From Rhodoferax sp. OV413 (lineage in GTDB: Bacteria; Pseudomonadota; Gammaproteobacteria; Burkholderiales; Burkholderiaceae_C): a stretch of 64,000 nucleotides of DNA. A model generated the notes under the pieces. It did not search any database, was not told the origin of the DNA, and saw nothing but the letters and a program-made list of their open reading frames with translations. The DNA is taken from positions 1 to 64,000 of the forward strand of contig NZ_FNJA01000008.1 of NCBI RefSeq assembly GCF_900104385.1, written 5' to 3'. Shown here one piece after another: positions 1 to 64,000 of the stretch (positions within the stretch are counted from its first letter, which is position 1; the number at the start of each line of letters is the position of its first letter). Position numbers and translations under genes: made by a program.

Positions 1-229
1 CAACGATCGCGAGCGATATCTCTTCCCTTTCGAACAAAGTCAAGGCTGTCGCGGACCGGCACCGTTCCGGCGGCCGAATGCCACCCGTTTTCACCAAAAT
101 GTTTTGGATCGAAGTGTGCGGCCGGTCAAACAGTTGGCCAATCTGGTGAAGCGTCCAACCTTCCTTCCATCGCTCCCACATCAGCGCCTTCTGGCTGTCG
201 GTATAGTAGTTTCGTGTCCGGTACTTCAT
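1..229 (-). CDS. IS30 family transposase, N-terminal part
   Basis: This would be a DDE transposase that moves its own insertion sequence. Translating the minus strand from the ATG at 229 gives a start MKYRTRNYYT and then a helix-turn-helix region (WERWKEGWTLHQIGQLF, then RPHTSIQNIL) typical of the IS30-family N-terminal DNA-binding domain. About 76 codons are present; the catalytic domain lies beyond the left edge. The family assignment rests on the N-terminus only, and whether the element is intact cannot be told. Confidence 0.7.
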   Translation of the reverse strand, partial: MKYRTRNYYTDSQKALMWERWKEGWTLHQIGQLFDRPHTSIQNILVKTGGIRPPERCRSATALTLFEREEISLAIV

Positions 230-288
230 CTGCAACACTCCGTCTGCTCACGCAGTTCTCAGTGTGTTGCATCGACCGGTTGAATCCG
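1..288 (-). mobile_element. End of an IS30-family insertion sequence (partial)
   Basis: The window opens inside an insertion sequence. The first 229 bases encode the N-terminus of an IS30-type transposase on the minus strand, followed by about 60 bases that should hold the terminal inverted repeat. The outer boundary near 288 is an estimate: the other end lies outside the window and no target duplication can be checked. Confidence 0.6.
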
Positions 289-471
289 CCGCCTAAAGCG
301 GCCCCTCACCCTTGAATACCAAAGCTAAAGCGAAGCGCTAACAACGCCTATCTCCAGGGGCGGCGCCCCCAAGGCAAGTGCATGGCCGCCGCGAATATCC
401 GCCGCCGGGAGGGGCTGACCCGGGCCCTCATCCCAGTCCTGCACTACGACGGCCGCTCGGCCTGAGCTAAC
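230..471. other. IS end and non-coding or remnant DNA
   Basis: This stretch contains the presumed insertion-sequence terminus and then GC-rich sequence. A frame on the plus strand stays open from 316 to the stop at about 468 and could be the tail of a gene cut by the insertion sequence, but I do not recognise the product. No promoter or RNA gene is evident. Confidence 0.3.
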
Positions 472-1329
472 TTACTGGCGCGCAGTGCGAATATTCCCCG
501 GCAGCGCGCCCGGGTGGCTGGTCCGGTAGGGGTTGATATCCAGCCCACCGCGCCGGGTGTAGCGCGCATAGACGCTCAGCTTGATTGGCTTGCAGCGCGT
601 CCACAGCTCCATGAAGATGCGCTCCACGCACTGCTCATGGAATTCGTTGTGGTTGCGGAAACTCACCAGGTATTTCAGCAGCCCGGCCTGGTCGATCTGC
701 GGGCCGCTGTAGCTGATCTGCACGCTGCCCCAGTCGGGCTGGCCGGTCACCAGGCAGTTGCTTTTCAGCAGATTGCTGGTCAGCACCTCGGACACCGGGG
801 CTTCGTCCAGCGCAGCGCTCAGCAGACTCGGGTCAGGGCTGTAGGTGTCGAAATCCATGTCCAAGCGGTCCAGGCTCAGGCCGTCCAGTTCATGCACCGG
901 CTCGCGGTCGAACATCTCAGGCAGCAGGATGCGCACGCCGACGGACGACGGCGTGTCGCTACCGCGCCAGGCGGCTTCGCTGATGTCGGCGCGTATGCGC
1001 GCCTGCACCATGGCGGCGTCGGCGAAGCGGGTGTTGTTGAAGCTATTCAGATACAGCTTGAAGGACTTGCTCTCGACGATATTCGGCGTCTCGCAGGGCA
1101 CGGTGATGTGGGCCAGCGCCACCTGGGGCTTGCCGCGCAGGTTCAGCCAGCTGAGCTCGAAGGCGGTCCACAGGTCGGCACCGAAGAACGGCGCGGCTTT
1201 GTCGGCCAGGCCGATCTCGGCACGCTTGACAGCGCGTGGAATCGGGAACAGCAGCGAGGCGTCGTATTGGTCAATATAGGCCGACGACTTGCCAAGCTGC
1301 GATTGTTCAGGGGTATTGGGGCTAGCCAT
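472..1329 (-). CDS. queF: NADPH-dependent 7-cyano-7-deazaguanine reductase (QueF, long type)
   Basis: QueF reduces the nitrile of preQ0 to preQ1 with two NADPH in queuosine tRNA modification, in the cytosol. At 285 residues this is the two-domain (long) form found in proteobacteria. The signature ESKSFKLY lies at residues 86-93. The nucleophilic cysteine is Cys192 in [11 protein letters not shown], with the partner aspartate at 199, matching Cys190/Asp197 of the E. coli enzyme. No other queuosine gene is adjacent. A copy of the dispersed repeat sits just upstream of the start, between this gene and the next. Confidence 0.96.
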
Positions 1330-1339
1330 GGGTTTGCTC

Positions 1340-1392
1340 TGTATTTAATAGCTACCAGCGCAGGTTATATCTGCGCTGAAGGCCAATTTGAT
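1340..1392. repeat. Dispersed intergenic palindromic repeat, copy 1
   Basis: Member of the repeat family that recurs at 6505, 11590, 33150, 36664, 41894, 44237 and 45300. It carries the TTTAATAGCTACCAGCGCAG half and the TCTGCGCTGAAGGCC half, whose cores pair as a short hairpin. It lies between queF and the dioxygenase gene. Confidence 0.75.
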
Positions 1393-2285
1393 CAATTAAA
1401 TTCGCGTTCCCGCAGCCATTTGGTGGCGATCCACTTTTCGCCGGCCAGCACCGGCGCGCCGCCGTGCAGGCTTTGGGTGCTGGGGTGTGGCCGGTCGTAG
1501 CTGAAGAACACCGCATTGCCGCGCTGCGGGGCCACTTCCAGGTGCACATCGGGGAAGATGGTGGCGCCGCCCTTTTCGGGCTCGCCCAGGTACATGATCA
1601 GGGTGGCGACGCGCTGGCCACCGCGCTTCAGGATGGTGGGCGTGCCCGGCTCCTGCGGGTCGAAGTAGTCGTAGTGCGGCTTGTACTGCGCGCCCGGCTG
1701 GTAGCGCAGCACCTGCAGGCCTTCGCCGTTTTGCAGCGGCCAGTCCAGCAGGCGGGCGATGCGCGCTTCGATGCGCTGCACCAGCGGGTTCTCGCCGCGG
1801 GTGAAGAACATGCCGTCGCTGGTGCGGTCCACATGCACTTCTTCGCCGCCGCTTTTGGTCTCTACCGTGAGCGACCGGCTCAGGCGCGGCTCGGCCAGGG
1901 CCACCAGCTCGGCGCATTCCTCGGCGCTCAGCAGGTTGCCAAACACCACCAGGTGCGGGCGCCGCATCACCGACAGCACCTGGACCATGCGGTCGCCGGC
2001 ATCCAGCAGCAGGGGTGCGTCGTCCAGCGCAGGCTGGGGCACCGGCACGGCGGTGGGCAGCAGCTTGCGCTCCTGCGTGGCCTGCAGGTGGGCGGCCAGC
2101 GTGGTTTCCATGGCTTCGATGGCCACGTCTTCGGTCCAGCCCGAGGCCTGCATGGATTTGAGCACTACGTCGGGCGCAAAACCGGCCTCGGCCTGGTCGA
2201 TGATCCACTGGCGCAGCGCGGGGGTGACGGTCTGCAGGGCTGCGGCCGGCTTCTGGGATTTGGCAGACTTTGCGGGCTTAGCCAT
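1392..2285 (-). CDS. 2-oxoglutarate/Fe(II) dioxygenase, prolyl-4-hydroxylase type
   Basis: The C-terminal half is a P4Hc-type double-stranded beta-helix. It shows the iron ligands His204 and Asp206 (YKPHYDYFDP) and the distal His274 (SLHGGAPV), with Lys284 (AGEKWIATKW) for 2-oxoglutarate. Such enzymes hydroxylate prolyl or other residues; the substrate here is unknown. The N-terminal 100 residues are Ala/Pro-rich with a UBA-like helical stretch around 23-70. A longer frame begins at 2348, but the ATG at 2285 (MAKPAKSAKS) is preferred because it gives an 8-base overlap with the end of yaaA, suggesting translational coupling. The product is 297 residues. Confidence 0.85.
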   Translation of the reverse strand: MAKPAKSAKSQKPAAALQTVTPALRQWIIDQAEAGFAPDVVLKSMQASGWTEDVAIEAMETTLAAHLQATQERKLLPTAVPVPQPALDDAPLLLDAGDRMVQVLSVMRRPHLVVFGNLLSAEECAELVALAEPRLSRSLTVETKSGGEEVHVDRTSDGMFFTRGENPLVQRIEARIARLLDWPLQNGEGLQVLRYQPGAQYKPHYDYFDPQEPGTPTILKRGGQRVATLIMYLGEPEKGGATIFPDVHLEVAPQRGNAVFFSYDRPHPSTQSLHGGAPVLAGEKWIATKWLREREFN

Positions 2286-3060
2286 GGGCAGCTCCTGTGC
2301 GGCGGAACACCAGCCGGTCCGGCTGCGAGACGGCCGCGTCGAACGCATAGCCTTCGAGGTTGAAGCCCTGCAGCTGCTGCGGCAGGGTCAGGCGGTGGGT
2401 GGCCGCGAAACGGGCCATCAGGCCCCGCGCCCGCTTGGCCATGAAGCTGATGATCTTGTACTGGCCGTTGCGCTGCTCTTCGAACACGCATTCAACCACC
2501 CGGGCCTTCAGGGCTTTCAGGTCCACCGCCTTGAAATATTCCTGCGAGGCCAGGTTGACCACCACTGGCGAGGCATCGGCCTGCAGACGCTGGTTCAGGT
2601 AGTCGGCAATCTGCGTGCCCCAAAACTTATACAGGTTGGCGCCCTGCGGATTGGCCAGGCGCGTGCCCATCTCCAGCCGGTAGGGCTGCATCCAGTCGAG
2701 CGGGCGCAGCACGCCGTACAGGCCGCTGAGGATGCACACATGGTCCTGCGTCCAGGCCAGGGCCTCGGCCGGCAGCGTGCCGGCTTCCAGCCCGCCGTAG
2801 ACATCGCCGTTAAAAGCCAGCACCGCCTGCTTGGAATTCTTGGCGGTGAATTTGGGGCTCCAGGCCTGGTAGCGCGCCACGTTCAGCCCGGCCAGCGCAT
2901 CGCTGAGATGCATCAGCGCGGAAATCTGCTGCGGCGACTGGGTGCGCAGCAGTTCAATCAATTCGGCCGACTGCTTGGTAAATAAGGGCTGGGTGTGCGG
3001 CTGGCCCGTGGCGGGCGTCTCAAAGTCCAATGCCTTGGCTGGCGACAACAAAAACAACAT
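2278..3060 (-). CDS. yaaA: Peroxide stress protein YaaA (DUF328)
   Basis: YaaA family proteins lower free iron during hydrogen peroxide stress and bind DNA. The 260-residue length and the start MLFLLSPAKALDFETP match the family closely, and the family core (FNGDVYGGLEA, CILSGLYGVLRPLD, NLASQEYFKAV) is complete. The 3' end overlaps the start of the dioxygenase gene by 8 bases, so the two are probably one transcript. An iron-dependent dioxygenase coupled to an iron-limiting stress protein is a sensible pairing, but that link is inference. Confidence 0.94.
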   Translation of the reverse strand: MLFLLSPAKALDFETPATGQPHTQPLFTKQSAELIELLRTQSPQQISALMHLSDALAGLNVARYQAWSPKFTAKNSKQAVLAFNGDVYGGLEAGTLPAEALAWTQDHVCILSGLYGVLRPLDWMQPYRLEMGTRLANPQGANLYKFWGTQIADYLNQRLQADASPVVVNLASQEYFKAVDLKALKARVVECVFEEQRNGQYKIISFMAKRARGLMARFAATHRLTLPQQLQGFNLEGYAFDAAVSQPDRLVFRRTGAAHG

Positions 3061-3165
3061 GGGTAGGGCATCCTTTGGTCCCGATTATCTTAGACGACGG
3101 GATGAAGGCACCCCATTCGCCCGGTAAATCCAAAGGACTATGCCGTGCCGTAGCCGCAGCGGGGT

Positions 3166-4143
3166 TCAATGCACAAATTCTGCCGCTTTGCGATTGCGTT
3201 TGTTCTCGTACATCAGCACATCGGCGCGGGACAGCAGGGCTTCTATGGGTGCGTTGGAGTCCAGCGCAATATGGATGATGCCGAAGCTGCAGACGATGGG
3301 GTAGCCGCTGCCGGTGAACTGGTTGCGCCGGTCGAGTGCGGTGCGCAGGCGGTCGACGATGGTCTGGGCCAGGTCGTTCGGGCAGTCCAGTAGCAGCGCC
3401 ACAAATTCATCGCCGCCCAACCGGGCCAGGATGTCGGCATCGCGGAAGCTGCGCCGCATCTGGTCGGCAAACGCCAGCAAGGCCTTGTCGCCCTCGGCAT
3501 GGCCAAACCGGTCGTTGATGGCCTTGAATTTGTCCAGGTCAAAAAACACCAGCGAGCATGGCGCCTTCTTCTCGCGGGCCAGCCCCAAGGCGGGCTGCGC
3601 CTGGTTCAGAAAGCCGCGCCGGTTGTACAGCCGGGTCAGCTCGTCCACCGTGGCCATCTGGTAGGTCGATATTTCTTGTTCGACGATGGCGGCCAGGTCA
3701 ATCAGCAGCTGGATGTCTTCGGCGCCAAACGCGCGCGGCTCAGAATCCAGAATGCACAGCGTGCCCAGCTTGCTGCCGTTGGTGGCGTGCAGCGGACAGC
3801 CCGCATAAAAGCGCACATGGGGCGGGCCGGTGACCAAGGGGTTGTCAAAGAACCGTGGGTCGCGCAGCGCGTCGGGTATCACCAGCGGGGTATCCGCCAG
3901 GATCGCATGGCCGCAGAACGAGATGTCGCGTGGAGTTTCGCTATCGCTCAGGCCTTGCTTGGATTTGAACCACTGGCGGTTCTCGTCCACCAGGCTGACC
4001 AGTGCCGTGGTCACGCCAAACATGCGCCGCGCCATGCGGGTCAGGCGGTCGAACCGCTCCTCGGGCGGCGTGTCGAGCAGGGCGAGGGCACGCAGGGTGT
4101 TGAGGCGGAAAGCTTCGTCGAGAGGAAACGCGGGCTTGATCAT
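3166..4143 (-). CDS. GAF domain diguanylate cyclase
   Basis: Likely makes cyclic di-GMP from two GTP in response to a signal bound by the GAF domain. A GAF domain spans about residues 25-160 (CGHAI, FYAGCPL, LGTLCILD) and a GGDEF domain 165-325. The catalytic GGDEF is intact at 243-247 and the inhibitory RxxD site precedes it at 234-237, so feedback control is expected. There is no membrane segment, so it is cytosolic. The start is placed at the ATG at 4143 because AAGGA lies about 7 bases upstream; an in-frame ATG at 4206 has no ribosome binding site. The product is 325 residues. Confidence 0.9.
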   Translation of the reverse strand: MIKPAFPLDEAFRLNTLRALALLDTPPEERFDRLTRMARRMFGVTTALVSLVDENRQWFKSKQGLSDSETPRDISFCGHAILADTPLVIPDALRDPRFFDNPLVTGPPHVRFYAGCPLHATNGSKLGTLCILDSEPRAFGAEDIQLLIDLAAIVEQEISTYQMATVDELTRLYNRRGFLNQAQPALGLAREKKAPCSLVFFDLDKFKAINDRFGHAEGDKALLAFADQMRRSFRDADILARLGGDEFVALLLDCPNDLAQTIVDRLRTALDRRNQFTGSGYPIVCSFGIIHIALDSNAPIEALLSRADVLMYENKRNRKAAEFVH

Positions 4144-4275
4144 GGACGGTCCTTGCTCTTGGCTGGCTATGGGAGGGTTCCGCAATGATTCTAGGACCGC
4201 ATCCAAGCGCTGTCACAGGGATTTCATGGGGCGGGTTTACGCTGCGGCGCTGCATCCACTTTTAAAGCAGCTTCC

Positions 4276-5652
4276 ATGTTCCGTTTTGCATTTACCACCG
4301 TGGCACGCGCTGCCGTGTTCGCCCTGGCCGCCGGTGCCGCACAGGCCCAAACCGAAGTCAGCGCCGTGCTGGCCGGCCATGCCGCCCTGCCCTTCAACAC
4401 CACGGTGGCCGCGCCCAAAGAGGCCGGCCCGCTGTTTGCCACGGCCGGCAAGTTCACCAACAACAACCGCCAACGCAGCGACACCCTGGGCAGCGTGCCT
4501 GGCGTGAGCTTTGTGGGCGACCCCAAGTACCCACGCAACTCGGGCGGCAGCCTGCCGATCCAAGGCCAGTCGGTGCAAGGTTTCTCGGGCATCGTGTCGC
4601 TGGGCAAAGACCAGTTTCTGACGCTGACCGACAACGGCTTCGGCAGCAAGATCAACTCGCAAGACGCACTGCTGATGGTGCACCACGTGAAGGCCAACTG
4701 GGCCAGCGGCAAGGTCACGCGCCAGCGCACCACTTTCCTGCGCGACCCGGACCGCAAGGTGCCGTTCTTCATCGAGAACGAAAACACCACCAGCCGCTAC
4801 CTCACCGGTTCCGACTTCGACCCCGAATCCATCCAGGTGGTGGGCGATGAATGGTGGATTGGCGACGAATTCGGCCCCTATGTGCTGCGCGTCAACCACC
4901 AGGGCAAGGTGCTGGGCGTGGTGGAAACCGTGGTGGCCGGCAAGGCCTACCGCGGCCCCGACCACTACCTGAACGGCCGCCTGCCCAACTACCCCGGCGA
5001 TTCTGGTTTTGAAGTGCGCCGCTCGGGCGGCTTCGAGCCCATGGCCAAGTCGATTGACGGCAAAACCCTGTACCCGATGTTCGAATGGCCGCTGTGGGAT
5101 GCGCAAGCCAAGGCCCAAGAGAGCCGCAACGGCAAGCCCTTCACCCGTATTCTGGAACTCGACGCCGCCAGCCAGCGCTACAGCGAACGCCAGTGGAAGT
5201 ACCAGTTTGAAGAAGCCGGCAATGTGGCATCTGACTTCCAGATGCTGGACACCAACACCGGCCTGGTGATCGAGCGCGACGACGCATCAGAAGGCGCCGG
5301 CCCGGGCTGCCCGAACGAGCCGCGCGTCGACTGCTTTACCCGCCCCGCCAAGTTCAAGCGTGTCTACAAGATCGACTTCAGCCAGCTGGACGCCGACGGC
5401 TTTGTGAAGAAGGTGGCCTTCATCGACCTGACCAAGATCAGCAACCCGAAGATGGTAGCCAAGCGCGGCCCGAACGAAGCCAATTTCGTGCTGCCGCACC
5501 TAGGCCCCGAAGGCCTGACCGTGGTGGACGCAACCCACATCGTGCTGGTCAACGACAACAACTTCCCGTTCTCCTCGGGCCGCGAGATCGGCAAGCCGGA
5601 CGACAACGAGCTGACCCTGCTGGACATCTCGGCGCTGGTGGACGCCAAGTAA
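4276..5652 (+). CDS. Exported esterase-like phytase family protein
   Basis: The 458-residue protein starts with a signal peptide (MFRFAFTTVARAAVFALAAG, cleavage after AQA), so it is periplasmic or secreted. The rest matches the phytase-like beta-propeller family (PF13449): motifs FSGIVSLGKDQFLTLTDNG, SDFDPESIQVV, WWIGDEFGPYVLRV and LGPEGLTVVDA are characteristic. Members are annotated as phosphoesterases, but substrates are rarely known. It is convergent with the SDR gene, with only seven bases between the two stop codons. Confidence 0.85.
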   Translation: MFRFAFTTVARAAVFALAAGAAQAQTEVSAVLAGHAALPFNTTVAAPKEAGPLFATAGKFTNNNRQRSDTLGSVPGVSFVGDPKYPRNSGGSLPIQGQSVQGFSGIVSLGKDQFLTLTDNGFGSKINSQDALLMVHHVKANWASGKVTRQRTTFLRDPDRKVPFFIENENTTSRYLTGSDFDPESIQVVGDEWWIGDEFGPYVLRVNHQGKVLGVVETVVAGKAYRGPDHYLNGRLPNYPGDSGFEVRRSGGFEPMAKSIDGKTLYPMFEWPLWDAQAKAQESRNGKPFTRILELDAASQRYSERQWKYQFEEAGNVASDFQMLDTNTGLVIERDDASEGAGPGCPNEPRVDCFTRPAKFKRVYKIDFSQLDADGFVKKVAFIDLTKISNPKMVAKRGPNEANFVLPHLGPEGLTVVDATHIVLVNDNNFPFSSGREIGKPDDNELTLLDISALVDAK

Positions 5653-5659
5653 GCCGGGC

Positions 5660-6436
5660 TTACACCACGGTGGGCGTAGAAGCGCCGTCCACCGTGATGT
5701 TGGCACCCGTCAGGTAGCGGCCGCGCTCGGAGGCGGCAAACACCACGATGTCGGCAATCTCGCCGGGCTCGGCCAGGCGGCCCTGGGCCAGCTTCTTGAT
5801 GGCCTGCACCTTGGCCGCATCGACGCTGGTGCCGGCGCGCTGGGCTTCGGCCACCAGGCCTTCGGCAACCCGCTCGGTATTCGTCAACCCCGGGTTCAGT
5901 CCCACCACACGCACCCCGCGCCCGGCATAGGTATGCGCCAGGCCGGCAGTAGCAAGCATCAGCGCCGCATTGGCCGCGCCACCGGCCAGGTGGGTGGGCG
6001 AGGGAATCTTGCCGCCATTGCCGATGATGTTGACGATGGCGCCCTGGCCGCGCGCCGCCATCAGCTTGACCACCGGGTCGATCACATGGATGTAGCTGAA
6101 GTATTTGGCGTCCATGGCCGCATGCCAGGCCGAGGGGCTCAGGTCTTCGGCATTGGTGCGGCGCGCGGCGCCAGCGCTGTTGACCAGGATGTCGATGGGG
6201 CCGAACTGCGCCTCCACCTCGGCCACCATGGCGGCTGCCGCTGCCGCATCGACCAGGTCGGCGGCCACGGTATAGACCTCGCCGAGTGCGGCGCGGGCCG
6301 CGTCCAGGTTCGCCTGCGAGCGCGAAACCAGCGCCACGCGCGCACCCTCGGCCAAAAACAGTTTGGCGCAGGCCAGGCCTATGCCCTTGCTGCCGCCGGT
6401 GATCAATACGTTTTTACCGCCCAAACCGAGGTCCAT
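5660..6436 (-). CDS. SDR family protein lacking the catalytic Ser-Tyr-Lys
   Basis: A 258-residue classical-length short-chain dehydrogenase fold. The NAD(P)-binding motif TGGSKGIG, the LVNSAG motif (canonical NNAG) and the C-terminal PGLTNT region are present. However, the catalytic positions are not: where YxxxK is expected the sequence reads GAAN just before AAL, and the upstream serine position is glycine in NIIGNGG. It therefore probably binds a dinucleotide but does not use the standard mechanism. An SDR sub-family with this pattern may exist in Burkholderiales, so this is not necessarily decay. Substrate unknown. Confidence 0.85.
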   Translation of the reverse strand: MDLGLGGKNVLITGGSKGIGLACAKLFLAEGARVALVSRSQANLDAARAALGEVYTVAADLVDAAAAAAMVAEVEAQFGPIDILVNSAGAARRTNAEDLSPSAWHAAMDAKYFSYIHVIDPVVKLMAARGQGAIVNIIGNGGKIPSPTHLAGGAANAALMLATAGLAHTYAGRGVRVVGLNPGLTNTERVAEGLVAEAQRAGTSVDAAKVQAIKKLAQGRLAEPGEIADIVVFAASERGRYLTGANITVDGASTPTVV

Positions 6437-6504
6437 GGATCTGCTCCGTTGAAAAGTGGCTGCCAGCCTAACCCAGCGCCTAAGCCCCCGCAGATGCCAG
6501 GTAT

Positions 6505-6574
6505 TTATATGAAAAACAGGGCTCTGGCGCAGATAACACCTGCGCGAGCAGCTACTAAAACAGTAGCAAAACAG
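6505..6574. repeat. Dispersed intergenic palindromic repeat, copy 2
   Basis: Copy with the halves GGGCTCTGGCGCAGAT and CCTGCGCGAGCAGCTACT followed by AAAACAGTAGCAAAACA. It lies between the SDR gene and valS, upstream of the valS start, and is very similar to the copy at 41894. Confidence 0.8.
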
Positions 6575-6629
6575 AATCTATGTACCCGCCCGGTAAAATC
6601 GCCCCCTCCCTGAAAGAACCCGCTAGACC

Positions 6630-9497
6630 ATGACCGACAACGCTTCCACCGCTCCCGCCCAGCCCGGCTTGCAATCCCTGTCCAAATCCTTCGAACCCGC
6701 CGCGCTGGAAGCGCACTGGGGCCCGGAATGGGAACGGCGCGGTTATGGCGTAGCCGGCCACCGGGGCACGGGCCAGGCGCAGGTAGGCGCGGAGTCGTTT
6801 GCCATCCAGCTGCCGCCACCGAACGTGACCGGCACCTTGCACATGGGCCACGCCTTCAACCAGACCATCATGGACAGCCTGACCCGCTACCACCGCATGG
6901 CTGGCCACAACACGGCCTGGATTCCCGGCACCGACCACGCAGGCATCGCCACCCAGATCGTGGTCGAGCGCCAGCTGCAAGAGCAAAAGATCAGCCGCCA
7001 CGACCTGGGCCGCGAAGCCTTCACCGCCAAGGTGTGGGAATGGAAAGAGAAATCCGGCAACATCATCACCGGCCAGATGCGCCGCATGGGTGACAGCGTG
7101 GACTGGAGCCGCGAGTACTTCACCATGGACCCCAAGTTGTCCAAGACGGTGACCGAAACCTTTGTGCAGCTGTACCAGCAGGGCCTGATCTACCGTGGCA
7201 AGCGCCTGGTGAACTGGGACCCGATTTTGCAAAGCGCGGTGAGCGACCTGGAGGTGGAGAGCGAAGAGGAAGACGGCTTCCTCTGGCACATCGCCTACCC
7301 GCTGGCCGATGACTCGGGCTCGCTGACCGTGGCCACCACCCGCCCTGAAACCATGCTCGGCGACGTGGCCGTGATGGTGCACCCCGAAGACGAGCGCTAC
7401 ACCCACCTGATCGGCAAGATGGTGAAGCTGCCCTTGTGCGACCGTGAGATCCCGGTGATTGCCGACGACTACGTAGACAAGGCCTTCGGCACCGGCGTGG
7501 TGAAGGTCACGCCCGCCCACGACCAGAACGATTATGCCGTTGGCCAGCGCCACAAACTGCCGATGATCTGCGTGCTGACGCTGGACGCCAAGATCAACGA
7601 AAACGCCCCCGCCGCTTACCAGGGCCTGGACCGCTTTGTAGCGCGCAAGAAGGTCGTCGCCGACCTGACCGAACTCGGTCTGCTGGTCGAAACCAAGAAG
7701 CACAAGCTGCAAGTGCCGCGCTGCGCCCGCACCGGCCAGGTGATCGAGCCGATGTTGACAGACCAGTGGTTCGTTGCCATGACCAAGGTCAGCGACCAGG
7801 ACCCGACCGGCAAGAGCATCGCCCAAAAAGCCATCGAAGCCGTCAGCAGCGGCCAGGTGCAGTTTGTGCCCGAGAACTGGGTGAATACCTACAACCAGTG
7901 GATGAACAACATCCAGGACTGGTGCATCTCCCGCCAGCTCTGGTGGGGCCACCAGATCCCGGCCTGGTACGACGAAGACGGCAAGGTCTATGTGGCGCGC
8001 GACGAAGCCGAAGCGCAGGCCCAGGCTCCGGGCAAAACTTTGACCCGCGACGAAGACGTGCTGGACACCTGGTACTCGTCGGCGCTGGTGCCGTTCAGCA
8101 CCATGGGCTGGCCCGAGAAGACGCAGGACTACGACCTGTACCTGCCCTCCAGCGTGCTGGTCACCGGCTACGACATCATCTTCTTCTGGGTCGCCCGGAT
8201 GATCATGATGACCACGCACTTCACCGGCCAGGTGCCGTTCAAGCATGTCTACATCCACGGCCTGGTGCGCGACGCGCAGGGCAAGAAGATGAGCAAGTCC
8301 GAAGGCAATGTGCTGGACCCGGTGGACCTGATCGACGGCATCGCCCTGGCTCCCTTGCTGGACAAGCGCACCACCGGCCTGCGCAAACCCGAGACCGCGC
8401 CTGCGGTGCGCAAGAACACCGAGAAGGAATTCCCCGAGGGCATCCCGGCCTTCGGCGCGGACGCCCTACGCTTCACCTTTGCCTCCCTGGCCAGCCTGGG
8501 CCGTAGCATCAACTTCGACAGCAAGCGCTGCGAGGGCTACCGCAATTTCTGCAACAAGCTGTGGAACGCCACCCGCTTTGTGCTGATGCAATGCGAAGGC
8601 CAGGACTGCGGCGTGCGCGACCACACCCCGGAAGAATGCGGCCCCGGCGGCTACCTGGACTTCAGCCAGGCCGACCGCTGGATCAGCTCCCAACTGCAGC
8701 AGACCGAGGCCGAAGTCGCCAAGGGCTTTGCCGACTACCGGCTGGACAACGTGGCCAACGCCATCTACGACTTCACCTGGAACGAATTCTGCGACTGGTA
8801 CCTGGAAATCGCCAAGGTGCAGATCAACAATGGCGACGACTCGCAAAAGCGCGCCACCCGCCGCACCCTGATCCGCACGCTGGAAGCCATCCTGCGCCTG
8901 GCCCACCCCATCACGCCGTTCATCACCGAAGAGCTGTGGCAAAAAGTCGCGCCGGTGGCCGGCATCGCTGGCGAGTCGGTGAGCATTGCGCCCTACCCGC
9001 AGTGCCAGCCGTCGAAGATCGACCCGGCCGCCATCGCCCATGTGACCAAGCTCAAGGGCCTGGTGGATGCATGCCGCAATCTGCGCGGCGAGATGAATGT
9101 CTCGCCCGCCACCCGCATGCCGCTGTACTGCGTGGGCGATGCCGCCTTCATGCAGGAAGTGGCGCCGGTGCTGCAGTCGCTGGCCAAGCTCAGCGAAGTC
9201 AAGCTGTTCGATGATGAAGCCGCCTGGCAAGCCGCCGCCCAAGCCGCCCCCACGGTGGTGGCCGGCGATGCACGACTCTGTCTGCACATGGAGATCGACG
9301 TGGCCGCCGAGAAAGCCCGCCTGGGCAAGGAAGCCGCGCGCCTGGAAGGCGAGATCGCCAAGGCCCACAACAAGCTGGCCAACGAAGCTTTTGTGGCCAA
9401 GGCGCCGCCGGCCGTGATCGCGCTGGAGCGCGGCCGCATCACCGACTTCACGGCGACGCTGGAGCGCTTGAAAGAGCAGCTGGTGCGTCTGGGCTAA
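6630..9497 (+). CDS. valS: Valyl-tRNA synthetase
   Basis: Charges tRNA-Val and edits misactivated threonine. The class I signatures are clear: HIGH-type motif LHMGHAF within [15 protein letters not shown] near residue 65-75, and KMSKS in [10 protein letters not shown] near residue 550. The CP1 editing domain lies between them, and the C-terminal valine-specific coiled-coil arm ([18 protein letters not shown] onward) ends the protein. The length of 955 residues is normal. The gene stands alone. It is preceded by a dispersed repeat copy and followed by the glycerophosphodiesterase gene after about 90 bases. Confidence 0.98.
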
Positions 9498-9586
9498 AGC
9501 AGTACGGGGCTGCGGCCCCGGCCTGCGGTGACGCGCCAGCGTCACATTCGCTGCCTAGTATGGGCAGCTTTACCATGGAGTTTTGC

Positions 9587-10771
9587 ATGCGCCCTATTCT
9601 GGCCCGCTCCCTCTTGTGCTCTGCCATTGCCGGCGGCTTGGCAGCCTGCTCTTCCGTTCCCAGCCAGTACGGCGCGTTTCCCACCTTGAACGGCCAGCTG
9701 CCGCTGGTGGTGGCCCACCGCGGTGCATCGGGCTACCTGCCCGAAGAAACCCTGGAAGCCTACAGCCGCGCCATCGAGCTGGGCGCAGATGTGATCGAGA
9801 TGGACATTGTGGTGACCAAGGACGGCCAGCTCATCACCCGCCACGACCCGAACCTGGCGATCAGCACCGATGTCGCCCAACACCCCGAATTCGCTGCGCG
9901 CAAGAAAACCACCCAGGTCGACGGCGAGACGCAAACCGGCTGGTTCAGCGAAGACTTCACGCTGGCCGAAATCCAGACCCTGGGCGCCACCTCCACCGAC
10001 GCAGAACGCCCGCAGCAGTTCAACGGCAAGTTCCGCATCCCGACCTTCCAGCAGGTGATCGACCTGGCCAAAGCCAAGTCCCAAGAAACCGGCCGGACCA
10101 TCGCCATCTACCCCGAGACCAAGAACCCCAGCTACTTTGCCGCGCTGGGTCTGCCGATGGAAGACAAGTTCATCGCCCACATCCGCGCCGCCGGCTGGGA
10201 CAGCAAGACCGCGCCGATCTACGTGCAGTCGTTTGAGCCCGGCAGCTTGCAGTACATGAAGAACAAGGGCTTGCAGACCCGCCTGGTGCAGCTGATCGAC
10301 GGCGACAGCGTGGACCTGGCCACGGGCAAGGTCACCTTCAAGCTGCCGAGCGACCGCCCCTATGACTGGACCTTGGTGGGCGACAAGCGCAACTTCGACG
10401 CCATGGTGACGCCAGCCGGCCTGGCGCAAATCAAGACCTATGCCGACGGCATCGGCCCCTGGAAGCGCTTCATCATCAGCATCAAGGGCACGATCGGCGC
10501 CGATGGCAAACCGGTGGATGTGAATGGCGACGGCAAGATCAACGATGCAGATGCCACCTCCATGGCCCCGACCAGCCTGGTGGCCGATGCACACAAGGCC
10601 GGCTTGTTTGTGCACCCCTTTACCTTCCGCAACGAGTCGCGCCGCCTGGCCATCGACTACCAGAAGAACGGCAAGAACGAGTACACGGCGTTCTACAAAG
10701 CGGGGGTGGACGGTGTGTTCACCGACTTCACGGACACCGCGCTGGCGGCCCGCAAGGCCTTGGCACCGTAA
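9587..10771 (+). CDS. Lipoprotein glycerophosphodiester phosphodiesterase (GlpQ-like)
   Basis: Hydrolyses glycerophosphodiesters to glycerol-3-phosphate and an alcohol. Catalytic and metal residues fit the GDPD family: His44 (VVAHRGASGYLPEET), Glu71 and Asp73 (VIEMDIV) and His86 (TRHDPN). The N-terminus carries a lipobox (LAAC, Cys21), so it should be an envelope lipoprotein. The ATG at 9587 is chosen because GGAG lies 6 bases upstream; the in-frame ATGs at 9560 and 9575 would only lengthen the signal. A calcium-loop-like DVNGDGKINDAD segment near residue 310 is typical of EF-hand or dockerin loops. The product is 394 residues. Confidence 0.9.
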   Translation: MRPILARSLLCSAIAGGLAACSSVPSQYGAFPTLNGQLPLVVAHRGASGYLPEETLEAYSRAIELGADVIEMDIVVTKDGQLITRHDPNLAISTDVAQHPEFAARKKTTQVDGETQTGWFSEDFTLAEIQTLGATSTDAERPQQFNGKFRIPTFQQVIDLAKAKSQETGRTIAIYPETKNPSYFAALGLPMEDKFIAHIRAAGWDSKTAPIYVQSFEPGSLQYMKNKGLQTRLVQLIDGDSVDLATGKVTFKLPSDRPYDWTLVGDKRNFDAMVTPAGLAQIKTYADGIGPWKRFIISIKGTIGADGKPVDVNGDGKINDADATSMAPTSLVADAHKAGLFVHPFTFRNESRRLAIDYQKNGKNEYTAFYKAGVDGVFTDFTDTALAARKALAP

Positions 10772-10777
10772 GTCTTT

Positions 10778-11005
10778 TTACCGGCGGCGGAGAACGTGGA
10801 TGAAGTCCTTGCCCACGGTCTCCTGTTCCACCAGCTCGTTGCCGGTTTGCTTGGCAAAGGCCTGGAAGTCGCGCACCGAACCCGCATCGGTAGACACCAC
10901 CTTGAGCAGCTGGCCGCTTTGCATATCGGTCAGCGCCTTCTTGGCCTTGAGGATGGGCAGCGGGCAGTTCAGGCCGCGCGTGTCGATTTCTTTGTCTGTC
11001 TGCAT
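10778..11005 (-). CDS. TusA/SirA-like sulfurtransferase
   Basis: A 75-residue protein with the TusA-family fold. TusA-type proteins carry sulfur as a persulfide for tRNA thiolation or other sulfur transfer. The sulfur-carrying cysteine is Cys14 in DTRGLNCPLPILKAKKAL, the CPxP signature of the family, and the C-terminal part (FAKQTGNELVEQE) is typical. It is convergent with the GDPD gene and lies downstream of the Nudix gene on the same strand, 40 bases apart. Whether it is TusA itself or a paralogue cannot be decided. Confidence 0.88.
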   Translation of the reverse strand: MQTDKEIDTRGLNCPLPILKAKKALTDMQSGQLLKVVSTDAGSVRDFQAFAKQTGNELVEQETVGKDFIHVLRRR

Positions 11006-11045
11006 GGGGCGGTGGTCCTCGGGTAGGTTTTGATTTTAGTGTGCG

Positions 11046-11567
11046 CTAGGACAGATCGCGGAACTGCGGTTCATAGCCGCGCCGCCTCAAAAACTCCGCC
11101 AGCCCATAGCCGGTGCCGGCGGGCCAGCATTTCACATCTTCAAAGTTGTACAGCCGGTAGTCCACCAGCTCGGGCGACAAGCGCACCTCGCCATGCGCGA
11201 CCGCGTGGTACACGATCAGCAGCTGGTTCATGCGCTGGAAGTCGTACACGCCGATCAACTCCAGCGCTGAGGCTGTGAGGTTGGTTTCTTCCAGAATCTC
11301 GCGGGCAATGCCTTCCTCGGGCGTTTCGCCGGCCTCCATGAAACCGGTGATCAGCGCGTAGATCTCGGAGGTCCAGGCCGCGTTGCGTGCCAGCAGAATC
11401 TGCCCGCCGTACTCGACGATGGCCGCCAGCACCGGCGTCGGGTTGTTCCAGTGCGTGAAGTCGCAAGCCGGGCAACGCAGACGCTGCTTGGGGCCGCCGT
11501 CTTCTTCCTGGCTGATCCAGGCCAGCGCGGTAGCGCACTGGGGACAGAATTTGAACTCAGTGGCCAT
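11046..11567 (-). CDS. Nudix hydrolase with N-terminal zinc ribbon
   Basis: A 173-residue protein with a zinc ribbon (Cys8, Cys11, Cys32, Cys35) followed by a Nudix domain. The Nudix box starts at Gly75 and reads GFMEAGETPEEG then REILEETNL; the usual glycine near its end is Asn96. The ribbon resembles that of NudC, but the protein is shorter than NudC (about 250-300 residues). The substrate is therefore open: a nucleotide sugar, NADH or another diphosphate. It may be co-transcribed with the TusA-like gene. Confidence 0.88.
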   Translation of the reverse strand: MATEFKFCPQCATALAWISQEEDGGPKQRLRCPACDFTHWNNPTPVLAAIVEYGGQILLARNAAWTSEIYALITGFMEAGETPEEGIAREILEETNLTASALELIGVYDFQRMNQLLIVYHAVAHGEVRLSPELVDYRLYNFEDVKCWPAGTGYGLAEFLRRRGYEPQFRDLS

Positions 11568-11589
11568 GGCTTGGATTACCCATCAAAAC

Positions 11590-11650
11590 TATAGAAAACA
11601 TAGCAGCTAGCGCAGGCAATATAAGCGCTAGCGGCCTATTTCTCATAAAT
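11590..11650. repeat. Dispersed intergenic palindromic repeat, copy 3
   Basis: Copy with AGCAGCTAGCGCAGGC and TAAGCGCTAGCGGCCTATTT, in the inverted orientation relative to the copy at 33150. It lies upstream of the Nudix gene and downstream of cysM, where a terminator would be expected; its hairpin could serve as one, though no T-run is evident. Confidence 0.75.
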
Positions 11651-11664
11651 TAACAGCTACCGGG

Positions 11665-12567
11665 TCAGGCTGGAAACACGCCGGTGGACAGATACCTGTC
11701 GCCCCGGTCGCAGACGACAAACACCACGGTGGCATTGCTTTCGCGCTGGGCGATCTGCTGCGCTACCCAGCAGGCACCTGCGGCGGAGATACCGGCAAAA
11801 ATGCCTTCTTCGCGGGCCATGCGGCGGCACATTTCTTCGGCGTCGTCCTGGCTGACATAGACCAGCTCGTCCACATTCTTAGGGTCGTAAATCTTGGGCA
11901 GATAGGCTTCCGGCCATTTGCGAATACCGGGGATGCGCGAGCCCTCGCTGGGCTGGGCACCGATGATGCGCACGGCCGGATTCTTTTCTTTCAAGAAGCG
12001 CGACACGCCAGTGATAGTGCCTGTCGTACCCATGGCGCTGACGAAATGCGTGACCCGGCCCTTGGTGTCGGCCCAGATCTCGGGGCCGGTGGTCTCGTAG
12101 TGGATGCGCGGGTTGTCGGGGTTGGCAAACTGGTCGAGCACCAGGCCCTTGCCCTCGCGCTGCATCTGCTCGGCCAGATCACGTGCGTACTCGATGCCGC
12201 CGCTCTTGGGGGTGAGGATCAGCTCGGCGCCGTAGGCCTTCATGGTCTGGGCGCGCTCTATCGACAAGTCCTCCGGCATGATCAGCACCATGCGGAAACC
12301 TTTGACCGCCGCGGCCATCGCCAGCGCAATGCCGGTATTGCCCGAGGTGGCTTCGATCAAGGTATCGCCGGGCCGGATGTCGCCACGCTCCTGCGCGCGC
12401 TGGATCATCGACAAGGCGGGCCGGTCTTTGACCGACCCGGCGGGGTTGTTGCCCTCCAGCTTGGCCAGCACCACATTGCCGCGCTGGGCGTTGTCGTCTG
12501 CGCCTATGCGCTGCAGCGCCACCATCGGCGTTTTTCCGATGACATCTTCGATCGTTGGATATTTCAT
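11665..12567 (-). CDS. cysM: Cysteine synthase B (O-acetylserine sulfhydrylase)
   Basis: A PLP enzyme making cysteine from O-acetylserine and sulfide or thiosulfate. The PLP lysine motif LEGNNPAGSVKDRPA, the phosphate loop EATSGNTGIALA and the C-terminal GTTGTITGVSRFL are all present. CysM rather than CysK is suggested by the NNPAGSVKDR form and the short length of 300 residues. The start is at the ATG at 12567 (MKYPTIEDVIGKTPM). The frame stays open upstream to 12726, but that extension would run through the tRNA-Leu gene and is rejected. Confidence 0.93.
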   Translation of the reverse strand: MKYPTIEDVIGKTPMVALQRIGADDNAQRGNVVLAKLEGNNPAGSVKDRPALSMIQRAQERGDIRPGDTLIEATSGNTGIALAMAAAVKGFRMVLIMPEDLSIERAQTMKAYGAELILTPKSGGIEYARDLAEQMQREGKGLVLDQFANPDNPRIHYETTGPEIWADTKGRVTHFVSAMGTTGTITGVSRFLKEKNPAVRIIGAQPSEGSRIPGIRKWPEAYLPKIYDPKNVDELVYVSQDDAEEMCRRMAREEGIFAGISAAGACWVAQQIAQRESNATVVFVVCDRGDRYLSTGVFPA

Positions 12568-12608
12568 AACCCACACTGTGCCATAATATCGGTCTTGCTT
12601 CTGCACAT

Positions 12609-12693
12609 GCCCGGGTGGTGAAATTGGTAGACGCAGGGGACTCAAAATCCCCCGCCGCAAGGCGTGCCGGTTCGATTCCGGCCCCGGGCACCA
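12609..12693 (+). tRNA. tRNA-Leu (anticodon CAA), CCA encoded
   Basis: An 85-base cloverleaf with a long variable arm as expected for leucine. The acceptor stem is GCCCGGG paired with CCCGGGC, followed by A and an encoded CCA. The D arm contains GGTGAAATTGGTAGACGC, the anticodon stem GGGGA/TCCCC encloses the loop CTCAAAA with anticodon CAA, and the T arm has GGTTCGATTCC. It reads the UUG codon. It is transcribed divergently from cysM, only 41 bases away. Confidence 0.97.
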
Positions 12694-12700
12694 CATCCTG

Positions 12701-12736
12701 AAAACCCCTTGATTCTTTTGGATCAAGGGGTTTTTT
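12701..12736 (+). terminator. Rho-independent terminator after tRNA-Leu
   Basis: A perfect hairpin with arms AAAACCCCTTGATTC and its partner GATCAAGGGGTTTT, ending in TTTTTT, directly follows the tRNA. This is a strong intrinsic terminator. Confidence 0.93.
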
Positions 12737-12901
12737 CATTGCGCGGCTGCACTTTGTTATCCAATCGTTAACTGGCTGGCAAAAAGCAAGGGCAACCTCT
12801 AGAGTGGCTGGGATTTTGCTTTTACAGAAATTTACAATCTCGGCCCGGTGCCGCCTGGCCCATGGTCCGGGGCAAAAATTCTGGCCGCCAAGGATGTACC
12901 G

Positions 12902-13630
12902 ATGCGCATAGCCGCCGTTGATGATGACCTCGCCCAACTGGACCTGATCCACGCCGTGATTGCGGCCATGGGACACGACTGCCATGCCCTGCCCGACGGC
13001 GAAAGCTTTCTGCGCGCAATCGCCAAAGAAACCTACGACCTGCTGATCATCGACTGGGAACTGCCGGACATTGCCGGCACAGACCTCATTCGCAAAGTGC
13101 GTGAGCGCGTAGCTTCGGCGGTGCCGATTCTGATGCTGACCAACCGCAGCGATGAGCGCGACATCGTGACCGGCCTCACATGCGGTGCCGACGACTACAT
13201 GGTCAAGTCAAACCGCGTGGTCGAGCTGCGCGCACGCATCGCCGCGCTGCTACGCCGCGGTGGCCATATGCGCGCCACCGAAGAAGTCACATTTGGGCGC
13301 TATCGTTTCCATACCGCGCAGCGCAATGTCTGGGCGGCTGGCGAGCCGGTAGCACTCAAACACAAGGAATTCGATCTGGCACTCACCATGTTCAACAACC
13401 TCGGCAAGCTGATGTCGCGCGGCTACCTGATCGAAGCCCTGTGGGGCCAGGGTGCCGACGTGTCTTCGCGCTCGCTGGACGTCTACTTTTCCCACGTGCG
13501 CAGCAAACTGGGTTTGCGCGCAGAGAACGGATACCGGTTGATGTCCGTTTACAACCACGGCTACCGGCTCGAAGAGGTGTCCCAGGCGGCCCCTGCCGCG
13601 GGAGCCAACGCCTTGCAACATTCAGAATGA
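12902..13630 (+). CDS. OmpR/PhoB-type response regulator
   Basis: A 242-residue two-component regulator. The receiver domain has Asp7-Asp9, phospho-acceptor Asp51 (LLIIDWELPD), Thr80 and Lys102. The C-terminal winged helix (about 130-225) is of the OmpR type (LKHKEFDLALTMF, VYFSHVRSKLG, ENGYRLMSVYNHGYRL). The start ATG at 12902 follows AAGGA. It overlaps the next gene by four bases (ATGA), and the CHASE2 kinase two genes on is the obvious partner. This places it as the output of an envelope-sensing circuit. Targets are unknown; the facing DUF11/OMP/OmpA genes are natural candidates. Confidence 0.92.
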   Translation: MRIAAVDDDLAQLDLIHAVIAAMGHDCHALPDGESFLRAIAKETYDLLIIDWELPDIAGTDLIRKVRERVASAVPILMLTNRSDERDIVTGLTCGADDYMVKSNRVVELRARIAALLRRGGHMRATEEVTFGRYRFHTAQRNVWAAGEPVALKHKEFDLALTMFNNLGKLMSRGYLIEALWGQGADVSSRSLDVYFSHVRSKLGLRAENGYRLMSVYNHGYRLEEVSQAAPAAGANALQHSE

Positions 13631-15330
13631 CCGCCCCGCTTTTTACATGGCTGCCGCTGCAAGCCAGCATCGCCGTGGCGGCAGCACTGCTGGGCTTGGC
13701 GCCCGCCGCGCAGGCGCAAAGCATCAGCTACACCTTGCAACCCGGCGAGAACCTGTATGGGCTGGCCAAGCGCCTGCTGCACAAACCCGAACAATGGAAG
13801 CAGATACAACTGGCAAACAAGGTGCGCGACCCGCTGCGCCTGCTGCCGGGCACGCTACTGATGATTCCCGTGCATCTGCTGCGTCCGCAGCCGGCCCTGG
13901 TGACCATCCTGCATGCCATAGGCGACGCGCGTGCCGCCCTGCCCGGCCAGGCCAAAGAGCTGCCACTGCAGAAGGGCCAGCAATTGCCGCAGGGCAGCCA
14001 GCTGACTGTGGGCGAACAAGGTTTCGTCACCCTGCAGCTGGCCGATGGCTCGACCATTCGCTTACCGGCCAATACCCGGGTGCAGCTCAGCGAAGTGCTG
14101 TACGCACCGGCGTCGAAAGACATCCAGGCCACCATACAGCTGGACCGCGGACGGGTGGAATCCAAGGTGGTTCCGCTACCGTCGGCCAACAGCCGCTTTG
14201 AAATACGCACGCCCCATGCAGTTGGCGGTGTGCGCGGCACCGATTTTGGCGTGGCGATTGGCGACAACGGTGCCTTCCTCAACGATGTGCGAGAGGGTGC
14301 GGTACAAGTCAATGTCCTGGCATCGCGCAAGCCCGGCGCGCAGGCCCTGGTGCATGCGGGCGAAGGCAGCCGCTTGGGTGTCACGGACGGCCAATTTACC
14401 GTCGCCCCGCTGCTGCCCGCACCCGATTTGTCGAAAATTCCGTCGGTGCTGGAGGACGTGTCTTTCATCGACCTACCCCTGCCTGGCAGCGCCCAGGCAG
14501 TGTCCTACCAGGTGATGATTGCCACCGACAGCGCGTTCAACCAGGTGCTGCGCTACGGCAGCTTCGCGCCAGTGCTGGCCCGCTTCACCGGCCTGGACGA
14601 TGGCGACTACCAAGTTGCCGTGCGCCCGGTCGATGCACAAGGCATTGTGGGCCGTGAGGCAATGCGATCCATCCGGGTGAAAGCCCGCCCTGAAGCGCCT
14701 TTCATGCAGCAGCCACAGCAAGGCAACCAACTGTTCACTACCGCGGTAGAACTGCGCTGCACCGAGAGCCCGGACGTGCAGGGCTACCACCTGCAACTGG
14801 CGCGCGACCCCGCTTTTCAAAATCTGGCGGCAGATCTGCCGCATCTGCCCGCCTGCAGCCATACCGCTCCAGGCCTGGCGCCGGGCGCCTATTTCTGGCG
14901 CGTCGCTGCAGTGAAAAGCACACCGGATGGCGCCCGCGACCAGGGGCCGTACAGCAAGCCCGCCAGTTTTACGCTGCTGCCCATCCCCCCCCAGCCGCCC
15001 ACTCCCAGCATCCGGGCCGACGGTGCCAGCCTGTTGTCCGTGCAATGGGGCACCAGCCAACCCCAGGGTGTGCGCTACCGCGTGCAACTCGCCCAGGACA
15101 TCGCATTCACCCACCTGCTAGACGACAGCGTGGTGGACGCATCGCGGTATGCCCGGCCACTGCCGCCTGCGGGTGTGTATTACGTGCGCCTGCAACAGCT
15201 CGACCAGGAAGGCAGGGGCGGCGCATTTACCGCAGCCCAGTCGGTCGTAGTGCCGGGTCGCCTGATGGCCTCGGACCAGCAGCCGGTGGTCAGCTCCGAC
15301 GGCACACCCCTGCGTCCAGGCAAGCCGTGA
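13627..15330 (+). CDS. Exported LysM and FecR domain protein
   Basis: A 567-residue envelope protein. It begins with a signal peptide (MTAPLFTWLPLQASIAVAAA, cleavage after AQAQ). A LysM-like domain follows at about 33-80 (YTLQPGENLYGLAKRLL, PGTLLMIPVHLL), suggesting peptidoglycan binding. A FecR domain spans about 115-240 (GFVTLQLADGSTIRLPANT, FEIRTPHAVGGVRGTDFGV). The C-terminal half looks like three fibronectin-III-like modules (about 280-370, 375-460, 465-550). There is no membrane anchor, unlike classical FecR anti-sigma proteins. It is translationally coupled to the regulator upstream. Its job is probably to present or sense something at the cell wall for the CHASE2 kinase; that is inference. 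Confidence 0.87.
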   Translation: MTAPLFTWLPLQASIAVAAALLGLAPAAQAQSISYTLQPGENLYGLAKRLLHKPEQWKQIQLANKVRDPLRLLPGTLLMIPVHLLRPQPALVTILHAIGDARAALPGQAKELPLQKGQQLPQGSQLTVGEQGFVTLQLADGSTIRLPANTRVQLSEVLYAPASKDIQATIQLDRGRVESKVVPLPSANSRFEIRTPHAVGGVRGTDFGVAIGDNGAFLNDVREGAVQVNVLASRKPGAQALVHAGEGSRLGVTDGQFTVAPLLPAPDLSKIPSVLEDVSFIDLPLPGSAQAVSYQVMIATDSAFNQVLRYGSFAPVLARFTGLDDGDYQVAVRPVDAQGIVGREAMRSIRVKARPEAPFMQQPQQGNQLFTTAVELRCTESPDVQGYHLQLARDPAFQNLAADLPHLPACSHTAPGLAPGAYFWRVAAVKSTPDGARDQGPYSKPASFTLLPIPPQPPTPSIRADGASLLSVQWGTSQPQGVRYRVQLAQDIAFTHLLDDSVVDASRYARPLPPAGVYYVRLQQLDQEGRGGAFTAAQSVVVPGRLMASDQQPVVSSDGTPLRPGKP

Positions 15331-15363
15331 TGCACATGCGGCACCCAACGCCGGAGACTGCGC

Positions 15364-17697
15364 TTGAATAACCGCCTGCTCGATTGGGTGTCGCTGCAAC
15401 GGGAAAGCGGGCTCGATGCCAGGCGACTGCGCAAGCGCTGGATCGAGTGGGGATTGCTAGCCCTGGTACTGCTGTCGGTGGTCGCCACCTTGAGCTGGCG
15501 CAACTCTCTGGAGCGGGTGAACCTGGTGATCGAAGACCAGACCACGCGCTTGATGGAGCGGTCTGTCTCCAACGACATCGTGCTGGTCACCATCGATGAC
15601 AAGAGCCTGGCGGCAATTGGCCGCTGGCCGTGGCGGCGTGGCTTTCACGCAGCTTTGCTCGACAAGATTTCTCCGGCCAAACCCCGCGCCATCGGCTTGG
15701 ATCTGATTTTTACCGAGCAAGATCCGGTCTACGCGGCAGACGATGTTTTGCTGGCCCGTGCCATCCAACGCAGCGGCAAGGTCGTGCTGCCGCTGGCACT
15801 GCAAGACAGCTACGGCACGGGCCATTACAAACCCATATTGCCCGTTCCCGCGCTGGCCAAGGCGGCTGCGGCCATAGGGCACATCCACCTGAAACTAGAC
15901 ACCGACGGCATCGTTCGCACGACCTATCTGCGCGAAGGAGATGGCACGCGCTGGTGGGACCACTTTGGCGTGGCGGTGTTGCGGGCCGGCGGTTTTGCAC
16001 TGCCTTCTGAACCAGCTCCCAGCCCGAGCGACATCCAGCCCAAGGACTGGACGCGTGAGCACCTGGTGCAAATTCCATTTGTTGGTGCCCCGGGGCAGTT
16101 CCAGCAGGTGTCTTATGTGGACGTGCTCAAAGGACAGGTGCCGGCCGCCACCTTCACCAACAAATTCGTGTTGGTAGGTTCCACCTCGGCCGGCATGGGC
16201 GACGCATACGCCACACCGCAATCGGGCAATTCGGAACTGATGGCGGGCGTAGAGATTTCCGCGAATCTGATGAATGCCCTGCTGGAAGGGCAAAAGATCG
16301 AGCGGGCCAGCGCTTGGCAGAACGCAATCTTCTGCACCCTGCCCGTCGCGCTGGGCCTATTGGCCATACTGTGGCTATCGCCCACGGCCTCGCTGCTAGG
16401 CAATGCGCTGCTGGTACTGCTCACGCTGGCTGCGAGCTGGCTGATGGCGCTGTACACCGGCATTCTGCTGGCGCCTGCTGCTGCGTTGCTGGGGCTGTTA
16501 TCGGCCTATCCCTTATGGGTATGGCGCCGCTTGAATGCCGCCATGTGGTACCTGCTGGAGGAATTCCAGCGCATGGAAATACGCCATGACCTGCCCCAGA
16601 TGCGGCCCACCCAAAGCCGCGGTGATCCTTTGGAGCGCCACATCGGGGCGCTGCAGAACGCGTCGGAACAGCTGCGCAATCTGCACCGCTTCGTCAGCGA
16701 CATTCTGAGCAATCTGCCAGATGCCACCGTTATCACCGACCCCACCGGCCGAGTGCTGATGGCCAACCAGGCGGCACAGCAGTATTTCCGCCCGCTCGGC
16801 ATTGAACAACCGACCAAGCACCAGCTCGCCGACCTGCTGCGCAAAGTGAACCCGGGCGGCAGCACGCAAATACAGGATGCGGCACAAACCTGGACCGGTG
16901 AATCCAAAGACGATGCCGGGCGCGATGTGCTGATCAAGTGTGCCCCCTGCTTCAACACCGATGGCGTGGCGACGGGTTGGATTACCAGCCTGGTCGACAT
17001 CAGCCCGATCCGGCACGCAGAGCGCCAGCGTGACGAGGCATTGCGCTTCATCTCGCACGATATGCGCTCACCGCAGTCGTCGATTCTGGCCTTGCTCGAA
17101 CTGCACAGAATGCAGGCCGATGCCGCCATGCCTGCAGAGACGCTGCAGCGCATCGAGCGCCATGCGCAGAAGACGCTGTATCTGGCCGAGGAGTTTGTTC
17201 AGCTGGCCCGTGCCCAATCCAGCGCATACCGCCTGGAGGTCATCGACCTGGGCGAACTGTTGCATGAGGCGGTAGACGAAGTCTGGCCGCAAGCCGTGCA
17301 GCGGCACATCAGCTTCAAACTGCAGACTCCAGAGGTACCCGCCTGGTGCGAAGCGGACCGCGGTTTGCTGACCCGCGCGATCGGCAATCTGCTCAGCAAT
17401 GCGGTGAAGTACAGCCCGGAACACACCGAGGTGCAATGCAGGGTGCAGGACCACCAGGGCCGTTGGCAGCTGTCGATTGCGGATGCAGGGCCTGGCCTGT
17501 CGCTAGAGCAGCAGCAGGTATTGTTTCAGCACTTTGTCCGCCTGCAGCCGAATGACCGCTCAGCACCGCGCGGCATCGGTCTGGGCCTGGTGTTTGTGCG
17601 CACCGTGGTGGAGCGCCACGGCGGTAGCATCCAGTTGAACAGCATGCTGGGGCATGGCACCACCCTGCGATTCTCTTTGGCGCAAGCCCTGGAATAG
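15364..17697 (+). CDS. CHASE2 sensor histidine kinase
   Basis: A 777-residue membrane kinase. One membrane segment (about 29-46) is followed by a large periplasmic CHASE2 domain (about 47-315; IVLVTIDDKSLAAIGRWPW, RAIGLDLIF), two or three membrane segments (about 317-390), a PAS domain (about 435-545; DATVITDPTGRVLMAN), a HisKA domain with phospho-acceptor His565 (RFISHDMRSPQSS) and an ATPase domain (NLLSNAVKYSP; GIGLGLVFVRTV). The start is a TTG at 15364, supported by GGAG eight bases upstream. It should phosphorylate the response regulator encoded two genes before. The signal is unknown, but the intervening LysM-FecR protein lies in the same compartment as CHASE2. Confidence 0.92.
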   Translation: MNNRLLDWVSLQRESGLDARRLRKRWIEWGLLALVLLSVVATLSWRNSLERVNLVIEDQTTRLMERSVSNDIVLVTIDDKSLAAIGRWPWRRGFHAALLDKISPAKPRAIGLDLIFTEQDPVYAADDVLLARAIQRSGKVVLPLALQDSYGTGHYKPILPVPALAKAAAAIGHIHLKLDTDGIVRTTYLREGDGTRWWDHFGVAVLRAGGFALPSEPAPSPSDIQPKDWTREHLVQIPFVGAPGQFQQVSYVDVLKGQVPAATFTNKFVLVGSTSAGMGDAYATPQSGNSELMAGVEISANLMNALLEGQKIERASAWQNAIFCTLPVALGLLAILWLSPTASLLGNALLVLLTLAASWLMALYTGILLAPAAALLGLLSAYPLWVWRRLNAAMWYLLEEFQRMEIRHDLPQMRPTQSRGDPLERHIGALQNASEQLRNLHRFVSDILSNLPDATVITDPTGRVLMANQAAQQYFRPLGIEQPTKHQLADLLRKVNPGGSTQIQDAAQTWTGESKDDAGRDVLIKCAPCFNTDGVATGWITSLVDISPIRHAERQRDEALRFISHDMRSPQSSILALLELHRMQADAAMPAETLQRIERHAQKTLYLAEEFVQLARAQSSAYRLEVIDLGELLHEAVDEVWPQAVQRHISFKLQTPEVPAWCEADRGLLTRAIGNLLSNAVKYSPEHTEVQCRVQDHQGRWQLSIADAGPGLSLEQQQVLFQHFVRLQPNDRSAPRGIGLGLVFVRTVVERHGGSIQLNSMLGHGTTLRFSLAQALE

Positions 17698-17734
17698 CGC
17701 CACACGGTGGATACCGGGTGGCGCCGAACCAGGC

Positions 17735-18823
17735 CTACCGCTTGCGGGAGATACCTTCGATGCGGATGTCTACCCGCCGATTCGACAGCAGGCATTCGCG
17801 CAGAGCGTCCTGGTCCGGGAAGTGGGCGCTGCATGCATCGACCGGCTGGGCATCTCCTTTGGAGTCCGTCTGGATACGCTCCGCCACCACGCCCCGTGAC
17901 AACAGCAAGTCCCGCACCGTCATCACGCGCTTCTGCGACAGCACCAGGTTGTAATCGCTGTGGCCGGTGGAGTTGAGGCGGTCCGCATGACCCATCAGTT
18001 CCAGGTTCTTGATTTCAAGCTGGTCGGCCCCCATGCGTTGGAGCAATTGCTCCAGCGATGCAAGGCTGGCTGCCCGGATATCGGTGCGGCCATAGCGGTC
18101 AAATTCAAACACCACCTGGGCCGAGAGCTTGACCACATCGGGTGGCGCAGCCGGGGTCGGCGCCACGGGTAAGGCCGCAACCAGCGGTGCAGGCGGGCTG
18201 CAGGATGCCGCCAGCGCATCGGCCTCGGTCAAACCATCTTCCACCATCTGGACATAGGGCTTTGCATGCCGCCACTGCTGCTGGTTCAGCTCGTTGCCGG
18301 CATGCACCAACTCGACTTCAGAGCACGCCACGCGTTGCTGTGCGCAGGCGAATCCGCTGTGTGTATGCAGTGCGCGGGCTCGGTCCCACAGGTCCGGGCG
18401 AATCCGCGCCGCACCGTTGACCAGCGGGGTGTCCGTGGAGATAGGGCTTTGCTTGCCCTCCAGCGCCACGACCAGCTTTTCCGACTCTACCAAGGACTCC
18501 TGCACAAACGGGCTGCGGTCATTGCGGGTGTATTCGTGGAAGGACACGTCCAGCCAGCATTGCGCTTTGGACAGGTAGTAGTTGCGCACCGGCACGCCGG
18601 TTTCGTTGATGGCATGGATGCGCTCCTGCATCTGCGTATAGACCGCATGGTCCGCACGCTGGGCTTCGTCGGTGATGCGGTCTTTGGCGGGTGTCAAAGC
18701 AGCTTGCGCATCTGCGTCCAGCGCCCCCAAGGGCCCCAGGGCCACCAGCAAGGCAGCAGCCAACACGCGCAGTCTCAAACGGGAGCAAAAAATAGGGTTC
18801 ATGGTGTTCACTCGGTTCATCAT
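17735..18823 (-). CDS. OmpA family protein
   Basis: A 362-residue exported protein. A signal sequence is followed by an alpha-helical region (about 45-200) and a C-terminal OmpA-like peptidoglycan-binding domain (about 230-360; VVFEFDRYGRTDIR, LELMGHADRLNSTGHSDYN, LSQKRVMTVRDLLLSRGV, SNRRVDIRIEG). It lacks the eight-stranded barrel of true OmpA, so it probably links other envelope components to the cell wall. The start is eight bases after the stop of the large barrel gene, placing it third in the DUF11-barrel-OmpA unit. The two nearby starts (18823, 18802) both lack a clear ribosome binding site. Confidence 0.87.
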   Translation of the reverse strand: MMNRVNTMNPIFCSRLRLRVLAAALLVALGPLGALDADAQAALTPAKDRITDEAQRADHAVYTQMQERIHAINETGVPVRNYYLSKAQCWLDVSFHEYTRNDRSPFVQESLVESEKLVVALEGKQSPISTDTPLVNGAARIRPDLWDRARALHTHSGFACAQQRVACSEVELVHAGNELNQQQWRHAKPYVQMVEDGLTEADALAASCSPPAPLVAALPVAPTPAAPPDVVKLSAQVVFEFDRYGRTDIRAASLASLEQLLQRMGADQLEIKNLELMGHADRLNSTGHSDYNLVLSQKRVMTVRDLLLSRGVVAERIQTDSKGDAQPVDACSAHFPDQDALRECLLSNRRVDIRIEGISRKR

Positions 18824-18831
18824 TGGTTTAA

Positions 18832-21800
18832 TCAGCGGTCCAAGCTGGTGTTGACGTTGCGTTGGCTGCCCGCAAACAGGTCTTCGTCGAACTTGAAGCG
18901 CAGGCGGATGTAGAAGCCACTGCGCGTGTACTCATAACCGGCCAGGTCCCGGTCGGCCGAAAAGCCTGACTTGTTGTAGCCCACGGACAACCACAGGTTT
19001 TGCTGCAGCAGGTAGCCGGCCTCTACGCCGTAAGCCCATTGCCGGGCCCGCTGCTGGCCGAACTGCACCGCACTCATCACACCCACATCCCACTTCTCGG
19101 TCACGTCGTACACCAGGCGGCCAGACAGCAGTTGGGCGTGGAAGTTGTCGCGTACCCCGTTTTCCAGGCTGTCACGCTGCCACTTGGCCGCAATGCGGCC
19201 AGTCGTCCACCAGGGACGACTCGGGTGGTAGTCAGCGTGCGCCGAGACGATGTGGGCACGCGTGGCCAAGTTGCCAACAGAGGCATCGCTGGCATCGCGT
19301 TCGGTTTTCAGCTCGTACTTGGCCAGCGCATTTACGCGGTTGGTATCGGTCTCGCGGTACGCCACACCAATCTGCGCGCGGTTTTGCAGTACGTCGCCGC
19401 GGGCGTCGTACTTGGTGAGCAGCAGGTAGTTGCGCCCCAGCAGCGTCCAATCCCGGGCCATCTTGCGCGCCGCCATGACCTGCCATAGCGTGGTGTTGAA
19501 CGCCTCGTTGCTGGTCGTATTGGCAATATCGCCGGAATGGCGGTATTCCACGCGGCTGGAGCCGCGCCACAGGGGGTGGGCGGTGTAGTCCACACCAGCC
19601 GATACCGCGTAGGCATCGGGTACATCACCTGAAAGTACCTGGACCCGTTCGACCGCCGTGTTCAGGCGCACTCCCTGCGCGACATCCCAGGCATTGCGCA
19701 CGCCCGAAGCCATTTGCAGGTCTCTGCCGCTCACAGCATCGCGCAAGCGGTACTCGCTGAACAACTGGGTGTCCTTGATGTAGGCCGAGTTGACGCCAAA
19801 AACAAAGGCATTGGCCTTGCGTTCGTCGGTGGTGATGGTGTTCACGCCCGACAGCCCGGTCTGCTGCTCGTAACGCCCGTACAGGCGGGTGCGCTCGGCA
19901 ATCTGATAGTCGCCACCGACTGCGAAACGCCGGCGCGGGTCGCCGCTGATGTCATGCTCAAGCTCACCGCCCAAGGTGAACTTGTCGCTGACGCGAAAGC
20001 CCAAGCCGCCGCGCACGGTCTGGCTGCTCAGCCCCGTGGTCTGGTTCGCCAGCGTACCGGCAAGCGAGGTACCTGAACTGACCACCACCAGGCCGCTGAC
20101 CGGATCAATCACCTGGTTGCCAAAGCCCACAGCGCTGCCGCCTGAGCCGGTAGCAATGCTGCTGGTGAGACCGGCCGTAGAACTGAACGGGGTTGAATAC
20201 AGCGCGGTCACGCTGCCCGCAGACTCATGCAGTGAGCGCAAGCCCACATCGGCGGTCAGGCGCTCGCTCAGCTTGAAGGCAGCACCCACCTGGACCGAGC
20301 TGCTGTCGGAAGCGCCCACGTTCAGATCCTCGCTGCGCTGTCCTTGCAGGTACAGCTTGGTGCTGTCGTCCAGCTTGTAGGCAGCGTAGATGCTGGCCTC
20401 ACCGCGGCCGCCGGTCAACGGTGCCGCCAGGTTGTTGAAGGTGGTGTCACTGCGGCCTACAAAAGCCCGCGCCGTGGTGCGATCCGCCTCGTGTGCCACC
20501 TCGATCCGCCACGCGTTGCCCGACACGTCACCGACGCGGCCGGCCATGCCCGGCAAGACAGACACATTGGTCGCATTGGTGTTGACCTCGCTCGTGGTGC
20601 GCGCGACTTCGGCCACCAACATGGTGTGTTCATCGATGCGCCAGCCAACGTTGGCGCTGCTCATGGCCTGCGATGCCAGCGGATTGCTGTCGCGCATCAC
20701 CGAGCCACCGATTTCCGCACTGCTGCCCAGACGCATCTGGCCATCGGCGCCCATCACCCAGAAGCTGTCTCCGCCCTGGTCAACCTCGTAGGTGATGCGC
20801 AGCGATACCGGATTCAGATTGGCATCGGCCGACGGCAGAAAGGTGTTGAGCAGAATGCGCCCGCTGAACGGCTCGAACGTGTAGTCGGATAGCCGCGCCA
20901 GTGCAGTGGTACTCAGTATGCGCGAAGGTTGCTCGCGGTCGCGTACGACGATCTCCACTTTCTCGCTGCCTTCGAGCACCGCGCTGTTGCGCAGCCCGTA
21001 CGGGCCGCTGCCCTGGCTGGAGAACTCTTCCACCACCTGCCGCAGCGAGTCGCGAAAGGCAAATACATTGCCCACAAAACCGCCATCCTCATGGTGGTAG
21101 CGCACGCCTGCTGCGCTGCGGTTGTAGTTGCCCAGACTGCGCTGCGCGAGTGTGGCCACGTTGCCGCCGCCAGTACGCTGGCTGAAACCGTCGCCTGTGG
21201 CGAAGTTACCCCACAGCAGATAGCTTTTGTCTTTATCGACCCGCACATAGAGGCGGCGGTCCGACAGTGCATCCGTACCGCGCAGCGAGGAGTCGCCGTA
21301 GACCGGATAGAACTCTTCAGTCTGGATATCGCGCAGCAAACGCGCGCGGGTCACCTTGTCGGAATCGTAGGCTGCCGTCAGCAGGTACTTGCCCTGGATC
21401 GTGCCGCGCAGGAAGAACGCACTGCGCGCCTCCAGGTTCGCCTTGCCGTTGTTGAACTCGCGGCCCCAGGCGCGGATCTCGCGCTCGAATGCATCCTCGC
21501 GCTCAGGGCGCACCAGCAGGCTGCGCTCTTTGCGCCCAAAATTGATGATGCCCTCGAGCAAACCGGCGGCGACCATTTCACGCATCTCGGGTACGAAGCT
21601 GACCACGCCGGACGCTTCCTGCGCCCCCACCGTAATGCGCAGCTGCACATCCTGCGGCGCCATCGGCGCCAACAGGGAGAAGCTGGCCACGCCATCCACC
21701 ACCCGGACCTGCACACCCGGCGTTACCCGGTCGGCATCACGCGCCATGGGGCCGGATTCATCCGTGCGCGCCCCGGGCACCAGCACGCGGCCACCACTGT

Positions 21801-22182
21801 GCTCAATGGTTGCCCAGGCCGGGCTTGCCAGCGGCTTGCCCTGGCCATCCAGCACGCGGATGGTGACAGGCACGGCCGTCTGCCCATCGGCAGGCACCGC
21901 GTTGCGGGCCACTTCCACCACGACCCGTTGGGCCGCCTGGTTCAGCGCGTAATCCACCTCGCCAACGGTGCCTGGGAAAACCGTAGCGGTTTGGCCAGGC
22001 ACAGGCTGCCCAGGGGTCGCCAGCGGGTACAAGGGCTGTGCGACACCGGTAACGGAAGTGCGTTCCGCTGCAGTCAGCGGCGCAAAGCGGACATCTTCGG
22101 ACTGCGCCCAGCCGGACGGAGCCAGGATGGCGCCGATCAGCAAGGCAATAGCGCTGCGTTGGGGGAGACGATTAGCGTGCAC
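18832..22182 (-). CDS. Large outer-membrane beta-barrel protein
   Basis: A 1116-residue exported protein. After a signal peptide (IALLIGAILAPSGWAQ) comes an Ig-like or invasin-like module (about 60-200; QRVVVEVARNAVPADGQTAV), a charged linker, and then a long alternating-hydrophobic region ending FYIRLRFKFDEDLFAG, as expected for a large barrel with a terminal aromatic beta-strand. It has no TonB box or plug domain that I can recognise, so a porin or surface-export role is more likely than siderophore uptake. The start is set at the GTG at 22182 because AAGGAG lies six bases upstream. That gives an 11-base overlap with the DUF11 gene and suggests translational coupling. The function is unknown. 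Confidence 0.75.
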   Translation of the reverse strand: MHANRLPQRSAIALLIGAILAPSGWAQSEDVRFAPLTAAERTSVTGVAQPLYPLATPGQPVPGQTATVFPGTVGEVDYALNQAAQRVVVEVARNAVPADGQTAVPVTIRVLDGQGKPLASPAWATIEHSGGRVLVPGARTDESGPMARDADRVTPGVQVRVVDGVASFSLLAPMAPQDVQLRITVGAQEASGVVSFVPEMREMVAAGLLEGIINFGRKERSLLVRPEREDAFEREIRAWGREFNNGKANLEARSAFFLRGTIQGKYLLTAAYDSDKVTRARLLRDIQTEEFYPVYGDSSLRGTDALSDRRLYVRVDKDKSYLLWGNFATGDGFSQRTGGGNVATLAQRSLGNYNRSAAGVRYHHEDGGFVGNVFAFRDSLRQVVEEFSSQGSGPYGLRNSAVLEGSEKVEIVVRDREQPSRILSTTALARLSDYTFEPFSGRILLNTFLPSADANLNPVSLRITYEVDQGGDSFWVMGADGQMRLGSSAEIGGSVMRDSNPLASQAMSSANVGWRIDEHTMLVAEVARTTSEVNTNATNVSVLPGMAGRVGDVSGNAWRIEVAHEADRTTARAFVGRSDTTFNNLAAPLTGGRGEASIYAAYKLDDSTKLYLQGQRSEDLNVGASDSSSVQVGAAFKLSERLTADVGLRSLHESAGSVTALYSTPFSSTAGLTSSIATGSGGSAVGFGNQVIDPVSGLVVVSSGTSLAGTLANQTTGLSSQTVRGGLGFRVSDKFTLGGELEHDISGDPRRRFAVGGDYQIAERTRLYGRYEQQTGLSGVNTITTDERKANAFVFGVNSAYIKDTQLFSEYRLRDAVSGRDLQMASGVRNAWDVAQGVRLNTAVERVQVLSGDVPDAYAVSAGVDYTAHPLWRGSSRVEYRHSGDIANTTSNEAFNTTLWQVMAARKMARDWTLLGRNYLLLTKYDARGDVLQNRAQIGVAYRETDTNRVNALAKYELKTERDASDASVGNLATRAHIVSAHADYHPSRPWWTTGRIAAKWQRDSLENGVRDNFHAQLLSGRLVYDVTEKWDVGVMSAVQFGQQRARQWAYGVEAGYLLQQNLWLSVGYNKSGFSADRDLAGYEYTRSGFYIRLRFKFDEDLFAGSQRNVNTSLDR

Positions 22183-25100
22183 CGTTGGCTCCTTCACGCG
22201 GCTGGACTATGGGTTGGTTGGCACTGTCGGTAGCTTGTTTCGGCATACGGACAGGCTTGCTTTCAAAACGCAATGCAGGCCCTTTCAGTTTTTCGGTTTC
22301 CACCGAGCGGATTTCCCCTTGGGCACGCCGTGCCTTGACCTGCTCCACGACCGGGTTGGAACAGCTGCCCTCGACAAAATCGGCGCGGTGCAGCTCCCCG
22401 TTCTTCAGGTCGATAAACAGGCTGTTGGCGTCGCCCAGATTGCGGTTGCTGGAGGTCGTCAGACGCGAACCGGTGGGCAAGGTGCGGGGGTCGACCTTCA
22501 GCACATGGCTATTGGGTGTCAACCCGCATTGGCTGTACTTGCCCTCGCTGTCGCTGACCAGGTACTGCCCCGACTCGAAGTACAAGCGCACGCCGGGAAT
22601 CCCCAGCTCTTCGGAGTCCTGGATGTGGTTTCCATTGCAGTCCACAAAAATCTTGCCCAGCACACAGGCTTGGTCGGTGAACACGCCACCCGTGACCTGT
22701 ACCTGGTGCGCGCCTTCGTTCGACTCAATGCTGTTAGCCACTGCTTGCAGTGCAGCCGTCAGGCAGCCCGCCGCGGTAGTGCAGCCATAGGCGCGGGCTG
22801 TATTGATGCCAGTGCCCTGCATGCTGCCGACGCCCACGCGCACCCGGTAGGTCAGGGTTGTGCTCTGGTTCAAACTCAACCCGCCCACGGTGAAGCCGAG
22901 AACCGGTCCCAAGCCGCCCGCAGGATCGGGGGCAGCCAAGCCGTTCACACGCGCCGTGCCACGGATGTAAGTGAAGCCGGCTGGCAGCCGGTCACGCACC
23001 GTGACTTGTGGCAGCGAGGAACCTGCTGTGCGGCGTACCACGATGGTGTAGAGCAAGGTATCGCCTACTTCGGCCACCCTGCGGCTACCGGTCTTGGACA
23101 ACACAAAGCCGGTTGCATTCATGGGATCCACCGGAATATGGTTGTTCACCACATTGGCCGAGCCGCCAGGGAACGCCAGGTTCAGGTTGAAACTGAAGTA
23201 GTACTGGGTGGTGGCCGCACCGCTGGACAGGCCGGCAGAAGTCGATGCACACGCACCTGGTGTCGTCAGTGGATTGCCTGCCGCTGCGGTAGGCGCTGTA
23301 TCGCTGGTCTGGACGACAGCCGGGTCGGGCGGTCCCGCCGAAACCGACAAGGTGGCGGCGCACACCGGGATCAGCGTGGAGGCGCCTGGCGCATAGCCGG
23401 CGGGTGCCGTCACGCTCAGGGTGTAGACGCCGGAAGGCGCAGTCGACAACAGCAGAAACTGGTAGCGGCCTGCGCTACCGGTGGTTTGCGACAGCGCCCC
23501 ACCCAGCAGCTGGGATGCATCAAAACCGGGTGGGCCAGACAAGGTGACCACAGCGCCTTGCACAGGCAAGCGGGTCACCGCGTCATACACCACACCCGCA
23601 GGGTCCAGCGGCAGGCTTTGCTGCAGGATGTTGTCGCCCGGAAGCAAGTTGATGTTGTGCAGCACACCTTGGGAGTTGTCTGCACCGCCGGGGTTGCCGG
23701 AACCCACCACGCCCGAGGTATAGGACTGGCCACTTTCATTCGGCACCGGCCGGCCATACAGATAGCTGGTGCTGGGCTCGCGGAAGCGCACTTCGTAGCC
23801 AGCCCCGGGCGCCAACGCCGTGAAGCTGTAGGCACCATTGCTGTCGGTTTGGGTGGTTGCCACCAGCACCCCGTTGTTCAGCAGTTCGACCGTCCAGTCG
23901 AGCACCACGGGCTCGCCCAGATCCTTGACGCGGTCGTGGTTGGCATCGCGCCACACGCTACCACTCACGGTGGCAGCGGATACCAACACCACCGAATCGC
24001 TGGCGCTGTTATTGCCATCAAATCCGGCCGGCTCGCCGCCACCCGATACCAGGGCGGTATTGGTCAGTACCTGGCCAGTGAGGCCACTGGCAACCGCCAC
24101 GCGCACCACCACAGGGTTGCCGCTGGCGCCTGCCGCAATTTCGGTCGTGCTGGTACAGCTGACGATGCTGCCGCCTACCGCACCTGTACAGGTCCAGCCG
24201 GTACCGGTAGCCAAAGCCGCCACGGTCATGCCGGTCGGCAGGGTATCCGTGAGGGTGATGGTTCCACTGGTAGCCACCGTGCCGATGTTGCGCGGCGTCA
24301 GGGTGAAGTAGCCGGAGCTGCTGCCCGACGCAAAGTTGGATGGCGCATGGGTTTTAGCCAATGCCAGGTCGGGCACCGCGCCCGGAATTTCGGCAAAGTT
24401 GTTCTCTGCAGACACCATATTGGCGCCCGACAAAGCAATGCCGGTGATACGGCTGCTGGTGGCAGTGGGGTTGCTGGCAGCTCCACCGGTGGAGCCGGCC
24501 GTTACCGTGCCATTGTTGGTGCCCGCAGGCTGGGACGCTTGCGTCAAGGTGTAGTTGCTGCCTTCGGGCACAGCGCTGAAGCGGAAGCTTCCGTCGGCCG
24601 CCGTGGTAGTCGTCAGCGATACAGGGTTGCCGTTGATATCGGTTCCCGTCAAAGCTACCGTCTGCCCGCCGATGCCGTGGTCCGGCGGGTTGTTCAACAC
24701 GCCGTTGTTGTTGTAGTCCAGGAACACCCGGCCCGAAACGCTGCGGCCATTGGGAATCTCGGCGAAGTCATTGGCCACCGACTGCGTATTGGGTGGCAAT
24801 ACGATGTTACGGATCGCACTGGGCAATACCGCAGGCGTGGAAGCCGTTCCCGCGGTACCGCCATTCGGTACGTTGCCCGCAGTGGTCACGCCATTGGATG
24901 TGCCAGCCGGCTGGCTGGGCTCGCGCACGCTGTACGTGCCCGGCAACAGGTTGCCAAAGCTGTAGCTACCGTCGGCTGCCGTCGTGGTGCTGGCCACCAC
25001 GGCGTTCGCACTGTTCAACAACTCGATCACTACGCTAGCCAAAGACGTATCCGCGCCATTGCGGATGCCGTTGTTATTGGTGTCCAGGAATACCGAACCC

Positions 25101-28100
25101 GCGATGGTCGAGGGAACTATCTCGGCAAAGTTGTTCTGTGTAGAGCCGGTGATCTGGCCACCCGCACCGTCACCATTCAGCACGATGCCCACGATCTGAC
25201 TGCTGCTTGCGCTCGGGTTCGACGCGCTGCCTGCAGTACCGGTGCTGCCACCGGTCTGCACCAGGCTGCCGGCCGTGGTGATGCCGTTAACGGTATTGCT
25301 GGGCTGCACCAGCTCGCACACCGAGTAGGTGGCAGCAGGCAGGCCGGCAAAAATATAGTTCCCCAGCACATCCGTAGCCACCGGGTTGGCCAGACCGCCC
25401 TGACTCACCAAGGGGCCAGCGCAGGAGTTACCAGCACGCAGTTCCACGCTCACACCGCTGATCGGTGTATCCACGCCGGATTCAAACGTGCCGTTCGGCG
25501 TGAGGTTGTTGTCGCGGAACACACGGCCGGAGATAAAGCCCTGGGTACTGACTGTCAGCGGCGCATTGGCAGCCTGCTGGTTATTACCCAGGTTGGTTTG
25601 CAGCGCACCCGCCGCGATGCTGTTGGTATGCGTACCGGGCGTCGCCGCCGTCACCTGCACGCTGATGCTGCAGCCGCCTGCAGGAATCAGGGCACCACTG
25701 GCATAGCTGACGGTGTTGGACGCAGCCGCCGCAGTCACGGGTCCTGGGCAGGTAGTCTGCACATTCGGCGTCGCAGCAACCAGCACCGGGCCCGGGGCGG
25801 TAGGCAGGGTATCGACCAGCGCGGCCGTCAATGTCAATGCCGTCGGGTTGTCGTTGCCCAGAAATATCGTCAGCGTAGACGTGCTATTGGGCGGAATGAC
25901 GGGTGGCGCAAACTGCTTGGAAACCACTGGCGGTGTGGACACCTGCAAACGCGCGCTGGTGGGCTCCTCGTTGCTGATGCCCTCAAACGTTGTGATAGCA
26001 CCCGCGGCAATCGTATTGGTGTACGCGCCCGAGATATTGCTGAGCACGTCCACCAGCAGATTGCAGGATGCATTCGCCGCCAGCGTTGCGCCGCTGATGC
26101 GTACCGAGGTACCCGATGCAACAGCCTGCACCGTGCCACCGGTACAAGTGGTCGAAGCGTTTGGCGTAATCGCCACCACCAGGCCAGACGGCAAGCTATC
26201 GGTCAGCGCAAGCGCTGTCAACGCGGTCGCGTTCGGATTGGTGATGCGGATGGTCAAGGTAGCAGCACTGCCGGCCGAGCGTGTTGCGCTGCCGGTGCTA
26301 AAACCTGCCGGGTTGCCAGCATCCAAAGTCTGGCCGTCTATCGCCTTGTGCACCAGCAGCGGCGCCTTGGCGCGCAGCACATCGGTTGCAGGCTGGGAAT
26401 TGCTCACGCCCACGCCGCCCGACGAGGCAGAAATCGCGCCTGCAGGAATCGTGTTGGTGTAGTCCCCTTGGGCAGCCACCAAGACATCCACTTCGGCATA
26501 GCAGTTGGTCGAGATGGCACCATTGGCGGCCCCCAGGTTGCCACCGGCCACCTGCACTTGGCTGGCAGTGGGCGCACTCACGGTGGCGCCGGTACAGGTG
26601 GTGCTCGGGTTGAAGCCGCTGGGCACGGTGACTCCGGCCGGCAGGTTGTCGACTACGGAAAGATTCGACACCGGCTGCGCCGTCGCGTTGAAGAAGGTGA
26701 TCCGCAAACGCGAGCGACCGCCGGGCTGCACCACTTTCGGTGTGAACTGCTTGGTCAGGCCCAGATTGCTCTGCGTCGTCAGGCTGGTAGTGGCCTGGCC
26801 GCTATTGCTCAGGCCCTGGTCAGTTGCAATCGAACCCGCAGGGATGAAGTTGGTGATACCGCCCACCGCCACCGATGTGACGTTGACCACCACGGTGCAA
26901 GCCGTGTTCGCCGCCATCGCCGCGCCCGACAAGGACACGGACTCCGCGCCTGCGACCGCTGTCACCACGCCCGCTGGGCAGTTGGTGGCGGTAGCCGGAT
27001 TCGAAGCCACGACCATGCCGTTGGAAGCCCCTGCGGCCGTCCCATTGGCGGTGAAGTAGTCGGTCAGGCGCAAGCCGGTAACGTTTTGCGTTCCGTTATT
27101 GACCGTTATCGTCAACTGGCTGACCTGGCCAGGGAATGTCAGCGTGCTGGGGTTGGTGGCCTTGGCCACCGTCAAACCCGAAGGCGCATTGAAAGCCAGG
27201 GTGGCACTCACCGCCGTCTGGTTGAACACACCGCCTGCAGCGGTAATGTTGCCCGCAGGAATGCTGTTGACCCAGTTCGCGCTGCCGGTGGTAACCACGT
27301 CGAACACCAGGTCGCAATTGCTGCCGCCAGCGATAGATGCGCCCGTCAAACTGATGCTGGACGCACCCGGCGTAGCCGTCACCGCGGTACTGCCCGCGCA
27401 CGTGGTGTAGGCATTGGGTGCCGGGGCAAGCAGCATGCCCGCTGGCAAGGGGTCGGTCGCTGCCACCTGGGTCAACGCCACCGCACCGTTGTTGTTCAAG
27501 CGCACAGTAACCCTGGAACTGCCGCCGGAAGATACCGACGTGGGCGAAAAGCTCTTGCTCGCTGCCAGCGACGAGGTGTAGACCAGCGTGGCCGTGTTCG
27601 AACTCTCCGGTGCCAGCGTATGGGTCAGGCCATTGCCATAGGTTTCGGTACCCGTCACCGTCGCGGTATTGTTGAAAGTGCCCGCAGGGCCGACCACGTC
27701 AAACTGCACCACGCACGAACCCGCGGCGCCCGCGCCGTTCGAGGCCCGGGCCGGCACGGTTGCGCCATTCATCGAAAACGAGGTTGCATTCGGCGTGGCC
27801 GTCAGCACCGGGCTGCCGGTGCAGGTGGTCGCAGCATTCGCCGGATTCGCCACGCGCATCTGCCCGCCACCGCTCACGGCCGCAGGCAGGTTGTCGCCCA
27901 GCGTCACATTGGTCAGCGGGTTGGCCGACAAGTTGTCCAAGCGAACCGTGACCCGCGACACAGCGCCTTCCGACAACGGCCCTGCCGGGCTGAAGCTCTT
28001 GTTGGCCGACAGCACCGCACCCGCGTGGATGCTGCCCGAAGCAGACGTTGCGCTGCCGTAGCACACCTGTGGGCCAGAGCCGTAGCACACGGAGCCCGCG

Positions 28101-29977
28101 GCCAGGGTGTTGTCAAAGCTGGCATTGGCGGCGGCGGCACTCGACACCATCGCCCAGAAAGTGACGGTACAGGTGCCGGGGCTGCTCACGCTCGCCCGCG
28201 CCGGTACCGCGATGCTGCCAAACGTGATGGCGCTGGCGCCCAGCACGGCGCCGTTGGTGACGCTCACCCCGCAGCCGCTCGGCGTGTAGTTGACCCCGCC
28301 TATCGTGCCGGTCAGAAAGGTCTGCCCCTGCTGCAAGGTATCTGGAAAAACCAGGTCAGTGATCGCGGTGGTGGACCAGTTCTGCAAAGTGACCTGGTAG
28401 CGCACCGGATTGCCGGGCTCCGGGTTGTTCGGCGACACCGTCTTGTTGACGTTCAGGTTCTGGTAGACCGTCACGGTGGACGATGCCGGCTGGCTCACGA
28501 TGGCGGGATTGCCCACATCGACTGCGCCGGCGGCCAGGGAATTGGTATAGGCCCTGGGGGTATTGGGCGACTGCACCGTGCCGGTGAAATCCACCGTAAC
28601 CACACAAGACCCACCGGCGGGGATGGAGCCCCCCGTCAATGCCACCCCGGTGTTGTTTGCAGTGGCGACCACCGAGCCGCCACAACTCGTAGCCTGCCCG
28701 GTGACCTTCAAGCCATAGGCATTCAAATTACCCGCGGTACCACCATCGATCGCATCATCGACCAGGCTGGAGATCGCAAGCGCGCTGGTGCTGCTATTGC
28801 CCAGGGTGATGGTGAAGCGCCCGGAGCCGCCGTTCGACAGCGAGGTGGCGTTCACCGTCTTGCTCACCTGCAAAGGCGAGCGTACCGTGATGTCTGCGGT
28901 GGCGTTATTGGCCGCTGGTATGCCCAGATCGTTGCTGAACTGCGTACTGCGGTTGATCGTATTGGTCTGGGTAATGCTGTAGCTGCCATTGGTTTGCGCA
29001 GCCACTACGTTGACGGTAAAGATACAACTGCCGTTCACCGCACCCGAGCGGGCCGGCAGGGTTCCGGTGGCAGAAAAGTTATTGCCGCCGGCACTGGCCG
29101 TGACCACCGGGGAAGCACCGCCGTTGTTGCAGCTCGCGCTGGCGCCCGAAGGTGACGCCACCTGGATCACAGCCGATCCGCCCAGTTGGGGAAACAAATC
29201 CGCCACGGTAAAGTTGGGTATCTCCACCGGGTTGCTATTGGTCAGCGTCACGCTCAGCGCGGTGGACGCACCACCCAGCACCACGGTGCCGGTGCCAAAG
29301 GCCTTGGACAAACCGGGTTGCGCCAGTGCCACCACGTTCACGCTCTGCTGGACCGCCCCCACGTTCTGCACCGCTGCACCATCATTCCCAGTCACTGCGC
29401 CGTCGGCGATGGTGTAGGAATAGGTGGCGGTATTACCGGTGGATGTGCCTGCGGTCACCGGAATGACGATGGTGCAGCCCCCGTCCACCGAGCCGGAACG
29501 CGGCGGGATCACACCGCCGCTCAGGCTGATGCTTTGCCCTGTGGTGGTCAAAGTACCCGTACCCGCAAACGTGCTCGGGCCAGCCGGGTCAGTACAGGTG
29601 TAGGTGGCAGCGCCCGTCACCCGCAGCCCGTTGGGCAGTGTGCCGGGCAGCAGATTGCTGAAGCCCACCGCAGAAATGGGCGCCAGGATGTTGTTGTTCG
29701 ACAGCGTGATCTGCAGGCGCGTGGTCTGGCCTGGATAGATCTGGGTCGGGTCGCCGGCCAGCAGGGTCACCGAGGCCCCCAAGGCCGCAAACGCCGAACC
29801 CGCAAACCCAAACGACAAAGCCACCAGGCTCAGATTGCGCAGCCCGCAAGCCATGGCGCGGGACGCAATACCCCAGCCCACTAATCGACGCGCCAGCTGG
29901 ATAAAACAGCGCTTGAAAAGCGCCCGCTCTGCATTACGAACCGCTTCGGTCCAGGCCCTCCGGTGTGTACTCCCCAC
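22172..29977 (-). CDS. Giant exported DUF11/SdrD-B repeat protein
   Basis: A 2601-residue surface or envelope protein built of repeats. About twelve DUF11-type (conserved repeat, TIGR01451) beta-sandwich units can be counted, each opening with a motif such as LQVSKTVNATSLS, LAASKSFSPTSVS or LGLTKQFTPKVVQ and containing a DxLP element. About five SdrD B-like units (ISGRVFRDNN, AGSVFLDTNNNG, SGRVFLDYNNNG, SGSVWRDANHD, GKIFVDCNGNH) have putative calcium loops. One CarboxypepD-regulatory-like unit also occurs. No sorting signal or barrel ends the protein. The start is a GTG at 29977 with AAGGA seven bases upstream. The signal peptide (MACGLRNLSLVALSFGFAG) begins only at residue 42, so there is an N-terminal extension. 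It is first in an operon with the barrel and OmpA-like genes, and probably forms a surface fibre or adhesin. Confidence 0.85.
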   Translation of the reverse strand: MGSTHRRAWTEAVRNAERALFKRCFIQLARRLVGWGIASRAMACGLRNLSLVALSFGFAGSAFAALGASVTLLAGDPTQIYPGQTTRLQITLSNNNILAPISAVGFSNLLPGTLPNGLRVTGAATYTCTDPAGPSTFAGTGTLTTTGQSISLSGGVIPPRSGSVDGGCTIVIPVTAGTSTGNTATYSYTIADGAVTGNDGAAVQNVGAVQQSVNVVALAQPGLSKAFGTGTVVLGGASTALSVTLTNSNPVEIPNFTVADLFPQLGGSAVIQVASPSGASASCNNGGASPVVTASAGGNNFSATGTLPARSGAVNGSCIFTVNVVAAQTNGSYSITQTNTINRSTQFSNDLGIPAANNATADITVRSPLQVSKTVNATSLSNGGSGRFTITLGNSSTSALAISSLVDDAIDGGTAGNLNAYGLKVTGQATSCGGSVVATANNTGVALTGGSIPAGGSCVVTVDFTGTVQSPNTPRAYTNSLAAGAVDVGNPAIVSQPASSTVTVYQNLNVNKTVSPNNPEPGNPVRYQVTLQNWSTTAITDLVFPDTLQQGQTFLTGTIGGVNYTPSGCGVSVTNGAVLGASAITFGSIAVPARASVSSPGTCTVTFWAMVSSAAAANASFDNTLAAGSVCYGSGPQVCYGSATSASGSIHAGAVLSANKSFSPAGPLSEGAVSRVTVRLDNLSANPLTNVTLGDNLPAAVSGGGQMRVANPANAATTCTGSPVLTATPNATSFSMNGATVPARASNGAGAAGSCVVQFDVVGPAGTFNNTATVTGTETYGNGLTHTLAPESSNTATLVYTSSLAASKSFSPTSVSSGGSSRVTVRLNNNGAVALTQVAATDPLPAGMLLAPAPNAYTTCAGSTAVTATPGASSISLTGASIAGGSNCDLVFDVVTTGSANWVNSIPAGNITAAGGVFNQTAVSATLAFNAPSGLTVAKATNPSTLTFPGQVSQLTITVNNGTQNVTGLRLTDYFTANGTAAGASNGMVVASNPATATNCPAGVVTAVAGAESVSLSGAAMAANTACTVVVNVTSVAVGGITNFIPAGSIATDQGLSNSGQATTSLTTQSNLGLTKQFTPKVVQPGGRSRLRITFFNATAQPVSNLSVVDNLPAGVTVPSGFNPSTTCTGATVSAPTASQVQVAGGNLGAANGAISTNCYAEVDVLVAAQGDYTNTIPAGAISASSGGVGVSNSQPATDVLRAKAPLLVHKAIDGQTLDAGNPAGFSTGSATRSAGSAATLTIRITNPNATALTALALTDSLPSGLVVAITPNASTTCTGGTVQAVASGTSVRISGATLAANASCNLLVDVLSNISGAYTNTIAAGAITTFEGISNEEPTSARLQVSTPPVVSKQFAPPVIPPNSTSTLTIFLGNDNPTALTLTAALVDTLPTAPGPVLVAATPNVQTTCPGPVTAAAASNTVSYASGALIPAGGCSISVQVTAATPGTHTNSIAAGALQTNLGNNQQAANAPLTVSTQGFISGRVFRDNNLTPNGTFESGVDTPISGVSVELRAGNSCAGPLVSQGGLANPVATDVLGNYIFAGLPAATYSVCELVQPSNTVNGITTAGSLVQTGGSTGTAGSASNPSASSSQIVGIVLNGDGAGGQITGSTQNNFAEIVPSTIAGSVFLDTNNNGIRNGADTSLASVVIELLNSANAVVASTTTAADGSYSFGNLLPGTYSVREPSQPAGTSNGVTTAGNVPNGGTAGTASTPAVLPSAIRNIVLPPNTQSVANDFAEIPNGRSVSGRVFLDYNNNGVLNNPPDHGIGGQTVALTGTDINGNPVSLTTTTAADGSFRFSAVPEGSNYTLTQASQPAGTNNGTVTAGSTGGAASNPTATSSRITGIALSGANMVSAENNFAEIPGAVPDLALAKTHAPSNFASGSSSGYFTLTPRNIGTVATSGTITLTDTLPTGMTVAALATGTGWTCTGAVGGSIVSCTSTTEIAAGASGNPVVVRVAVASGLTGQVLTNTALVSGGGEPAGFDGNNSASDSVVLVSAATVSGSVWRDANHDRVKDLGEPVVLDWTVELLNNGVLVATTQTDSNGAYSFTALAPGAGYEVRFREPSTSYLYGRPVPNESGQSYTSGVVGSGNPGGADNSQGVLHNINLLPGDNILQQSLPLDPAGVVYDAVTRLPVQGAVVTLSGPPGFDASQLLGGALSQTTGSAGRYQFLLLSTAPSGVYTLSVTAPAGYAPGASTLIPVCAATLSVSAGPPDPAVVQTSDTAPTAAAGNPLTTPGACASTSAGLSSGAATTQYYFSFNLNLAFPGGSANVVNNHIPVDPMNATGFVLSKTGSRRVAEVGDTLLYTIVVRRTAGSSLPQVTVRDRLPAGFTYIRGTARVNGLAAPDPAGGLGPVLGFTVGGLSLNQSTTLTYRVRVGVGSMQGTGINTARAYGCTTAAGCLTAALQAVANSIESNEGAHQVQVTGGVFTDQACVLGKIFVDCNGNHIQDSEELGIPGVRLYFESGQYLVSDSEGKYSQCGLTPNSHVLKVDPRTLPTGSRLTTSSNRNLGDANSLFIDLKNGELHRADFVEGSCSNPVVEQVKARRAQGEIRSVETEKLKGPALRFESKPVRMPKQATDSANQPIVQPREGANGAR

Positions 29978-30146
29978 GGCGCGATCCTTGAATAGTTGTA
30001 ACAGCCGCGGAGTCTATTTTTCGATGCTTACATCTACAACACAATTAACAAAGCATTAATCAATCTCCAGCAAACCGGCCAGCGCCCCGGTTTCCCCAAT
30101 GAAACTGAGCAATCCATGGGGTCATTACATTTCGGCATCCCATTTA

Positions 30147-30182
30147 TTCCTGAATTTTCAGAAAATACTGAAAATTCAGGAA
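30147..30182 (+). promoter_or_regulatory. Perfect 15-bp inverted repeat over the gbsR-like gene leader
   Basis: Arms TTCCTGAATTTTCAG (30147-30161) and CTGAAAATTCAGGAA (30168-30182) are exactly complementary around a 6-base loop AAAATA. The right arm contains the AGGA of the ribosome binding site for the ATG at 30190. It could be an autoregulatory operator for the regulator encoded just downstream, or an RNA hairpin that hides the ribosome binding site. There is no T-run, so it is not an intrinsic terminator. Confidence 0.85.
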
Positions 30183-30189
30183 AACACAG

Positions 30190-30771
30190 ATGAACCTTGC
30201 CCCCCTCACCCAGCGCTTCGTTTTGCACTTTGGCGAAATGGGCAGTCGCTGGGGCATCAACCGCACCGTGGGGCAGATCTATGCCCTGCTGTTTGTTTCG
30301 GCCAAGCCGCTGAATGCCGACGACATCGCCGAAGGCCTGGGCTTCTCGCGTTCCAACGTCAGCATGGGGCTGAAGGAGCTGTCGTCGTGGAACCTGGTGC
30401 GGCTGCACCACTTGCCCAACGACCGGCGCGAATACTTTGAAACGCCCGAAGACGTGTGGGCCATCTTCCGCACCCTGGCGGCCGAGCGGCGCAAGCGCGA
30501 GATCGACCCCACGCTGTCCATGCTGCGCGATGCGCTGATGGAGCGGCCCATGCTGGCCGAAGACATCCACGCGCAGTCGCGCATGAAGGAGATGCACGAC
30601 CTGATCGAGCTCGGCACCTCCTGGCTGGACGAGGTGCAGAGCATGGATTCCGCCTCCCTGGCCAGCCTGCTGAAAATGGGCGCGCAGGTGAAAAAACTGC
30701 TACAAGTGAAGGACCGGGTGAAGCAAGCCTTCACGCCTACCAAGGCTGCCCCCGCAGAAGGAGACGCATGA
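30190..30771 (+). CDS. GbsR/MarR family transcriptional regulator
   Basis: A 193-residue winged-helix regulator. The HTH region (about 20-90) includes WGINRTVGQIYALLFVSAKPLNADDIAEGL and FSRSNVSMGLKELSSWNLV, as in the GbsR family, and the C-terminal half is helical and probably dimerises. The gene overlaps cydA by up to four bases and shares its transcript, so it most likely regulates the bd oxidase operon and itself. The perfect palindrome immediately upstream is the natural operator. The signal is unknown; oxygen, redox or quinone state are reasonable guesses only. Confidence 0.9.
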   Translation: MNLAPLTQRFVLHFGEMGSRWGINRTVGQIYALLFVSAKPLNADDIAEGLGFSRSNVSMGLKELSSWNLVRLHHLPNDRREYFETPEDVWAIFRTLAAERRKREIDPTLSMLRDALMERPMLAEDIHAQSRMKEMHDLIELGTSWLDEVQSMDSASLASLLKMGAQVKKLLQVKDRVKQAFTPTKAAPAEGDA

Positions 30772-32129
30772 TGGAAGCCCTCGACCCCGTCGCCCTGGCC
30801 CGCATCCAGTTCGCGGCCAACATGACCTTCCACATCCTGTTTCCCACCATCAGCATCTCCATGGGCTGGGTGCTGTTCTATTTCAAGCTGCGCCACGCGG
30901 CCTCGCGCGAAGCGCACTGGATGGACGCCTACCAATTTTGGGTGAAGATCTTCGCGCTGACCTTCGCACTGGGCGTGGTCAGCGGCATCACCATGAGCTT
31001 CCAGTTCGGCACCAACTGGCCGGGGTTCATGCTGAAAGTCGGCAACATCGCCGGGCCGCTGCTGGCCTATGAGGTGCTGACCGCCTTCTTCCTGGAGGCC
31101 ACCATGCTGGGCATCATGCTGTTTGGCCGGCACAGGGTGAGCGAGCGCGTGCACACCACCGCCACCTTTCTGGTCGCAGCAGGCACCACCTTGTCGGCGT
31201 TCTGGATTCTGGCGCTGAACTCGTGGATGCACACACCCACCGGCTTTGTGATGATCGATGGCCAGGCCCATGTGACCAGCTGGTTCGAGGTGATCTTCAA
31301 CCCGTCCTTCCCCTACCGGCTGACGCACATGCTGCTGGCCTCGGGGCTGACGGTAGCCTTTCTGCTGGCCGGCATCAGCGCCTTCCGCTGGCTGAAGCAC
31401 GATCGCGGCCTGGAAACCATGGCCGGGCTGCGCACCGGTTTGACGTTGGCCGCCCTGCTGATCCCGGTGCAGATCGTGGTGGGCGACATGCACGGCGTCA
31501 ACACCTTGCACCACCAGCCAGCCAAAATTGCCGCCATGGAAGGCATCTGGAAGACCGAAAACGGGGCCGCCGCCGTGCTGTTCGGCATCCCAGACGCGGC
31601 CACGCAGAGCAACAAGCTCGAGATCGCCATCCCCAAGCTCGCGTCCTTCTACCTGACCCACGACTGGAATGGCGAGGTCAAGGGCATAGACGCGTTTGAA
31701 GGCAAGCACCCGCCTGTAGCCCCGGTGTTCTTCGCCTTCCGCATCATGGTTGGCGTAGGCCTGCTGATGCTGGCCGCCAGCTGGCTGGGCGTGTGGCAAC
31801 TGCGGCACCAGGGCCAGCCGCAGCCCTGGCTGGCGCGCGGCCTGGTGGCCATGACCTTCATCGGCTGGGTCGGCCTGGTTGCCGGCTGGTATGTGACCGA
31901 AATCGGCCGCCAGCCCTGGCTGGTGTACGGCGTGATGACCACCGCCGAGGCCGCCTCGGCCATACCCGCCACCGCCATCGCTGCCACCCTGGTGATGTAC
32001 CTGCTGCTGTATGCGGTGCTGATCACCGCCTATATCTCGGTGGTGTTCTACATGGCCCGCAAAGCCACGCTGTCCGCCAAGCCCAGCTACCCCACCATCG
32101 AGCGCCGCCAGGAGACCCAACATGCCTGA
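30771..32129 (+). CDS. cydA: Cytochrome bd ubiquinol oxidase subunit I
   Basis: Subunit I of a bd-type quinol oxidase, a high-affinity, non-proton-pumping terminal oxidase of the inner membrane. The N-terminus (MEALDPVALARIQFAANMTF, then HILFPTISIS) carries the conserved haem ligand histidine, and GRQPWLVYGVMTTAEA near residue 390 is a family signature. At 452 residues it is shorter than E. coli CydA (522), consistent with the short Q-loop (CioA-like) form. AAGGAG at 30758-30763 fits the ATG at 30771 best (7 bases); the ATG at 30768 is also possible. It is the second gene of the gbsR-like/cydA/cydB operon. Confidence 0.93.
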   Translation: MEALDPVALARIQFAANMTFHILFPTISISMGWVLFYFKLRHAASREAHWMDAYQFWVKIFALTFALGVVSGITMSFQFGTNWPGFMLKVGNIAGPLLAYEVLTAFFLEATMLGIMLFGRHRVSERVHTTATFLVAAGTTLSAFWILALNSWMHTPTGFVMIDGQAHVTSWFEVIFNPSFPYRLTHMLLASGLTVAFLLAGISAFRWLKHDRGLETMAGLRTGLTLAALLIPVQIVVGDMHGVNTLHHQPAKIAAMEGIWKTENGAAAVLFGIPDAATQSNKLEIAIPKLASFYLTHDWNGEVKGIDAFEGKHPPVAPVFFAFRIMVGVGLLMLAASWLGVWQLRHQGQPQPWLARGLVAMTFIGWVGLVAGWYVTEIGRQPWLVYGVMTTAEAASAIPATAIAATLVMYLLLYAVLITAYISVVFYMARKATLSAKPSYPTIERRQETQHA

Positions 32130-33153
32130 TCTGATCAACGACTTTGGCCAGCCTCAGGTCTGGTTGCCCGTGGTGTTCGCCCTGGTGATGGCGCTGGCCA
32201 TGCTCGCCTATGTGATTCTGGACGGCTACGACCTGGGCGTGGGCGTGCTGATGCGCAAGCCGAACAACGAACAACAGGACGCCATGATCGCCAGCATCGG
32301 CCCGTTCTGGGATGCCAACGAAACCTGGCTGGTGCTGGGCGTGGGCGTGCTGCTGGTGGCGTTTCCGCTGGCGCACGGCGTGATCCTGGGCGCGCTGTAC
32401 CTGCCCGTGGCCTTGATGCTGCTGGCGCTGATGCTGCGCGGCGTGGCCTTCGACTTCCGCGTCAAGGCCCACGACGACCACAAGCGGCTGTGGAACATGG
32501 CTTTCCACGTGGGCTCGGTGCTGGCCGGCTGGTCGCAGGGCTTCATGCTGGGATCGATGATCACCGGCTTTAGGCACGACCTGGCGGGCATCTTGTTCAG
32601 CAGCCTGATCGGCCTGTGCCTGCTGGCCGCCTACGCCTTGCTGGGCGCAGGCTGGCTGATCATCAAGACCGAGGGCGAACTGCAGCTGATGGCCGTGGCC
32701 TGGGCCAAACGCAGCCTGTGGCTGACCGGGCTGGGCGTGCTGGCGATCTCCATCGCCACGCCGCTGATCAGCCACAACATTTTCCTCAAATGGTTCAGCT
32801 TTCCGAACGTGATTCTGCTGCTGCCGATTCCCGTCGCCACCCTGGTGCTGTTCGGCACCATCTGGCGCAGCCTGGGCCGGCTGCCGGTGCGGCTGGAGCA
32901 AGGCAATGAGTACGGCATAGGCGTGCCCTTCGGCGCCACGGTGGGCATCTTTCTGCTGGCCTTCTACGGCCTGGGCTACAGCATCTGCCCCTGGCTGGTG
33001 ATCGACAAAATAACCATCTGGCAGGCCGCCAGCGCGCCCGAGGCGCTGATGGTGATCTTCTACGGCACGGCCGTGGTGCTGCCGGTGATCATCGCCTACA
33101 CCGTGTTTGCCTACCGGGTGTTCTGGGGCAAGTCTACAGAGCTAAAGTATTGA
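32122..33153 (+). CDS. cydB: Cytochrome bd ubiquinol oxidase subunit II
   Basis: Subunit II of the bd oxidase, 343 residues with eight to nine predicted membrane segments. Characteristic stretches are VILDGYDLGVGVLMR, PFWDANETWLVLGVGVLL and FPLAHGVILGALYLPV near the N-terminus. It overlaps cydA by eight bases and has an AGGAGA ribosome binding site inside cydA. No small CydX-like frame is evident after its stop: a dispersed repeat copy begins at once, so the operon seems to end here. Confidence 0.95.
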   Translation: MPDLINDFGQPQVWLPVVFALVMALAMLAYVILDGYDLGVGVLMRKPNNEQQDAMIASIGPFWDANETWLVLGVGVLLVAFPLAHGVILGALYLPVALMLLALMLRGVAFDFRVKAHDDHKRLWNMAFHVGSVLAGWSQGFMLGSMITGFRHDLAGILFSSLIGLCLLAAYALLGAGWLIIKTEGELQLMAVAWAKRSLWLTGLGVLAISIATPLISHNIFLKWFSFPNVILLLPIPVATLVLFGTIWRSLGRLPVRLEQGNEYGIGVPFGATVGIFLLAFYGLGYSICPWLVIDKITIWQAASAPEALMVIFYGTAVVLPVIIAYTVFAYRVFWGKSTELKY

Positions 33154-33213
33154 TGAAATAGGCCGCTGGCGCAGATAGTACCTGCGCTAGAAGCTATTTA
33201 TTCGATAGCAAAC
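33150..33213. repeat. Dispersed intergenic palindromic repeat, copy 4
   Basis: Copy GGCCGCTGGCGCAGATAG then CCTGCGCTAGAAGCTATTTA and CGATAGCAAA, inserted between the convergent ends of cydB and the epimerase gene. It overlaps the epimerase gene: the last codons and stop (33194) of that gene are read from inside the repeat. Confidence 0.85.
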
Positions 33214-34117
33214 CGGTTTCCACTGTGGGGTAGCGCAGCCGCAGCCGCAGCTCGGTTTTCATGCGCGTGTTGTCCAGGCGCCGGGACTCGGACATGAAGC
33301 TCAGCAGCATCAGCGATAACTGCCCCTGGGCCGCGCTGCGCGGCACGCGCGGCGGGCGCGGCAGGCCGTACAGGTCGGCGGCGAAGTCAAAGTAGTCGCC
33401 CATCTGCAGCGCGCTGTCGTCGTTCACGTTGTAGATGCGCTGCGGCTGGCCGCGCCACAGGGCCAGCACGCAGGCGCGGGCCAAGTCGTCGGCGTGGATA
33501 TGGTTGGTGTAGACGTCGTCGCCCCGCTCCAGCACCGGCGTGCCTTTGCGCAGACGCGCCTCGGGCGTACCGCCTTCGCGGTCGGGTGCGTAGATGCCGG
33601 GGATACGCAGAATGCTGCTGCGCACCCGGCTTTGCCGGCGGCCCAGCAGGCGCACCGCGGCTTCGGCGTCGACGCGGCGCTGGGCCCGCGGTGTGATGGC
33701 GGCCAAGGCCTGGGTTTCGTCCACCAGGGCGCCCTGGCAATCACCGTAGACGCCGCTGGTCGAGCCGTAGACCAAAGCCCGCGGCGTGCCGCGCAGCTGT
33801 AGGGCGCGCAGCAGGCTGCGGGTGCGCGGGTCGTCCCGGCCCTCGCCCGGCGGCGGCGCCAGGTGCAGTACGCGGGTCGCCAAGCCGGCCAGGCGCTGCA
33901 GCGAGGCGCGCTGGTCCAGATTGCCACACAAGGGCGTGAGCCCCAGAGCGCGCAGGGCTGGCACGCGTTCGGGGCTGGAGGTCAGCGCCAGCACGCGCAG
34001 CGCGCGCGGCAACTGGCGGGCGGCGCGCTGGCCGACATCGCCGCAGCCGACGATCAGCACGCGCTCACGGCGAAAGCGCGCAGGCAGCGCGCCAAGAGGG
34101 GTTTGGTTTGAGGGCAA
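33194..34117 (-). CDS. NAD-dependent epimerase/SDR extended-type protein
   Basis: A Rossmann-fold protein of about 307 residues. The dinucleotide motif ERVLIVGCGDVGQRAA is at the N-terminus. A YGSTSGVYGDCQG motif, a conserved RIPGIYAPDR and a late IHADDLARA match atypical extended SDR proteins often annotated as NAD-dependent epimerases. The substrate is unknown. The start is uncertain: a TTG at 34117 puts the Rossmann motif near the N-terminus, while an ATG at 34162 would overlap the start codon of the divergent reductase gene. The C-terminal codons lie in a repeat copy. Confidence 0.75.
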   Translation of the reverse strand: MPSNQTPLGALPARFRRERVLIVGCGDVGQRAARQLPRALRVLALTSSPERVPALRALGLTPLCGNLDQRASLQRLAGLATRVLHLAPPPGEGRDDPRTRSLLRALQLRGTPRALVYGSTSGVYGDCQGALVDETQALAAITPRAQRRVDAEAAVRLLGRRQSRVRSSILRIPGIYAPDREGGTPEARLRKGTPVLERGDDVYTNHIHADDLARACVLALWRGQPQRIYNVNDDSALQMGDYFDFAADLYGLPRPPRVPRSAAQGQLSLMLLSFMSESRRLDNTRMKTELRLRLRYPTVETGLLSNK

Positions 34118-34160
34118 AATCAGGCCGTTAAAAGACAGAGCCTCCGAGGATACCCAACCC

Positions 34161-35213
34161 ATGACCCACCCCGCCCCCACCCCGCAGGCCTTCAGCATCA
34201 CGGTACAGCCCAGCGGCCGCGTATTTGCCGCCACGGCCGACGAATCCATCCTGGCTGCCGGCATCCGCCAGGGCATAGGCCTGCCCTATGGCTGCAAGGA
34301 CGGCGCCTGCGGCTCCTGCAAGTGCAAAAAGCTCGAAGGCATGGTGTTCCACGGCCCGCACCAGAGCAAGGCCTTGAGCGACGAGGAAGAAGCCGCCGGC
34401 CTGGTGCTGACCTGCTGCGCCATGCCGCTGACCGACGTGGTGCTGGAATCGCGCCAGGTCACCGACGAAAGCGCTTTCCCGATCAAGAAGATGCCTTCGC
34501 GCGTGACCACTCTGGAGAAGGTCTCGGACGACGTGATGGTCATCAAGCTGCAGCTGCCGGCCAACGACACCCTGCGCTACCACCCCGGCCAGTACATCGA
34601 ATTCATCCTGCGCGACGGCGCCCGCCGCTCCTACAGCATGGCGAATGCGCCGCACACCGGCCCGGCAGTGGAGCTGCACATCCGCCACATGCCCGGCGGC
34701 AAGTTCACCGACCATGTGTTCGGCACCATGAAAGAGAAAGAGATCCAGCGCATCGAAGGCCCGTACGGCAGCTTCTACCTGCGCGAAGACTCCGACAAAC
34801 CTATCGTGCTGCTGGCCTCCGGCACCGGCTTTGCGCCGATCAAGGCCATCCTCGAGCACATGCAGCACAAGGCCATTACCCGCCCGACCACGCTGTACTG
34901 GGGCGGCCGCCGTCCCAGCGATCTGTACCTGAACGACTGGGTGCAGGCCCAGTTGGCGAATATGCCGAACCTGACCTACGTGCCCGTCATCTCCAACGCC
35001 CTGCCCGAAGACGGCTGGACCGGCCGCACCGGCTTCGTCCACCAGGCGGTGCTGCAAGACCTGCCCGATCTGTCCGGCTTTGAAGTCTATGCCTGCGGCG
35101 CCCCCATCGTGGTCGATTCGGCGCTGGCCGACTACACAGCCAAGGCCGGCCTGCCGCCCGAAGCCTTTTTTGCCGACGCCTTCACCAGCGAGGCCGACAA
35201 AGCCGCCGGCTAA
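34161..35213 (+). CDS. 2Fe-2S ferredoxin-type flavin reductase (CDP-6-deoxy-glucoseen reductase-like)
   Basis: A 350-residue electron-transfer protein. The N-terminal plant-type ferredoxin domain has cluster ligands in YGCKDGACGSCKCKK and the distant TCCAMP. An FAD-binding domain (RRSYSMANAP) and an NAD-binding domain (VLLASGTGFAPIKAIL; VYACGAP) follow. The order ferredoxin-FAD-NAD is that of AscD/E3-type reductases and of oxygenase reductases. No oxygenase or deoxysugar gene is adjacent, so the partner is unknown. The ATG at 34161 follows GAGG, and a strong terminator lies after the gene. Confidence 0.88.
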   Translation: MTHPAPTPQAFSITVQPSGRVFAATADESILAAGIRQGIGLPYGCKDGACGSCKCKKLEGMVFHGPHQSKALSDEEEAAGLVLTCCAMPLTDVVLESRQVTDESAFPIKKMPSRVTTLEKVSDDVMVIKLQLPANDTLRYHPGQYIEFILRDGARRSYSMANAPHTGPAVELHIRHMPGGKFTDHVFGTMKEKEIQRIEGPYGSFYLREDSDKPIVLLASGTGFAPIKAILEHMQHKAITRPTTLYWGGRRPSDLYLNDWVQAQLANMPNLTYVPVISNALPEDGWTGRTGFVHQAVLQDLPDLSGFEVYACGAPIVVDSALADYTAKAGLPPEAFFADAFTSEADKAAG

Positions 35214-35226
35214 AGCCCCACGCACA

Positions 35227-35260
35227 AAAGCCCACCGTGCACAACACGGTGGGCTTTTTT
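35227..35260 (+). terminator. Rho-independent terminator
   Basis: Hairpin arms AAAGCCCACCGTG and CACGGTGGGCTTT around a 5-base loop, followed by TTTT. It ends transcription of the reductase gene and may also serve the His-rich peptide gene arriving from the other side. Confidence 0.93.
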
Positions 35261-35272
35261 ATGCGCCAGGCT

Positions 35273-35500
35273 TTACGCGGCGTGGGTAAGCTTGTGTGCG
35301 TGCGTGACGGGGTGGTGCACCACCTTGACGTGGTGCTTGACGACCTTCTTGCTCGCCACATGGTGCTTGGTGGGCGCGGCAGCGTGCTTCAACGCGACGT
35401 GCTTGGCGTGGGGCGCTGCCACGGGGGTGGCGGCCGAGGCGGCCTGGGCAAAGCCCACGGCGGTCAAAGCGAGGGCGGCGATCAGGGTCTTGACTTGCAT
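35273..35500 (-). CDS. Small exported histidine/lysine/alanine-rich protein
   Basis: A 75-residue protein with a clear signal peptide (MQVKTLIAALALTAVGFAQA, cleavage after ASA). The mature part of about 50 residues contains 12 histidines and many lysines, alanines and valines in a loose pattern (KHHV, KHHVK, VHHPVTHAHK). The composition suggests metal binding (zinc, copper or nickel), or acid-shock type buffering as in Asr-like proteins. I do not recognise a named family. A GGAG lies upstream of the start. It is convergent with the reductase gene across the terminator, so it is its own unit. Confidence 0.75.
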   Translation of the reverse strand: MQVKTLIAALALTAVGFAQAASAATPVAAPHAKHVALKHAAAPTKHHVASKKVVKHHVKVVHHPVTHAHKLTHAA

Positions 35501-35652
35501 GCTGGCTCCTGGAAGGTAATGGTGGGTAAATACACGCGGAGTGGTAGGGCGTTATGGAGTGTTTATGTCCATAGCTATGCAACGCCTACCGCCCTGCAAC
35601 AGGCAGACGTAAGTGTCTGCAAAGTTTTGTAATCCTGCGCCACAATGCCCGC

Positions 35653-36633
35653 ATGCAACGCAGAAACCTCTTCCCCACCCTTCTCCCCGCCCTGTTCGCC
35701 CTAGCCCTGCTGCCCTGGAACGCCAGCGCCCAGACCGGCGCCCCGATCCGCCTGGTCGTGCCCTATGCGGCCGGCGGCCCCATCGACGCCACCGCGCGCA
35801 TCCTGGCCGAAAAGGTCAAGGACACGCTGGGCCCGGTGATCATCGACAACAAGCCCGGCGCCGGCGGCAATATCGGCGCCGACCTGGTGGCCAAGTCCGC
35901 GCCCGACGGCCTGACCATTGGCATCGCCGCCACCGCCACGCATGCCGTCAATCCCTGGCTGTACCGCAAGATGCCGTACAACGCCGCCACCGACTTTGCC
36001 CCCATCACCCAGATCCTGCGCGTGCCGAACGTGCTGGTCATGAACGCCGACACCGCCAAGCGCCTGAACATCAACACCCTGGCCGACCTGGTGCGCTACG
36101 CCAAGGCCAATCCAGGCAAGCTGAACTTTGCCTCGGGCGGCAATGGCAGCGCCGGTCATCTGGCGGGCGAAATGTTCAAAGCCCAGGCTGGCATCTTTGC
36201 GGTGCACATCCCCTACAACGGCGGCAACCCGGCCCAGCTGGCCCTGCTGTCGGGCCAGGTCGACTTCAACTTTGACAACCTGGCCACCGCAGCGCCCAAC
36301 ATCCGCGCTGGCAAGCTGAAGGCGATTGCCGTCACCACGCTGCAGCGCAGCAGCTTCCTGCCTGATGTGCCGCCGGTAGCCGACACCTTGCGCGGCTTTG
36401 CCATCGACACCTGGTGGGGCCTGGTCGCCCCCGCGGGCACGCCCAAGGAGACGCTGGCCCGGCTGAACCAGGCGTTTGTCAGCGCGCTGCAGTCGCCCGA
36501 CACCCATGCCCGCTTTGCCAGCCTGCTGGCCGAGCCCGTGCCCACCACGCCAGACGCCTTTGGCGCCTTCATGGCCAGCGAACGCAGCAAATACGCAAAA
36601 GTAGTGAAGAACTCGGGCGCACAAGTGGACTAA
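35653..36633 (+). CDS. Bug family tricarboxylate-type solute-binding protein
   Basis: A 326-residue periplasmic binding protein of the TctC/Bug family, greatly expanded in Burkholderiales. It has a signal peptide (LLPALFALALLPWNASA) and the family motifs IRLVVPYAAGGPIDATARI, VIIDNKPGAGGNIGADLVAK, NFASGGNGSAGHLAGEMF and DTWWGLVAPAGTPKE. It is an orphan: no TctA/TctB permease genes are near. The ligand is a carboxylate or related small molecule, not predictable further. Confidence 0.94.
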   Translation: MQRRNLFPTLLPALFALALLPWNASAQTGAPIRLVVPYAAGGPIDATARILAEKVKDTLGPVIIDNKPGAGGNIGADLVAKSAPDGLTIGIAATATHAVNPWLYRKMPYNAATDFAPITQILRVPNVLVMNADTAKRLNINTLADLVRYAKANPGKLNFASGGNGSAGHLAGEMFKAQAGIFAVHIPYNGGNPAQLALLSGQVDFNFDNLATAAPNIRAGKLKAIAVTTLQRSSFLPDVPPVADTLRGFAIDTWWGLVAPAGTPKETLARLNQAFVSALQSPDTHARFASLLAEPVPTTPDAFGAFMASERSKYAKVVKNSGAQVD

Positions 36634-36663
36634 GGTGGCACCCGTGGTGTAGCATATTCTTAC

Positions 36664-36728
36664 AAAGCATTTAGGCCGCTGGCGCATACTCAGCATGCGC
36701 AAGCAGCTACAGTATCAATAGCAAATCA
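36664..36728. repeat. Dispersed intergenic palindromic repeat, copy 5
   Basis: Copy TTTAGGCCGCTGGCGCATAC then CAGCATGCGCAAGCAGCTAC and TCAATAGCAAAT. It lies between the Bug gene and the diguanylate cyclase gene. Confidence 0.8.
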
Positions 36729-36872
36729 GATTATTTGCCGATCCAACCTGTATGAACATGCGATGCCCATTTGCCCCCTACTCCCGGCCCTACCTCCGGC
36801 CTTATTCCCGGCCCCACTCCCCCAAGCCACGCTGCAGCTGATGCAGACGGCCACGTTCTGACCGCCACGCAC

Positions 36873-38750
36873 ATGCGCTGTTACACAACCGCAGCCCTGT
36901 TGCGCACCTGGCTGGGCTGGGTGGCCATGGCCAGCTTGCTAGCCCTGTTCCATGTGCCCGCAGCAGCCCAGGCAGCCACCACCATCGGCAACGCGCCGCA
37001 GTACCTGCTCGGCCCTGGCGTGCAGATGCTCGAAGATCCGGGCCGCAGCCTGGCGCTGGAGCAAGTCCTGCAAGCCGATACCCAGCAGCGCTTCCTCCCG
37101 CTGGCCAGCCATGGCAACGCCAGCAACTTTGGACTGACCCAATCGGCCATCTGGCTGCGCATCCCGCTGCAGACCCAGGCCAGCACACCCGGCGCCTGGC
37201 TGCTGGAAGTGGCTTTTCCCTCGCTCGACCAGGTAGAGCTGTTCACCCCGCAAGACGGCGGTGGCTTCCAGCGCCAGGTCGCAGGCGACCAGCTGCCGTT
37301 TGCCGACCGGCCACTGAGCCACCGCAACCACGTGTTCCCGCTGCAGCTGCGTCCCGACAGCAGCAGCGTTCTGTACCTGCGCGTCAGTTCTGAAGGCACT
37401 TTGTCGATTCCGCTGCGTCTGTGGCAGCCCGACGCACTGGCGCGGGACGACCACGGCAGCTACACCGTGCTCGGCGTTTACTTTGGCCTGCTGGCCGGCC
37501 TGGTGTTGTACAACCTGCTGCTGTTCATCTCGATCCGCGAACGCCTATACCTGGCCTACATCGGCTTTGCTGCCGGCATGGGCCTGACCCAGCTGGGGCT
37601 GACCGGCTTTGGCGCCGAATTCCTCTGGCCCACCCATCCGCAATGGGGCAATGCCACCACCTTGGCCAGCGCCTCCCTGGCCGGCCTGGCCGGCCTGCTG
37701 TTCACCCGCTTGTTTCTGGACACCGCCGCACAGGCACGCCGGCTGGACCGTCTGCTGCAAGGCCTGGGCTGGCTGTTTGCCATCACCGCGGTTGGCACCC
37801 TGGTGCTGCCTTACCAGCTGAGCGCCCGCTTGTTGAACCTGGCTGGCATCCTGTTCTCGGTCAGCATTGCCGGCACCGGCATCTACAGCCTGCTGCGGCG
37901 CCAGCCCGGCGCGGCCTACTTTTTGGGCGCCTGGCTGATGCTGGTGGTCGCGATCGTGGTCAAGACGGTGCACAACCTGGGCTGGCTGCCCTCGCACCCA
38001 CTGGTGGTCAATGCCATCCTCATAGGTTCGGCGCTGGAGATGCTGGTGTTGGCGCTGTCGCTGGCCGACCGCATCCGCATCAGCCGCAACGACACCCACC
38101 AGGCCCTGACCCGCGTGCACGAAACGGAACAGGCGGCCCTGGAAACCCTGCGCGAAAGCGAGCGCCAGCTGGAAGGCCGGGTGCTGGAGCGCACCCAGGC
38201 ACTCCAACAGGCCAACCAGCAGTTGCAGCAGAACGAATACCAGCTGGCCCTGCAAGCTAACCACGACGCGCTGACCGGCCTGGCCAACCGCAAGCTGCTG
38301 GACGACCGCCTGGCCGTCGCCATGGCCCATGCCAAGCGCAACCAGCACGGTTTTGCGGTGCTGATGCTGGATCTGGACGGATTCAAGCTGGTGAATGACG
38401 AATACGGCCACGGCGCGGGCGACACCGTGCTGCAGTCGGTCGCGCTGCGCCTGACCTCCACCGTGCGTGGCGTGGACACCGTGGCGCGGGTCGGTGGGGA
38501 TGAATTTGTGCTGATCTTGGACGCAGTGAACAGCGCGGCCAGCATGATGGCGATTGCCCGCAAGATCCGCGAGGCATTGTCCGCGCCCATCACCCTGGAC
38601 TGCGGCCATGTGGTGCAGATAGACACCAGCATAGGCCTGGCCATCTACCCCGTGGACGGCTCCAGCGCCGAGCAATTACTGGCCGCCGCCGACCGCGCGA
38701 TGTACGCCACCAAGTCCTCGCACCAGGAAGCCGCTGCCAGCCAGCGTTAA
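36873..38750 (+). CDS. 7TM-DISM diguanylate cyclase
   Basis: A membrane sensor that should produce cyclic di-GMP. After a signal-like N-terminus (MRCYTTAALLRTWLGWVAMA) there is a periplasmic 7TMR-DISM extracellular domain (about 50-175; SAIWLRIPL, LLEVAFPSLDQVELF), then seven membrane segments (about 185-400), a coiled coil (about 405-460; ERQLEGRVLERTQALQ) and a GGDEF domain with intact RVGGDEF near residue 540 and an RxxD inhibitory site (RGVD) five residues before. The frame is open back to 36771, but that extension is proline-rich and lacks a signal start, so the ATG at 36873 is preferred. The product is 625 residues. Confidence 0.9.
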   Translation: MRCYTTAALLRTWLGWVAMASLLALFHVPAAAQAATTIGNAPQYLLGPGVQMLEDPGRSLALEQVLQADTQQRFLPLASHGNASNFGLTQSAIWLRIPLQTQASTPGAWLLEVAFPSLDQVELFTPQDGGGFQRQVAGDQLPFADRPLSHRNHVFPLQLRPDSSSVLYLRVSSEGTLSIPLRLWQPDALARDDHGSYTVLGVYFGLLAGLVLYNLLLFISIRERLYLAYIGFAAGMGLTQLGLTGFGAEFLWPTHPQWGNATTLASASLAGLAGLLFTRLFLDTAAQARRLDRLLQGLGWLFAITAVGTLVLPYQLSARLLNLAGILFSVSIAGTGIYSLLRRQPGAAYFLGAWLMLVVAIVVKTVHNLGWLPSHPLVVNAILIGSALEMLVLALSLADRIRISRNDTHQALTRVHETEQAALETLRESERQLEGRVLERTQALQQANQQLQQNEYQLALQANHDALTGLANRKLLDDRLAVAMAHAKRNQHGFAVLMLDLDGFKLVNDEYGHGAGDTVLQSVALRLTSTVRGVDTVARVGGDEFVLILDAVNSAASMMAIARKIREALSAPITLDCGHVVQIDTSIGLAIYPVDGSSAEQLLAAADRAMYATKSSHQEAAASQR

Positions 38751-38766
38751 CGGCAGCGCTAAAGCG

Positions 38767-39072
38767 TCAGGGCTTGGTTTTTACCGTCACGTCGGTCACG
38801 TCAGAGAGATCGCGCGTAGCCGCCGGAGCACGCGCACCGGGGCGCCAGCTGTCGGCCGCCTGGTAGGCCCGGTTCCAGCCCGCGCCCGGGTTCACCCGCA
38901 TCACCCAGGGGCTGACGGGCTGGCCGGTCAGCTTGGCCCAGGCGGCGCGCACGCCCCAGAGCGCGGCCAAGACCAGCACGACACACAACAGGCTGGCAAA
39001 AAACACCAGGCCCATCGCCACCAGCAACACCCGCACCACCAAACGGCTCAGGTTGGATAAAAGATCAGCCAA
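38767..39072 (-). CDS. Small membrane protein of unknown function
   Basis: A 101-residue protein with one or two membrane segments (about 8-42; VVRVLLVAMGLVFFASLLCV and VLVLAALWGV). A cytosolic tail of about 60 residues contains a conserved-looking PWVMRVNPGAGWNRAY. I do not recognise a family. It is convergent with the diguanylate cyclase gene and lies between that gene and clpB. Confidence 0.6.
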   Translation of the reverse strand: MADLLSNLSRLVVRVLLVAMGLVFFASLLCVVLVLAALWGVRAAWAKLTGQPVSPWVMRVNPGAGWNRAYQAADSWRPGARAPAATRDLSDVTDVTVKTKP

Positions 39073-39165
39073 TAAGTCCTCCGTAAGCTAACCAACTTCA
39101 TATGGAGAAGCGGGCGATGGAATTCAAGGACTGCCACCCAAAATTCGGGAACCTGCCGGCAGCCA

Positions 39166-39195
39166 AAAAGCGGCTGGTGTAACCCAGCCGCTTTT
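39166..39195. terminator. Bidirectional terminator hairpin after clpB
   Basis: Arms AAAAGCGGCTGG and CCAGCCGCTTTT surround the loop TGTAAC. Read on the minus strand it follows the clpB stop by about 20 bases and ends in CTTTTTGG, fitting an intrinsic terminator for clpB. Confidence 0.85.
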
Positions 39196-39214
39196 CAGAC
39201 ACCCTGAGCGCCCA

Positions 39215-41806
39215 TCAGTTCCCGAAGCTGAACTGCCCCGGCGCCTGGATCGGGTCCACATCCACCGGAATCACCGACTTGGGTGCGAACCGGCCTTCCA
39301 GCAGCAGCTTGGACAGCGGATTCTCGATGCGCTGCTGGATCGCGCGCTTCAAAGGCCGGGCGCCGAACACCGGGTCGAAGCCGACCTTGGCCAGCTCGGC
39401 CAGGGCTGCGGGCGATACCTGCAGTTCCAGGTCCATCTTCGCCAGCCGGGCCTGCAGCACCTTGATCTGGATCGCAGCAATCGCCTCGATGTTCTTCGCG
39501 TCCAGCGCATGGAACACCACGGTTTCGTCGATGCGGTTCAGGAATTCGGGGCGGAAGTAGTTCTTCAGCTCGTCCTGCACCGCGTCCTTGATGTCCTCGT
39601 AATCCCGGCCCGCCATGGTCTGGATGATGGGCGAGCCGATATTGCTGGTCATCACGATCACCGTGTTCTTGAAGTCCACGGTACGGCCCTGGCCATCGGT
39701 CAGGCGGCCGTCGTCCAGCACCTGCAGCAGGATGTTGAACACGTCCGGGTGGGCCTTTTCCACCTCGTCCAGCAGCAGCACGCTATACGGCTTGCGACGC
39801 ACGGCTTCGGTCAGGTAGCCGCCCTCCTCGTAGCCCACGTAGCCGGGCGGCGCGCCGATCAGGCGGGCCACAGAATGCTTCTCCATGAACTCACTCATGT
39901 CGATGCGCACCAGGTGGTCTTCGGAGTCGAACATGAAGCCGGCCAGCGCCTTGCACAGCTCGGTCTTGCCCACACCCGTGGGGCCGAGGAACAGGAAGGA
40001 GCCGGTAGGCCGGTTCGGGTCGCTCAAACCCGCACGGGATCGGCGGATGGCGTTCGCCACGGCCGTGATCGCCTCGTCCTGGCCGACCACGCGGTCATGC
40101 AGCTTGGTCTCCATCTGCAGCAGCTTGTCGCGCTCGCCCTGCATCAGCTTGGACACCGGAATACCGGTGGCACGCGCCACAACTTCGGCGATTTCCTCGG
40201 CGCCCACCTGGGTGCGCAGCAGGCGCGGCGCGCTGGCCGTGCCCTTGCTGGATTCCTTGTCCTGCGCTTCCTTCAGCTGCTTTTCCAGATCCGGTAGCTT
40301 GCCGTATTGCAGCTCGGCCACCTTGTTGAAATCGCCCTTGCGGGTGTGTTCCTCGATCTGGAACTTCAGCTTGTCGATGGCTTCGCGCACATGGGCGCTG
40401 CCCTGGGCCTGGGCTTTCTCGGACTGCCAGATTTCGTCGTAGTCGGCGATCTCTTTTTGCAGCTTGACGATCTCTTCCTCAATCAGGCTGAAGCGCTTGA
40501 TCGAGGACTCATCCTTCTCGCGGCGCACGGCTTCGCGCTCGATCTGCAGCTGGATGAGCCGGCGGTCCAGCTTGTCCATCACCTCAGGTTTCGAGTCCAT
40601 CTCGATCTTGATCTTGGCCGCGGCCTCGTCGATCAGATCGATAGCCTTGTCGGGCAGGAAGCGGTCGGTAATGTAGCGGTGGCTGAGTTCGGCCGCGGCC
40701 ACGATGGCCGGGTCGGTGATGTCCACGCCATGGTGGACTTCGTATTTCTCTTGCAGGCCGCGCAGGATGGCGATGGTGGCCTCCACGGTCGGTTCTCCCA
40801 CCAGAATTTTCTGGAAGCGCCGTTCCAGCGCCGCATCCTTTTCGATGTACTTGCGGTACTCGTCCAAGGTGGTGGCACCCACGCAGTGCAGCTCGCCACG
40901 GGCCAGCGCCGGCTTGAGCATATTGCCGGCGTCCATCGCGCCCTCGGCCTTGCCGGCGCCGACCATGGTGTGCAGCTCGTCGATGAAGACGATGGTCTGG
41001 CCTTCGTCCTTGGCCAGCTCTTTCAGCACGGTCTTCAGGCGTTCTTCGAACTCGCCGCGGAACTTGGCCCCAGCCAATAAAGCCGCCATGTCCAGCGAGA
41101 GTACGCGCTTGCCTTTGAGCGACTCCGGCACCTCGCCCGCCACGATGCGCTGGGCCAAGCCTTCGACGATGGCGGTCTTGCCGACACCGGGCTCGCCGAT
41201 CAGCACCGGGTTGTTCTTGGTGCGGCGCTGCAGCACCTGGATGGCACGGCGGATCTCGTCGTCGCGGCCGATCACCGGGTCCAGCTTGCCCAGGCGGGCG
41301 CGCTCGGTCAGGTCCATGCAGTATTTCTTCAGCGCTTCACGCTGGCCTTCGGCATCGGCGTTGTCCACGCTCTGGCCGCCGCGCACCGCGTCGACCGCGG
41401 CTTCCAGCGATTTGCGGGTCAGGCCGTTGGCGCGCACCTGCTGGGCAAAGTCGGACTTGCTGTCGGTCAGCGCCAGCAGGAACAGCTCGCTGGACACGAA
41501 CTGGTCCCCGCGCTTGATGGCCTCTTTTTCGGCGCCCTGCAGCAGGCTGACGAAGTCGCGGCTGGGCTGCACCTGGTCCTGGCCGTGCACCGTGGGCAGT
41601 TTTTTGAGCGCGGCCTCGGCCATCGCCAACAGGCTGGGCACGTTGACGCCCGCGCGCTGCAGCAGCGCCTGCGGGCCGTCGTCCTGGCGCAGCATGGCGG
41701 CCAGCACGTGGGCCGGTTCGATATAACCGTGGTCGGCGCCCAGCGCCAGGGTTTGTGCATCGCCCAGGGCTTCCTGGAACTTGGTAGTGAGTTTGTCTTG
41801 TCGCAT
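39215..41806 (-). CDS. clpB: ATP-dependent disaggregase ClpB
   Basis: A hexameric chaperone that extracts polypeptides from aggregates with DnaK. The 863-residue length and domain order are standard: a Clp-N domain, a first AAA+ domain with Walker A GEPGVGKT, a long coiled-coil middle domain (about 400-530) that identifies ClpB rather than ClpA, and a second AAA+ domain with GPTGVGKT and Walker [12 protein letters not shown]. The start is the ATG at 41806 ([18 protein letters not shown]), with GGAGA five bases upstream; the frame extends to 41854 but would cover the promoter. A sigma-32 promoter lies just upstream. Confidence 0.98.
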
Positions 41807-41827
41807 AAGAATCTCCAATGCTGTGCC

Positions 41828-41855
41828 AGATGGGGAGGCTGGCCGCATTTTCAAG
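41828..41855 (-). promoter_or_regulatory. Sigma-32 (heat shock) promoter of clpB
   Basis: On the minus strand CTTGAAA (41855-41849) is followed after 13 bases by CCCCATCT (41835-41828). These match the sigma-32 consensus CTTGAAA / CCCCATNT. The expected start of transcription is near 41821, giving a leader of about 15 bases that contains the ribosome binding site. Confidence 0.92.
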
Positions 41856-41893
41856 GCTGCGGGCGGTACAGACTTTGCGCCAGATCAACTAAC

Positions 41894-41963
41894 AAATTTA
41901 TAAAAAATCGGGCTCTGGCGCAATCAACACCTGCGCCAGCAGCTACCAAAACAATAGCAAACC
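41894..41963. repeat. Dispersed intergenic palindromic repeat, copy 6
   Basis: Copy TCGGGCTCTGGCGCAATC then ACCTGCGCCAGCAGCTACC and AAAACAATAGCAAACC, with a clear GGCGCA/TGCGCC pairing. It lies in the divergent region between clpB and the unknown 192-residue protein, upstream of the clpB heat-shock promoter. Confidence 0.85.
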
Positions 41964-42005
41964 GGCGATACACCTGAAGCCTTGCCAAGGCCTAAAATTC
42001 GCGGC

Positions 42006-42584
42006 ATGAACATCCACCAGCTATCGGCGCGCTACATCGAGGAGCAAGACCGCATTCTGGTGCGCATCAACACCAGCGAAGGCAGTGAAATGCGCCTGTG
42101 GCTGACCCGCCGCCTGACCCTGGCGCTGTGGCCTACGCTGAACAAGGCCGTGGTCGAGCACATCGCCCGGCAAGACAGCTTTACCGCCCATCTGCACGAC
42201 GAAGCCAGCAAGAAAATGCTGGCCGACTTCCAACGCGAAGCCGTGCTCAAGAGCGCCGATTTTTCTACCCCCTACCAGGACCAGGATGCGGCCGACCCGG
42301 TCACCCTGCCCCTGGGCACGGCCCCGCTGCTGGTCACCGAGGTGCGGATCACGCCGGTGGCCAGCGGCCCCCTGAAGATCGCCTTCAACGAGCAGTTGCC
42401 CGAGCAGAAATCGCCGCGCGGCTTCCAGGTCGAGCTGGCGCCGCCGCTGGTGCACGGCCTGGTACAGCTCCTGGAGCAGGCCCTGGCCCAGTCCGCCTGG
42501 ACCCAGGCCAGCGAAGTGCAGGAAGCGTTGACCCGGTCTACCGGCAGCGCCGCCGCCGAGGACCGGCCCAAGTACCTGAACTAG
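42006..42584 (+). CDS. Conserved-looking protein of unknown function
   Basis: A 192-residue soluble protein starting MNIHQLSARYIEEQDRILVR at the ATG at 42006. Stretches such as RLWLTRRLTLALWPTL and GFQVELAPPLVHGLVQLLEQ look like a structured alpha/beta protein. It has no signal peptide, membrane segment or motif I can assign. It is divergent from clpB and ends about 40 bases before the short open frame that heads the DapA-family leader. Function unknown. Confidence 0.7.
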   Translation: MNIHQLSARYIEEQDRILVRINTSEGSEMRLWLTRRLTLALWPTLNKAVVEHIARQDSFTAHLHDEASKKMLADFQREAVLKSADFSTPYQDQDAADPVTLPLGTAPLLVTEVRITPVASGPLKIAFNEQLPEQKSPRGFQVELAPPLVHGLVQLLEQALAQSAWTQASEVQEALTRSTGSAAAEDRPKYLN

Positions 42585-42622
42585 GCACGCCGGCCAAGTC
42601 CGTGCGTGCGTACAATCGGTCC

Positions 42623-42718
42623 ATGCATTCCAGCTCCACGCCCATGACCTCGCAGTGCCTCGCCCTGCGTGGTAGCAGCGTGGCCGCCGGTGCATCCAAA
42701 AAACCCCAGCTCATCTGA
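42623..42718 (+). CDS. Possible 31-residue leader peptide upstream of the DapA-family gene
   Basis: A short open frame starts at the ATG at 42623 and ends with TGA at 42716-42718. It ends ASKKPQLI, so two adjacent lysine codons (AAA AAA) lie seven codons before the stop. No Shine-Dalgarno sequence precedes it, but TACAAT at 42611-42616 would place a transcription start at or near the ATG, allowing a leaderless message. The stop codon is inside the left arm of the first hairpin of the leader. It is a plausible regulatory uORF, not proven. Confidence 0.4.
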   Translation: MHSSSTPMTSQCLALRGSSVAAGASKKPQLI

Positions 42719-42829
42719 CCGGAGCTGCGGTTCCGTCCTCAGATGAGCGATGGAACCGACACTCTCCCCTCCTCCCCGTCCGGTCCGCGCTCCTTTGAAG
42801 ATGGTTCTCCATCGGTCTTTGTCAAAGGA
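42709..42829 (+). promoter_or_regulatory. Leader RNA with four alternative hairpins upstream of the DapA-family gene
   Basis: Four pairings can be read directly. A: GCTCATCTGA (42709-42718) with TCAGATGAGC (42739-42748). B: CGGTTCC (42728-42734) with GGAACCG (42752-42758). C: CGATGGAACC (42748-42757) with GGTTCTCCATCG (42803-42814), leaving a 2-base bulge. D: TCCTTTGA (42791-42798) with TCAAAGGA (42822-42829), enclosing GATGG/CCATC. A excludes B, B excludes C, and C excludes D. D covers AAAGGAA, the ribosome binding site of the GTG at 42837. This is the form expected of an attenuator or riboswitch expression platform. No T-run follows any hairpin, so control would be at translation. Confidence 0.7.
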
Positions 42830-42836
42830 AACAAGC

Positions 42837-43715
42837 GTGCGTTCTCTGAATGATTTTTCTGGCCTGTGGATTTCCCTGGTCACCCCTTTTGCCGACGGTG
42901 CGGTAGACCACCCGGCCCTGGCCCGGCTGGTGCAGCAGCTGCGCGGCACCGGCATTGCCGGCTTCGTCGCCTGCGGCTCCACCGGCGAGGCCGCGTCGCT
43001 GGATGAAGCCGAGCAACAAGCCGTGCTGGACACGGTGCTGGCAGCCGCCCAGGGCCTGCCGGTGGTGATGGGCTTGTCGGGCTACCACCTGCCCAAGATG
43101 CTGGCTGCGGTGCACGCCACCAGTGCCCAGCCGGTCGCCGGCCTGCTGGTCACCGCGCCCTGCTACATCCGGCCCTCACAAGCCGGGCTGCTAAGCTGGT
43201 TCACCGACCTAGCCGACGCATCCCAGGTGCCGCTGATCATCTACGACATTCCCTACCGTACCGGCGCCACGCTGGAGCTGGCCACCCTGCTACAGCTGGC
43301 CCGGCACCCGCGCATCCGCGCCATCAAGGACTGCGGTGGCGATGCGGCCAAGACCGCCGCCCTGGTCGCCAGCGGCGCGCTACAGGTGCTGACCGGCGAA
43401 GATGCGCAGTTCTTCAACACCCTGGCCCAGGGCGGCGCGGGTGCAATATCCGCCAGCGCCCATGGCCATACGCAACGGTTTGTAAAAGTGATGCAGGCGA
43501 TTGCCGAAGGTGATCTGCCGCAGGCCCGGACGCTGTGGCAGCCGCTGCTGCCCTGGATCGCCGGCCAATTTGCCGAGCCGAACCCAGGCCCTATCAAGGG
43601 CTGGCTGGCGCACTACGGGCTGATGCAGGCAGAGCTACGGGCGCCGATGACGGTGGCCTCAACGGCCCTGGTGGACCGGCTGGTCACACTGGACCAGAAC
43701 CTGCCGCCGGTCTGA
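42837..43715 (+). CDS. DapA-family aldolase (4-hydroxy-tetrahydrodipicolinate synthase-like)
   Basis: A 292-residue (beta/alpha)8 class I aldolase of the DHDPS/N-acetylneuraminate lyase family. Key residues are present: the Schiff-base Lys164 (IRAIKDCGG), Tyr136 with Arg141 (YDIPYRTG) and the pyruvate-binding loop GSTGE at 47-51 (GTTGE in classical DapA). The sequence departs from the usual housekeeping DapA, so it may be a paralogue with another aldehyde substrate. The start is a GTG at 42837, because AAAGGAA lies six to seven bases upstream and gives the usual family length. The frame is open back to 42750, but that would run through the leader hairpins. Confidence 0.85.
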   Translation: MRSLNDFSGLWISLVTPFADGAVDHPALARLVQQLRGTGIAGFVACGSTGEAASLDEAEQQAVLDTVLAAAQGLPVVMGLSGYHLPKMLAAVHATSAQPVAGLLVTAPCYIRPSQAGLLSWFTDLADASQVPLIIYDIPYRTGATLELATLLQLARHPRIRAIKDCGGDAAKTAALVASGALQVLTGEDAQFFNTLAQGGAGAISASAHGHTQRFVKVMQAIAEGDLPQARTLWQPLLPWIAGQFAEPNPGPIKGWLAHYGLMQAELRAPMTVASTALVDRLVTLDQNLPPV

Positions 43716-43719
43716 GCCG

Positions 43720-44202
43720 TCAAGCGTTGGAGGCCTTAATGCCCCAGCGCTGCAGCGCGGCGTCGTCGCTGACCCGCGCGTCGACCCAGCGCGCACCTTC
43801 CGGCGTTTGCTCTTTCTTCCAGAACGGCGCCTGGGTCTTCAGGTAGTCCATCAGGAATTCGCAGGCCTGGAAAGCCTCGCCGCGGTGCGCTGAACTCACG
43901 GCCACCCAGACGATCTGGTCCAGCGGCTGCAGCAGGCCGACACGGTGGATGACCTGCACGGCATAGATGTTGAAACGGGCCAGCGCCGCGTCGACCATGG
44001 CCTCAATCGCCTTTTCGGTCATGCCCGGGTAGTGCTCCAGCTCCATGCTCAGCACCTCGGCGCTGGCGTCCGGGTGCCAGTCGCGCACCGTGCCCAGAAA
44101 GCTGCACACCGCGCCCACCCGCCGGTCGCCCTGGCGCAAGGCGACCAGTTCGGTGCTGGGGTCAAAGTCCTGGGTCTGGATGCGGACGCGTGGCGTGGTC
44201 AT
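43720..44202 (-). CDS. moaE: Molybdopterin synthase catalytic subunit MoaE
   Basis: MoaE transfers sulfur from thiocarboxylated MoaD to precursor Z to make molybdopterin. The 160-residue sequence has the family motifs GAVCSFLGTVRD, LEHYPGMTEKAI, HRVGLL, VAVSSAHRGEAF and the catalytic-lysine region APFWKKE. It is convergent with the DapA-family gene, the stop codons being four bases apart. No moaD or other molybdenum cofactor gene is adjacent, so the partner must be elsewhere. Confidence 0.96.
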   Translation of the reverse strand: MTTPRVRIQTQDFDPSTELVALRQGDRRVGAVCSFLGTVRDWHPDASAEVLSMELEHYPGMTEKAIEAMVDAALARFNIYAVQVIHRVGLLQPLDQIVWVAVSSAHRGEAFQACEFLMDYLKTQAPFWKKEQTPEGARWVDARVSDDAALQRWGIKASNA

Positions 44203-44236
44203 GGACGTATTTTGCCTGGACTCGCCAACAATTAAC

Positions 44237-44295
44237 CGCTATGCATTTAATAGCTGCCTCCGCAGATGAAATAAGCGCTAGCAGCCTAAAAAGTA
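44237..44295. repeat. Dispersed intergenic palindromic repeat, copy 7
   Basis: Copy in inverted orientation: GCATTTAATAGCTGCCTCCG then ATAAGCGCTAGCAGCCTAAA. It lies upstream of moaE and downstream of fpr. About 60 bases further on, near 44365, a second short palindrome (CCCCCTGCAAGGGGG) may act as the fpr terminator. Confidence 0.75.
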
Positions 44296-44415
44296 TCAAC
44301 CCAAAACTACGGTGCGCCTTCCAGAGATTCCGCGGAACTGGCTTTGCCAGGCCGCAGGAATTGCCCCCTGCAAGGGGGTTGGCGAAACCGCGAAGCGTGT
44401 AGCCTGGGGGTGTGC

Positions 44416-45192
44416 CTACTTCTCTGCGAATGCGCGCTCAACCACGAAGTGGCCGGGCGTCGAGGTATTGCCTTCGTGGAAGCCACGCGCTTCCAGCATG
44501 TGCTTCAGGTCGACCAGCATGCCGGGGCTGCCGCACAGCATCACGCGGTCAATGGCGGGGTCGAACTCGGGCAGATCCAGGTCGGTGAACAGCTTGCCGT
44601 TGTGCAGCAGCTCGGTGATCCGGCCCATGTTGCGGTAGGACTCGCGGGTCACCGTAGGGTAGTAGCGCAGCTTGCTGGTGACCATCTCGCCCAGGAATTC
44701 GTGGGCTGGCAAATGCTCGGTCAGCATGTCGTGGTAGGCCAGCTCTTCGACCTGGCGCACGCCGTGGACCACGATGACCTGGTCGAAACGTTCATAGGTT
44801 TCGGGGTCGCGCACGATGCTCAGGAACGGCGCCAGGCCGGTGCCGGTGGACAGCAGGTACAGGTGCTTGCCGGGCAACAGGTAGTCGGTCACCAGGGTGC
44901 CGGTGGGCTTCTTGCCCACGATGATGGTGTCGCCAACCTTGATGTTCTGCAGGCGCGAGGTCAGGGGGCCGTCCGGCACCTTGATGCTCAGGAATTCGAG
45001 GTGTTCTTCGTAGTTGGCGCTGGCGATGCTGTAGGCGCGCAGCAGGGGTTTGCCGTCTTCCTTCCGCAAGCCAATCATGGTGAAGTGGCCGTTACTGAAA
45101 CGCAGCGATGGATCGCGGGTGGTCGTGAAGGAGAACAGGCGGTCGGTCCAGTGGTGCACGCTCAGCACGGTTTCTTCGTTGAAAGCACTCAT
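44416..45192 (-). CDS. fpr: Ferredoxin-NADP reductase
   Basis: A 258-residue FAD enzyme that exchanges electrons between NADPH and ferredoxin or flavodoxin. The FAD-binding motif RAYSIASANYEE, the nucleotide-binding YLLSTGTGLAPFLSI and the C-terminal MLCGSPGML, with the protein ending FVVERAFAEK, are those of the bacterial Fpr subclass. In related bacteria fpr responds to oxidative stress, but no SoxS- or FinR-type site could be recognised here. Confidence 0.95.
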   Translation of the reverse strand: MSAFNEETVLSVHHWTDRLFSFTTTRDPSLRFSNGHFTMIGLRKEDGKPLLRAYSIASANYEEHLEFLSIKVPDGPLTSRLQNIKVGDTIIVGKKPTGTLVTDYLLPGKHLYLLSTGTGLAPFLSIVRDPETYERFDQVIVVHGVRQVEELAYHDMLTEHLPAHEFLGEMVTSKLRYYPTVTRESYRNMGRITELLHNGKLFTDLDLPEFDPAIDRVMLCGSPGMLVDLKHMLEARGFHEGNTSTPGHFVVERAFAEK

Positions 45193-45299
45193 GTCAGATG
45201 GAGGTTGGGATGGTGAAAATTGGCGCTATTTTCCTACAGCCGAGCCCCCCACCCTGCGCCGGGCACAGCCACCCTCTGCGCTCCAAGGTAAAACCAAAA

Positions 45300-45361
45300 G
45301 AAATAAGCACATACCGCATATCCCACCTGCGCCAGCAGCTATTACTAATATAGCAAAGCGG
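45300..45361. repeat. Dispersed intergenic palindromic repeat, copy 8
   Basis: Copy CACCTGCGCCAGCAGCTATT followed by ACTAATATAGCAAAGCGG, with a diverged left half. It abuts the stop codon of the O-antigen-ligase-like gene and is the last copy in the window; none is seen in 45.4-64 kb. Confidence 0.7.
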
Positions 45362-45363
45362 TT

Positions 45364-47310
45364 TTACGCGGATGTGGTCGCCGGCTGCCGCCCCAGGCGC
45401 AGCGCGAAAAATGCGAAGAAAAACAGCAGAAAAGCCACCCGCGGTACGTCCAGCACGCTGCTGACCAGGCCCACCAGCGCCACCCCGCTCAGCGATGCCG
45501 CCAGGTAGGGGGCCAGCGGCTGCTGCCGGGCCCGGCCGAACACCAGGCTCCAGAGCGCTGCGCCCAGCACCGCCAGCGTCAGCAGCAGGCCCAGCAGACC
45601 GCGCTCGATCAACAGCTCCAGGTACAGGTTGTCGATATGCCACGGCAGGTAGTACGAGCGCGCCACCGGGAACCAGCGGGCCGGGCCGTCAGCAAAGTCG
45701 GTGTTGGCCAGCAGTTCCTTGCCGCCCGAAGTCCGCAGCTGTATCGACTGGAAATCCACATGCTCTCCGGCCCCCCAGATGGAGACCGCCAACACGCCGA
45801 AGCGCGGCGCGTACCAGGGCCCGCCCGTGAAGTTGCGGCCGCGCAAAGGCACGCTGAGCTGCTGCCAGACTTTGGTTGACGGCACCAGCTGCACATAGCC
45901 GTCCTGGCAGCGCGCCGGGTACAGCAGATGCCGTTCACACAGCTGCAGGTACACATCGACCGGACGCTGCACCCGCACCTGCAGCGCCGCCTGGTAGCGC
46001 TGACCGGGTAGCAGCTGCACGCGCTGGGTGATGGCGTACAGGCCGTCCAGCTCGCTGTCGGTATCGGCACCAAACAGCTGCAGATGGGCCGGTGACTGGA
46101 GCCCGGCCGGCTGCCATGCCACATGGCCCGACCATTCGCCCAACGGCGAGCTGCGTGCGTAGTTGGCAGGCAGGCGGCCCAGGCCCTTGCCCAGCAGCAG
46201 GTCACCCGGGTCTTGCAGCAGGTCCAGGCCGCGCTGCCAATGCTCGACCCGGCTGCCGAAGTCGCGCTCGGTGTCGGCCAAGCGGTCGACCATGAAACTG
46301 CCGCCGTTCAATACACCCACCACCTCGGCCACCAGCGCCAGGCTGAGCGCCCACGCCGCCTTGGAGCGCCAACCCACCGGCCGCCGGCGCTGCCACAGTG
46401 CCCGCACCAGCAGCCGGGGGTCCAGGCCGGCCTTCTGCGCCCACAGCAGCAGGCCCAACAAGAACAGCGGCGCCAGCATCGATAAGTAAACGCCGCGCGA
46501 AAACGTGGTCAGGCCCGCATAGGCCACCAGCAGGGCCAGCACCGCCCCCCAGGCCCACTGCCAGGGCCGCCGGGCGGTGCGCAAGGCCCAGACCACAAAG
46601 GGCGTAGACAAGGCCAGGTAGGCGTCAATCGCCGCGCCGCCCACATGCATCTCCCAGAACAAGGCGGTGGTGCGGTATTTGGCGGTGAAGTTGAACCAGC
46701 CGGGAAACGCCCCGCGCTCCCACAGCACCACCAGGGTTACGCAGACCAGGCCCGCCAACATGCCGACGGCCAGGCGCTTACAGGTCTGCGCGGACGAGCG
46801 GTGCAAGTCGTGCTGCAGCAAGGGCATGCACAAACTGGCCCAGAGCAGGCTTTTGAAGATGCGCCAGCTGTTCAGCGGGTCCGCATAGCCCTGGAACCAG
46901 CCCCAGCGCCAGCCACCCGCGTCCTGTACCCCGCGCAGCATGGCCAGCAAGCCCGCGCTGGCCAGCACAACGACAGCCACGGTGGAAAAAGAGAGCTTGC
47001 GGCGCCAACGGAACGGTTCCACCGTCGGTTGCCTCGCCAATCGGAAATAGCCGGCGGCCAGCACGGCCAGCAGCAGCAGGTCGAACTCATCAAAGACCAG
47101 CCAGCCGGTCCAGGGCGCGAAGTTCAGAAACGGCAGGCCGGCGGGAACCGCAAACAGCCAGAGGCCAGGCCGCCAGGCCATGGTGACGCTGGCCGCATAA
47201 AACCCCAGCAGCGCCAGCATGGGCGCCGCCGGATGGGCGGCTGCCAAGCCCAGACCGGCGCCGAAACAGATGAGCGCCAGCAGCGCCGAGACAGTCCTGC
47301 GCGGGTCCAC
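45364..47310 (-). CDS. O-antigen ligase/polymerase-like membrane protein with large soluble insert
   Basis: A 648-residue inner-membrane protein with about eleven or twelve membrane segments. The arrangement resembles Wzy/WaaL-type polymerases or ligases: FSRGVYLSM and the sequence around DFGSRVEHWQRGLDLL (about residue 350-365) resemble their periplasmic-loop region. A soluble stretch of about 180 residues (roughly 370-560) with beta-sandwich-like character (VQLLPGQRYQAALQVRV, FGVLAVSIWGAGEHVDF) is inserted in the last large loop and may bind carbohydrate. It heads into the exosortase-A associated cluster, twelve bases downstream of the decarboxylase gene, so it probably acts in exopolysaccharide assembly. 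Confidence 0.75.
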   Translation of the reverse strand: MDPRRTVSALLALICFGAGLGLAAAHPAAPMLALLGFYAASVTMAWRPGLWLFAVPAGLPFLNFAPWTGWLVFDEFDLLLLAVLAAGYFRLARQPTVEPFRWRRKLSFSTVAVVVLASAGLLAMLRGVQDAGGWRWGWFQGYADPLNSWRIFKSLLWASLCMPLLQHDLHRSSAQTCKRLAVGMLAGLVCVTLVVLWERGAFPGWFNFTAKYRTTALFWEMHVGGAAIDAYLALSTPFVVWALRTARRPWQWAWGAVLALLVAYAGLTTFSRGVYLSMLAPLFLLGLLLWAQKAGLDPRLLVRALWQRRRPVGWRSKAAWALSLALVAEVVGVLNGGSFMVDRLADTERDFGSRVEHWQRGLDLLQDPGDLLLGKGLGRLPANYARSSPLGEWSGHVAWQPAGLQSPAHLQLFGADTDSELDGLYAITQRVQLLPGQRYQAALQVRVQRPVDVYLQLCERHLLYPARCQDGYVQLVPSTKVWQQLSVPLRGRNFTGGPWYAPRFGVLAVSIWGAGEHVDFQSIQLRTSGGKELLANTDFADGPARWFPVARSYYLPWHIDNLYLELLIERGLLGLLLTLAVLGAALWSLVFGRARQQPLAPYLAASLSGVALVGLVSSVLDVPRVAFLLFFFAFFALRLGRQPATTSA

Positions 47311-47322
47311 CCCGGGGCGTGC

Positions 47323-48567
47323 CTAGACCAGCACTTCCACGCAGGCCGGGTGGCCTAGAAAACCTTGCGGGCTGGCACTCGCACCATAGGCGCCCGACTG
47401 GAACACCACCACCAGATCGCCCTCGTCGGCTCGGGGCAAGACCATGCGGTCGCCCAGCAGATCCAGCGGCGTGCAGAGCGGGCCGACCACGGAGGCTGGC
47501 TCGGTATCCAGCGCGCCCATGCGGTTACCGATGGCCACCGGATAGTTTTTGCGGATCACCTGGCCGAAGTTGCCCGAGGCCGAGAGATGGTGGTGCAAAC
47601 CGCCGTCGGTGACCAGAAACACCTGGCCGCGCGAGACCTTGCGGTCCAGCACACTGGCCACATACACGCCGGCCTCGCCCACCAGATAGCGGCCGAGTTC
47701 GATGACGAACGCCGCTTGGGGAAGCTCAGTCTTGGCGCGCTCGGCCAATGCGGCCAGGTTGTCGCCAATCGGCCGCAGATCGATGCGCTGCTCCCCAGGG
47801 AAGTAAGGAATGCCAAAACCGCCGCCCAGGTTCAAAAAGCGCACTGGCTGCGGCGCGCTGTCGGCCAGGCGCACGGCCAGCGCGTAGGACTTTTGTTGGG
47901 CTTCGCAAATCGATTCGGGGCGCAGGTTTTGCGAACCGGCGAACAGGTGAAAGCCTTCGAACGCCAGGCCTGCGGCACCGATGGCGGCCAGCAGCTCGGG
48001 CATCTGCTCCACGTCCACGCCAAACTGCTTGGGGCCACCGCCCATCTTCATGCCCGAGCCCTTGAGCTCGAAATCGGGGTTCACGCGCACCGCGACCCGG
48101 GCGGGCACGCCCAGCGCGGCAGAAATCTTCTCCAGCAGATGTACTTCGCGCATGGATTCGAGGTTGATCAGCACGCCCGAGGCCACGGCCTGGCGCAGCT
48201 CGGCCTCGCGCTTGCCCGGGCCGGCGAAGCTGACCTCTTGCGGGTCGGCGCCGGCATCCAGCGCCACCTTGAGCTCGCCGGCCGAGGCGACATCGATGCC
48301 GTCGACCAGCCCGGCCATCAGCCCGACCACCGCCGGCATGGGGTTGGCCTTCATCGCATAGTGCAGCTTGACGCTGGCCGGCAAGGCGCTGCGCAGCTCG
48401 GCCACCCGGTTGCGCAGCTGGGTCCGGTCATACGCGTAGAACGGGGTTTGGCCCACCCGCGCAGCCAGTTGCGACAAGGGCATGCCGCCCACCACCAGCT
48501 CGCCGTCACGGACAGGAAACTGGGACAGAGGCGCGTGGACGGGGATGGGGCGGTCGATGGCGGTCAT
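47323..48567 (-). CDS. PLP-dependent decarboxylase, exosortase A system-associated
   Basis: A 414-residue fold-type III PLP enzyme of the ornithine/diaminopimelate decarboxylase superfamily, most like TIGR03099, found beside exosortase-A loci. The PLP lysine lies in KLHYAMKANPMP near residue 85, glycines of the phosphate loop in NLGGGFGIPYF, and the C-terminal LCTPLDLLGDRM and VVFQSGAYGASASP are family features. The substrate is unknown. It is 12 bases from both neighbours, so the ligase, decarboxylase and membrane protein form one leftward operon. Confidence 0.9.
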   Translation of the reverse strand: MTAIDRPIPVHAPLSQFPVRDGELVVGGMPLSQLAARVGQTPFYAYDRTQLRNRVAELRSALPASVKLHYAMKANPMPAVVGLMAGLVDGIDVASAGELKVALDAGADPQEVSFAGPGKREAELRQAVASGVLINLESMREVHLLEKISAALGVPARVAVRVNPDFELKGSGMKMGGGPKQFGVDVEQMPELLAAIGAAGLAFEGFHLFAGSQNLRPESICEAQQKSYALAVRLADSAPQPVRFLNLGGGFGIPYFPGEQRIDLRPIGDNLAALAERAKTELPQAAFVIELGRYLVGEAGVYVASVLDRKVSRGQVFLVTDGGLHHHLSASGNFGQVIRKNYPVAIGNRMGALDTEPASVVGPLCTPLDLLGDRMVLPRADEGDLVVVFQSGAYGASASPQGFLGHPACVEVLV

Positions 48568-48579
48568 ATAAAAAGGTGC

Positions 48580-50172
48580 TCAGTTAGCGTTGCGCTCGGC
48601 CCAGTCGGTGGATAGCCATTTGCGGTCGATCTTGCCATTCGGATTGCGTGGCAAGGGCCCGGCCACCACTTCCACATGGGCAGGCACCATGTAGGCGGGC
48701 ATGCGGCTGCGGCAATCGGCCAACAAGGCTGCGGTGTCGAGTGGCGCATCTTCTGGCGCGGTGGCGATCACCTGGATCGCCTGGCCCCAGGCCGGGTGCT
48801 CCACGCCAAAGGCCACGCACTCGCCGACCCGTTTGGTGGCGTACAGCACTTCTTCCACCTCGGTAGGGCTGACGCGGTAGCCGGAAGACTTGATCATCTC
48901 GTCACGCCGGCCGATGAAGTACAGAAAGCCTTCGGCGTCCATGCGCACGGTATCGCCGGAAAACACGGCGTACTCGGGCAGCTGCAGGCCGGCCTGGCGG
49001 CCGGGTGCGTCTGCGGCCAGCAGCTTGTAGCGCTCGGCGGTTTTTTCGGCATCGTTCCAGTAGCCCAGGCCGACCAAGGCGCCGCGGTGCACCAGTTCGC
49101 CGGGTTCGTCCGGGGCGCAGGGACTGCCGTCTTCGCGCAGCACCAGGATCTCGGCGTTTGGAATGGCTTTGCCGATGGAATCGGGACGGCGGTCCACCTC
49201 GGCCGGCGGCAGATAGGTAGAGCGGAAGGCTTCGGTCAGGCCGTACATCAGAAACGGCTGGCTCTTGGGCACGCGCTGGAGCAACAAGTCCAGGGTTTCG
49301 CGCGGCATGCGCCCACCGGTGTTGGCAAAGTAACGCAGCTTGTCGCCGATCGCGGCTGGCCATTCGAGCTGGGTCAGCTGGATGTACAGAGGCGGCACAG
49401 CGGTCAGGCCGGTCACGCCTTCGCGCTCCATGGCTTTGAGCACATCGCGCGGCATCAGGTAGTTCAGCAGCACGACCCGCGCGCCGACGAAGAACGCCGT
49501 GGTCAGCTGGCTGAAACCCGCGTCGAAAGACAAAGGTAATGCAGCCAACAAGGTGTCAGCACTGGTATTCTCTAGGTAGCTTGCTACACTTTTTGCACCG
49601 GCCACCATATTACGGTGCGACAGCACCACGCCCTTGGGCTTGCCGGTGCTGCCTGAGGTGTACAAGATGGCGGCCATGTCGGTATCGATCACCCGGTGCC
49701 CGGCACGGGGCGGCGCAGCCAGCAAATCACGCCACAGGGTTTGCGGCAGGCCGGGGCCAGGCTGCGGTGCCGGGTCGGTCACCACCACATGCCGCAGATC
49801 GGGGCAATCGCCGAGCACACCGGCCAGCAGCGCGAGACGGTCCGGCGAAGTCACCAGAACCCTCACATTGCAATCGCGCAAGATGAAGGCGACCTGCTCG
49901 GGCTTGAGCAAGGGATTGAGCGGTACAAAGACTGCCCCTGCGGCTGGCGCGCCAAAGCTGGCCACCACGGTTTCGAAGCGCTTCTCCAGGTAAATCGCCA
50001 CCCGCTCGCCACGCGCCAGACCCAAGCCCATCAAGCCTGCAGCAAAACCGGTGACGGCCTGGTGCAGTTCGCCATATCCCATCGATGCGGCGCCGTGGGT
50101 GAGCGCCCGGTCTAGCGGCGCCCGCTGGGCTGACTCGGCAATAAGTTCATGCAAAAGAGTGGATTCACGCAT
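48580..50172 (-). CDS. Acyl-CoA ligase (AMP-forming), exosortase A system-associated
   Basis: A 530-residue adenylate-forming enzyme of the TIGR03098 type. AMP-binding motifs are ILYTSGSTGKPKGVVLSHRN and the A5-like YGLTEAF; the C-terminal domain has GRRDEMIKSSGYRVSP and the catalytic lysine in NPNGKIDRKWL. It probably activates an acyl or amino acid and loads it on the acyl carrier protein encoded divergently 125 bases away. The ATG at 50172 (MRESTLLHELIAES) fits the family start; the frame is open back to 50310, but that part reads into the divergent promoter region and the carrier protein gene. Confidence 0.92.
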   Translation of the reverse strand: MRESTLLHELIAESAQRAPLDRALTHGAASMGYGELHQAVTGFAAGLMGLGLARGERVAIYLEKRFETVVASFGAPAAGAVFVPLNPLLKPEQVAFILRDCNVRVLVTSPDRLALLAGVLGDCPDLRHVVVTDPAPQPGPGLPQTLWRDLLAAPPRAGHRVIDTDMAAILYTSGSTGKPKGVVLSHRNMVAGAKSVASYLENTSADTLLAALPLSFDAGFSQLTTAFFVGARVVLLNYLMPRDVLKAMEREGVTGLTAVPPLYIQLTQLEWPAAIGDKLRYFANTGGRMPRETLDLLLQRVPKSQPFLMYGLTEAFRSTYLPPAEVDRRPDSIGKAIPNAEILVLREDGSPCAPDEPGELVHRGALVGLGYWNDAEKTAERYKLLAADAPGRQAGLQLPEYAVFSGDTVRMDAEGFLYFIGRRDEMIKSSGYRVSPTEVEEVLYATKRVGECVAFGVEHPAWGQAIQVIATAPEDAPLDTAALLADCRSRMPAYMVPAHVEVVAGPLPRNPNGKIDRKWLSTDWAERNAN

Positions 50173-50297
50173 AGAGATAGAGCTGGCGCCGTAGAAATCA
50201 GGGATTCTCAAAAGTATCGCACAGGGATTCGGGCTCCCACTGTGTATGCGCCGCCTAGAATGCGGCCTACTTTTAGCAAATAAAACAGAGGTTTTCC

Positions 50298-50549
50298 ATG
50301 GATGTGACACAGGAGGTCATTCGGGTGTTGGACGAGGTGCTGAGCTTGAATGGCCGCGGCGCAGCTTTTACCCGCGAAACCCATTTGCTCGGCGCCATTC
50401 CCGAGCTGGATTCCATGGCCGTTGTATCGCTGATCACCAGCCTGGAAGAGCATTTTGGCCTGACAGTGGACGACGACGATATGGATGGGTCGACGTTCGC
50501 GACGGTTGGTTCGTTGGCCGATTTTGTCACCGACAAACTTAACGCCTGA
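50298..50549 (+). CDS. Acyl carrier protein of the exosortase A-associated cluster
   Basis: An 83-residue carrier protein with the phosphopantetheine site Ser39 in PELDSMAVVSLI and the usual four-helix pattern. It is first in the rightward operon and divergent from the acyl-CoA ligase, its likely loading enzyme. Carrier protein, ligase and decarboxylase together suggest that an activated, decarboxylated amino-acid-derived group is made for the polysaccharide; this is inference. Confidence 0.92.
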   Translation: MDVTQEVIRVLDEVLSLNGRGAAFTRETHLLGAIPELDSMAVVSLITSLEEHFGLTVDDDDMDGSTFATVGSLADFVTDKLNA

Positions 50550-50564
50550 AACTTGCCACGCCAC

Positions 50565-51389
50565 ATGCAAGCGTTCTTCCTGCCTCTAGGGTCTGGCCAG
50601 AGGTTTGCCATGTTCCACCCATCACAAAGTGCCGTTACGCGCGGGTTGATCGTCTACGTGCATCCATTTGCCGAAGAAATGAACAAGTCCCGTCGTATGG
50701 CGGCCTTGCAAGCACGGGCAATGGCGAATGCCGGGTATACGGTTCTGCAACTGGACTTATTGGGTTGCGGCGATAGCTCTGGAGACTTCGGCGATGCAAG
50801 CTGGCAGGACTGGGTCGACGATGTAGTCTTTGCCTGCCAATGGTTGCGCAGCAAGTGTGACGCGCCCTTGTGGCTGTGGGGACTACGGGCAGGTTGCCTG
50901 CTGACTGTACAGGCCGCCCAGCATCTGAACGAGACATGTCATTTTCTTTTTTGGTCTCCCACTCCGGCCGGCAAGCCACTGCTGCAACAGTTTTTACGCC
51001 TGAAGGCAGCCGGCGATCTGGCCAGCGGCAATGCAAAAGCGGTCATGGATGGCTTACGGCAGCAGTTGGCGGCAGGCGCGCCCGTTGAAATTGCGGGTTA
51101 TCTGCTTTCCGCAGAGTTGGCATCTGGCATGGAGCTCGCCACGTTGACGCCCCCGGTTTCTGCTGGTCGACTGGAGTGGCTGGATGTATCAACCCAAGCA
51201 AATGCTTCTCTGTCGCCCGCCTCTACCAAACAGCTGCAGACCTGGCAAAGCGCCGGGGTCAGCGTGCGGAGCCAAGTGGTCGAAGGCCCCCCGTTTTGGC
51301 AAACCAGTGAAATAGAAGAGGCTCCGAACTTGCTGGTCGCAACACTCGCTGCATTGGATCAACCGACTTCTGCTGCGGCTACCCCATGA
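50565..51389 (+). CDS. Alpha/beta hydrolase 2, exosortase A system-associated
   Basis: A 274-residue alpha/beta hydrolase fold of the TIGR03101 type (YVHPFAEEMNKSRRM, LQLDLLGCGDSSGDF). The nucleophile elbow reads WLWGLRAGCLL, so arginine (position 108) stands where serine is expected. It may therefore bind rather than hydrolyse, or use another mechanism. The frame also allows a TTG start at 50553, but the ATG at 50565 is preferred. It lies 15 bases after the carrier protein gene and overlaps hydrolase 1 by four bases. Confidence 0.88.
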   Translation: MQAFFLPLGSGQRFAMFHPSQSAVTRGLIVYVHPFAEEMNKSRRMAALQARAMANAGYTVLQLDLLGCGDSSGDFGDASWQDWVDDVVFACQWLRSKCDAPLWLWGLRAGCLLTVQAAQHLNETCHFLFWSPTPAGKPLLQQFLRLKAAGDLASGNAKAVMDGLRQQLAAGAPVEIAGYLLSAELASGMELATLTPPVSAGRLEWLDVSTQANASLSPASTKQLQTWQSAGVSVRSQVVEGPPFWQTSEIEEAPNLLVATLAALDQPTSAAATP

Positions 51390-52246
51390 GCGCAACCGAA
51401 CAAGCTGTGTTGTTCTCTTGCGCTCAAGAGACCCAAGTTGGAATTCTTAGCTTACCCACGGAACCAGCGCAAGTGGCCGTGGTGATTGCGGTGGGCGGGC
51501 CCCAATACCGCGCTGGAAGCCATCGGCAGTTTGTATTATTGGCACGCAGATTGGCCACCGCCGGCTACGCGGTACTGCGCTTCGACTACCGTGGCATGGG
51601 TGACAGCAGCGGTACCGCCAAAGACTTTCTCAATGCCAGCCCGGATATTGCAGCTGCAATCAACACATTGCACGAACACTCGCCGCAGATTCGCAGCACG
51701 GTCATCTGGGGCCTATGCGATGCGGCATCCGCCGCACTGCTGTATCTGCAAGACACGCAAGATACCCGTGTGACCGGGCTATGTTTGCTAAATCCATGGG
51801 TACGCTCCGAGACCAGCTTGGCACGCACGCAGGTCAAGCACTACTACATTCAACGCCTGATGCAGCGTACATTCTGGACCAAGCTGCTAAGTGGTCAGGT
51901 GGCGTGGAGCGCCTTGAAAGGTTTAGCCAATAATATTCGTCTATCCAGGACGACCTCGCCTTCAAGAGGTTCCGGTAATCTGCCATTTCAGCAACGTATG
52001 GCAAATGGATGGATGAATTTTGATGGTCGCATCCTTCTGCTGCTCAGTGGTAATGATTACACGGCCAAAGAATTTCTAGAGTACGCTGGCGTGGATGCTG
52101 CCTGGTCCCGGGCTTTTCAACATAAACAGTTGGAGAGACACGATTTGACGAACGCTGACCATACTTTTTCCAACAGGCTGGCACAAGTCGCTGTCGAGAA
52201 CTTGACGCTGGATTGGCTGGCAAAAACAGGCAACCCAGTTAAATGA
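51386..52246 (+). CDS. Alpha/beta hydrolase 1, exosortase A system-associated
   Basis: A 286-residue alpha/beta hydrolase of the TIGR03100 type. The elbow reads IWGLCDAASAALL, giving a cysteine (Cys111) in place of the usual serine nucleophile. RFDYRGMGDSSG and a late His in LTNADHTFS complete the fold. Paired with hydrolase 2 through an ATGA overlap, and with the TPR gene by a four-base overlap, it is part of a tightly coupled operon. A thioesterase or acyltransferase role on the carrier protein is possible. Confidence 0.88.
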   Translation: MSATEQAVLFSCAQETQVGILSLPTEPAQVAVVIAVGGPQYRAGSHRQFVLLARRLATAGYAVLRFDYRGMGDSSGTAKDFLNASPDIAAAINTLHEHSPQIRSTVIWGLCDAASAALLYLQDTQDTRVTGLCLLNPWVRSETSLARTQVKHYYIQRLMQRTFWTKLLSGQVAWSALKGLANNIRLSRTTSPSRGSGNLPFQQRMANGWMNFDGRILLLLSGNDYTAKEFLEYAGVDAAWSRAFQHKQLERHDLTNADHTFSNRLAQVAVENLTLDWLAKTGNPVK

Positions 52247-52956
52247 TGGAGTTAAAGATGATGTTTCCAATGAAACTCCGGCTATTTCATTATTTTTTCG
52301 TTTTCATATTACTGGTTAGCCGTTCATCATTTGCACAAGTTACGAGTGCAGAATGTGGCTCATTGGAAAATGCATTTGGACCTTTTGACTATCGGGTCGA
52401 ACGCGGCAACAATTTGCATCTTGTTGAAATAGGACACTTTACTCCAGCCGTCGAAGCGCTCATAAAAGGGAATGCGGGCTATCTGGGAGGAGATTTGGAT
52501 TACACGCTAAGAGCTTTTCCAAACCATCACAGAGCCTTGATGTCTATGATGCGATATGGGGAAAGAAGCAAAACACCTATTCCCAGAGATATGCGTTATT
52601 CCGTTGAATGTTATTTTGAGCGAGCCATTCGTTTTCGCCCAGATGATGCAATTTCACGCATGATTTATTCAATGTATCTGGCTAAAAGTGGCCGTAGCGC
52701 CGATGCGGTTCGCCAGCTAGACGTTGCAGCGCAAGGCGCAGAAGACAAAGAGAATGCGTTCACCCATTACAACTTAGGTCTGAATTACTTTGACCTTAAA
52801 GAATATGGGAAGGCACTAGCCCAGGCACATAAGTCCTATGCCCTAGGATTCATCCAACCTGCCTTGAGGGATAAACTCAAGGAAGTGGGCAAATGGACAG
52901 ACCCCGAACCGGCGGTCGACGAAACAGCCAAGCCATCCACAGATATCGCCAAATAA
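52243..52956 (+). CDS. Exported TPR-like protein
   Basis: A 237-residue protein with a signal peptide (LRLFHYFFVFILLVSRSSFA, cleavage near AQV). The rest is helical with TPR-like repeats (about 115-215: YSVECYFERAIRFRPDDAIS, THYNLGLNYFDLKEYGKALAQAHKSY). The start could be the ATG at 52243, which overlaps the previous stop, or the ATG at 52258 or 52270 nearer the signal core. It is clearly more AT-rich than the genes to its left. It probably scaffolds the polysaccharide machinery in the periplasm. I do not know a named family. Confidence 0.75.
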   Translation: MMELKMMFPMKLRLFHYFFVFILLVSRSSFAQVTSAECGSLENAFGPFDYRVERGNNLHLVEIGHFTPAVEALIKGNAGYLGGDLDYTLRAFPNHHRALMSMMRYGERSKTPIPRDMRYSVECYFERAIRFRPDDAISRMIYSMYLAKSGRSADAVRQLDVAAQGAEDKENAFTHYNLGLNYFDLKEYGKALAQAHKSYALGFIQPALRDKLKEVGKWTDPEPAVDETAKPSTDIAK

Positions 52957-52973
52957 CCCCCAGAGAGTGTTGT

Positions 52974-54194
52974 TTGCAAAGCAATTTCAAAGAATTCAAG
53001 GGCACTCCACGCGCACTACCTCGAGGGCCCGTACTCGATTGGTCCAGTTTCGGGCGTACGAACATGCCCAACATACGCAGTGTTGAGGCACTGCCACACA
53101 CAGCATTCACCACCAGTGGCCGAGCGGCTATTTACCAGGCACTATTGCAGCTAAAGCCACCGGCTGGCAGCTTAGTACTTGTGCCTACCTACCACTGCCC
53201 GACCATGGTGGCACCCGTGCTGCTAGCACAGTTGCAAGTCTCCTATTTCGGATTGCTGCCCAATGGACTTCCTAATCTTGATACGATTAACCCTGCCATA
53301 CTAGATAAATGCAAAGCCATATTGGTTCCGCATTATTTCGGTCTGGCCCAGTCGCTGAATAAAGTGCGTCAATGGTGCGATGGACACGGGATTGCACTCA
53401 TTGAGGATTGCGCGCACTGCTACTTTGGGGAAGCAGGAGAAAGAGCAGTTGGGGCTTGGGGCGACTTTGCAACCGCAAGTTTGTCCAAATTCTTCCCGGT
53501 ACCGGAAGCCGGTCTACTCGCTTCAGCACATCGAGCCATTACCCCACTGCAACTAGAAAATCCCTCCTTGAAAGCTCAGCTCAAAGGTTGGCTGGACGTA
53601 ATGGAACTTGCCTCAAGCTACCAGCGTTTACGCGGGGTCAGTGCCTTACTGGCACCTTTTTTTCGCTTCAAAAATTTCCGTGCGCAGACATCCAATGCAC
53701 AGGAAGCTGAAGCTCAACCCGTTGCAAGCACCATGATGCGGGACTGCGATATGTCGCGCATCCAACAAACGCCGTTATCGGCAGCCATGGCCCTGAAAGC
53801 CACGCTCCCCCGCGGCCGGATAATCGCCCGTCGTCAACAAAACTTCGCCAACTATGCGGCACACTTTGTTGATGTGCCAGGAGCGCGGCCCTTGTTTCCC
53901 TACAACCCAAACTCGGTAGGGTCCACAGCACCATATGTTTTTCCTTTGTGGGTGGACGAACCAGACGAAATCTACCAAGCATTGCGCTTGCTCAAACTTC
54001 CGGTTTTTCGTTGGGATCGTATCTGGCCAAGCACGCCCACCTTACCGCAGGACGTGGGGCCCTTATGGAGCCACCACGTGCTACAACTTTTATGCCACCA
54101 AGACCTCAGCTCGGAAGATATTGACCACACGGCCGAAATGCTGCTGCGCTTACTAAAAGCACAGCGGTCAACACTGCATCCCGCTGAAGCTTAG
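52974..54194 (+). CDS. DegT/DnrJ/EryC1/StrS-type aminotransferase-like protein
   Basis: A 406-residue PLP-dependent fold-type I protein. The pattern FTTSGRAAIYQALLQL, VLVPTYHCPTMV, ALIEDCAHCYFGE and the lysine in TASLSKFFPVPEAGLL follow the DegT family, so the PLP lysine appears present. Members make amino sugars by transamination. The start is unclear: a TTG at 52974 gives the full conserved N-terminus (FKEFKGTPRALPRGPVLDW), while the first ATG (53064) would cut it. It is downstream of the TPR gene and upstream of the GNAT protein in the same direction. Confidence 0.8.
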   Translation: MQSNFKEFKGTPRALPRGPVLDWSSFGRTNMPNIRSVEALPHTAFTTSGRAAIYQALLQLKPPAGSLVLVPTYHCPTMVAPVLLAQLQVSYFGLLPNGLPNLDTINPAILDKCKAILVPHYFGLAQSLNKVRQWCDGHGIALIEDCAHCYFGEAGERAVGAWGDFATASLSKFFPVPEAGLLASAHRAITPLQLENPSLKAQLKGWLDVMELASSYQRLRGVSALLAPFFRFKNFRAQTSNAQEAEAQPVASTMMRDCDMSRIQQTPLSAAMALKATLPRGRIIARRQQNFANYAAHFVDVPGARPLFPYNPNSVGSTAPYVFPLWVDEPDEIYQALRLLKLPVFRWDRIWPSTPTLPQDVGPLWSHHVLQLLCHQDLSSEDIDHTAEMLLRLLKAQRSTLHPAEA

Positions 54195-54218
54195 CGGCAA
54201 CAACACACATCTATACGC

Positions 54219-55343
54219 ATGCAAGCCTCCAAACTTCACTGGCAAAACCTGCCCGCTGATGCACTCCAGCGAAACACGGATTTGATAGCAGAATGGGATC
54301 GCCTTAACGCCGCCCGTGCCGATTTGCCCTTCATGACAGCCCACGCAGTGCAATTGGCGCTCACTATATTTGGTTCGGGCACGGAAAGGCTGCTGGTTGC
54401 GAAGCAATCCGAGTCAATTGTGGCGATGCTAGTGCTGGTACCCGATGGCTTGCTCCAATGGCGTACCTTTCAGCCGTCGCAGTTGCCCCTGGGTGTATGG
54501 GTGGCTGAAAACAGCCTCAGCTCAACAGATCTCGCACGCAGCTTAGTCAAAGGGCCACTTGGCCTATGCTTGGTACTGTCTATTACCCAAATAGATCCCT
54601 TGATCGCGCCACGCGAACTAGATCAGGCCGACACCAAGCAGATTGATTACATCGACACCGGATGGATCGAGATTACCGGCACATTTGAAGACTACTGGGC
54701 CGCCCGTGGCAAGAACCTACGCCAAAACATGCGCAAGCAAAGAAACAAGCTCGCCGCCGAAGGTGTTGTCACTAGCATGCGTGTACTAATAGCGCCCGAA
54801 GAAATGGCCGACGCGATTGCTCGATACGGCGTACTGGAAAGCTCAGGATGGAAGGCTTCTGAAGGAACGGCCATACATCCGGAAAATCAGCAAGGTCAAT
54901 TTTATATACAACTATTCCAGAATGCTGCCAAACACGACGGGGCCGTTGTCTATGAATATCTATTCAACGAAAAAACAGTTGCACTTAATTTATGTATACA
55001 AAGGAAAGACTCATTGGTTATTCTAAAAACAACCTATGATGAATCTATCCAAGCCTATTCACCTGCATTTTTATTAAGTCAAGACGAAGTTGAACATATA
55101 TTTGGCCAAGGAAAAATTCGACGCCTGGAATACTATGGTCGGATGATGGAATGGCATACGCGTTGGACCGAAAGCAAGCGCACGCTATATCACCTCACAT
55201 GCTACCGATGGGCCTGGCTTAAAAATTTAGCCGGGCGCAGACAGAAGAAAACTGAGCATATCGACACTTCACTGCCGCAGACATTAGCAGCCAATCATGT
55301 TCACGTAGCCCAACAGGTTACCCCGCAGGAATCTAGCCCGTGA
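54219..55343 (+). CDS. GNAT/FemAB-like acyltransferase (CelD/BcsL type)
   Basis: A 374-residue protein of the acetyltransferase-6 (CelD/BcsL) type. The motif ARGKNLRQNMRKQRNKLAAEG and the later GAVVYEYLFNEKTVALNLCI, TTYDESIQAYSPAFLL are characteristic. Such proteins modify sugars or peptides in polysaccharide clusters. It overlaps the next gene by four bases. Its 3' half is AT-rich, unlike the start. Confidence 0.8.
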   Translation: MQASKLHWQNLPADALQRNTDLIAEWDRLNAARADLPFMTAHAVQLALTIFGSGTERLLVAKQSESIVAMLVLVPDGLLQWRTFQPSQLPLGVWVAENSLSSTDLARSLVKGPLGLCLVLSITQIDPLIAPRELDQADTKQIDYIDTGWIEITGTFEDYWAARGKNLRQNMRKQRNKLAAEGVVTSMRVLIAPEEMADAIARYGVLESSGWKASEGTAIHPENQQGQFYIQLFQNAAKHDGAVVYEYLFNEKTVALNLCIQRKDSLVILKTTYDESIQAYSPAFLLSQDEVEHIFGQGKIRRLEYYGRMMEWHTRWTESKRTLYHLTCYRWAWLKNLAGRRQKKTEHIDTSLPQTLAANHVHVAQQVTPQESSP

Positions 55344-56317
55344 TCACCGTCATAATTCCCTACTATCAAAAGGAATCCGGAATACTCACTAGGGCATTGG
55401 CAAGCATTGCAGCGCAGCAATCTCCGGGCATGGCTGTGCATGTTCTCATCGTGGATGATGCATCACCGATTTCTGCAGAGTCAGAAGTAAAAAATTTAAA
55501 CCCGAACAACCACACACTTCAAATAATTAAACAAAATAATGGGGGGCCTGGCTCGGCGCGCAACACAGGTATTAACAATGCACCGCCGCAAACCCGTTAT
55601 ATTGCGTTTCTTGATTCTGATGACGAATGGTCGCCTGATCATCTGCGGCGCGCTGTTACCGCAATGGGTGTTGGGTTTGATTTTTATTTTGCCGATCACC
55701 ATCAATTAGGCGCAACGGTCGGTGCATTTGCAAGAGCGGGTCGCATTCGACCGGAAGATCATCCCCAAATTCCTCTACCGGATAAAAACATACATGCATA
55801 TACGGGAGACTTACTGGATCAAATTATTCGAGGGAATGTAATTGGCACATCTACCGTCGTGTATGATTTTTTACGCTTCCCAGATAAACGTTTCAAAATT
55901 GAATTCACCAACGCGGGTGAAGATTATTTATTCTGGATGGATATCGCACATAGTGGCGCCAAAGGAATTTTTTCAAATCAGTCAGAGGCCAAATATGGTC
56001 GAGGAGTAAACATATATGCGGGCACTGGCTGGGGAAATGAAAAACATCTACTACGCATTCATAATGAGATAAAGTATAAAAAATTAATCTGCGATATTTT
56101 CCCAATCACACCCCTTCAACACTCTCATATTATTAGAGATTTGAAGAGCTTGCGCTTTTCATTTGCACAAGATCTCCTGCATCGAGTTTTTCATCGCAAA
56201 AAACTACCCTTATCATTGTTGCGTGAGCACTTCGTTTTGGATCCCCTTAGCTTTCTTTTACTTCCACTGGCGCTGCTAAGCTCGCTAACGCAACGAAGAA
56301 AAGCCAAAGCACCATAA
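55340..56317 (+). CDS. Family 2 glycosyltransferase
   Basis: A 325-residue GT-A fold enzyme. ITVIIPYYQKESGILTRAL opens the protein, VLIVDDASP and FLDSDDEWSPDHL are the nucleotide-sugar and metal-binding motifs, and NNGGPGSARNTGI is typical of GT2. It starts at a GTG at 55340 overlapping the previous stop. It should add one sugar to a lipid-linked repeat at the cytosolic face. The gene is AT-rich and ends the rightward operon; the following sequence is non-coding. Confidence 0.9.
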   Translation: MITVIIPYYQKESGILTRALASIAAQQSPGMAVHVLIVDDASPISAESEVKNLNPNNHTLQIIKQNNGGPGSARNTGINNAPPQTRYIAFLDSDDEWSPDHLRRAVTAMGVGFDFYFADHHQLGATVGAFARAGRIRPEDHPQIPLPDKNIHAYTGDLLDQIIRGNVIGTSTVVYDFLRFPDKRFKIEFTNAGEDYLFWMDIAHSGAKGIFSNQSEAKYGRGVNIYAGTGWGNEKHLLRIHNEIKYKKLICDIFPITPLQHSHIIRDLKSLRFSFAQDLLHRVFHRKKLPLSLLREHFVLDPLSFLLLPLALLSSLTQRRKAKAP

Positions 56318-57057
56318 GTTCAGCCCCTCGGTTCAAAATAAATTTTTGCCACCAAAACGCGATGCAGACCCGTTGCCCCTAAGAATCCATTGATACTGCT
56401 CGTTTTCATAAATGGTAAAAGAATCACTTCGTTAATTTTTGCTCTTTATGCGCAGCGCCCGCATGAATCATTAAACCGACAAACCCATCACAGCAGTGAC
56501 GCTGAGTGAGCTACGCATCTGGTGTTCATTTCCGTGCAAATCGGACCCAGTAGTGGTCGTGGCAAAAGCTTAGCCAGATTTGAGCCTGAGTCCTAACTCT
56601 CTCGCTATCGATGTGACCGAGAGAACCAAGCGATATCTTGATTCGCTTTTTGGAATACACTCCCAAAGAGAAATGGGCGAAAATGCTCAGAATTGACGAC
56701 TTTCTGATTTGTTCGCCCCGCTCCGCCCCCAGCTTTGCCTTGCATGCAAACGCCAGATTACAGACGTCCTCGCACCGCAAGTTTTGATTTACCAATGAAA
56801 AAGGCCGTTTGCTGGACTTCAGTGTGACTTGAAGCATTACTTTGCACTGACGCGGAACCAATGGATTGCACTTCAATCCGCCTCATGCCGCCGTTTCCGG
56901 GATCTTTGACCGTGGCTTCGCGGTCGAGAGGAACGATCAGATTGCATTTTGTCGATCTGTGCAGTTAAGCCTTGCACAATGTCAGGGCCCCAGCTTCGTT
57001 GCGCATTTCGGTCCGTCCTGGCCCTGGATTCCAGTCGCGCGTGAAGCAAAGTGATGC
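56318..57057. other. Non-coding boundary with transposon-end-like motifs
   Basis: About 740 bases without a convincing gene. A frame on the minus strand (56526-56876) is open for 116 codons, but its product has no recognisable features. From about 56824 there are several short related motifs (CTTTGCAC, GATTGCACTT, GATTGCATTTTGTCG, CCTTGCACAATGTC). Two of them recur at the other side of the island: GATTGCATTTTGTCG at 56940 and 60125, and a 26-base imperfect repeat at 56824 and 59979. Confidence 0.5.
56824..56954 (+). repeat. Left array of ATTGCA/CTTTGCA motifs
   Basis: Contains GTGACTTGAAGCATTACTTT (56824 on), GGATTGCACTTCAATCC and GATTGCATTTTGTCG (56940-56954). The first and last match sequences in the right array (59913-60139) in the same orientation, the last exactly over 15 bases. 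Multiple short binding-site-like repeats are typical of transposon ends, but the element family is not identified. Confidence 0.5.
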
Positions 57058-57756
57058 GTGCTGGGCACTGGTGTCATCGGCGCCATCATGGGCGCTATAG
57101 CCCTGCGCAACCAGCTCACCGCCCGCGTGGATGCTGTGCTGGCCGCCAAGGCCGTGGCGCACATAGACCAAACCAACGAGAGCGACCTGAACTTCATCAC
57201 TCGCCTGGCCCAACGCTTCGACGCCGTGGCAACCGTGAAAAAAGGCCTGCTGCTGTTCCTGCCCATCACCGGCACCACCATCAGCACCGGCAAGCCGCTA
57301 CCCAGCGCTACCATCGCCCGCGCCAAGGGCGACAGCCACCTATACCACACGAGCGACCGCGTCGCCTACAGAGGCGTGCGCGCCTACTGGCACGCCCCCC
57401 AGCGTGCCCAGCGCCGCTCAGTCCTGGTCGGCCTCAGCGGCAACGCCAAGCGCCTCAAAGAAAGCCACGCCAGCGAGGCAGATGCCCACGCCGCCGCCCA
57501 GGCCGAATGGGGCCGCATACAGCGCGGCGCCGCCACCTTCGAGCTAACGCTGGCGCTGGGCCTCCCGCAGATCGCACCGCAAACGCCTGAGCAGGTAAAC
57601 GGGTTTAAACCAGAGATTGACGGCACCGACTGGCTGGTGGTCAAAGCCGGGCACAGGGTAGGAGATGGCGGCTTTACTACGCGGCTGGAAATGGAGCGTA
57701 ACCATGCAGCCCACCAGAAGCCCGCGGCTCCGTACGCTCCTTCATGGACGCTGTGA
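57058..57756 (+). pseudogene. P2-type phage late control protein D (tail), N-terminally truncated
   Basis: The 232-codon frame matches the C-terminal two thirds of the P2 gpD family, a phage tail baseplate protein: HIDQTNESDLNFITRLAQRF, FDAVATVKKG and the end KAGHRVGDGGFTTRLEME. Full-length gpD is near 390 residues, and the first 25 residues here do not fit the family, so the 5' part has been replaced or lost near 57040. No other phage gene is adjacent. It is an isolated prophage remnant. Confidence 0.8.
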
Positions 57757-57819
57757 AGAAGTTTACCTTCGCGTCTCCAATTGGGGCAATTTTGAATAGA
57801 GTCAGATACTCTTTTTCAA

Positions 57820-58752
57820 TTATTCGATCGATAGTCGGTGTTGGCGCCCCGACGGGCAAGCTCTTATGTGAGCAATACCACTGGGGCGACAAGACTTGAT
57901 TGCACCGTTCGTGTCTTGTCCAAATGTGTCCGACTCCGCTTCTAGCGTACGTAAGCGATGCACTCTGTAATTCAGAGCCGCAGCCGATACTCGCCAACGT
58001 GCTTTCTTTTCAATTAGTTGGTCAAGCGAATAAACATTTGAAAGATGGGCCCGAACGTCAGCTTCCGGCATAAGAAATGCAGAAGCAAATTGATTGGCTT
58101 CATCTTCGACAGCCCGCCCACCACGCGTTCCTCCATGGCGATGGAGTACGAGATGCCCGAGCTCATGCGATGCATCAAACCGACTTCGCTCAGGCGTTTT
58201 GTGCATGTTAAGAAAAACATATGGGATTTCGTTGCGCCATAAAGCAAAAGCATCTACCGACAGCGAGTTTTTTGCTAATGAAAACACCCGTACACCTTTA
58301 GCCTCAAGCATTTGCAGGACATTTGGGATGGGGTGCTCCCCCAACAACCAATGTTCACGCACTAATCGCGCCGCTGCTTCGGGGCTGGAGCCTTCCTTAA
58401 CGTCAATGATTTCTGATACAGGTAAAGAAAAGCGTTCATGCACCCAATCACTCAACATGAATGCAAACGCCCCAGAGGCCAGCGCAGCATCGCGCTCACG
58501 AGCAGACATACTGCTCATTGAGCGGAAACTGGCAGCCTCCGCAGTAGGCTCATCAAGATCTGCACCACTGAAAAAACTTTCAGGAAATTCGGTAACTTCT
58601 GCTAATTTACGAATACTTTCTGGTGGGGGTAGGCAGTCGCCACTTTCATAACGGGAAACCGTTTTCTGATCTAAATCCAAAGCTTCTGCAAGAGCTTTTT
58701 TGGAAAACTTTCTACGGCGCCGAGCAAGTGTCAGGCGCGACGGATTAAACAT
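57820..58752 (-). CDS. XRE-ImmA/IrrE fusion regulator (HTH plus zinc metallopeptidase)
   Basis: A 310-residue protein joining an N-terminal XRE-type helix-turn-helix (about 6-58; LTLARRRRKFSKKALAEAL, KTVSRYESGD) to an ImmA/IrrE-like metallopeptidase domain. Zinc ligands are His196 and His200 (HELGH) and Glu217 (EDEANQFASAFLMP). Such proteins often control mobile elements or act with a toxin by cleaving or repressing a partner. The last 35 residues after VHRLRTL do not look like the family, so the C-terminus may be replaced at a junction. It lies alone between a phage fragment and an ATPase fragment. Confidence 0.85.
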   Translation of the reverse strand: MFNPSRLTLARRRRKFSKKALAEALDLDQKTVSRYESGDCLPPPESIRKLAEVTEFPESFFSGADLDEPTAEAASFRSMSSMSARERDAALASGAFAFMLSDWVHERFSLPVSEIIDVKEGSSPEAAARLVREHWLLGEHPIPNVLQMLEAKGVRVFSLAKNSLSVDAFALWRNEIPYVFLNMHKTPERSRFDASHELGHLVLHRHGGTRGGRAVEDEANQFASAFLMPEADVRAHLSNVYSLDQLIEKKARWRVSAAALNYRVHRLRTLEAESDTFGQDTNGAIKSCRPSGIAHIRACPSGRQHRLSIE

Positions 58753-58902
58753 TTCATTTCCTACTAACTACCACTTCCGGTTGGTCAAAGTCATCACCCG
58801 GAGGAGGCTTTCTAAAAGAATCGTTCCAATCCCCGTTTCCGAGGAAAATTATTTTTTCTATAAAACCGGTGAAATAACCACTGGAAAACCCGCACAGCAT
58901 AG

Positions 58903-59397
58903 AGTGCCAGCCAGCTGATTCGTGAGGAACGAGGGCGAGCATCATGGGGTGCTGAAAAGGTAGTTTCCGAGATGGAGTTGAACCAACAGGCCTTGATCGC
59001 AGCGACGCAGCGGCTTAATGCGAGCGGTAAGTCGCTGGTGCTGGATGGTCACTTTGTACTTCGCGTTGCGCCTGGTCAGCACGAGCCAATTCCACTTAAC
59101 GTGTTTGGTGCGTTGAATTGCGTTGCCATCATCTTGCTTCAATGCCCGATTAGCGTCCTCTCCGAGCGCTTGCTCGGGCGAGGAGACGCTAGCTGGCCCC
59201 ACGACGAACTGATTCGGTTCAGTAAGGCGGAGTTCGACCATGGCTTGACGGTGGCGACGACGCTTCAGATCCCCTTCGTGCCGCTAGAAACCCCCAGCCG
59301 TGATGATCTCGAATCGTGTCTTCAAGAGCTGCTTGCCCATCGCGCAGCGTCGCAAGTTAGTCGGAATTCCGATTCAGGCAGACAATCAATGCTCTAA
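58903..59397 (+). pseudogene. P-loop ATPase/kinase-like gene, N-terminally truncated
   Basis: The open frame from 58903 reads ASQLIREERGRASWGAEKVV and then VLDGHFVLR, IILLQCPISVLSERLLGRGD and DHGLTVATTLQIPFVPLETP. This agrees with the middle and C-terminal part of small AAA-type ATPases related to adenylate kinases. The Walker A segment that should precede it is absent, and a stop codon interrupts the frame at 58900, so the gene appears broken; an ATG at 58972 could still give 141 residues. It may once have been linked to the XRE-ImmA gene. Confidence 0.6.
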
Positions 59398-59878
59398 ACG
59401 GCAGTTCCTCGCCTGCGATACAGAACAGGATTTGCCCGCGAAGTGGTCCGACCAGCGCATTTGCTATGCGATAGCGACGGGCACTCGAGTGTCGGCATGC
59501 CGTCAGGCGGAGACGTTGCAGACTGATGCCCAGAATCGCTGTCAAGCCATTCACAGACGATTAACCGAAAAGCGGGCAGACCAGAGCCTACAACTCAGGC
59601 TCTTGAATGCCGGCCGGGCGTCGAGTTTGTGAGTTCGTCGCAGCGAACACCGGGCATTGAAATTCCCTCAAGCGGTGTCGGGCCTATACCCACCAACACA
59701 ACGACCGCTGCGCCTCAGATAAGGGCAGTTCGTGCTGAGGCAGGCCGGTCAGTTCAATGAACGCAACGGACCCAAAACCGCGAGGTTGGCAACCCCGGTC
59801 GTGTGACCGAACACGCTGCTCGAAAGTAGCCGAGGATGCGCAAAGATGACCGGGTGTTCGCGGGGACAAAACCAAAGA

Positions 59879-59902
59879 AAACGACCTCATACGAGGTCGT
59901 TT
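59879..59902. terminator. Hairpin terminator-like palindrome
   Basis: Arms AAACGACCTC and GAGGTCGTTT around the loop ATAC, with A and T runs on both sides. It could stop transcription in either direction at the island edge. Confidence 0.75.
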
Positions 59903-59912
59903 AACTTACAAA

Positions 59913-60139
59913 TTGCACTTACGAAATAAACCTAAAAATTGCACGAGGTGCAATTCCTTGGTTTAAGTCGCATCAGCTGTGACTTAAAGGATTGCTTTGC
60001 ACCGGGGCTAAAGTATTGCTTTGCAGTTGGGGCAGCCGGCTGGTTCATCAGAGAGCAGTTTCAACTCCCCCTGAGGGCCTGACTTATACGATCAAACTGC
60101 ACTTGGTAGGTTGCGATGCTTAGCGATTGCATTTTGTCG
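59913..60139 (+). repeat. Right array of ATTGCA/CTTTGCA motifs
   Basis: Contains ATTGCACTTACG, ATTGCACGAGGTGCAA, GGATTGCTTTGCACC, GTATTGCTTTGCAG, ACTGCACTTGG and GATTGCATTTTGTCG (60125-60139). GTGACTTAAAGGATTGCTTT (59979 on) corresponds to the repeat at 56824, with four differences in 26 bases. It is the counterpart of the array at 56824-56954. Confidence 0.5.
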
Positions 60140-60191
60140 GAAGCCTGGGCCCTTGGCTGGTGAGTATTCCAACTGCGGGGCCGGCGCATGC

Positions 60192-60998
60192 CTACTTGCT
60201 CTTGCGGATGCTGTAGGCCGCAGCCTGCGCGGCCGCGATCACCGGCACCACAAGCGGCATGTCGAATTTCGGCTGAAGCCGAAGCGCCGAAGCCGTCAGC
60301 GGCCCGCCGCCGATGATCACCGCCTTCGCGCCGTCCGCGGCCGACGCTCGCACGGCCTCGGCTAGCGCAGCGTCGAGTTCCTCGGGCGACTTCTTCATCA
60401 GCGCGTTCGGGTCGCCGGGCGTCGCGCGCGTGCCGCGGAACTGCGCGCCGTAGCCGAGTGCCACCGCCGTCTGGCGGAACCCTTCGAGCAGGCCCGGATC
60501 GGGCGTCGTCGTGGCGATGCCGAACGGGCGCCCCCCCTTGGCGGCCTCGTGGAAGGCCTGCTCGCGGATGCCGAATACCGGCACGCCGACCTTGCCACGC
60601 AGCTCCGGCAAGCCCGGATCGCCGAAGGCAGAGACGATGATCGCACCGACCTTCGGATCCTGAGCGGCTTCGACGCCGATCCTGACGACGCCCGGCAGCG
60701 CGTCGGCCAGGTCCTTCGGCGTCGTCAGTAGAGGCGGGACGCCCTCGTTGCTCTTGCCTTCGACCATGATGCCACCGGTCGCCGTCGAGGCGATCTCGGT
60801 CATCGACTGCGTAGTGTTCGCGTTCGAGTTCGGATTGATCAACACGATGTACCGGTCCTCGGCCGCGGCGGTGTTGCCCTGTGCGGCGGCAAGGCCGGGC
60901 AGCAGTGTGCAGACGGCGCAGATCGCCGCGAGCAGAGTTCGGCGCGAGTCCAAGCGCGCGGCCGAACGTGACTGCGGTGAAGTGGGAGCGGACGTCAT
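60192..60998 (-). CDS. Exported Asp/Glu/hydantoin racemase-fold protein without catalytic cysteines
   Basis: A 268-residue protein. The N-terminus has charged residues with paired arginines and a hydrophobic core (RRTLLAAICAVCTLLPGLAA, cleavage near AQG), so it is probably exported. The rest matches the Asp/Glu racemase superfamily: IVLINPNSNANTTQSMTEIA, FGDPGL and the second-half motif. In active hydantoin or Asp/Glu racemases a cysteine lies in each half; here the sites read SAFGDPGL and IIGGGPLTA, both without cysteine. It may be a binding protein or use another chemistry. It is the last gene of the leftward set at 60-64 kb. Confidence 0.85.
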   Translation of the reverse strand: MTSAPTSPQSRSAARLDSRRTLLAAICAVCTLLPGLAAAQGNTAAAEDRYIVLINPNSNANTTQSMTEIASTATGGIMVEGKSNEGVPPLLTTPKDLADALPGVVRIGVEAAQDPKVGAIIVSAFGDPGLPELRGKVGVPVFGIREQAFHEAAKGGRPFGIATTTPDPGLLEGFRQTAVALGYGAQFRGTRATPGDPNALMKKSPEELDAALAEAVRASAADGAKAVIIGGGPLTASALRLQPKFDMPLVVPVIAAAQAAAYSIRKSK

Positions 60999-61385
60999 GA
61001 GTCTCCTTTCGATGGGGGTGCGGGAGGGACGAGCGGCCGCGGCCGGTATCGCCCCTGTGCGATAGCAGGATCCGCGCCAGCGTCATAAGCGCGCGGCAAA
61101 CCCACCTTGCCCGGACTTCGTAGACGTACTGAGCGTAGGCTAAGTTTGTGGCTACCAACGATGCGGCAGCGGTTCATGAACGAGGTTTGCGCGTTGGTTT
61201 GCTGAACGAACAAATAAGAGAGTGTGTCCGACGCCGATTGCAGTAGGCATTGCGCGGTACGTCTACTTTGGGCGGCCTTTGCAGTCACTGACCCCGCTCA
61301 AAAGCAGTCTCTCTAAGCGCACGGAACTTAGATACGAGGTCCACAGCAGCACCATTTGCGAGGGCGCGCTCGGGAACTGACACGC
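60999..61385. other. Upstream region of the racemase-fold gene
   Basis: About 390 bases with no gene. It ends with GAGACTC just before the racemase-fold start. No clear operator or repeat is seen. The gap suggests that this gene has its own promoter. Confidence 0.35.
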
Positions 61386-61775
61386 TTACAAGGACGATTC
61401 AATCAAGATTTGATGGCCATCCAGCAGCCCCCCTGGGGAAATCTTGATGGAAAACCGCTTGAAAAGACCGAAGAACGTGTGCAACGGCATGGCAACCGAG
61501 ACCTTCCTTACCTTCACGGGGCCTGCCTCAACGGCCTTGGCCAGGGCCTCGCGCCCCGCCAGGTCACAGACCAAAGCAGTGACAGCCACGTCGGCATTCT
61601 GTTCGTCGCCCTGCGTGACGGAAACTAACTCGATGCCGGCCACGAAGTCGCTATTGGCCAGCACGCCGGTTCTCTTGAGGTAGTCGGCGAAATCTTCGAC
61701 CTCATGGCGGTCGGCCGAAGCGGTGCCCTTGATATGACCGTGCTGTGCGGCAGCGGTGAAAGTTTCAGTAACCAT
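61386..61775 (-). CDS. Small protein of unknown function
   Basis: A 129-residue soluble protein (MVTETFTAAAQHGHIKGTAS) with no signal peptide or membrane segment. Its most ordered-looking part is VEDFADYLKRTGVL and GIELVSVTQGDE. I do not recognise a family. It follows the GntR gene by about 34 bases in the same direction, so it is probably co-transcribed with the catabolic-type genes. Confidence 0.6.
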   Translation of the reverse strand: MVTETFTAAAQHGHIKGTASADRHEVEDFADYLKRTGVLANSDFVAGIELVSVTQGDEQNADVAVTALVCDLAGREALAKAVEAGPVKVRKVSVAMPLHTFFGLFKRFSIKISPGGLLDGHQILIESSL

Positions 61776-61809
61776 GTGGATTCCCGTGAACTATGCCGTG
61801 CAAGGTGAC

Positions 61810-62598
61810 TTATCCAAGCCCCAGCAGGCTGGCCAGGCTGGTATCAGGTTGGTCGCGCTTGTTCAGCAGGCCGCTCTCCAGGTCTCGCAGGTGCAGTTCC
61901 ATCTCATGCGCCGCGCCAGCCGCGTCCCCGCGTTCCATGCAATCGACGATGCGCTCATGTTCCTCATGTTCGCAGGTCGGGTTATCGGGCAACTCGTACA
62001 GCGCCACGATCAACGAAAACCGCGACAGGGTCTCACTGAGATATTGTTCGAGAATCGGACTGCGGGCCAACTGCGCCAGGCGATGGTGGAAAGAAGTAGC
62101 CACGCGTGCCCATGTCACCTGGTCGCCCGAGTGTATGGCCGAGTGGTCCTTGCCCAATTCACGACGAAAGTCCGCCAGCTCACGCTTGGTTGCCCGCTGC
62201 GTAGCCAGTGTCACTATCGCGGCTTCCAGCCCGCGGCGCGCCTCCAGTACGTGCTGCGCCTCTTCGGGCGACGGCAACACGACCCGTGCACCGCGGTTGG
62301 GCTGAAGCTCGACGACGTGGTCGTGCGCCAGCCGCTCAAGCACCTTGCGCACTACGAAGCGGGAAGTACCGAACAGCTCGCACAGAGAAGCTTCGGGCAG
62401 CTTGGCGCCGGGTTTCAGGCGTTGGTTCACGACGCTGTCGTAAATGGCCCGGTACATACGGACCTCCACGTCGTCGGCTTGGTCGTCGGTGACAGGCGTT
62501 GACGCCGCTGCGGGTGCAGTGGCTTTGATCGGCTTGGGCTTCTTCAAAGTCGCAGCGGGCTTGGTCAACCCGTGCGCGGTAGCGGCCGGCTTCATCAT
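61810..62598 (-). CDS. GntR family regulator (FadR/FCD type)
   Basis: A 262-residue regulator with an Ala/Lys/Pro-rich N-terminal tail (about 1-40), a GntR winged helix (about 45-115; GAKLPEASLCELFGTSRFVV, RKVLERLAHDHVVEL) and an all-helical FCD ligand domain (about 125-240; metal-type histidines in SFHHRLAQLA and LHLRDLE). GntR/FCD proteins usually sense a carboxylate of the pathway they control. The start at 62598 overlaps the stop of the SnoaL-like gene by four bases; a longer frame to 62730 overlaps that gene and is rejected. It probably controls this cluster. Confidence 0.9.
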   Translation of the reverse strand: MMKPAATAHGLTKPAATLKKPKPIKATAPAAASTPVTDDQADDVEVRMYRAIYDSVVNQRLKPGAKLPEASLCELFGTSRFVVRKVLERLAHDHVVELQPNRGARVVLPSPEEAQHVLEARRGLEAAIVTLATQRATKRELADFRRELGKDHSAIHSGDQVTWARVATSFHHRLAQLARSPILEQYLSETLSRFSLIVALYELPDNPTCEHEEHERIVDCMERGDAAGAAHEMELHLRDLESGLLNKRDQPDTSLASLLGLG

Positions 62599-63044
62599 GC
62601 TGAGCCCAGCTTGTGGTCGAGCAACCGCTCGGCGCTGTCGTTCCAGACGTCCATCTGCTGAATCAGGCCGTGACTGACGACATAACGGTCGACATAGCGG
62701 TTGCCTTCGAACGGCGTGCCGTCCGGCCACTCACCATACAGCGTGCCGATGCTGTAGACAACCGTGTGCTCGGACGTACCGCCTGCCACCACCTCAGTGC
62801 CTTCGATGCGCTTTTTCACCCAGCGGTAGCGTGACGCGTTGAAGGCAGCGCATTCGGCTGGCTCACGCATTTCGCGCCCGCCGGTGAAACGGATGCGCAA
62901 CTGTGGGGAAATGAATCTCTGCACGCCGGCCGGGTCCGGAATCATCAAGATGCGAAGGTATTCATTGACCAACGCGGCTGGATCGAGCGCGGAGTGGGTC
63001 ATGGACGGAGTTGGCTCAGAATGCATGGAAACCTCGAGGTGCAT
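62595..63044 (-). CDS. SnoaL/NTF2-like protein
   Basis: A 149-residue protein with the cone-shaped NTF2-like fold pattern: ALVNEYLRILMIPD at the start, RIRFTGGREM in the middle and EGNRYVDRYVVSHGLIQQMD at the end. Members are small isomerases, cyclases or hydratases, and also binding proteins. The nearer start (SMTHSALDPAALV) is also possible. It is between the M24-fold gene and the GntR gene. Confidence 0.75.
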   Translation of the reverse strand: MHLEVSMHSEPTPSMTHSALDPAALVNEYLRILMIPDPAGVQRFISPQLRIRFTGGREMREPAECAAFNASRYRWVKKRIEGTEVVAGGTSEHTVVYSIGTLYGEWPDGTPFEGNRYVDRYVVSHGLIQQMDVWNDSAERLLDHKLGSA

Positions 63045-63139
63045 GCGACGAGGGCTCCTGAAGACCAGTAGCTCAACATCGCGGTTGACGATTGTATTTC
63101 TATTTTGTTAACAACTATTGTTGGCCATGAACGCAATTT

Positions 63140-64000
63140 TCAGGCCGGGATGCGGTACACCTCCAGCGGCGTGTGGCAGGTCAGGTTTTCAAAACCGGTG
63201 TCCGTGACCAAGTAACAGTCGCCCACATTGCACCCCGCCACCAGCGGGTCGAGCCACTGCGTGTGCAGCACGAACACCATGCCAGGCTCCAGTCGATCGT
63301 AGTTGTGGGATGAAATGTTGTAGCCATTGCTGCCGCCGGCCAGACCCACCGAATGGCCAAGGTTTGGGTTGTGCGGACCTCGCTGCGCGGGGTATACGTG
63401 CATCAGGCGCCGCCCCTGTGCTTCCCAGTCAGGCGAAGGCACATATTGCCGCGGCACCAGGCGCGGCTGGCCATCGGGCATGGCCTCCCAGTTGTAGGGC
63501 ATGGTGCGCGCTTCGGCATCGGCGAGGTAGCCGCGCTCGACATAAGGTTCGAAAGCAGCGTTGTTGACATCGCGCACCAGGGCCCCGGGGCGGATCAGGC
63601 GTTCAGCGCGCTTGACCCCCTCCGCACACATGGCCAGCACATCCTCTTGCGCCGACGTGATGTCGCCGACGGCGAACATGCGCGCGGACTGCGCGGTGTA
63701 GCCGCGGTAAGTGACGTTGGAAATATAGAGATTAATCAAATCACCCGGGCGCACCACGTGGCCGTAAGGCTTGCCGCAATGGGTACCGTAGGCGTCGATC
63801 CCGATCTGGTACCCGTCACCGGTCTCGCCGCCGCGTGCGAGCTGGGCATAAGTGAACGCGGCGTAGATCTCATGGTCGGTGACACCCGGTCGGGTGACAT
63901 GGCGCGCCGCCTGGATGCCGATGTCGATGAGCTGCGCCGCACCGCGGAACAAGGCCTGTTCCCGCACGGATCGCACGCGCTGCATGCGGTCGACGATGTC
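63140..64000 (-). CDS. M24-fold (creatinase/aminopeptidase P-like) enzyme, partial, metal ligands absent
   Basis: The C-terminal pita-bread domain of an M24 family protein; its N-terminus lies beyond the right edge. A histidine is kept in NLGHSVGLAGG, but the two aspartates of the metal site are replaced (GDLINLYIS; GYTAQSARMF) and the two glutamates are missing too (EPGMVFVLHTQW; NVGDCYLVTD). Lack of metal ligands with a retained histidine is the pattern of creatinase-like hydrolases, which do not use metals. The cluster around it looks catabolic, so a C-N bond hydrolase is likely. The reaction is unknown. Confidence 0.8.
   Translation of the reverse strand, partial: DIVDRMQRVRSVREQALFRGAAQLIDIGIQAARHVTRPGVTDHEIYAAFTYAQLARGGETGDGYQIGIDAYGTHCGKPYGHVVRPGDLINLYISNVTYRGYTAQSARMFAVGDITSAQEDVLAMCAEGVKRAERLIRPGALVRDVNNAAFEPYVERGYLADAEARTMPYNWEAMPDGQPRLVPRQYVPSPDWEAQGRRLMHVYPAQRGPHNPNLGHSVGLAGGSNGYNISSHNYDRLEPGMVFVLHTQWLDPLVAGCNVGDCYLVTDTGFENLTCHTPLEVYRIPA

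Follow-up and report, generated by a model that had tools for sequence, protein, structure and literature searches.

The trp, his, thr and leu leaders of Proteobacteria are ribosome-mediated, four-segment attenuators. Translational attenuators such as those of ermC and cat use an upstream open reading frame (uORF) to control the opening of a sequestered Shine–Dalgarno (SD) sequence, TnaC is a stop-codon arrest peptide, and the lysine (L-box) riboswitch (RF00168) controls genes of the lysine pathway. The leader peptide trpL of Sinorhizobium meliloti reportedly has a leaderless start. Excerpts of the literature describe the ribosome-mediated amino-acid attenuators of Proteobacteria (PMC1183508), S. 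meliloti trpL as the leader peptide of an attenuator (PMC7298713) and, for Lactococcus lactis, a leader gene that precedes lysQ (PMC4833913).

The DNA analysed here (positions 1–64,000 of contig NZ_FNJA01000008.1 from Rhodoferax sp. OV413, assembly GCF_900104385.1; hereafter the window, 64,000 nucleotides) contains a leader in front of a DapA/DHDPS-family gene that we call a variation on the leader-peptide attenuators, with the SD replacing the terminator stem. Our favoured reading, held with some but by no means full confidence, is a translational attenuator under ribosome control that acts on a DHDPS paralogue, with lysine codons as the likely sensor. If true, Proteobacteria would possess a leader that uses lysine codons and has its output at the ribosome-binding site. 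The leader shares with the amino-acid attenuators control codons for one amino acid in a leader peptide, four segments with three alternative pairings and a biosynthetic-type gene downstream; unlike them, it has the SD as its fourth segment and no terminator, its codons are for lysine, it contains an extra hairpin (B) and its uORF often appears to be leaderless. The proposed uORF-governed opening of the SD, for which predicted SD accessibility hardly changes, resembles ermC and cat, but the gene is not a drug-resistance gene and lysine codons or a dwell at the stop take the place of the drug. A short uORF, a UGA stop and conserved C-terminal residues recall TnaC, whereas here the lysines shift with compensation while AAA is kept, and the output is SD occlusion. 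S. meliloti trpL is likewise an attenuator leader peptide and reportedly leaderless, but has Trp codons, a terminator and a different gene and class. In the excerpt available for lysQ, a leader gene also lies 5′ of a lysine-named gene, although that gene encodes a permease and the organism is a Firmicute.

As with the L-box riboswitch, the gene downstream comes from a lysine-pathway enzyme family, but cmscan gave no covariance-model match of RF00168 to the leader. At gathering scores the sole Rfam match in the whole window was a tRNA, and the leader itself produced one chance-level match (E = 2.4). Many Burkholderiales carry the element, as does Pseudomonas, and it has no Rfam match. The original prediction knew of no described element of this kind upstream of dapA paralogues; in agreement with this, no description of the leader was found in the open-licence literature among the matches listed, and the words 'dapA' and 'lysine' are absent from the main text of PMC2965389, PMC4833913, PMC4603805 and PMC5688073.

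The gene (42837–43715, forward strand) starts with GTG at 42837 and encodes 292 residues that match PF00701 (163.9 bits) and TIGR00674 (dapA; 206.9 bits against a cut-off of 206.15, a margin of less than 1 bit). TIGR00674 has nine matches in the same genome, the best of which (367.6 bits) lies on a different contig; the leader-bearing gene is a paralogue, and the canonical dapA is located elsewhere in the genome. Alignment to Escherichia coli DHDPS (PDB code 2pur) revealed the replacements S48A, H53E, H56Q, N80Y, E84K and Y106C, with A49 unchanged, so that the paralogue differs at six of the seven positions that we take to be the lysine-feedback residues (S48, A49, H53, H56, N80, E84 and Y106). 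Residues Y107, Y133, R138 and K161, presumably catalytic in the E. coli enzyme, are retained. Judged from this alignment, the protein appears to be a DHDPS paralogue without the lysine feedback site, and expression control could therefore replace allosteric control. Two longer products were considered and rejected. An in-frame N-terminal extension from the ATG at 42750 (a 321-residue ORF) is excluded because the relatives L004 and L005 carry stops in that frame, and readthrough or frameshifting from the uORF into the gene is excluded because indels in the hub of the leader, defined below, do not preserve the frame (L007 is 2 nt shorter there than L002).

Homologues of the paralogue (E ≤ 1e-70) are present in 94 of 399 genomes of the family. 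Ninety of these loci were read (those of G059, G122, G165 and G359 were left out), of which 83 carry the leader by pattern and 86 if the altered copies at L054, L072 and L073 are included; no leader was detected by pattern, by eye or with the covariance model at L053, L058, L078 and L081. A covariance-model search, a check suggested with the original prediction, located the element (model R1) once each in 89 of the 399 family genomes and in eight of 300 genomes of the order, four of them outside the family; all five of the additional model-found loci that were inspected precede the same DapA-family gene. In a gene-blind pattern scan that extended to at least 120 stretches, 78 of the 80 loci listed precede this gene, the exceptions being L149, where the stretch ends too early, and L171, an archaeal MAG and probably a chance match. 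Scan and family loci overlap in some genomes, so these counts are not additive. The element occurs in, among others, Variovorax, Polaromonas, Rhodoferax, Acidovorax, Achromobacter, Bordetella, Paraburkholderia, Caballeronia, Cupriavidus, Ralstonia, Herminiimonas, Undibacterium, Azoarcus, Pseudomonas and one Serratia, but is not general in the class, since a thinly spread class sample gave one genome of 274, the query itself.

The family pattern was TGACCGG with one mismatch allowed, and the gene-blind scan required GCTC, TGACCGG and CCGTC exactly; conservation of these three motifs is therefore partly by construction. The lysine codons, the 3′ arm of B, segment 3 and the SD were absent from the search patterns. 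The 163 leaders collected (83 from the family, 80 from the scan) were reduced to 160 for motif analysis (neither L149 nor L171 has a match to the gene, and L166 has too little upstream sequence), and 13 of these, which lack the pre-SD motif as coded, were omitted from the swap and folding tests, leaving 147 loci, 137 distinct sequences and 49 protein clusters. Two copies stand out. At L039, a long insert between segment 3 and CGGTC places the uORF stop 365 nt from the gene, against 98–236 nt in the other 82 pattern loci, and at L106 the DapA-family gene is split over two frames behind an intact leader, which is probably why the protein search missed it.

The query leader is unusually stable: positions 42623–42860 (238 nt) fold at −86.1 kcal/mol, compared with −68.15 ± 4.53 for dinucleotide shuffles (z = −3.96; none of 200 as good). 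Helix A (segments 1:2; 42709–42718 with 42739–42748, forward strand) forms ten of ten pairs, and its main run is 97% paired with both-sided changes at five pairs among the 78 distinct sequences in an alignment of 83 family relatives. Helix B (42728–42734 with 42752–42758, extending to 42728–42737 with 42749–42758; ten pairs, one of them G·U) is 90% paired in the same sequences, also with five pairs changed on both sides, and 94% paired in a wider set (72 distinct sequences) whose alignment was fitted to the model. Together, A and B show both-sided changes in ten pairs, a count and a covariation score matched by none of 500 shuffles, while five of 500 reached their number of further pair types. 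A hairpin at the uORF stop, P0 (42707–42712 with 42722–42727), is 88% paired with three pairs changed on both sides, and its outer part, P0b (42702–42705 with 42729–42732), contains the pair of highest column-wise MI (42705–42729). The structure P0 + B + core of A exceeds all 500 shuffles in both-sided pairs and covariation score, and P0 + B in the 72 distinct wider-set sequences, again in the alignment fitted to the model, gives 61 both-sided cells where 20.9 are expected.

Because the register of long-range pairs slides among sequences, these were assessed by a swap test, in which the energy of each locus's own duplex is compared with that of swapped partners, for the 137 distinct loci first and then for the 49 cluster representatives. 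On the representatives, A gave z = −3.0 (3 of 1000 swaps), B z = −8.3 and P0b z = −4.9, although just ten of the 49 beat shuffled partners for P0b by z < −1. A further strong signal came from a long-range helix, E (segments 2:3), in which 42733–42737, 42739–42743 and 42745–42749 pair with 42800–42804, 42794–42798 and 42788–42792, respectively. Its arms (42733–42749 and 42788–42804) join the hub, made up of the left arm of B and the right arm of A, to the segment before the SD. For E, z is −8.7 (0 of 1000), and 47 of the 49 representatives beat shuffled partners by z < −1, so that E co-evolves on a par with B; each half by itself is weaker (z = −3.8 and −3.4). Helix D (segments 3:4; 42791–42798 with 42822–42829, eight of eight pairs) covers AAAGGA of the SD AAAGGAA (42824–42830) and gave z = −4.5 (0 of 1000), with 23 of the 49 representatives at z < −1. 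Five control pairs ranged from z = −1.7 to +1.1; borderline values were obtained for U × P5 (45 of 1000, clusters) and for hubL × SD (27 of 500, on the 137 distinct loci). Column-wise MI, which supported P0b and B, ranked pairs of neither E nor D in its best 45; the sliding register may account for the absence of E, but we still count it as evidence against.

A, E and D share segments and co-evolve, and thus constitute mutually exclusive 1:2, 2:3 and 3:4 pairings. The original prediction had drawn four helices, A–D, each excluding the next. A, B and D lie where they were drawn and co-evolve, in the alignment for A and B and in the swap test for all three, and D as paired would hide the SD as proposed. 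Helix C, between the 3′ arm of B and the region before the SD, is possible in the query if a two-base bulge is allowed, but it is the control at z = +1.1 and is rejected; with it falls the chain, in which E takes its place, the hub pairing in A, B or E and the pre-SD segment in E or D. The element is real and conserved beyond what that prediction could know, with one helix corrected and E, P0 and P0b added. Sequence comparison shows conservation of the uORF with its AAA lysine codons, and also of the five helices A, B, D, E and P0.

Between segment 3 and the SD lies CGGTC (42813–42817), a perfect complement of GACCG at the uORF stop (42717–42721); this pair is too conserved for swapping to test (26 of 500). 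An NGGTC followed by an SD-like motif is present in 147 of the 160 loci. This region also bears on transcription attenuation, in which a C/T-rich spacer after B would load Rho or the hairpin before CGGTC would act as a weak terminator. By eye, the spacer is C/T-rich and G-poor in many loci, one weak terminator-like site is found on the forward strand of the query (42800–42813) and T-rich stretches lie 3′ of CGGTC in some relatives. However, no T run follows the hairpin in the Pseudomonas loci displayed, and the SD region co-evolves with segment 3; the 3:4 pairing is not an intrinsic terminator, since D pairs with the SD. We regard such a mechanism as very unlikely.

The uORF (42623–42718, forward strand; ATG at 42623, TGA at 42716–42718) has 31 codons and ends in SKKPQLI, a tail kept in relatives, most of which follow the consensus K[AS]KK[PQ]xL[IV] before the stop. 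As originally noted, the TGA lies within helix A, where it is the terminal part of the left arm; the two lysine codons, AAA AAA at 42698–42703, are codons −6 and −5, however, and not the last ones. Among 143 distinct uORF tails, lysine is found at codon −5 in 140, at −6 in 120 and at −8 in 127 (the query has none at −8), and all 143 have at least two lysines among codons −9 to −5. These are encoded by 377 AAA and 37 AAG (91% AAA), whereas the first 260 codons of the downstream genes contain 557 AAG and 103 AAA (84% AAG) and lysine makes up just 1.6% of the downstream-gene codons; the run is thus enriched over the gene background, as leader-peptide attenuators for amino acids require. Lysine at −9 or −7 occurs in 11 of the 23 tails without Lys −6 but in only 14 of the 120 with it (Fisher p = 2e-4, for related and not independent sequences). 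The genome encodes both tRNA-Lys(CUU) and tRNA-Lys(UUU), among the 30 of 47 tRNA matches whose loci were scanned, so that by the wobble rules AAA is probably decoded by the UUU species alone. Conservation of codons −5 and −4 is partly due to P0b rather than to lysine. The short leader ORF is common to the relatives, except that at L017 the stop and the lysine codons lie in different frames and at L157 a stop codon occupies position −5.

The same tail could be read as a TnaC-like arrest peptide, the K[AS]KK[PQ]xL[IV] chain stalling at the UGA when a ligand is present, with the parked ribosome blocking A and partly B so that E would form and the SD would open. The K.KK order is largely conserved from Comamonadaceae to Pseudomonas, and 159 of 160 loci have a C after the stop (UGAC), the remaining one a U (UGAU); TGACCGG was part of the search patterns, yet L054, which was found by the covariance model, has a TAG stop. 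Against this, residues −4 to −1 lie within or beside the pairings P0, P0b and A, arrest would not need AAA to be kept over AAG, and the lysines shift position with compensation. Compensation and codon bias make a strictly fixed arrest peptide less likely, and arrest as such seems to us unlikely.

A −10-like hexamer, TACAAT (42611–42616), is followed 6 nt later by the uORF ATG, and the mRNA is predicted from the sequence to start at or near this AUG, that is, to be leaderless. A transcription start downstream of 42760, which the original prediction named as incompatible with its proposal, is accordingly unlikely given this hexamer. A −10-like hexamer 6–8 nt 5′ of an in-frame uORF ATG was observed in 121 of 158 loci drawn from the 160, compared with a mean of 3.9 and a maximum of 10 after shuffling. 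A strict σ70 scan of 42300–43000 found no promoter. The hexamer is absent from all ten Achromobacter and from seven of the eight Pseudomonas loci tested, where a 5′ leader may precede the uORF. As a separate observation by eye, L053 and L058, which lack the element, have a −10-like hexamer directly 5′ of the gene's own ATG, an arrangement resembling loss of the attenuator with retention of its promoter.

The original prediction allowed for a riboswitch instead, and a metabolite-binding RNA with a kissing or pseudoknotted fold of P0, A and B, to which the uORF would be incidental, is suggested by the compact, conserved fold, by the interleaving of A and B and by the strong conservation of the P0 loop, although the latter stems partly from the construction of the search pattern. 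A pure riboswitch is made less likely by the in-frame lysine codons, which are conserved although no search pattern contained them and whose codon bias runs counter to that in the genes, and the −10-spaced ATG in 121 of 158 loci and the lack of an Rfam riboswitch match point the same way, leading us to consider it quite improbable.

In the ribosome-controlled attenuator that we favour, a transcript that begins at the uORF AUG or close to it would be translated, and segments 1–4 would be the end of the uORF, the hub, the region before the SD and the SD itself, with the pairing options 1:2 (A), 2:3 (E) and 3:4 (D) and with B as an additional local partner of the hub. When the end of the uORF is free of a ribosome, A would form, segment 3 would be free and D would hide the SD (off); a ribosome held there, by slow decoding of lysine or by a dwell at the UGA-C, would block A and release the hub for E, so that the SD would open (on). 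The original idea that the state of the helices gates access to the SD and is coupled to a lysine-containing uORF thus survives through conservation and co-evolution, though not by way of C, and its conclusion that a stalled ribosome blocking A would favour D gives way to a chain with E that could favour expression instead.

Nested equilibrium folding, which excludes pseudoknots such as one between the B loop and segment 3, was averaged over the 147 loci. Mainly A and D form without a ribosome, B and D with codon −5 in the ribosomal A site, and B, more E and slightly less D with the ribosome on the stop. On the lysine codons, B forms rather than E and mean SD accessibility changes by −0.006; the median difference between E and B is +5.1 kcal/mol when lysine-stalled, favouring B, and −1.2 kcal/mol at the stop with a footprint to +17. 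E increases only when a ribosome sits at the stop codon with its footprint reaching about +15 to +17, and it peaks near +17; this also speaks for an arrest peptide, yet SD accessibility then rises little, from 0.27 to 0.30. In the query, extending the footprint from +13 to +15 takes E from 1 to 13 pairs and D from 7.2 to 3.3, with SD accessibility increasing just from 0.23 to 0.28. The original caution that the sign of control cannot be deduced is borne out by the formation of B on the lysine codons and the rise of E at the stop only. Since equilibrium folding does not confirm SD opening, we only infer the sign: expression would be on upon lysine shortage, which is also what a simple prediction would give for a lysine-pathway enzyme without a feedback site. 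Likewise inferred are that the uORF is translated, that lysyl-tRNA is the signal and that the SD is affected. A bolder reading is a three-state switch, in which the leader would adopt A without a ribosome (off), B when a ribosome occupies the lysine AAA codons and E when it has reached the UGA-C stop (on); we offer this tentatively and consider it rather doubtful. If true, the gene would read both tRNA-Lys(UUU) charging and stop dwell by means of a single hub and its three co-evolving partners.

The genomic surroundings add some minor observations. Two neighbours of the gene lie on the opposite strand, a ClpB-type gene and, downstream, a MoaE gene. Immediately upstream of the leader is an ORF (41982–42584) without a Pfam match for 187 residues (42021–42581), whose end, PKYLN followed by the stop, recurs by eye just 5′ of the leader in the genus relatives L003–L005. 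About 4 kb downstream of the paralogue, on the other strand, is an ornithine/DAP/arginine decarboxylase family gene (47323–48567; PF02784 and PF00278), which adjoins a gene with a below-cut-off match to O-antigen ligase.
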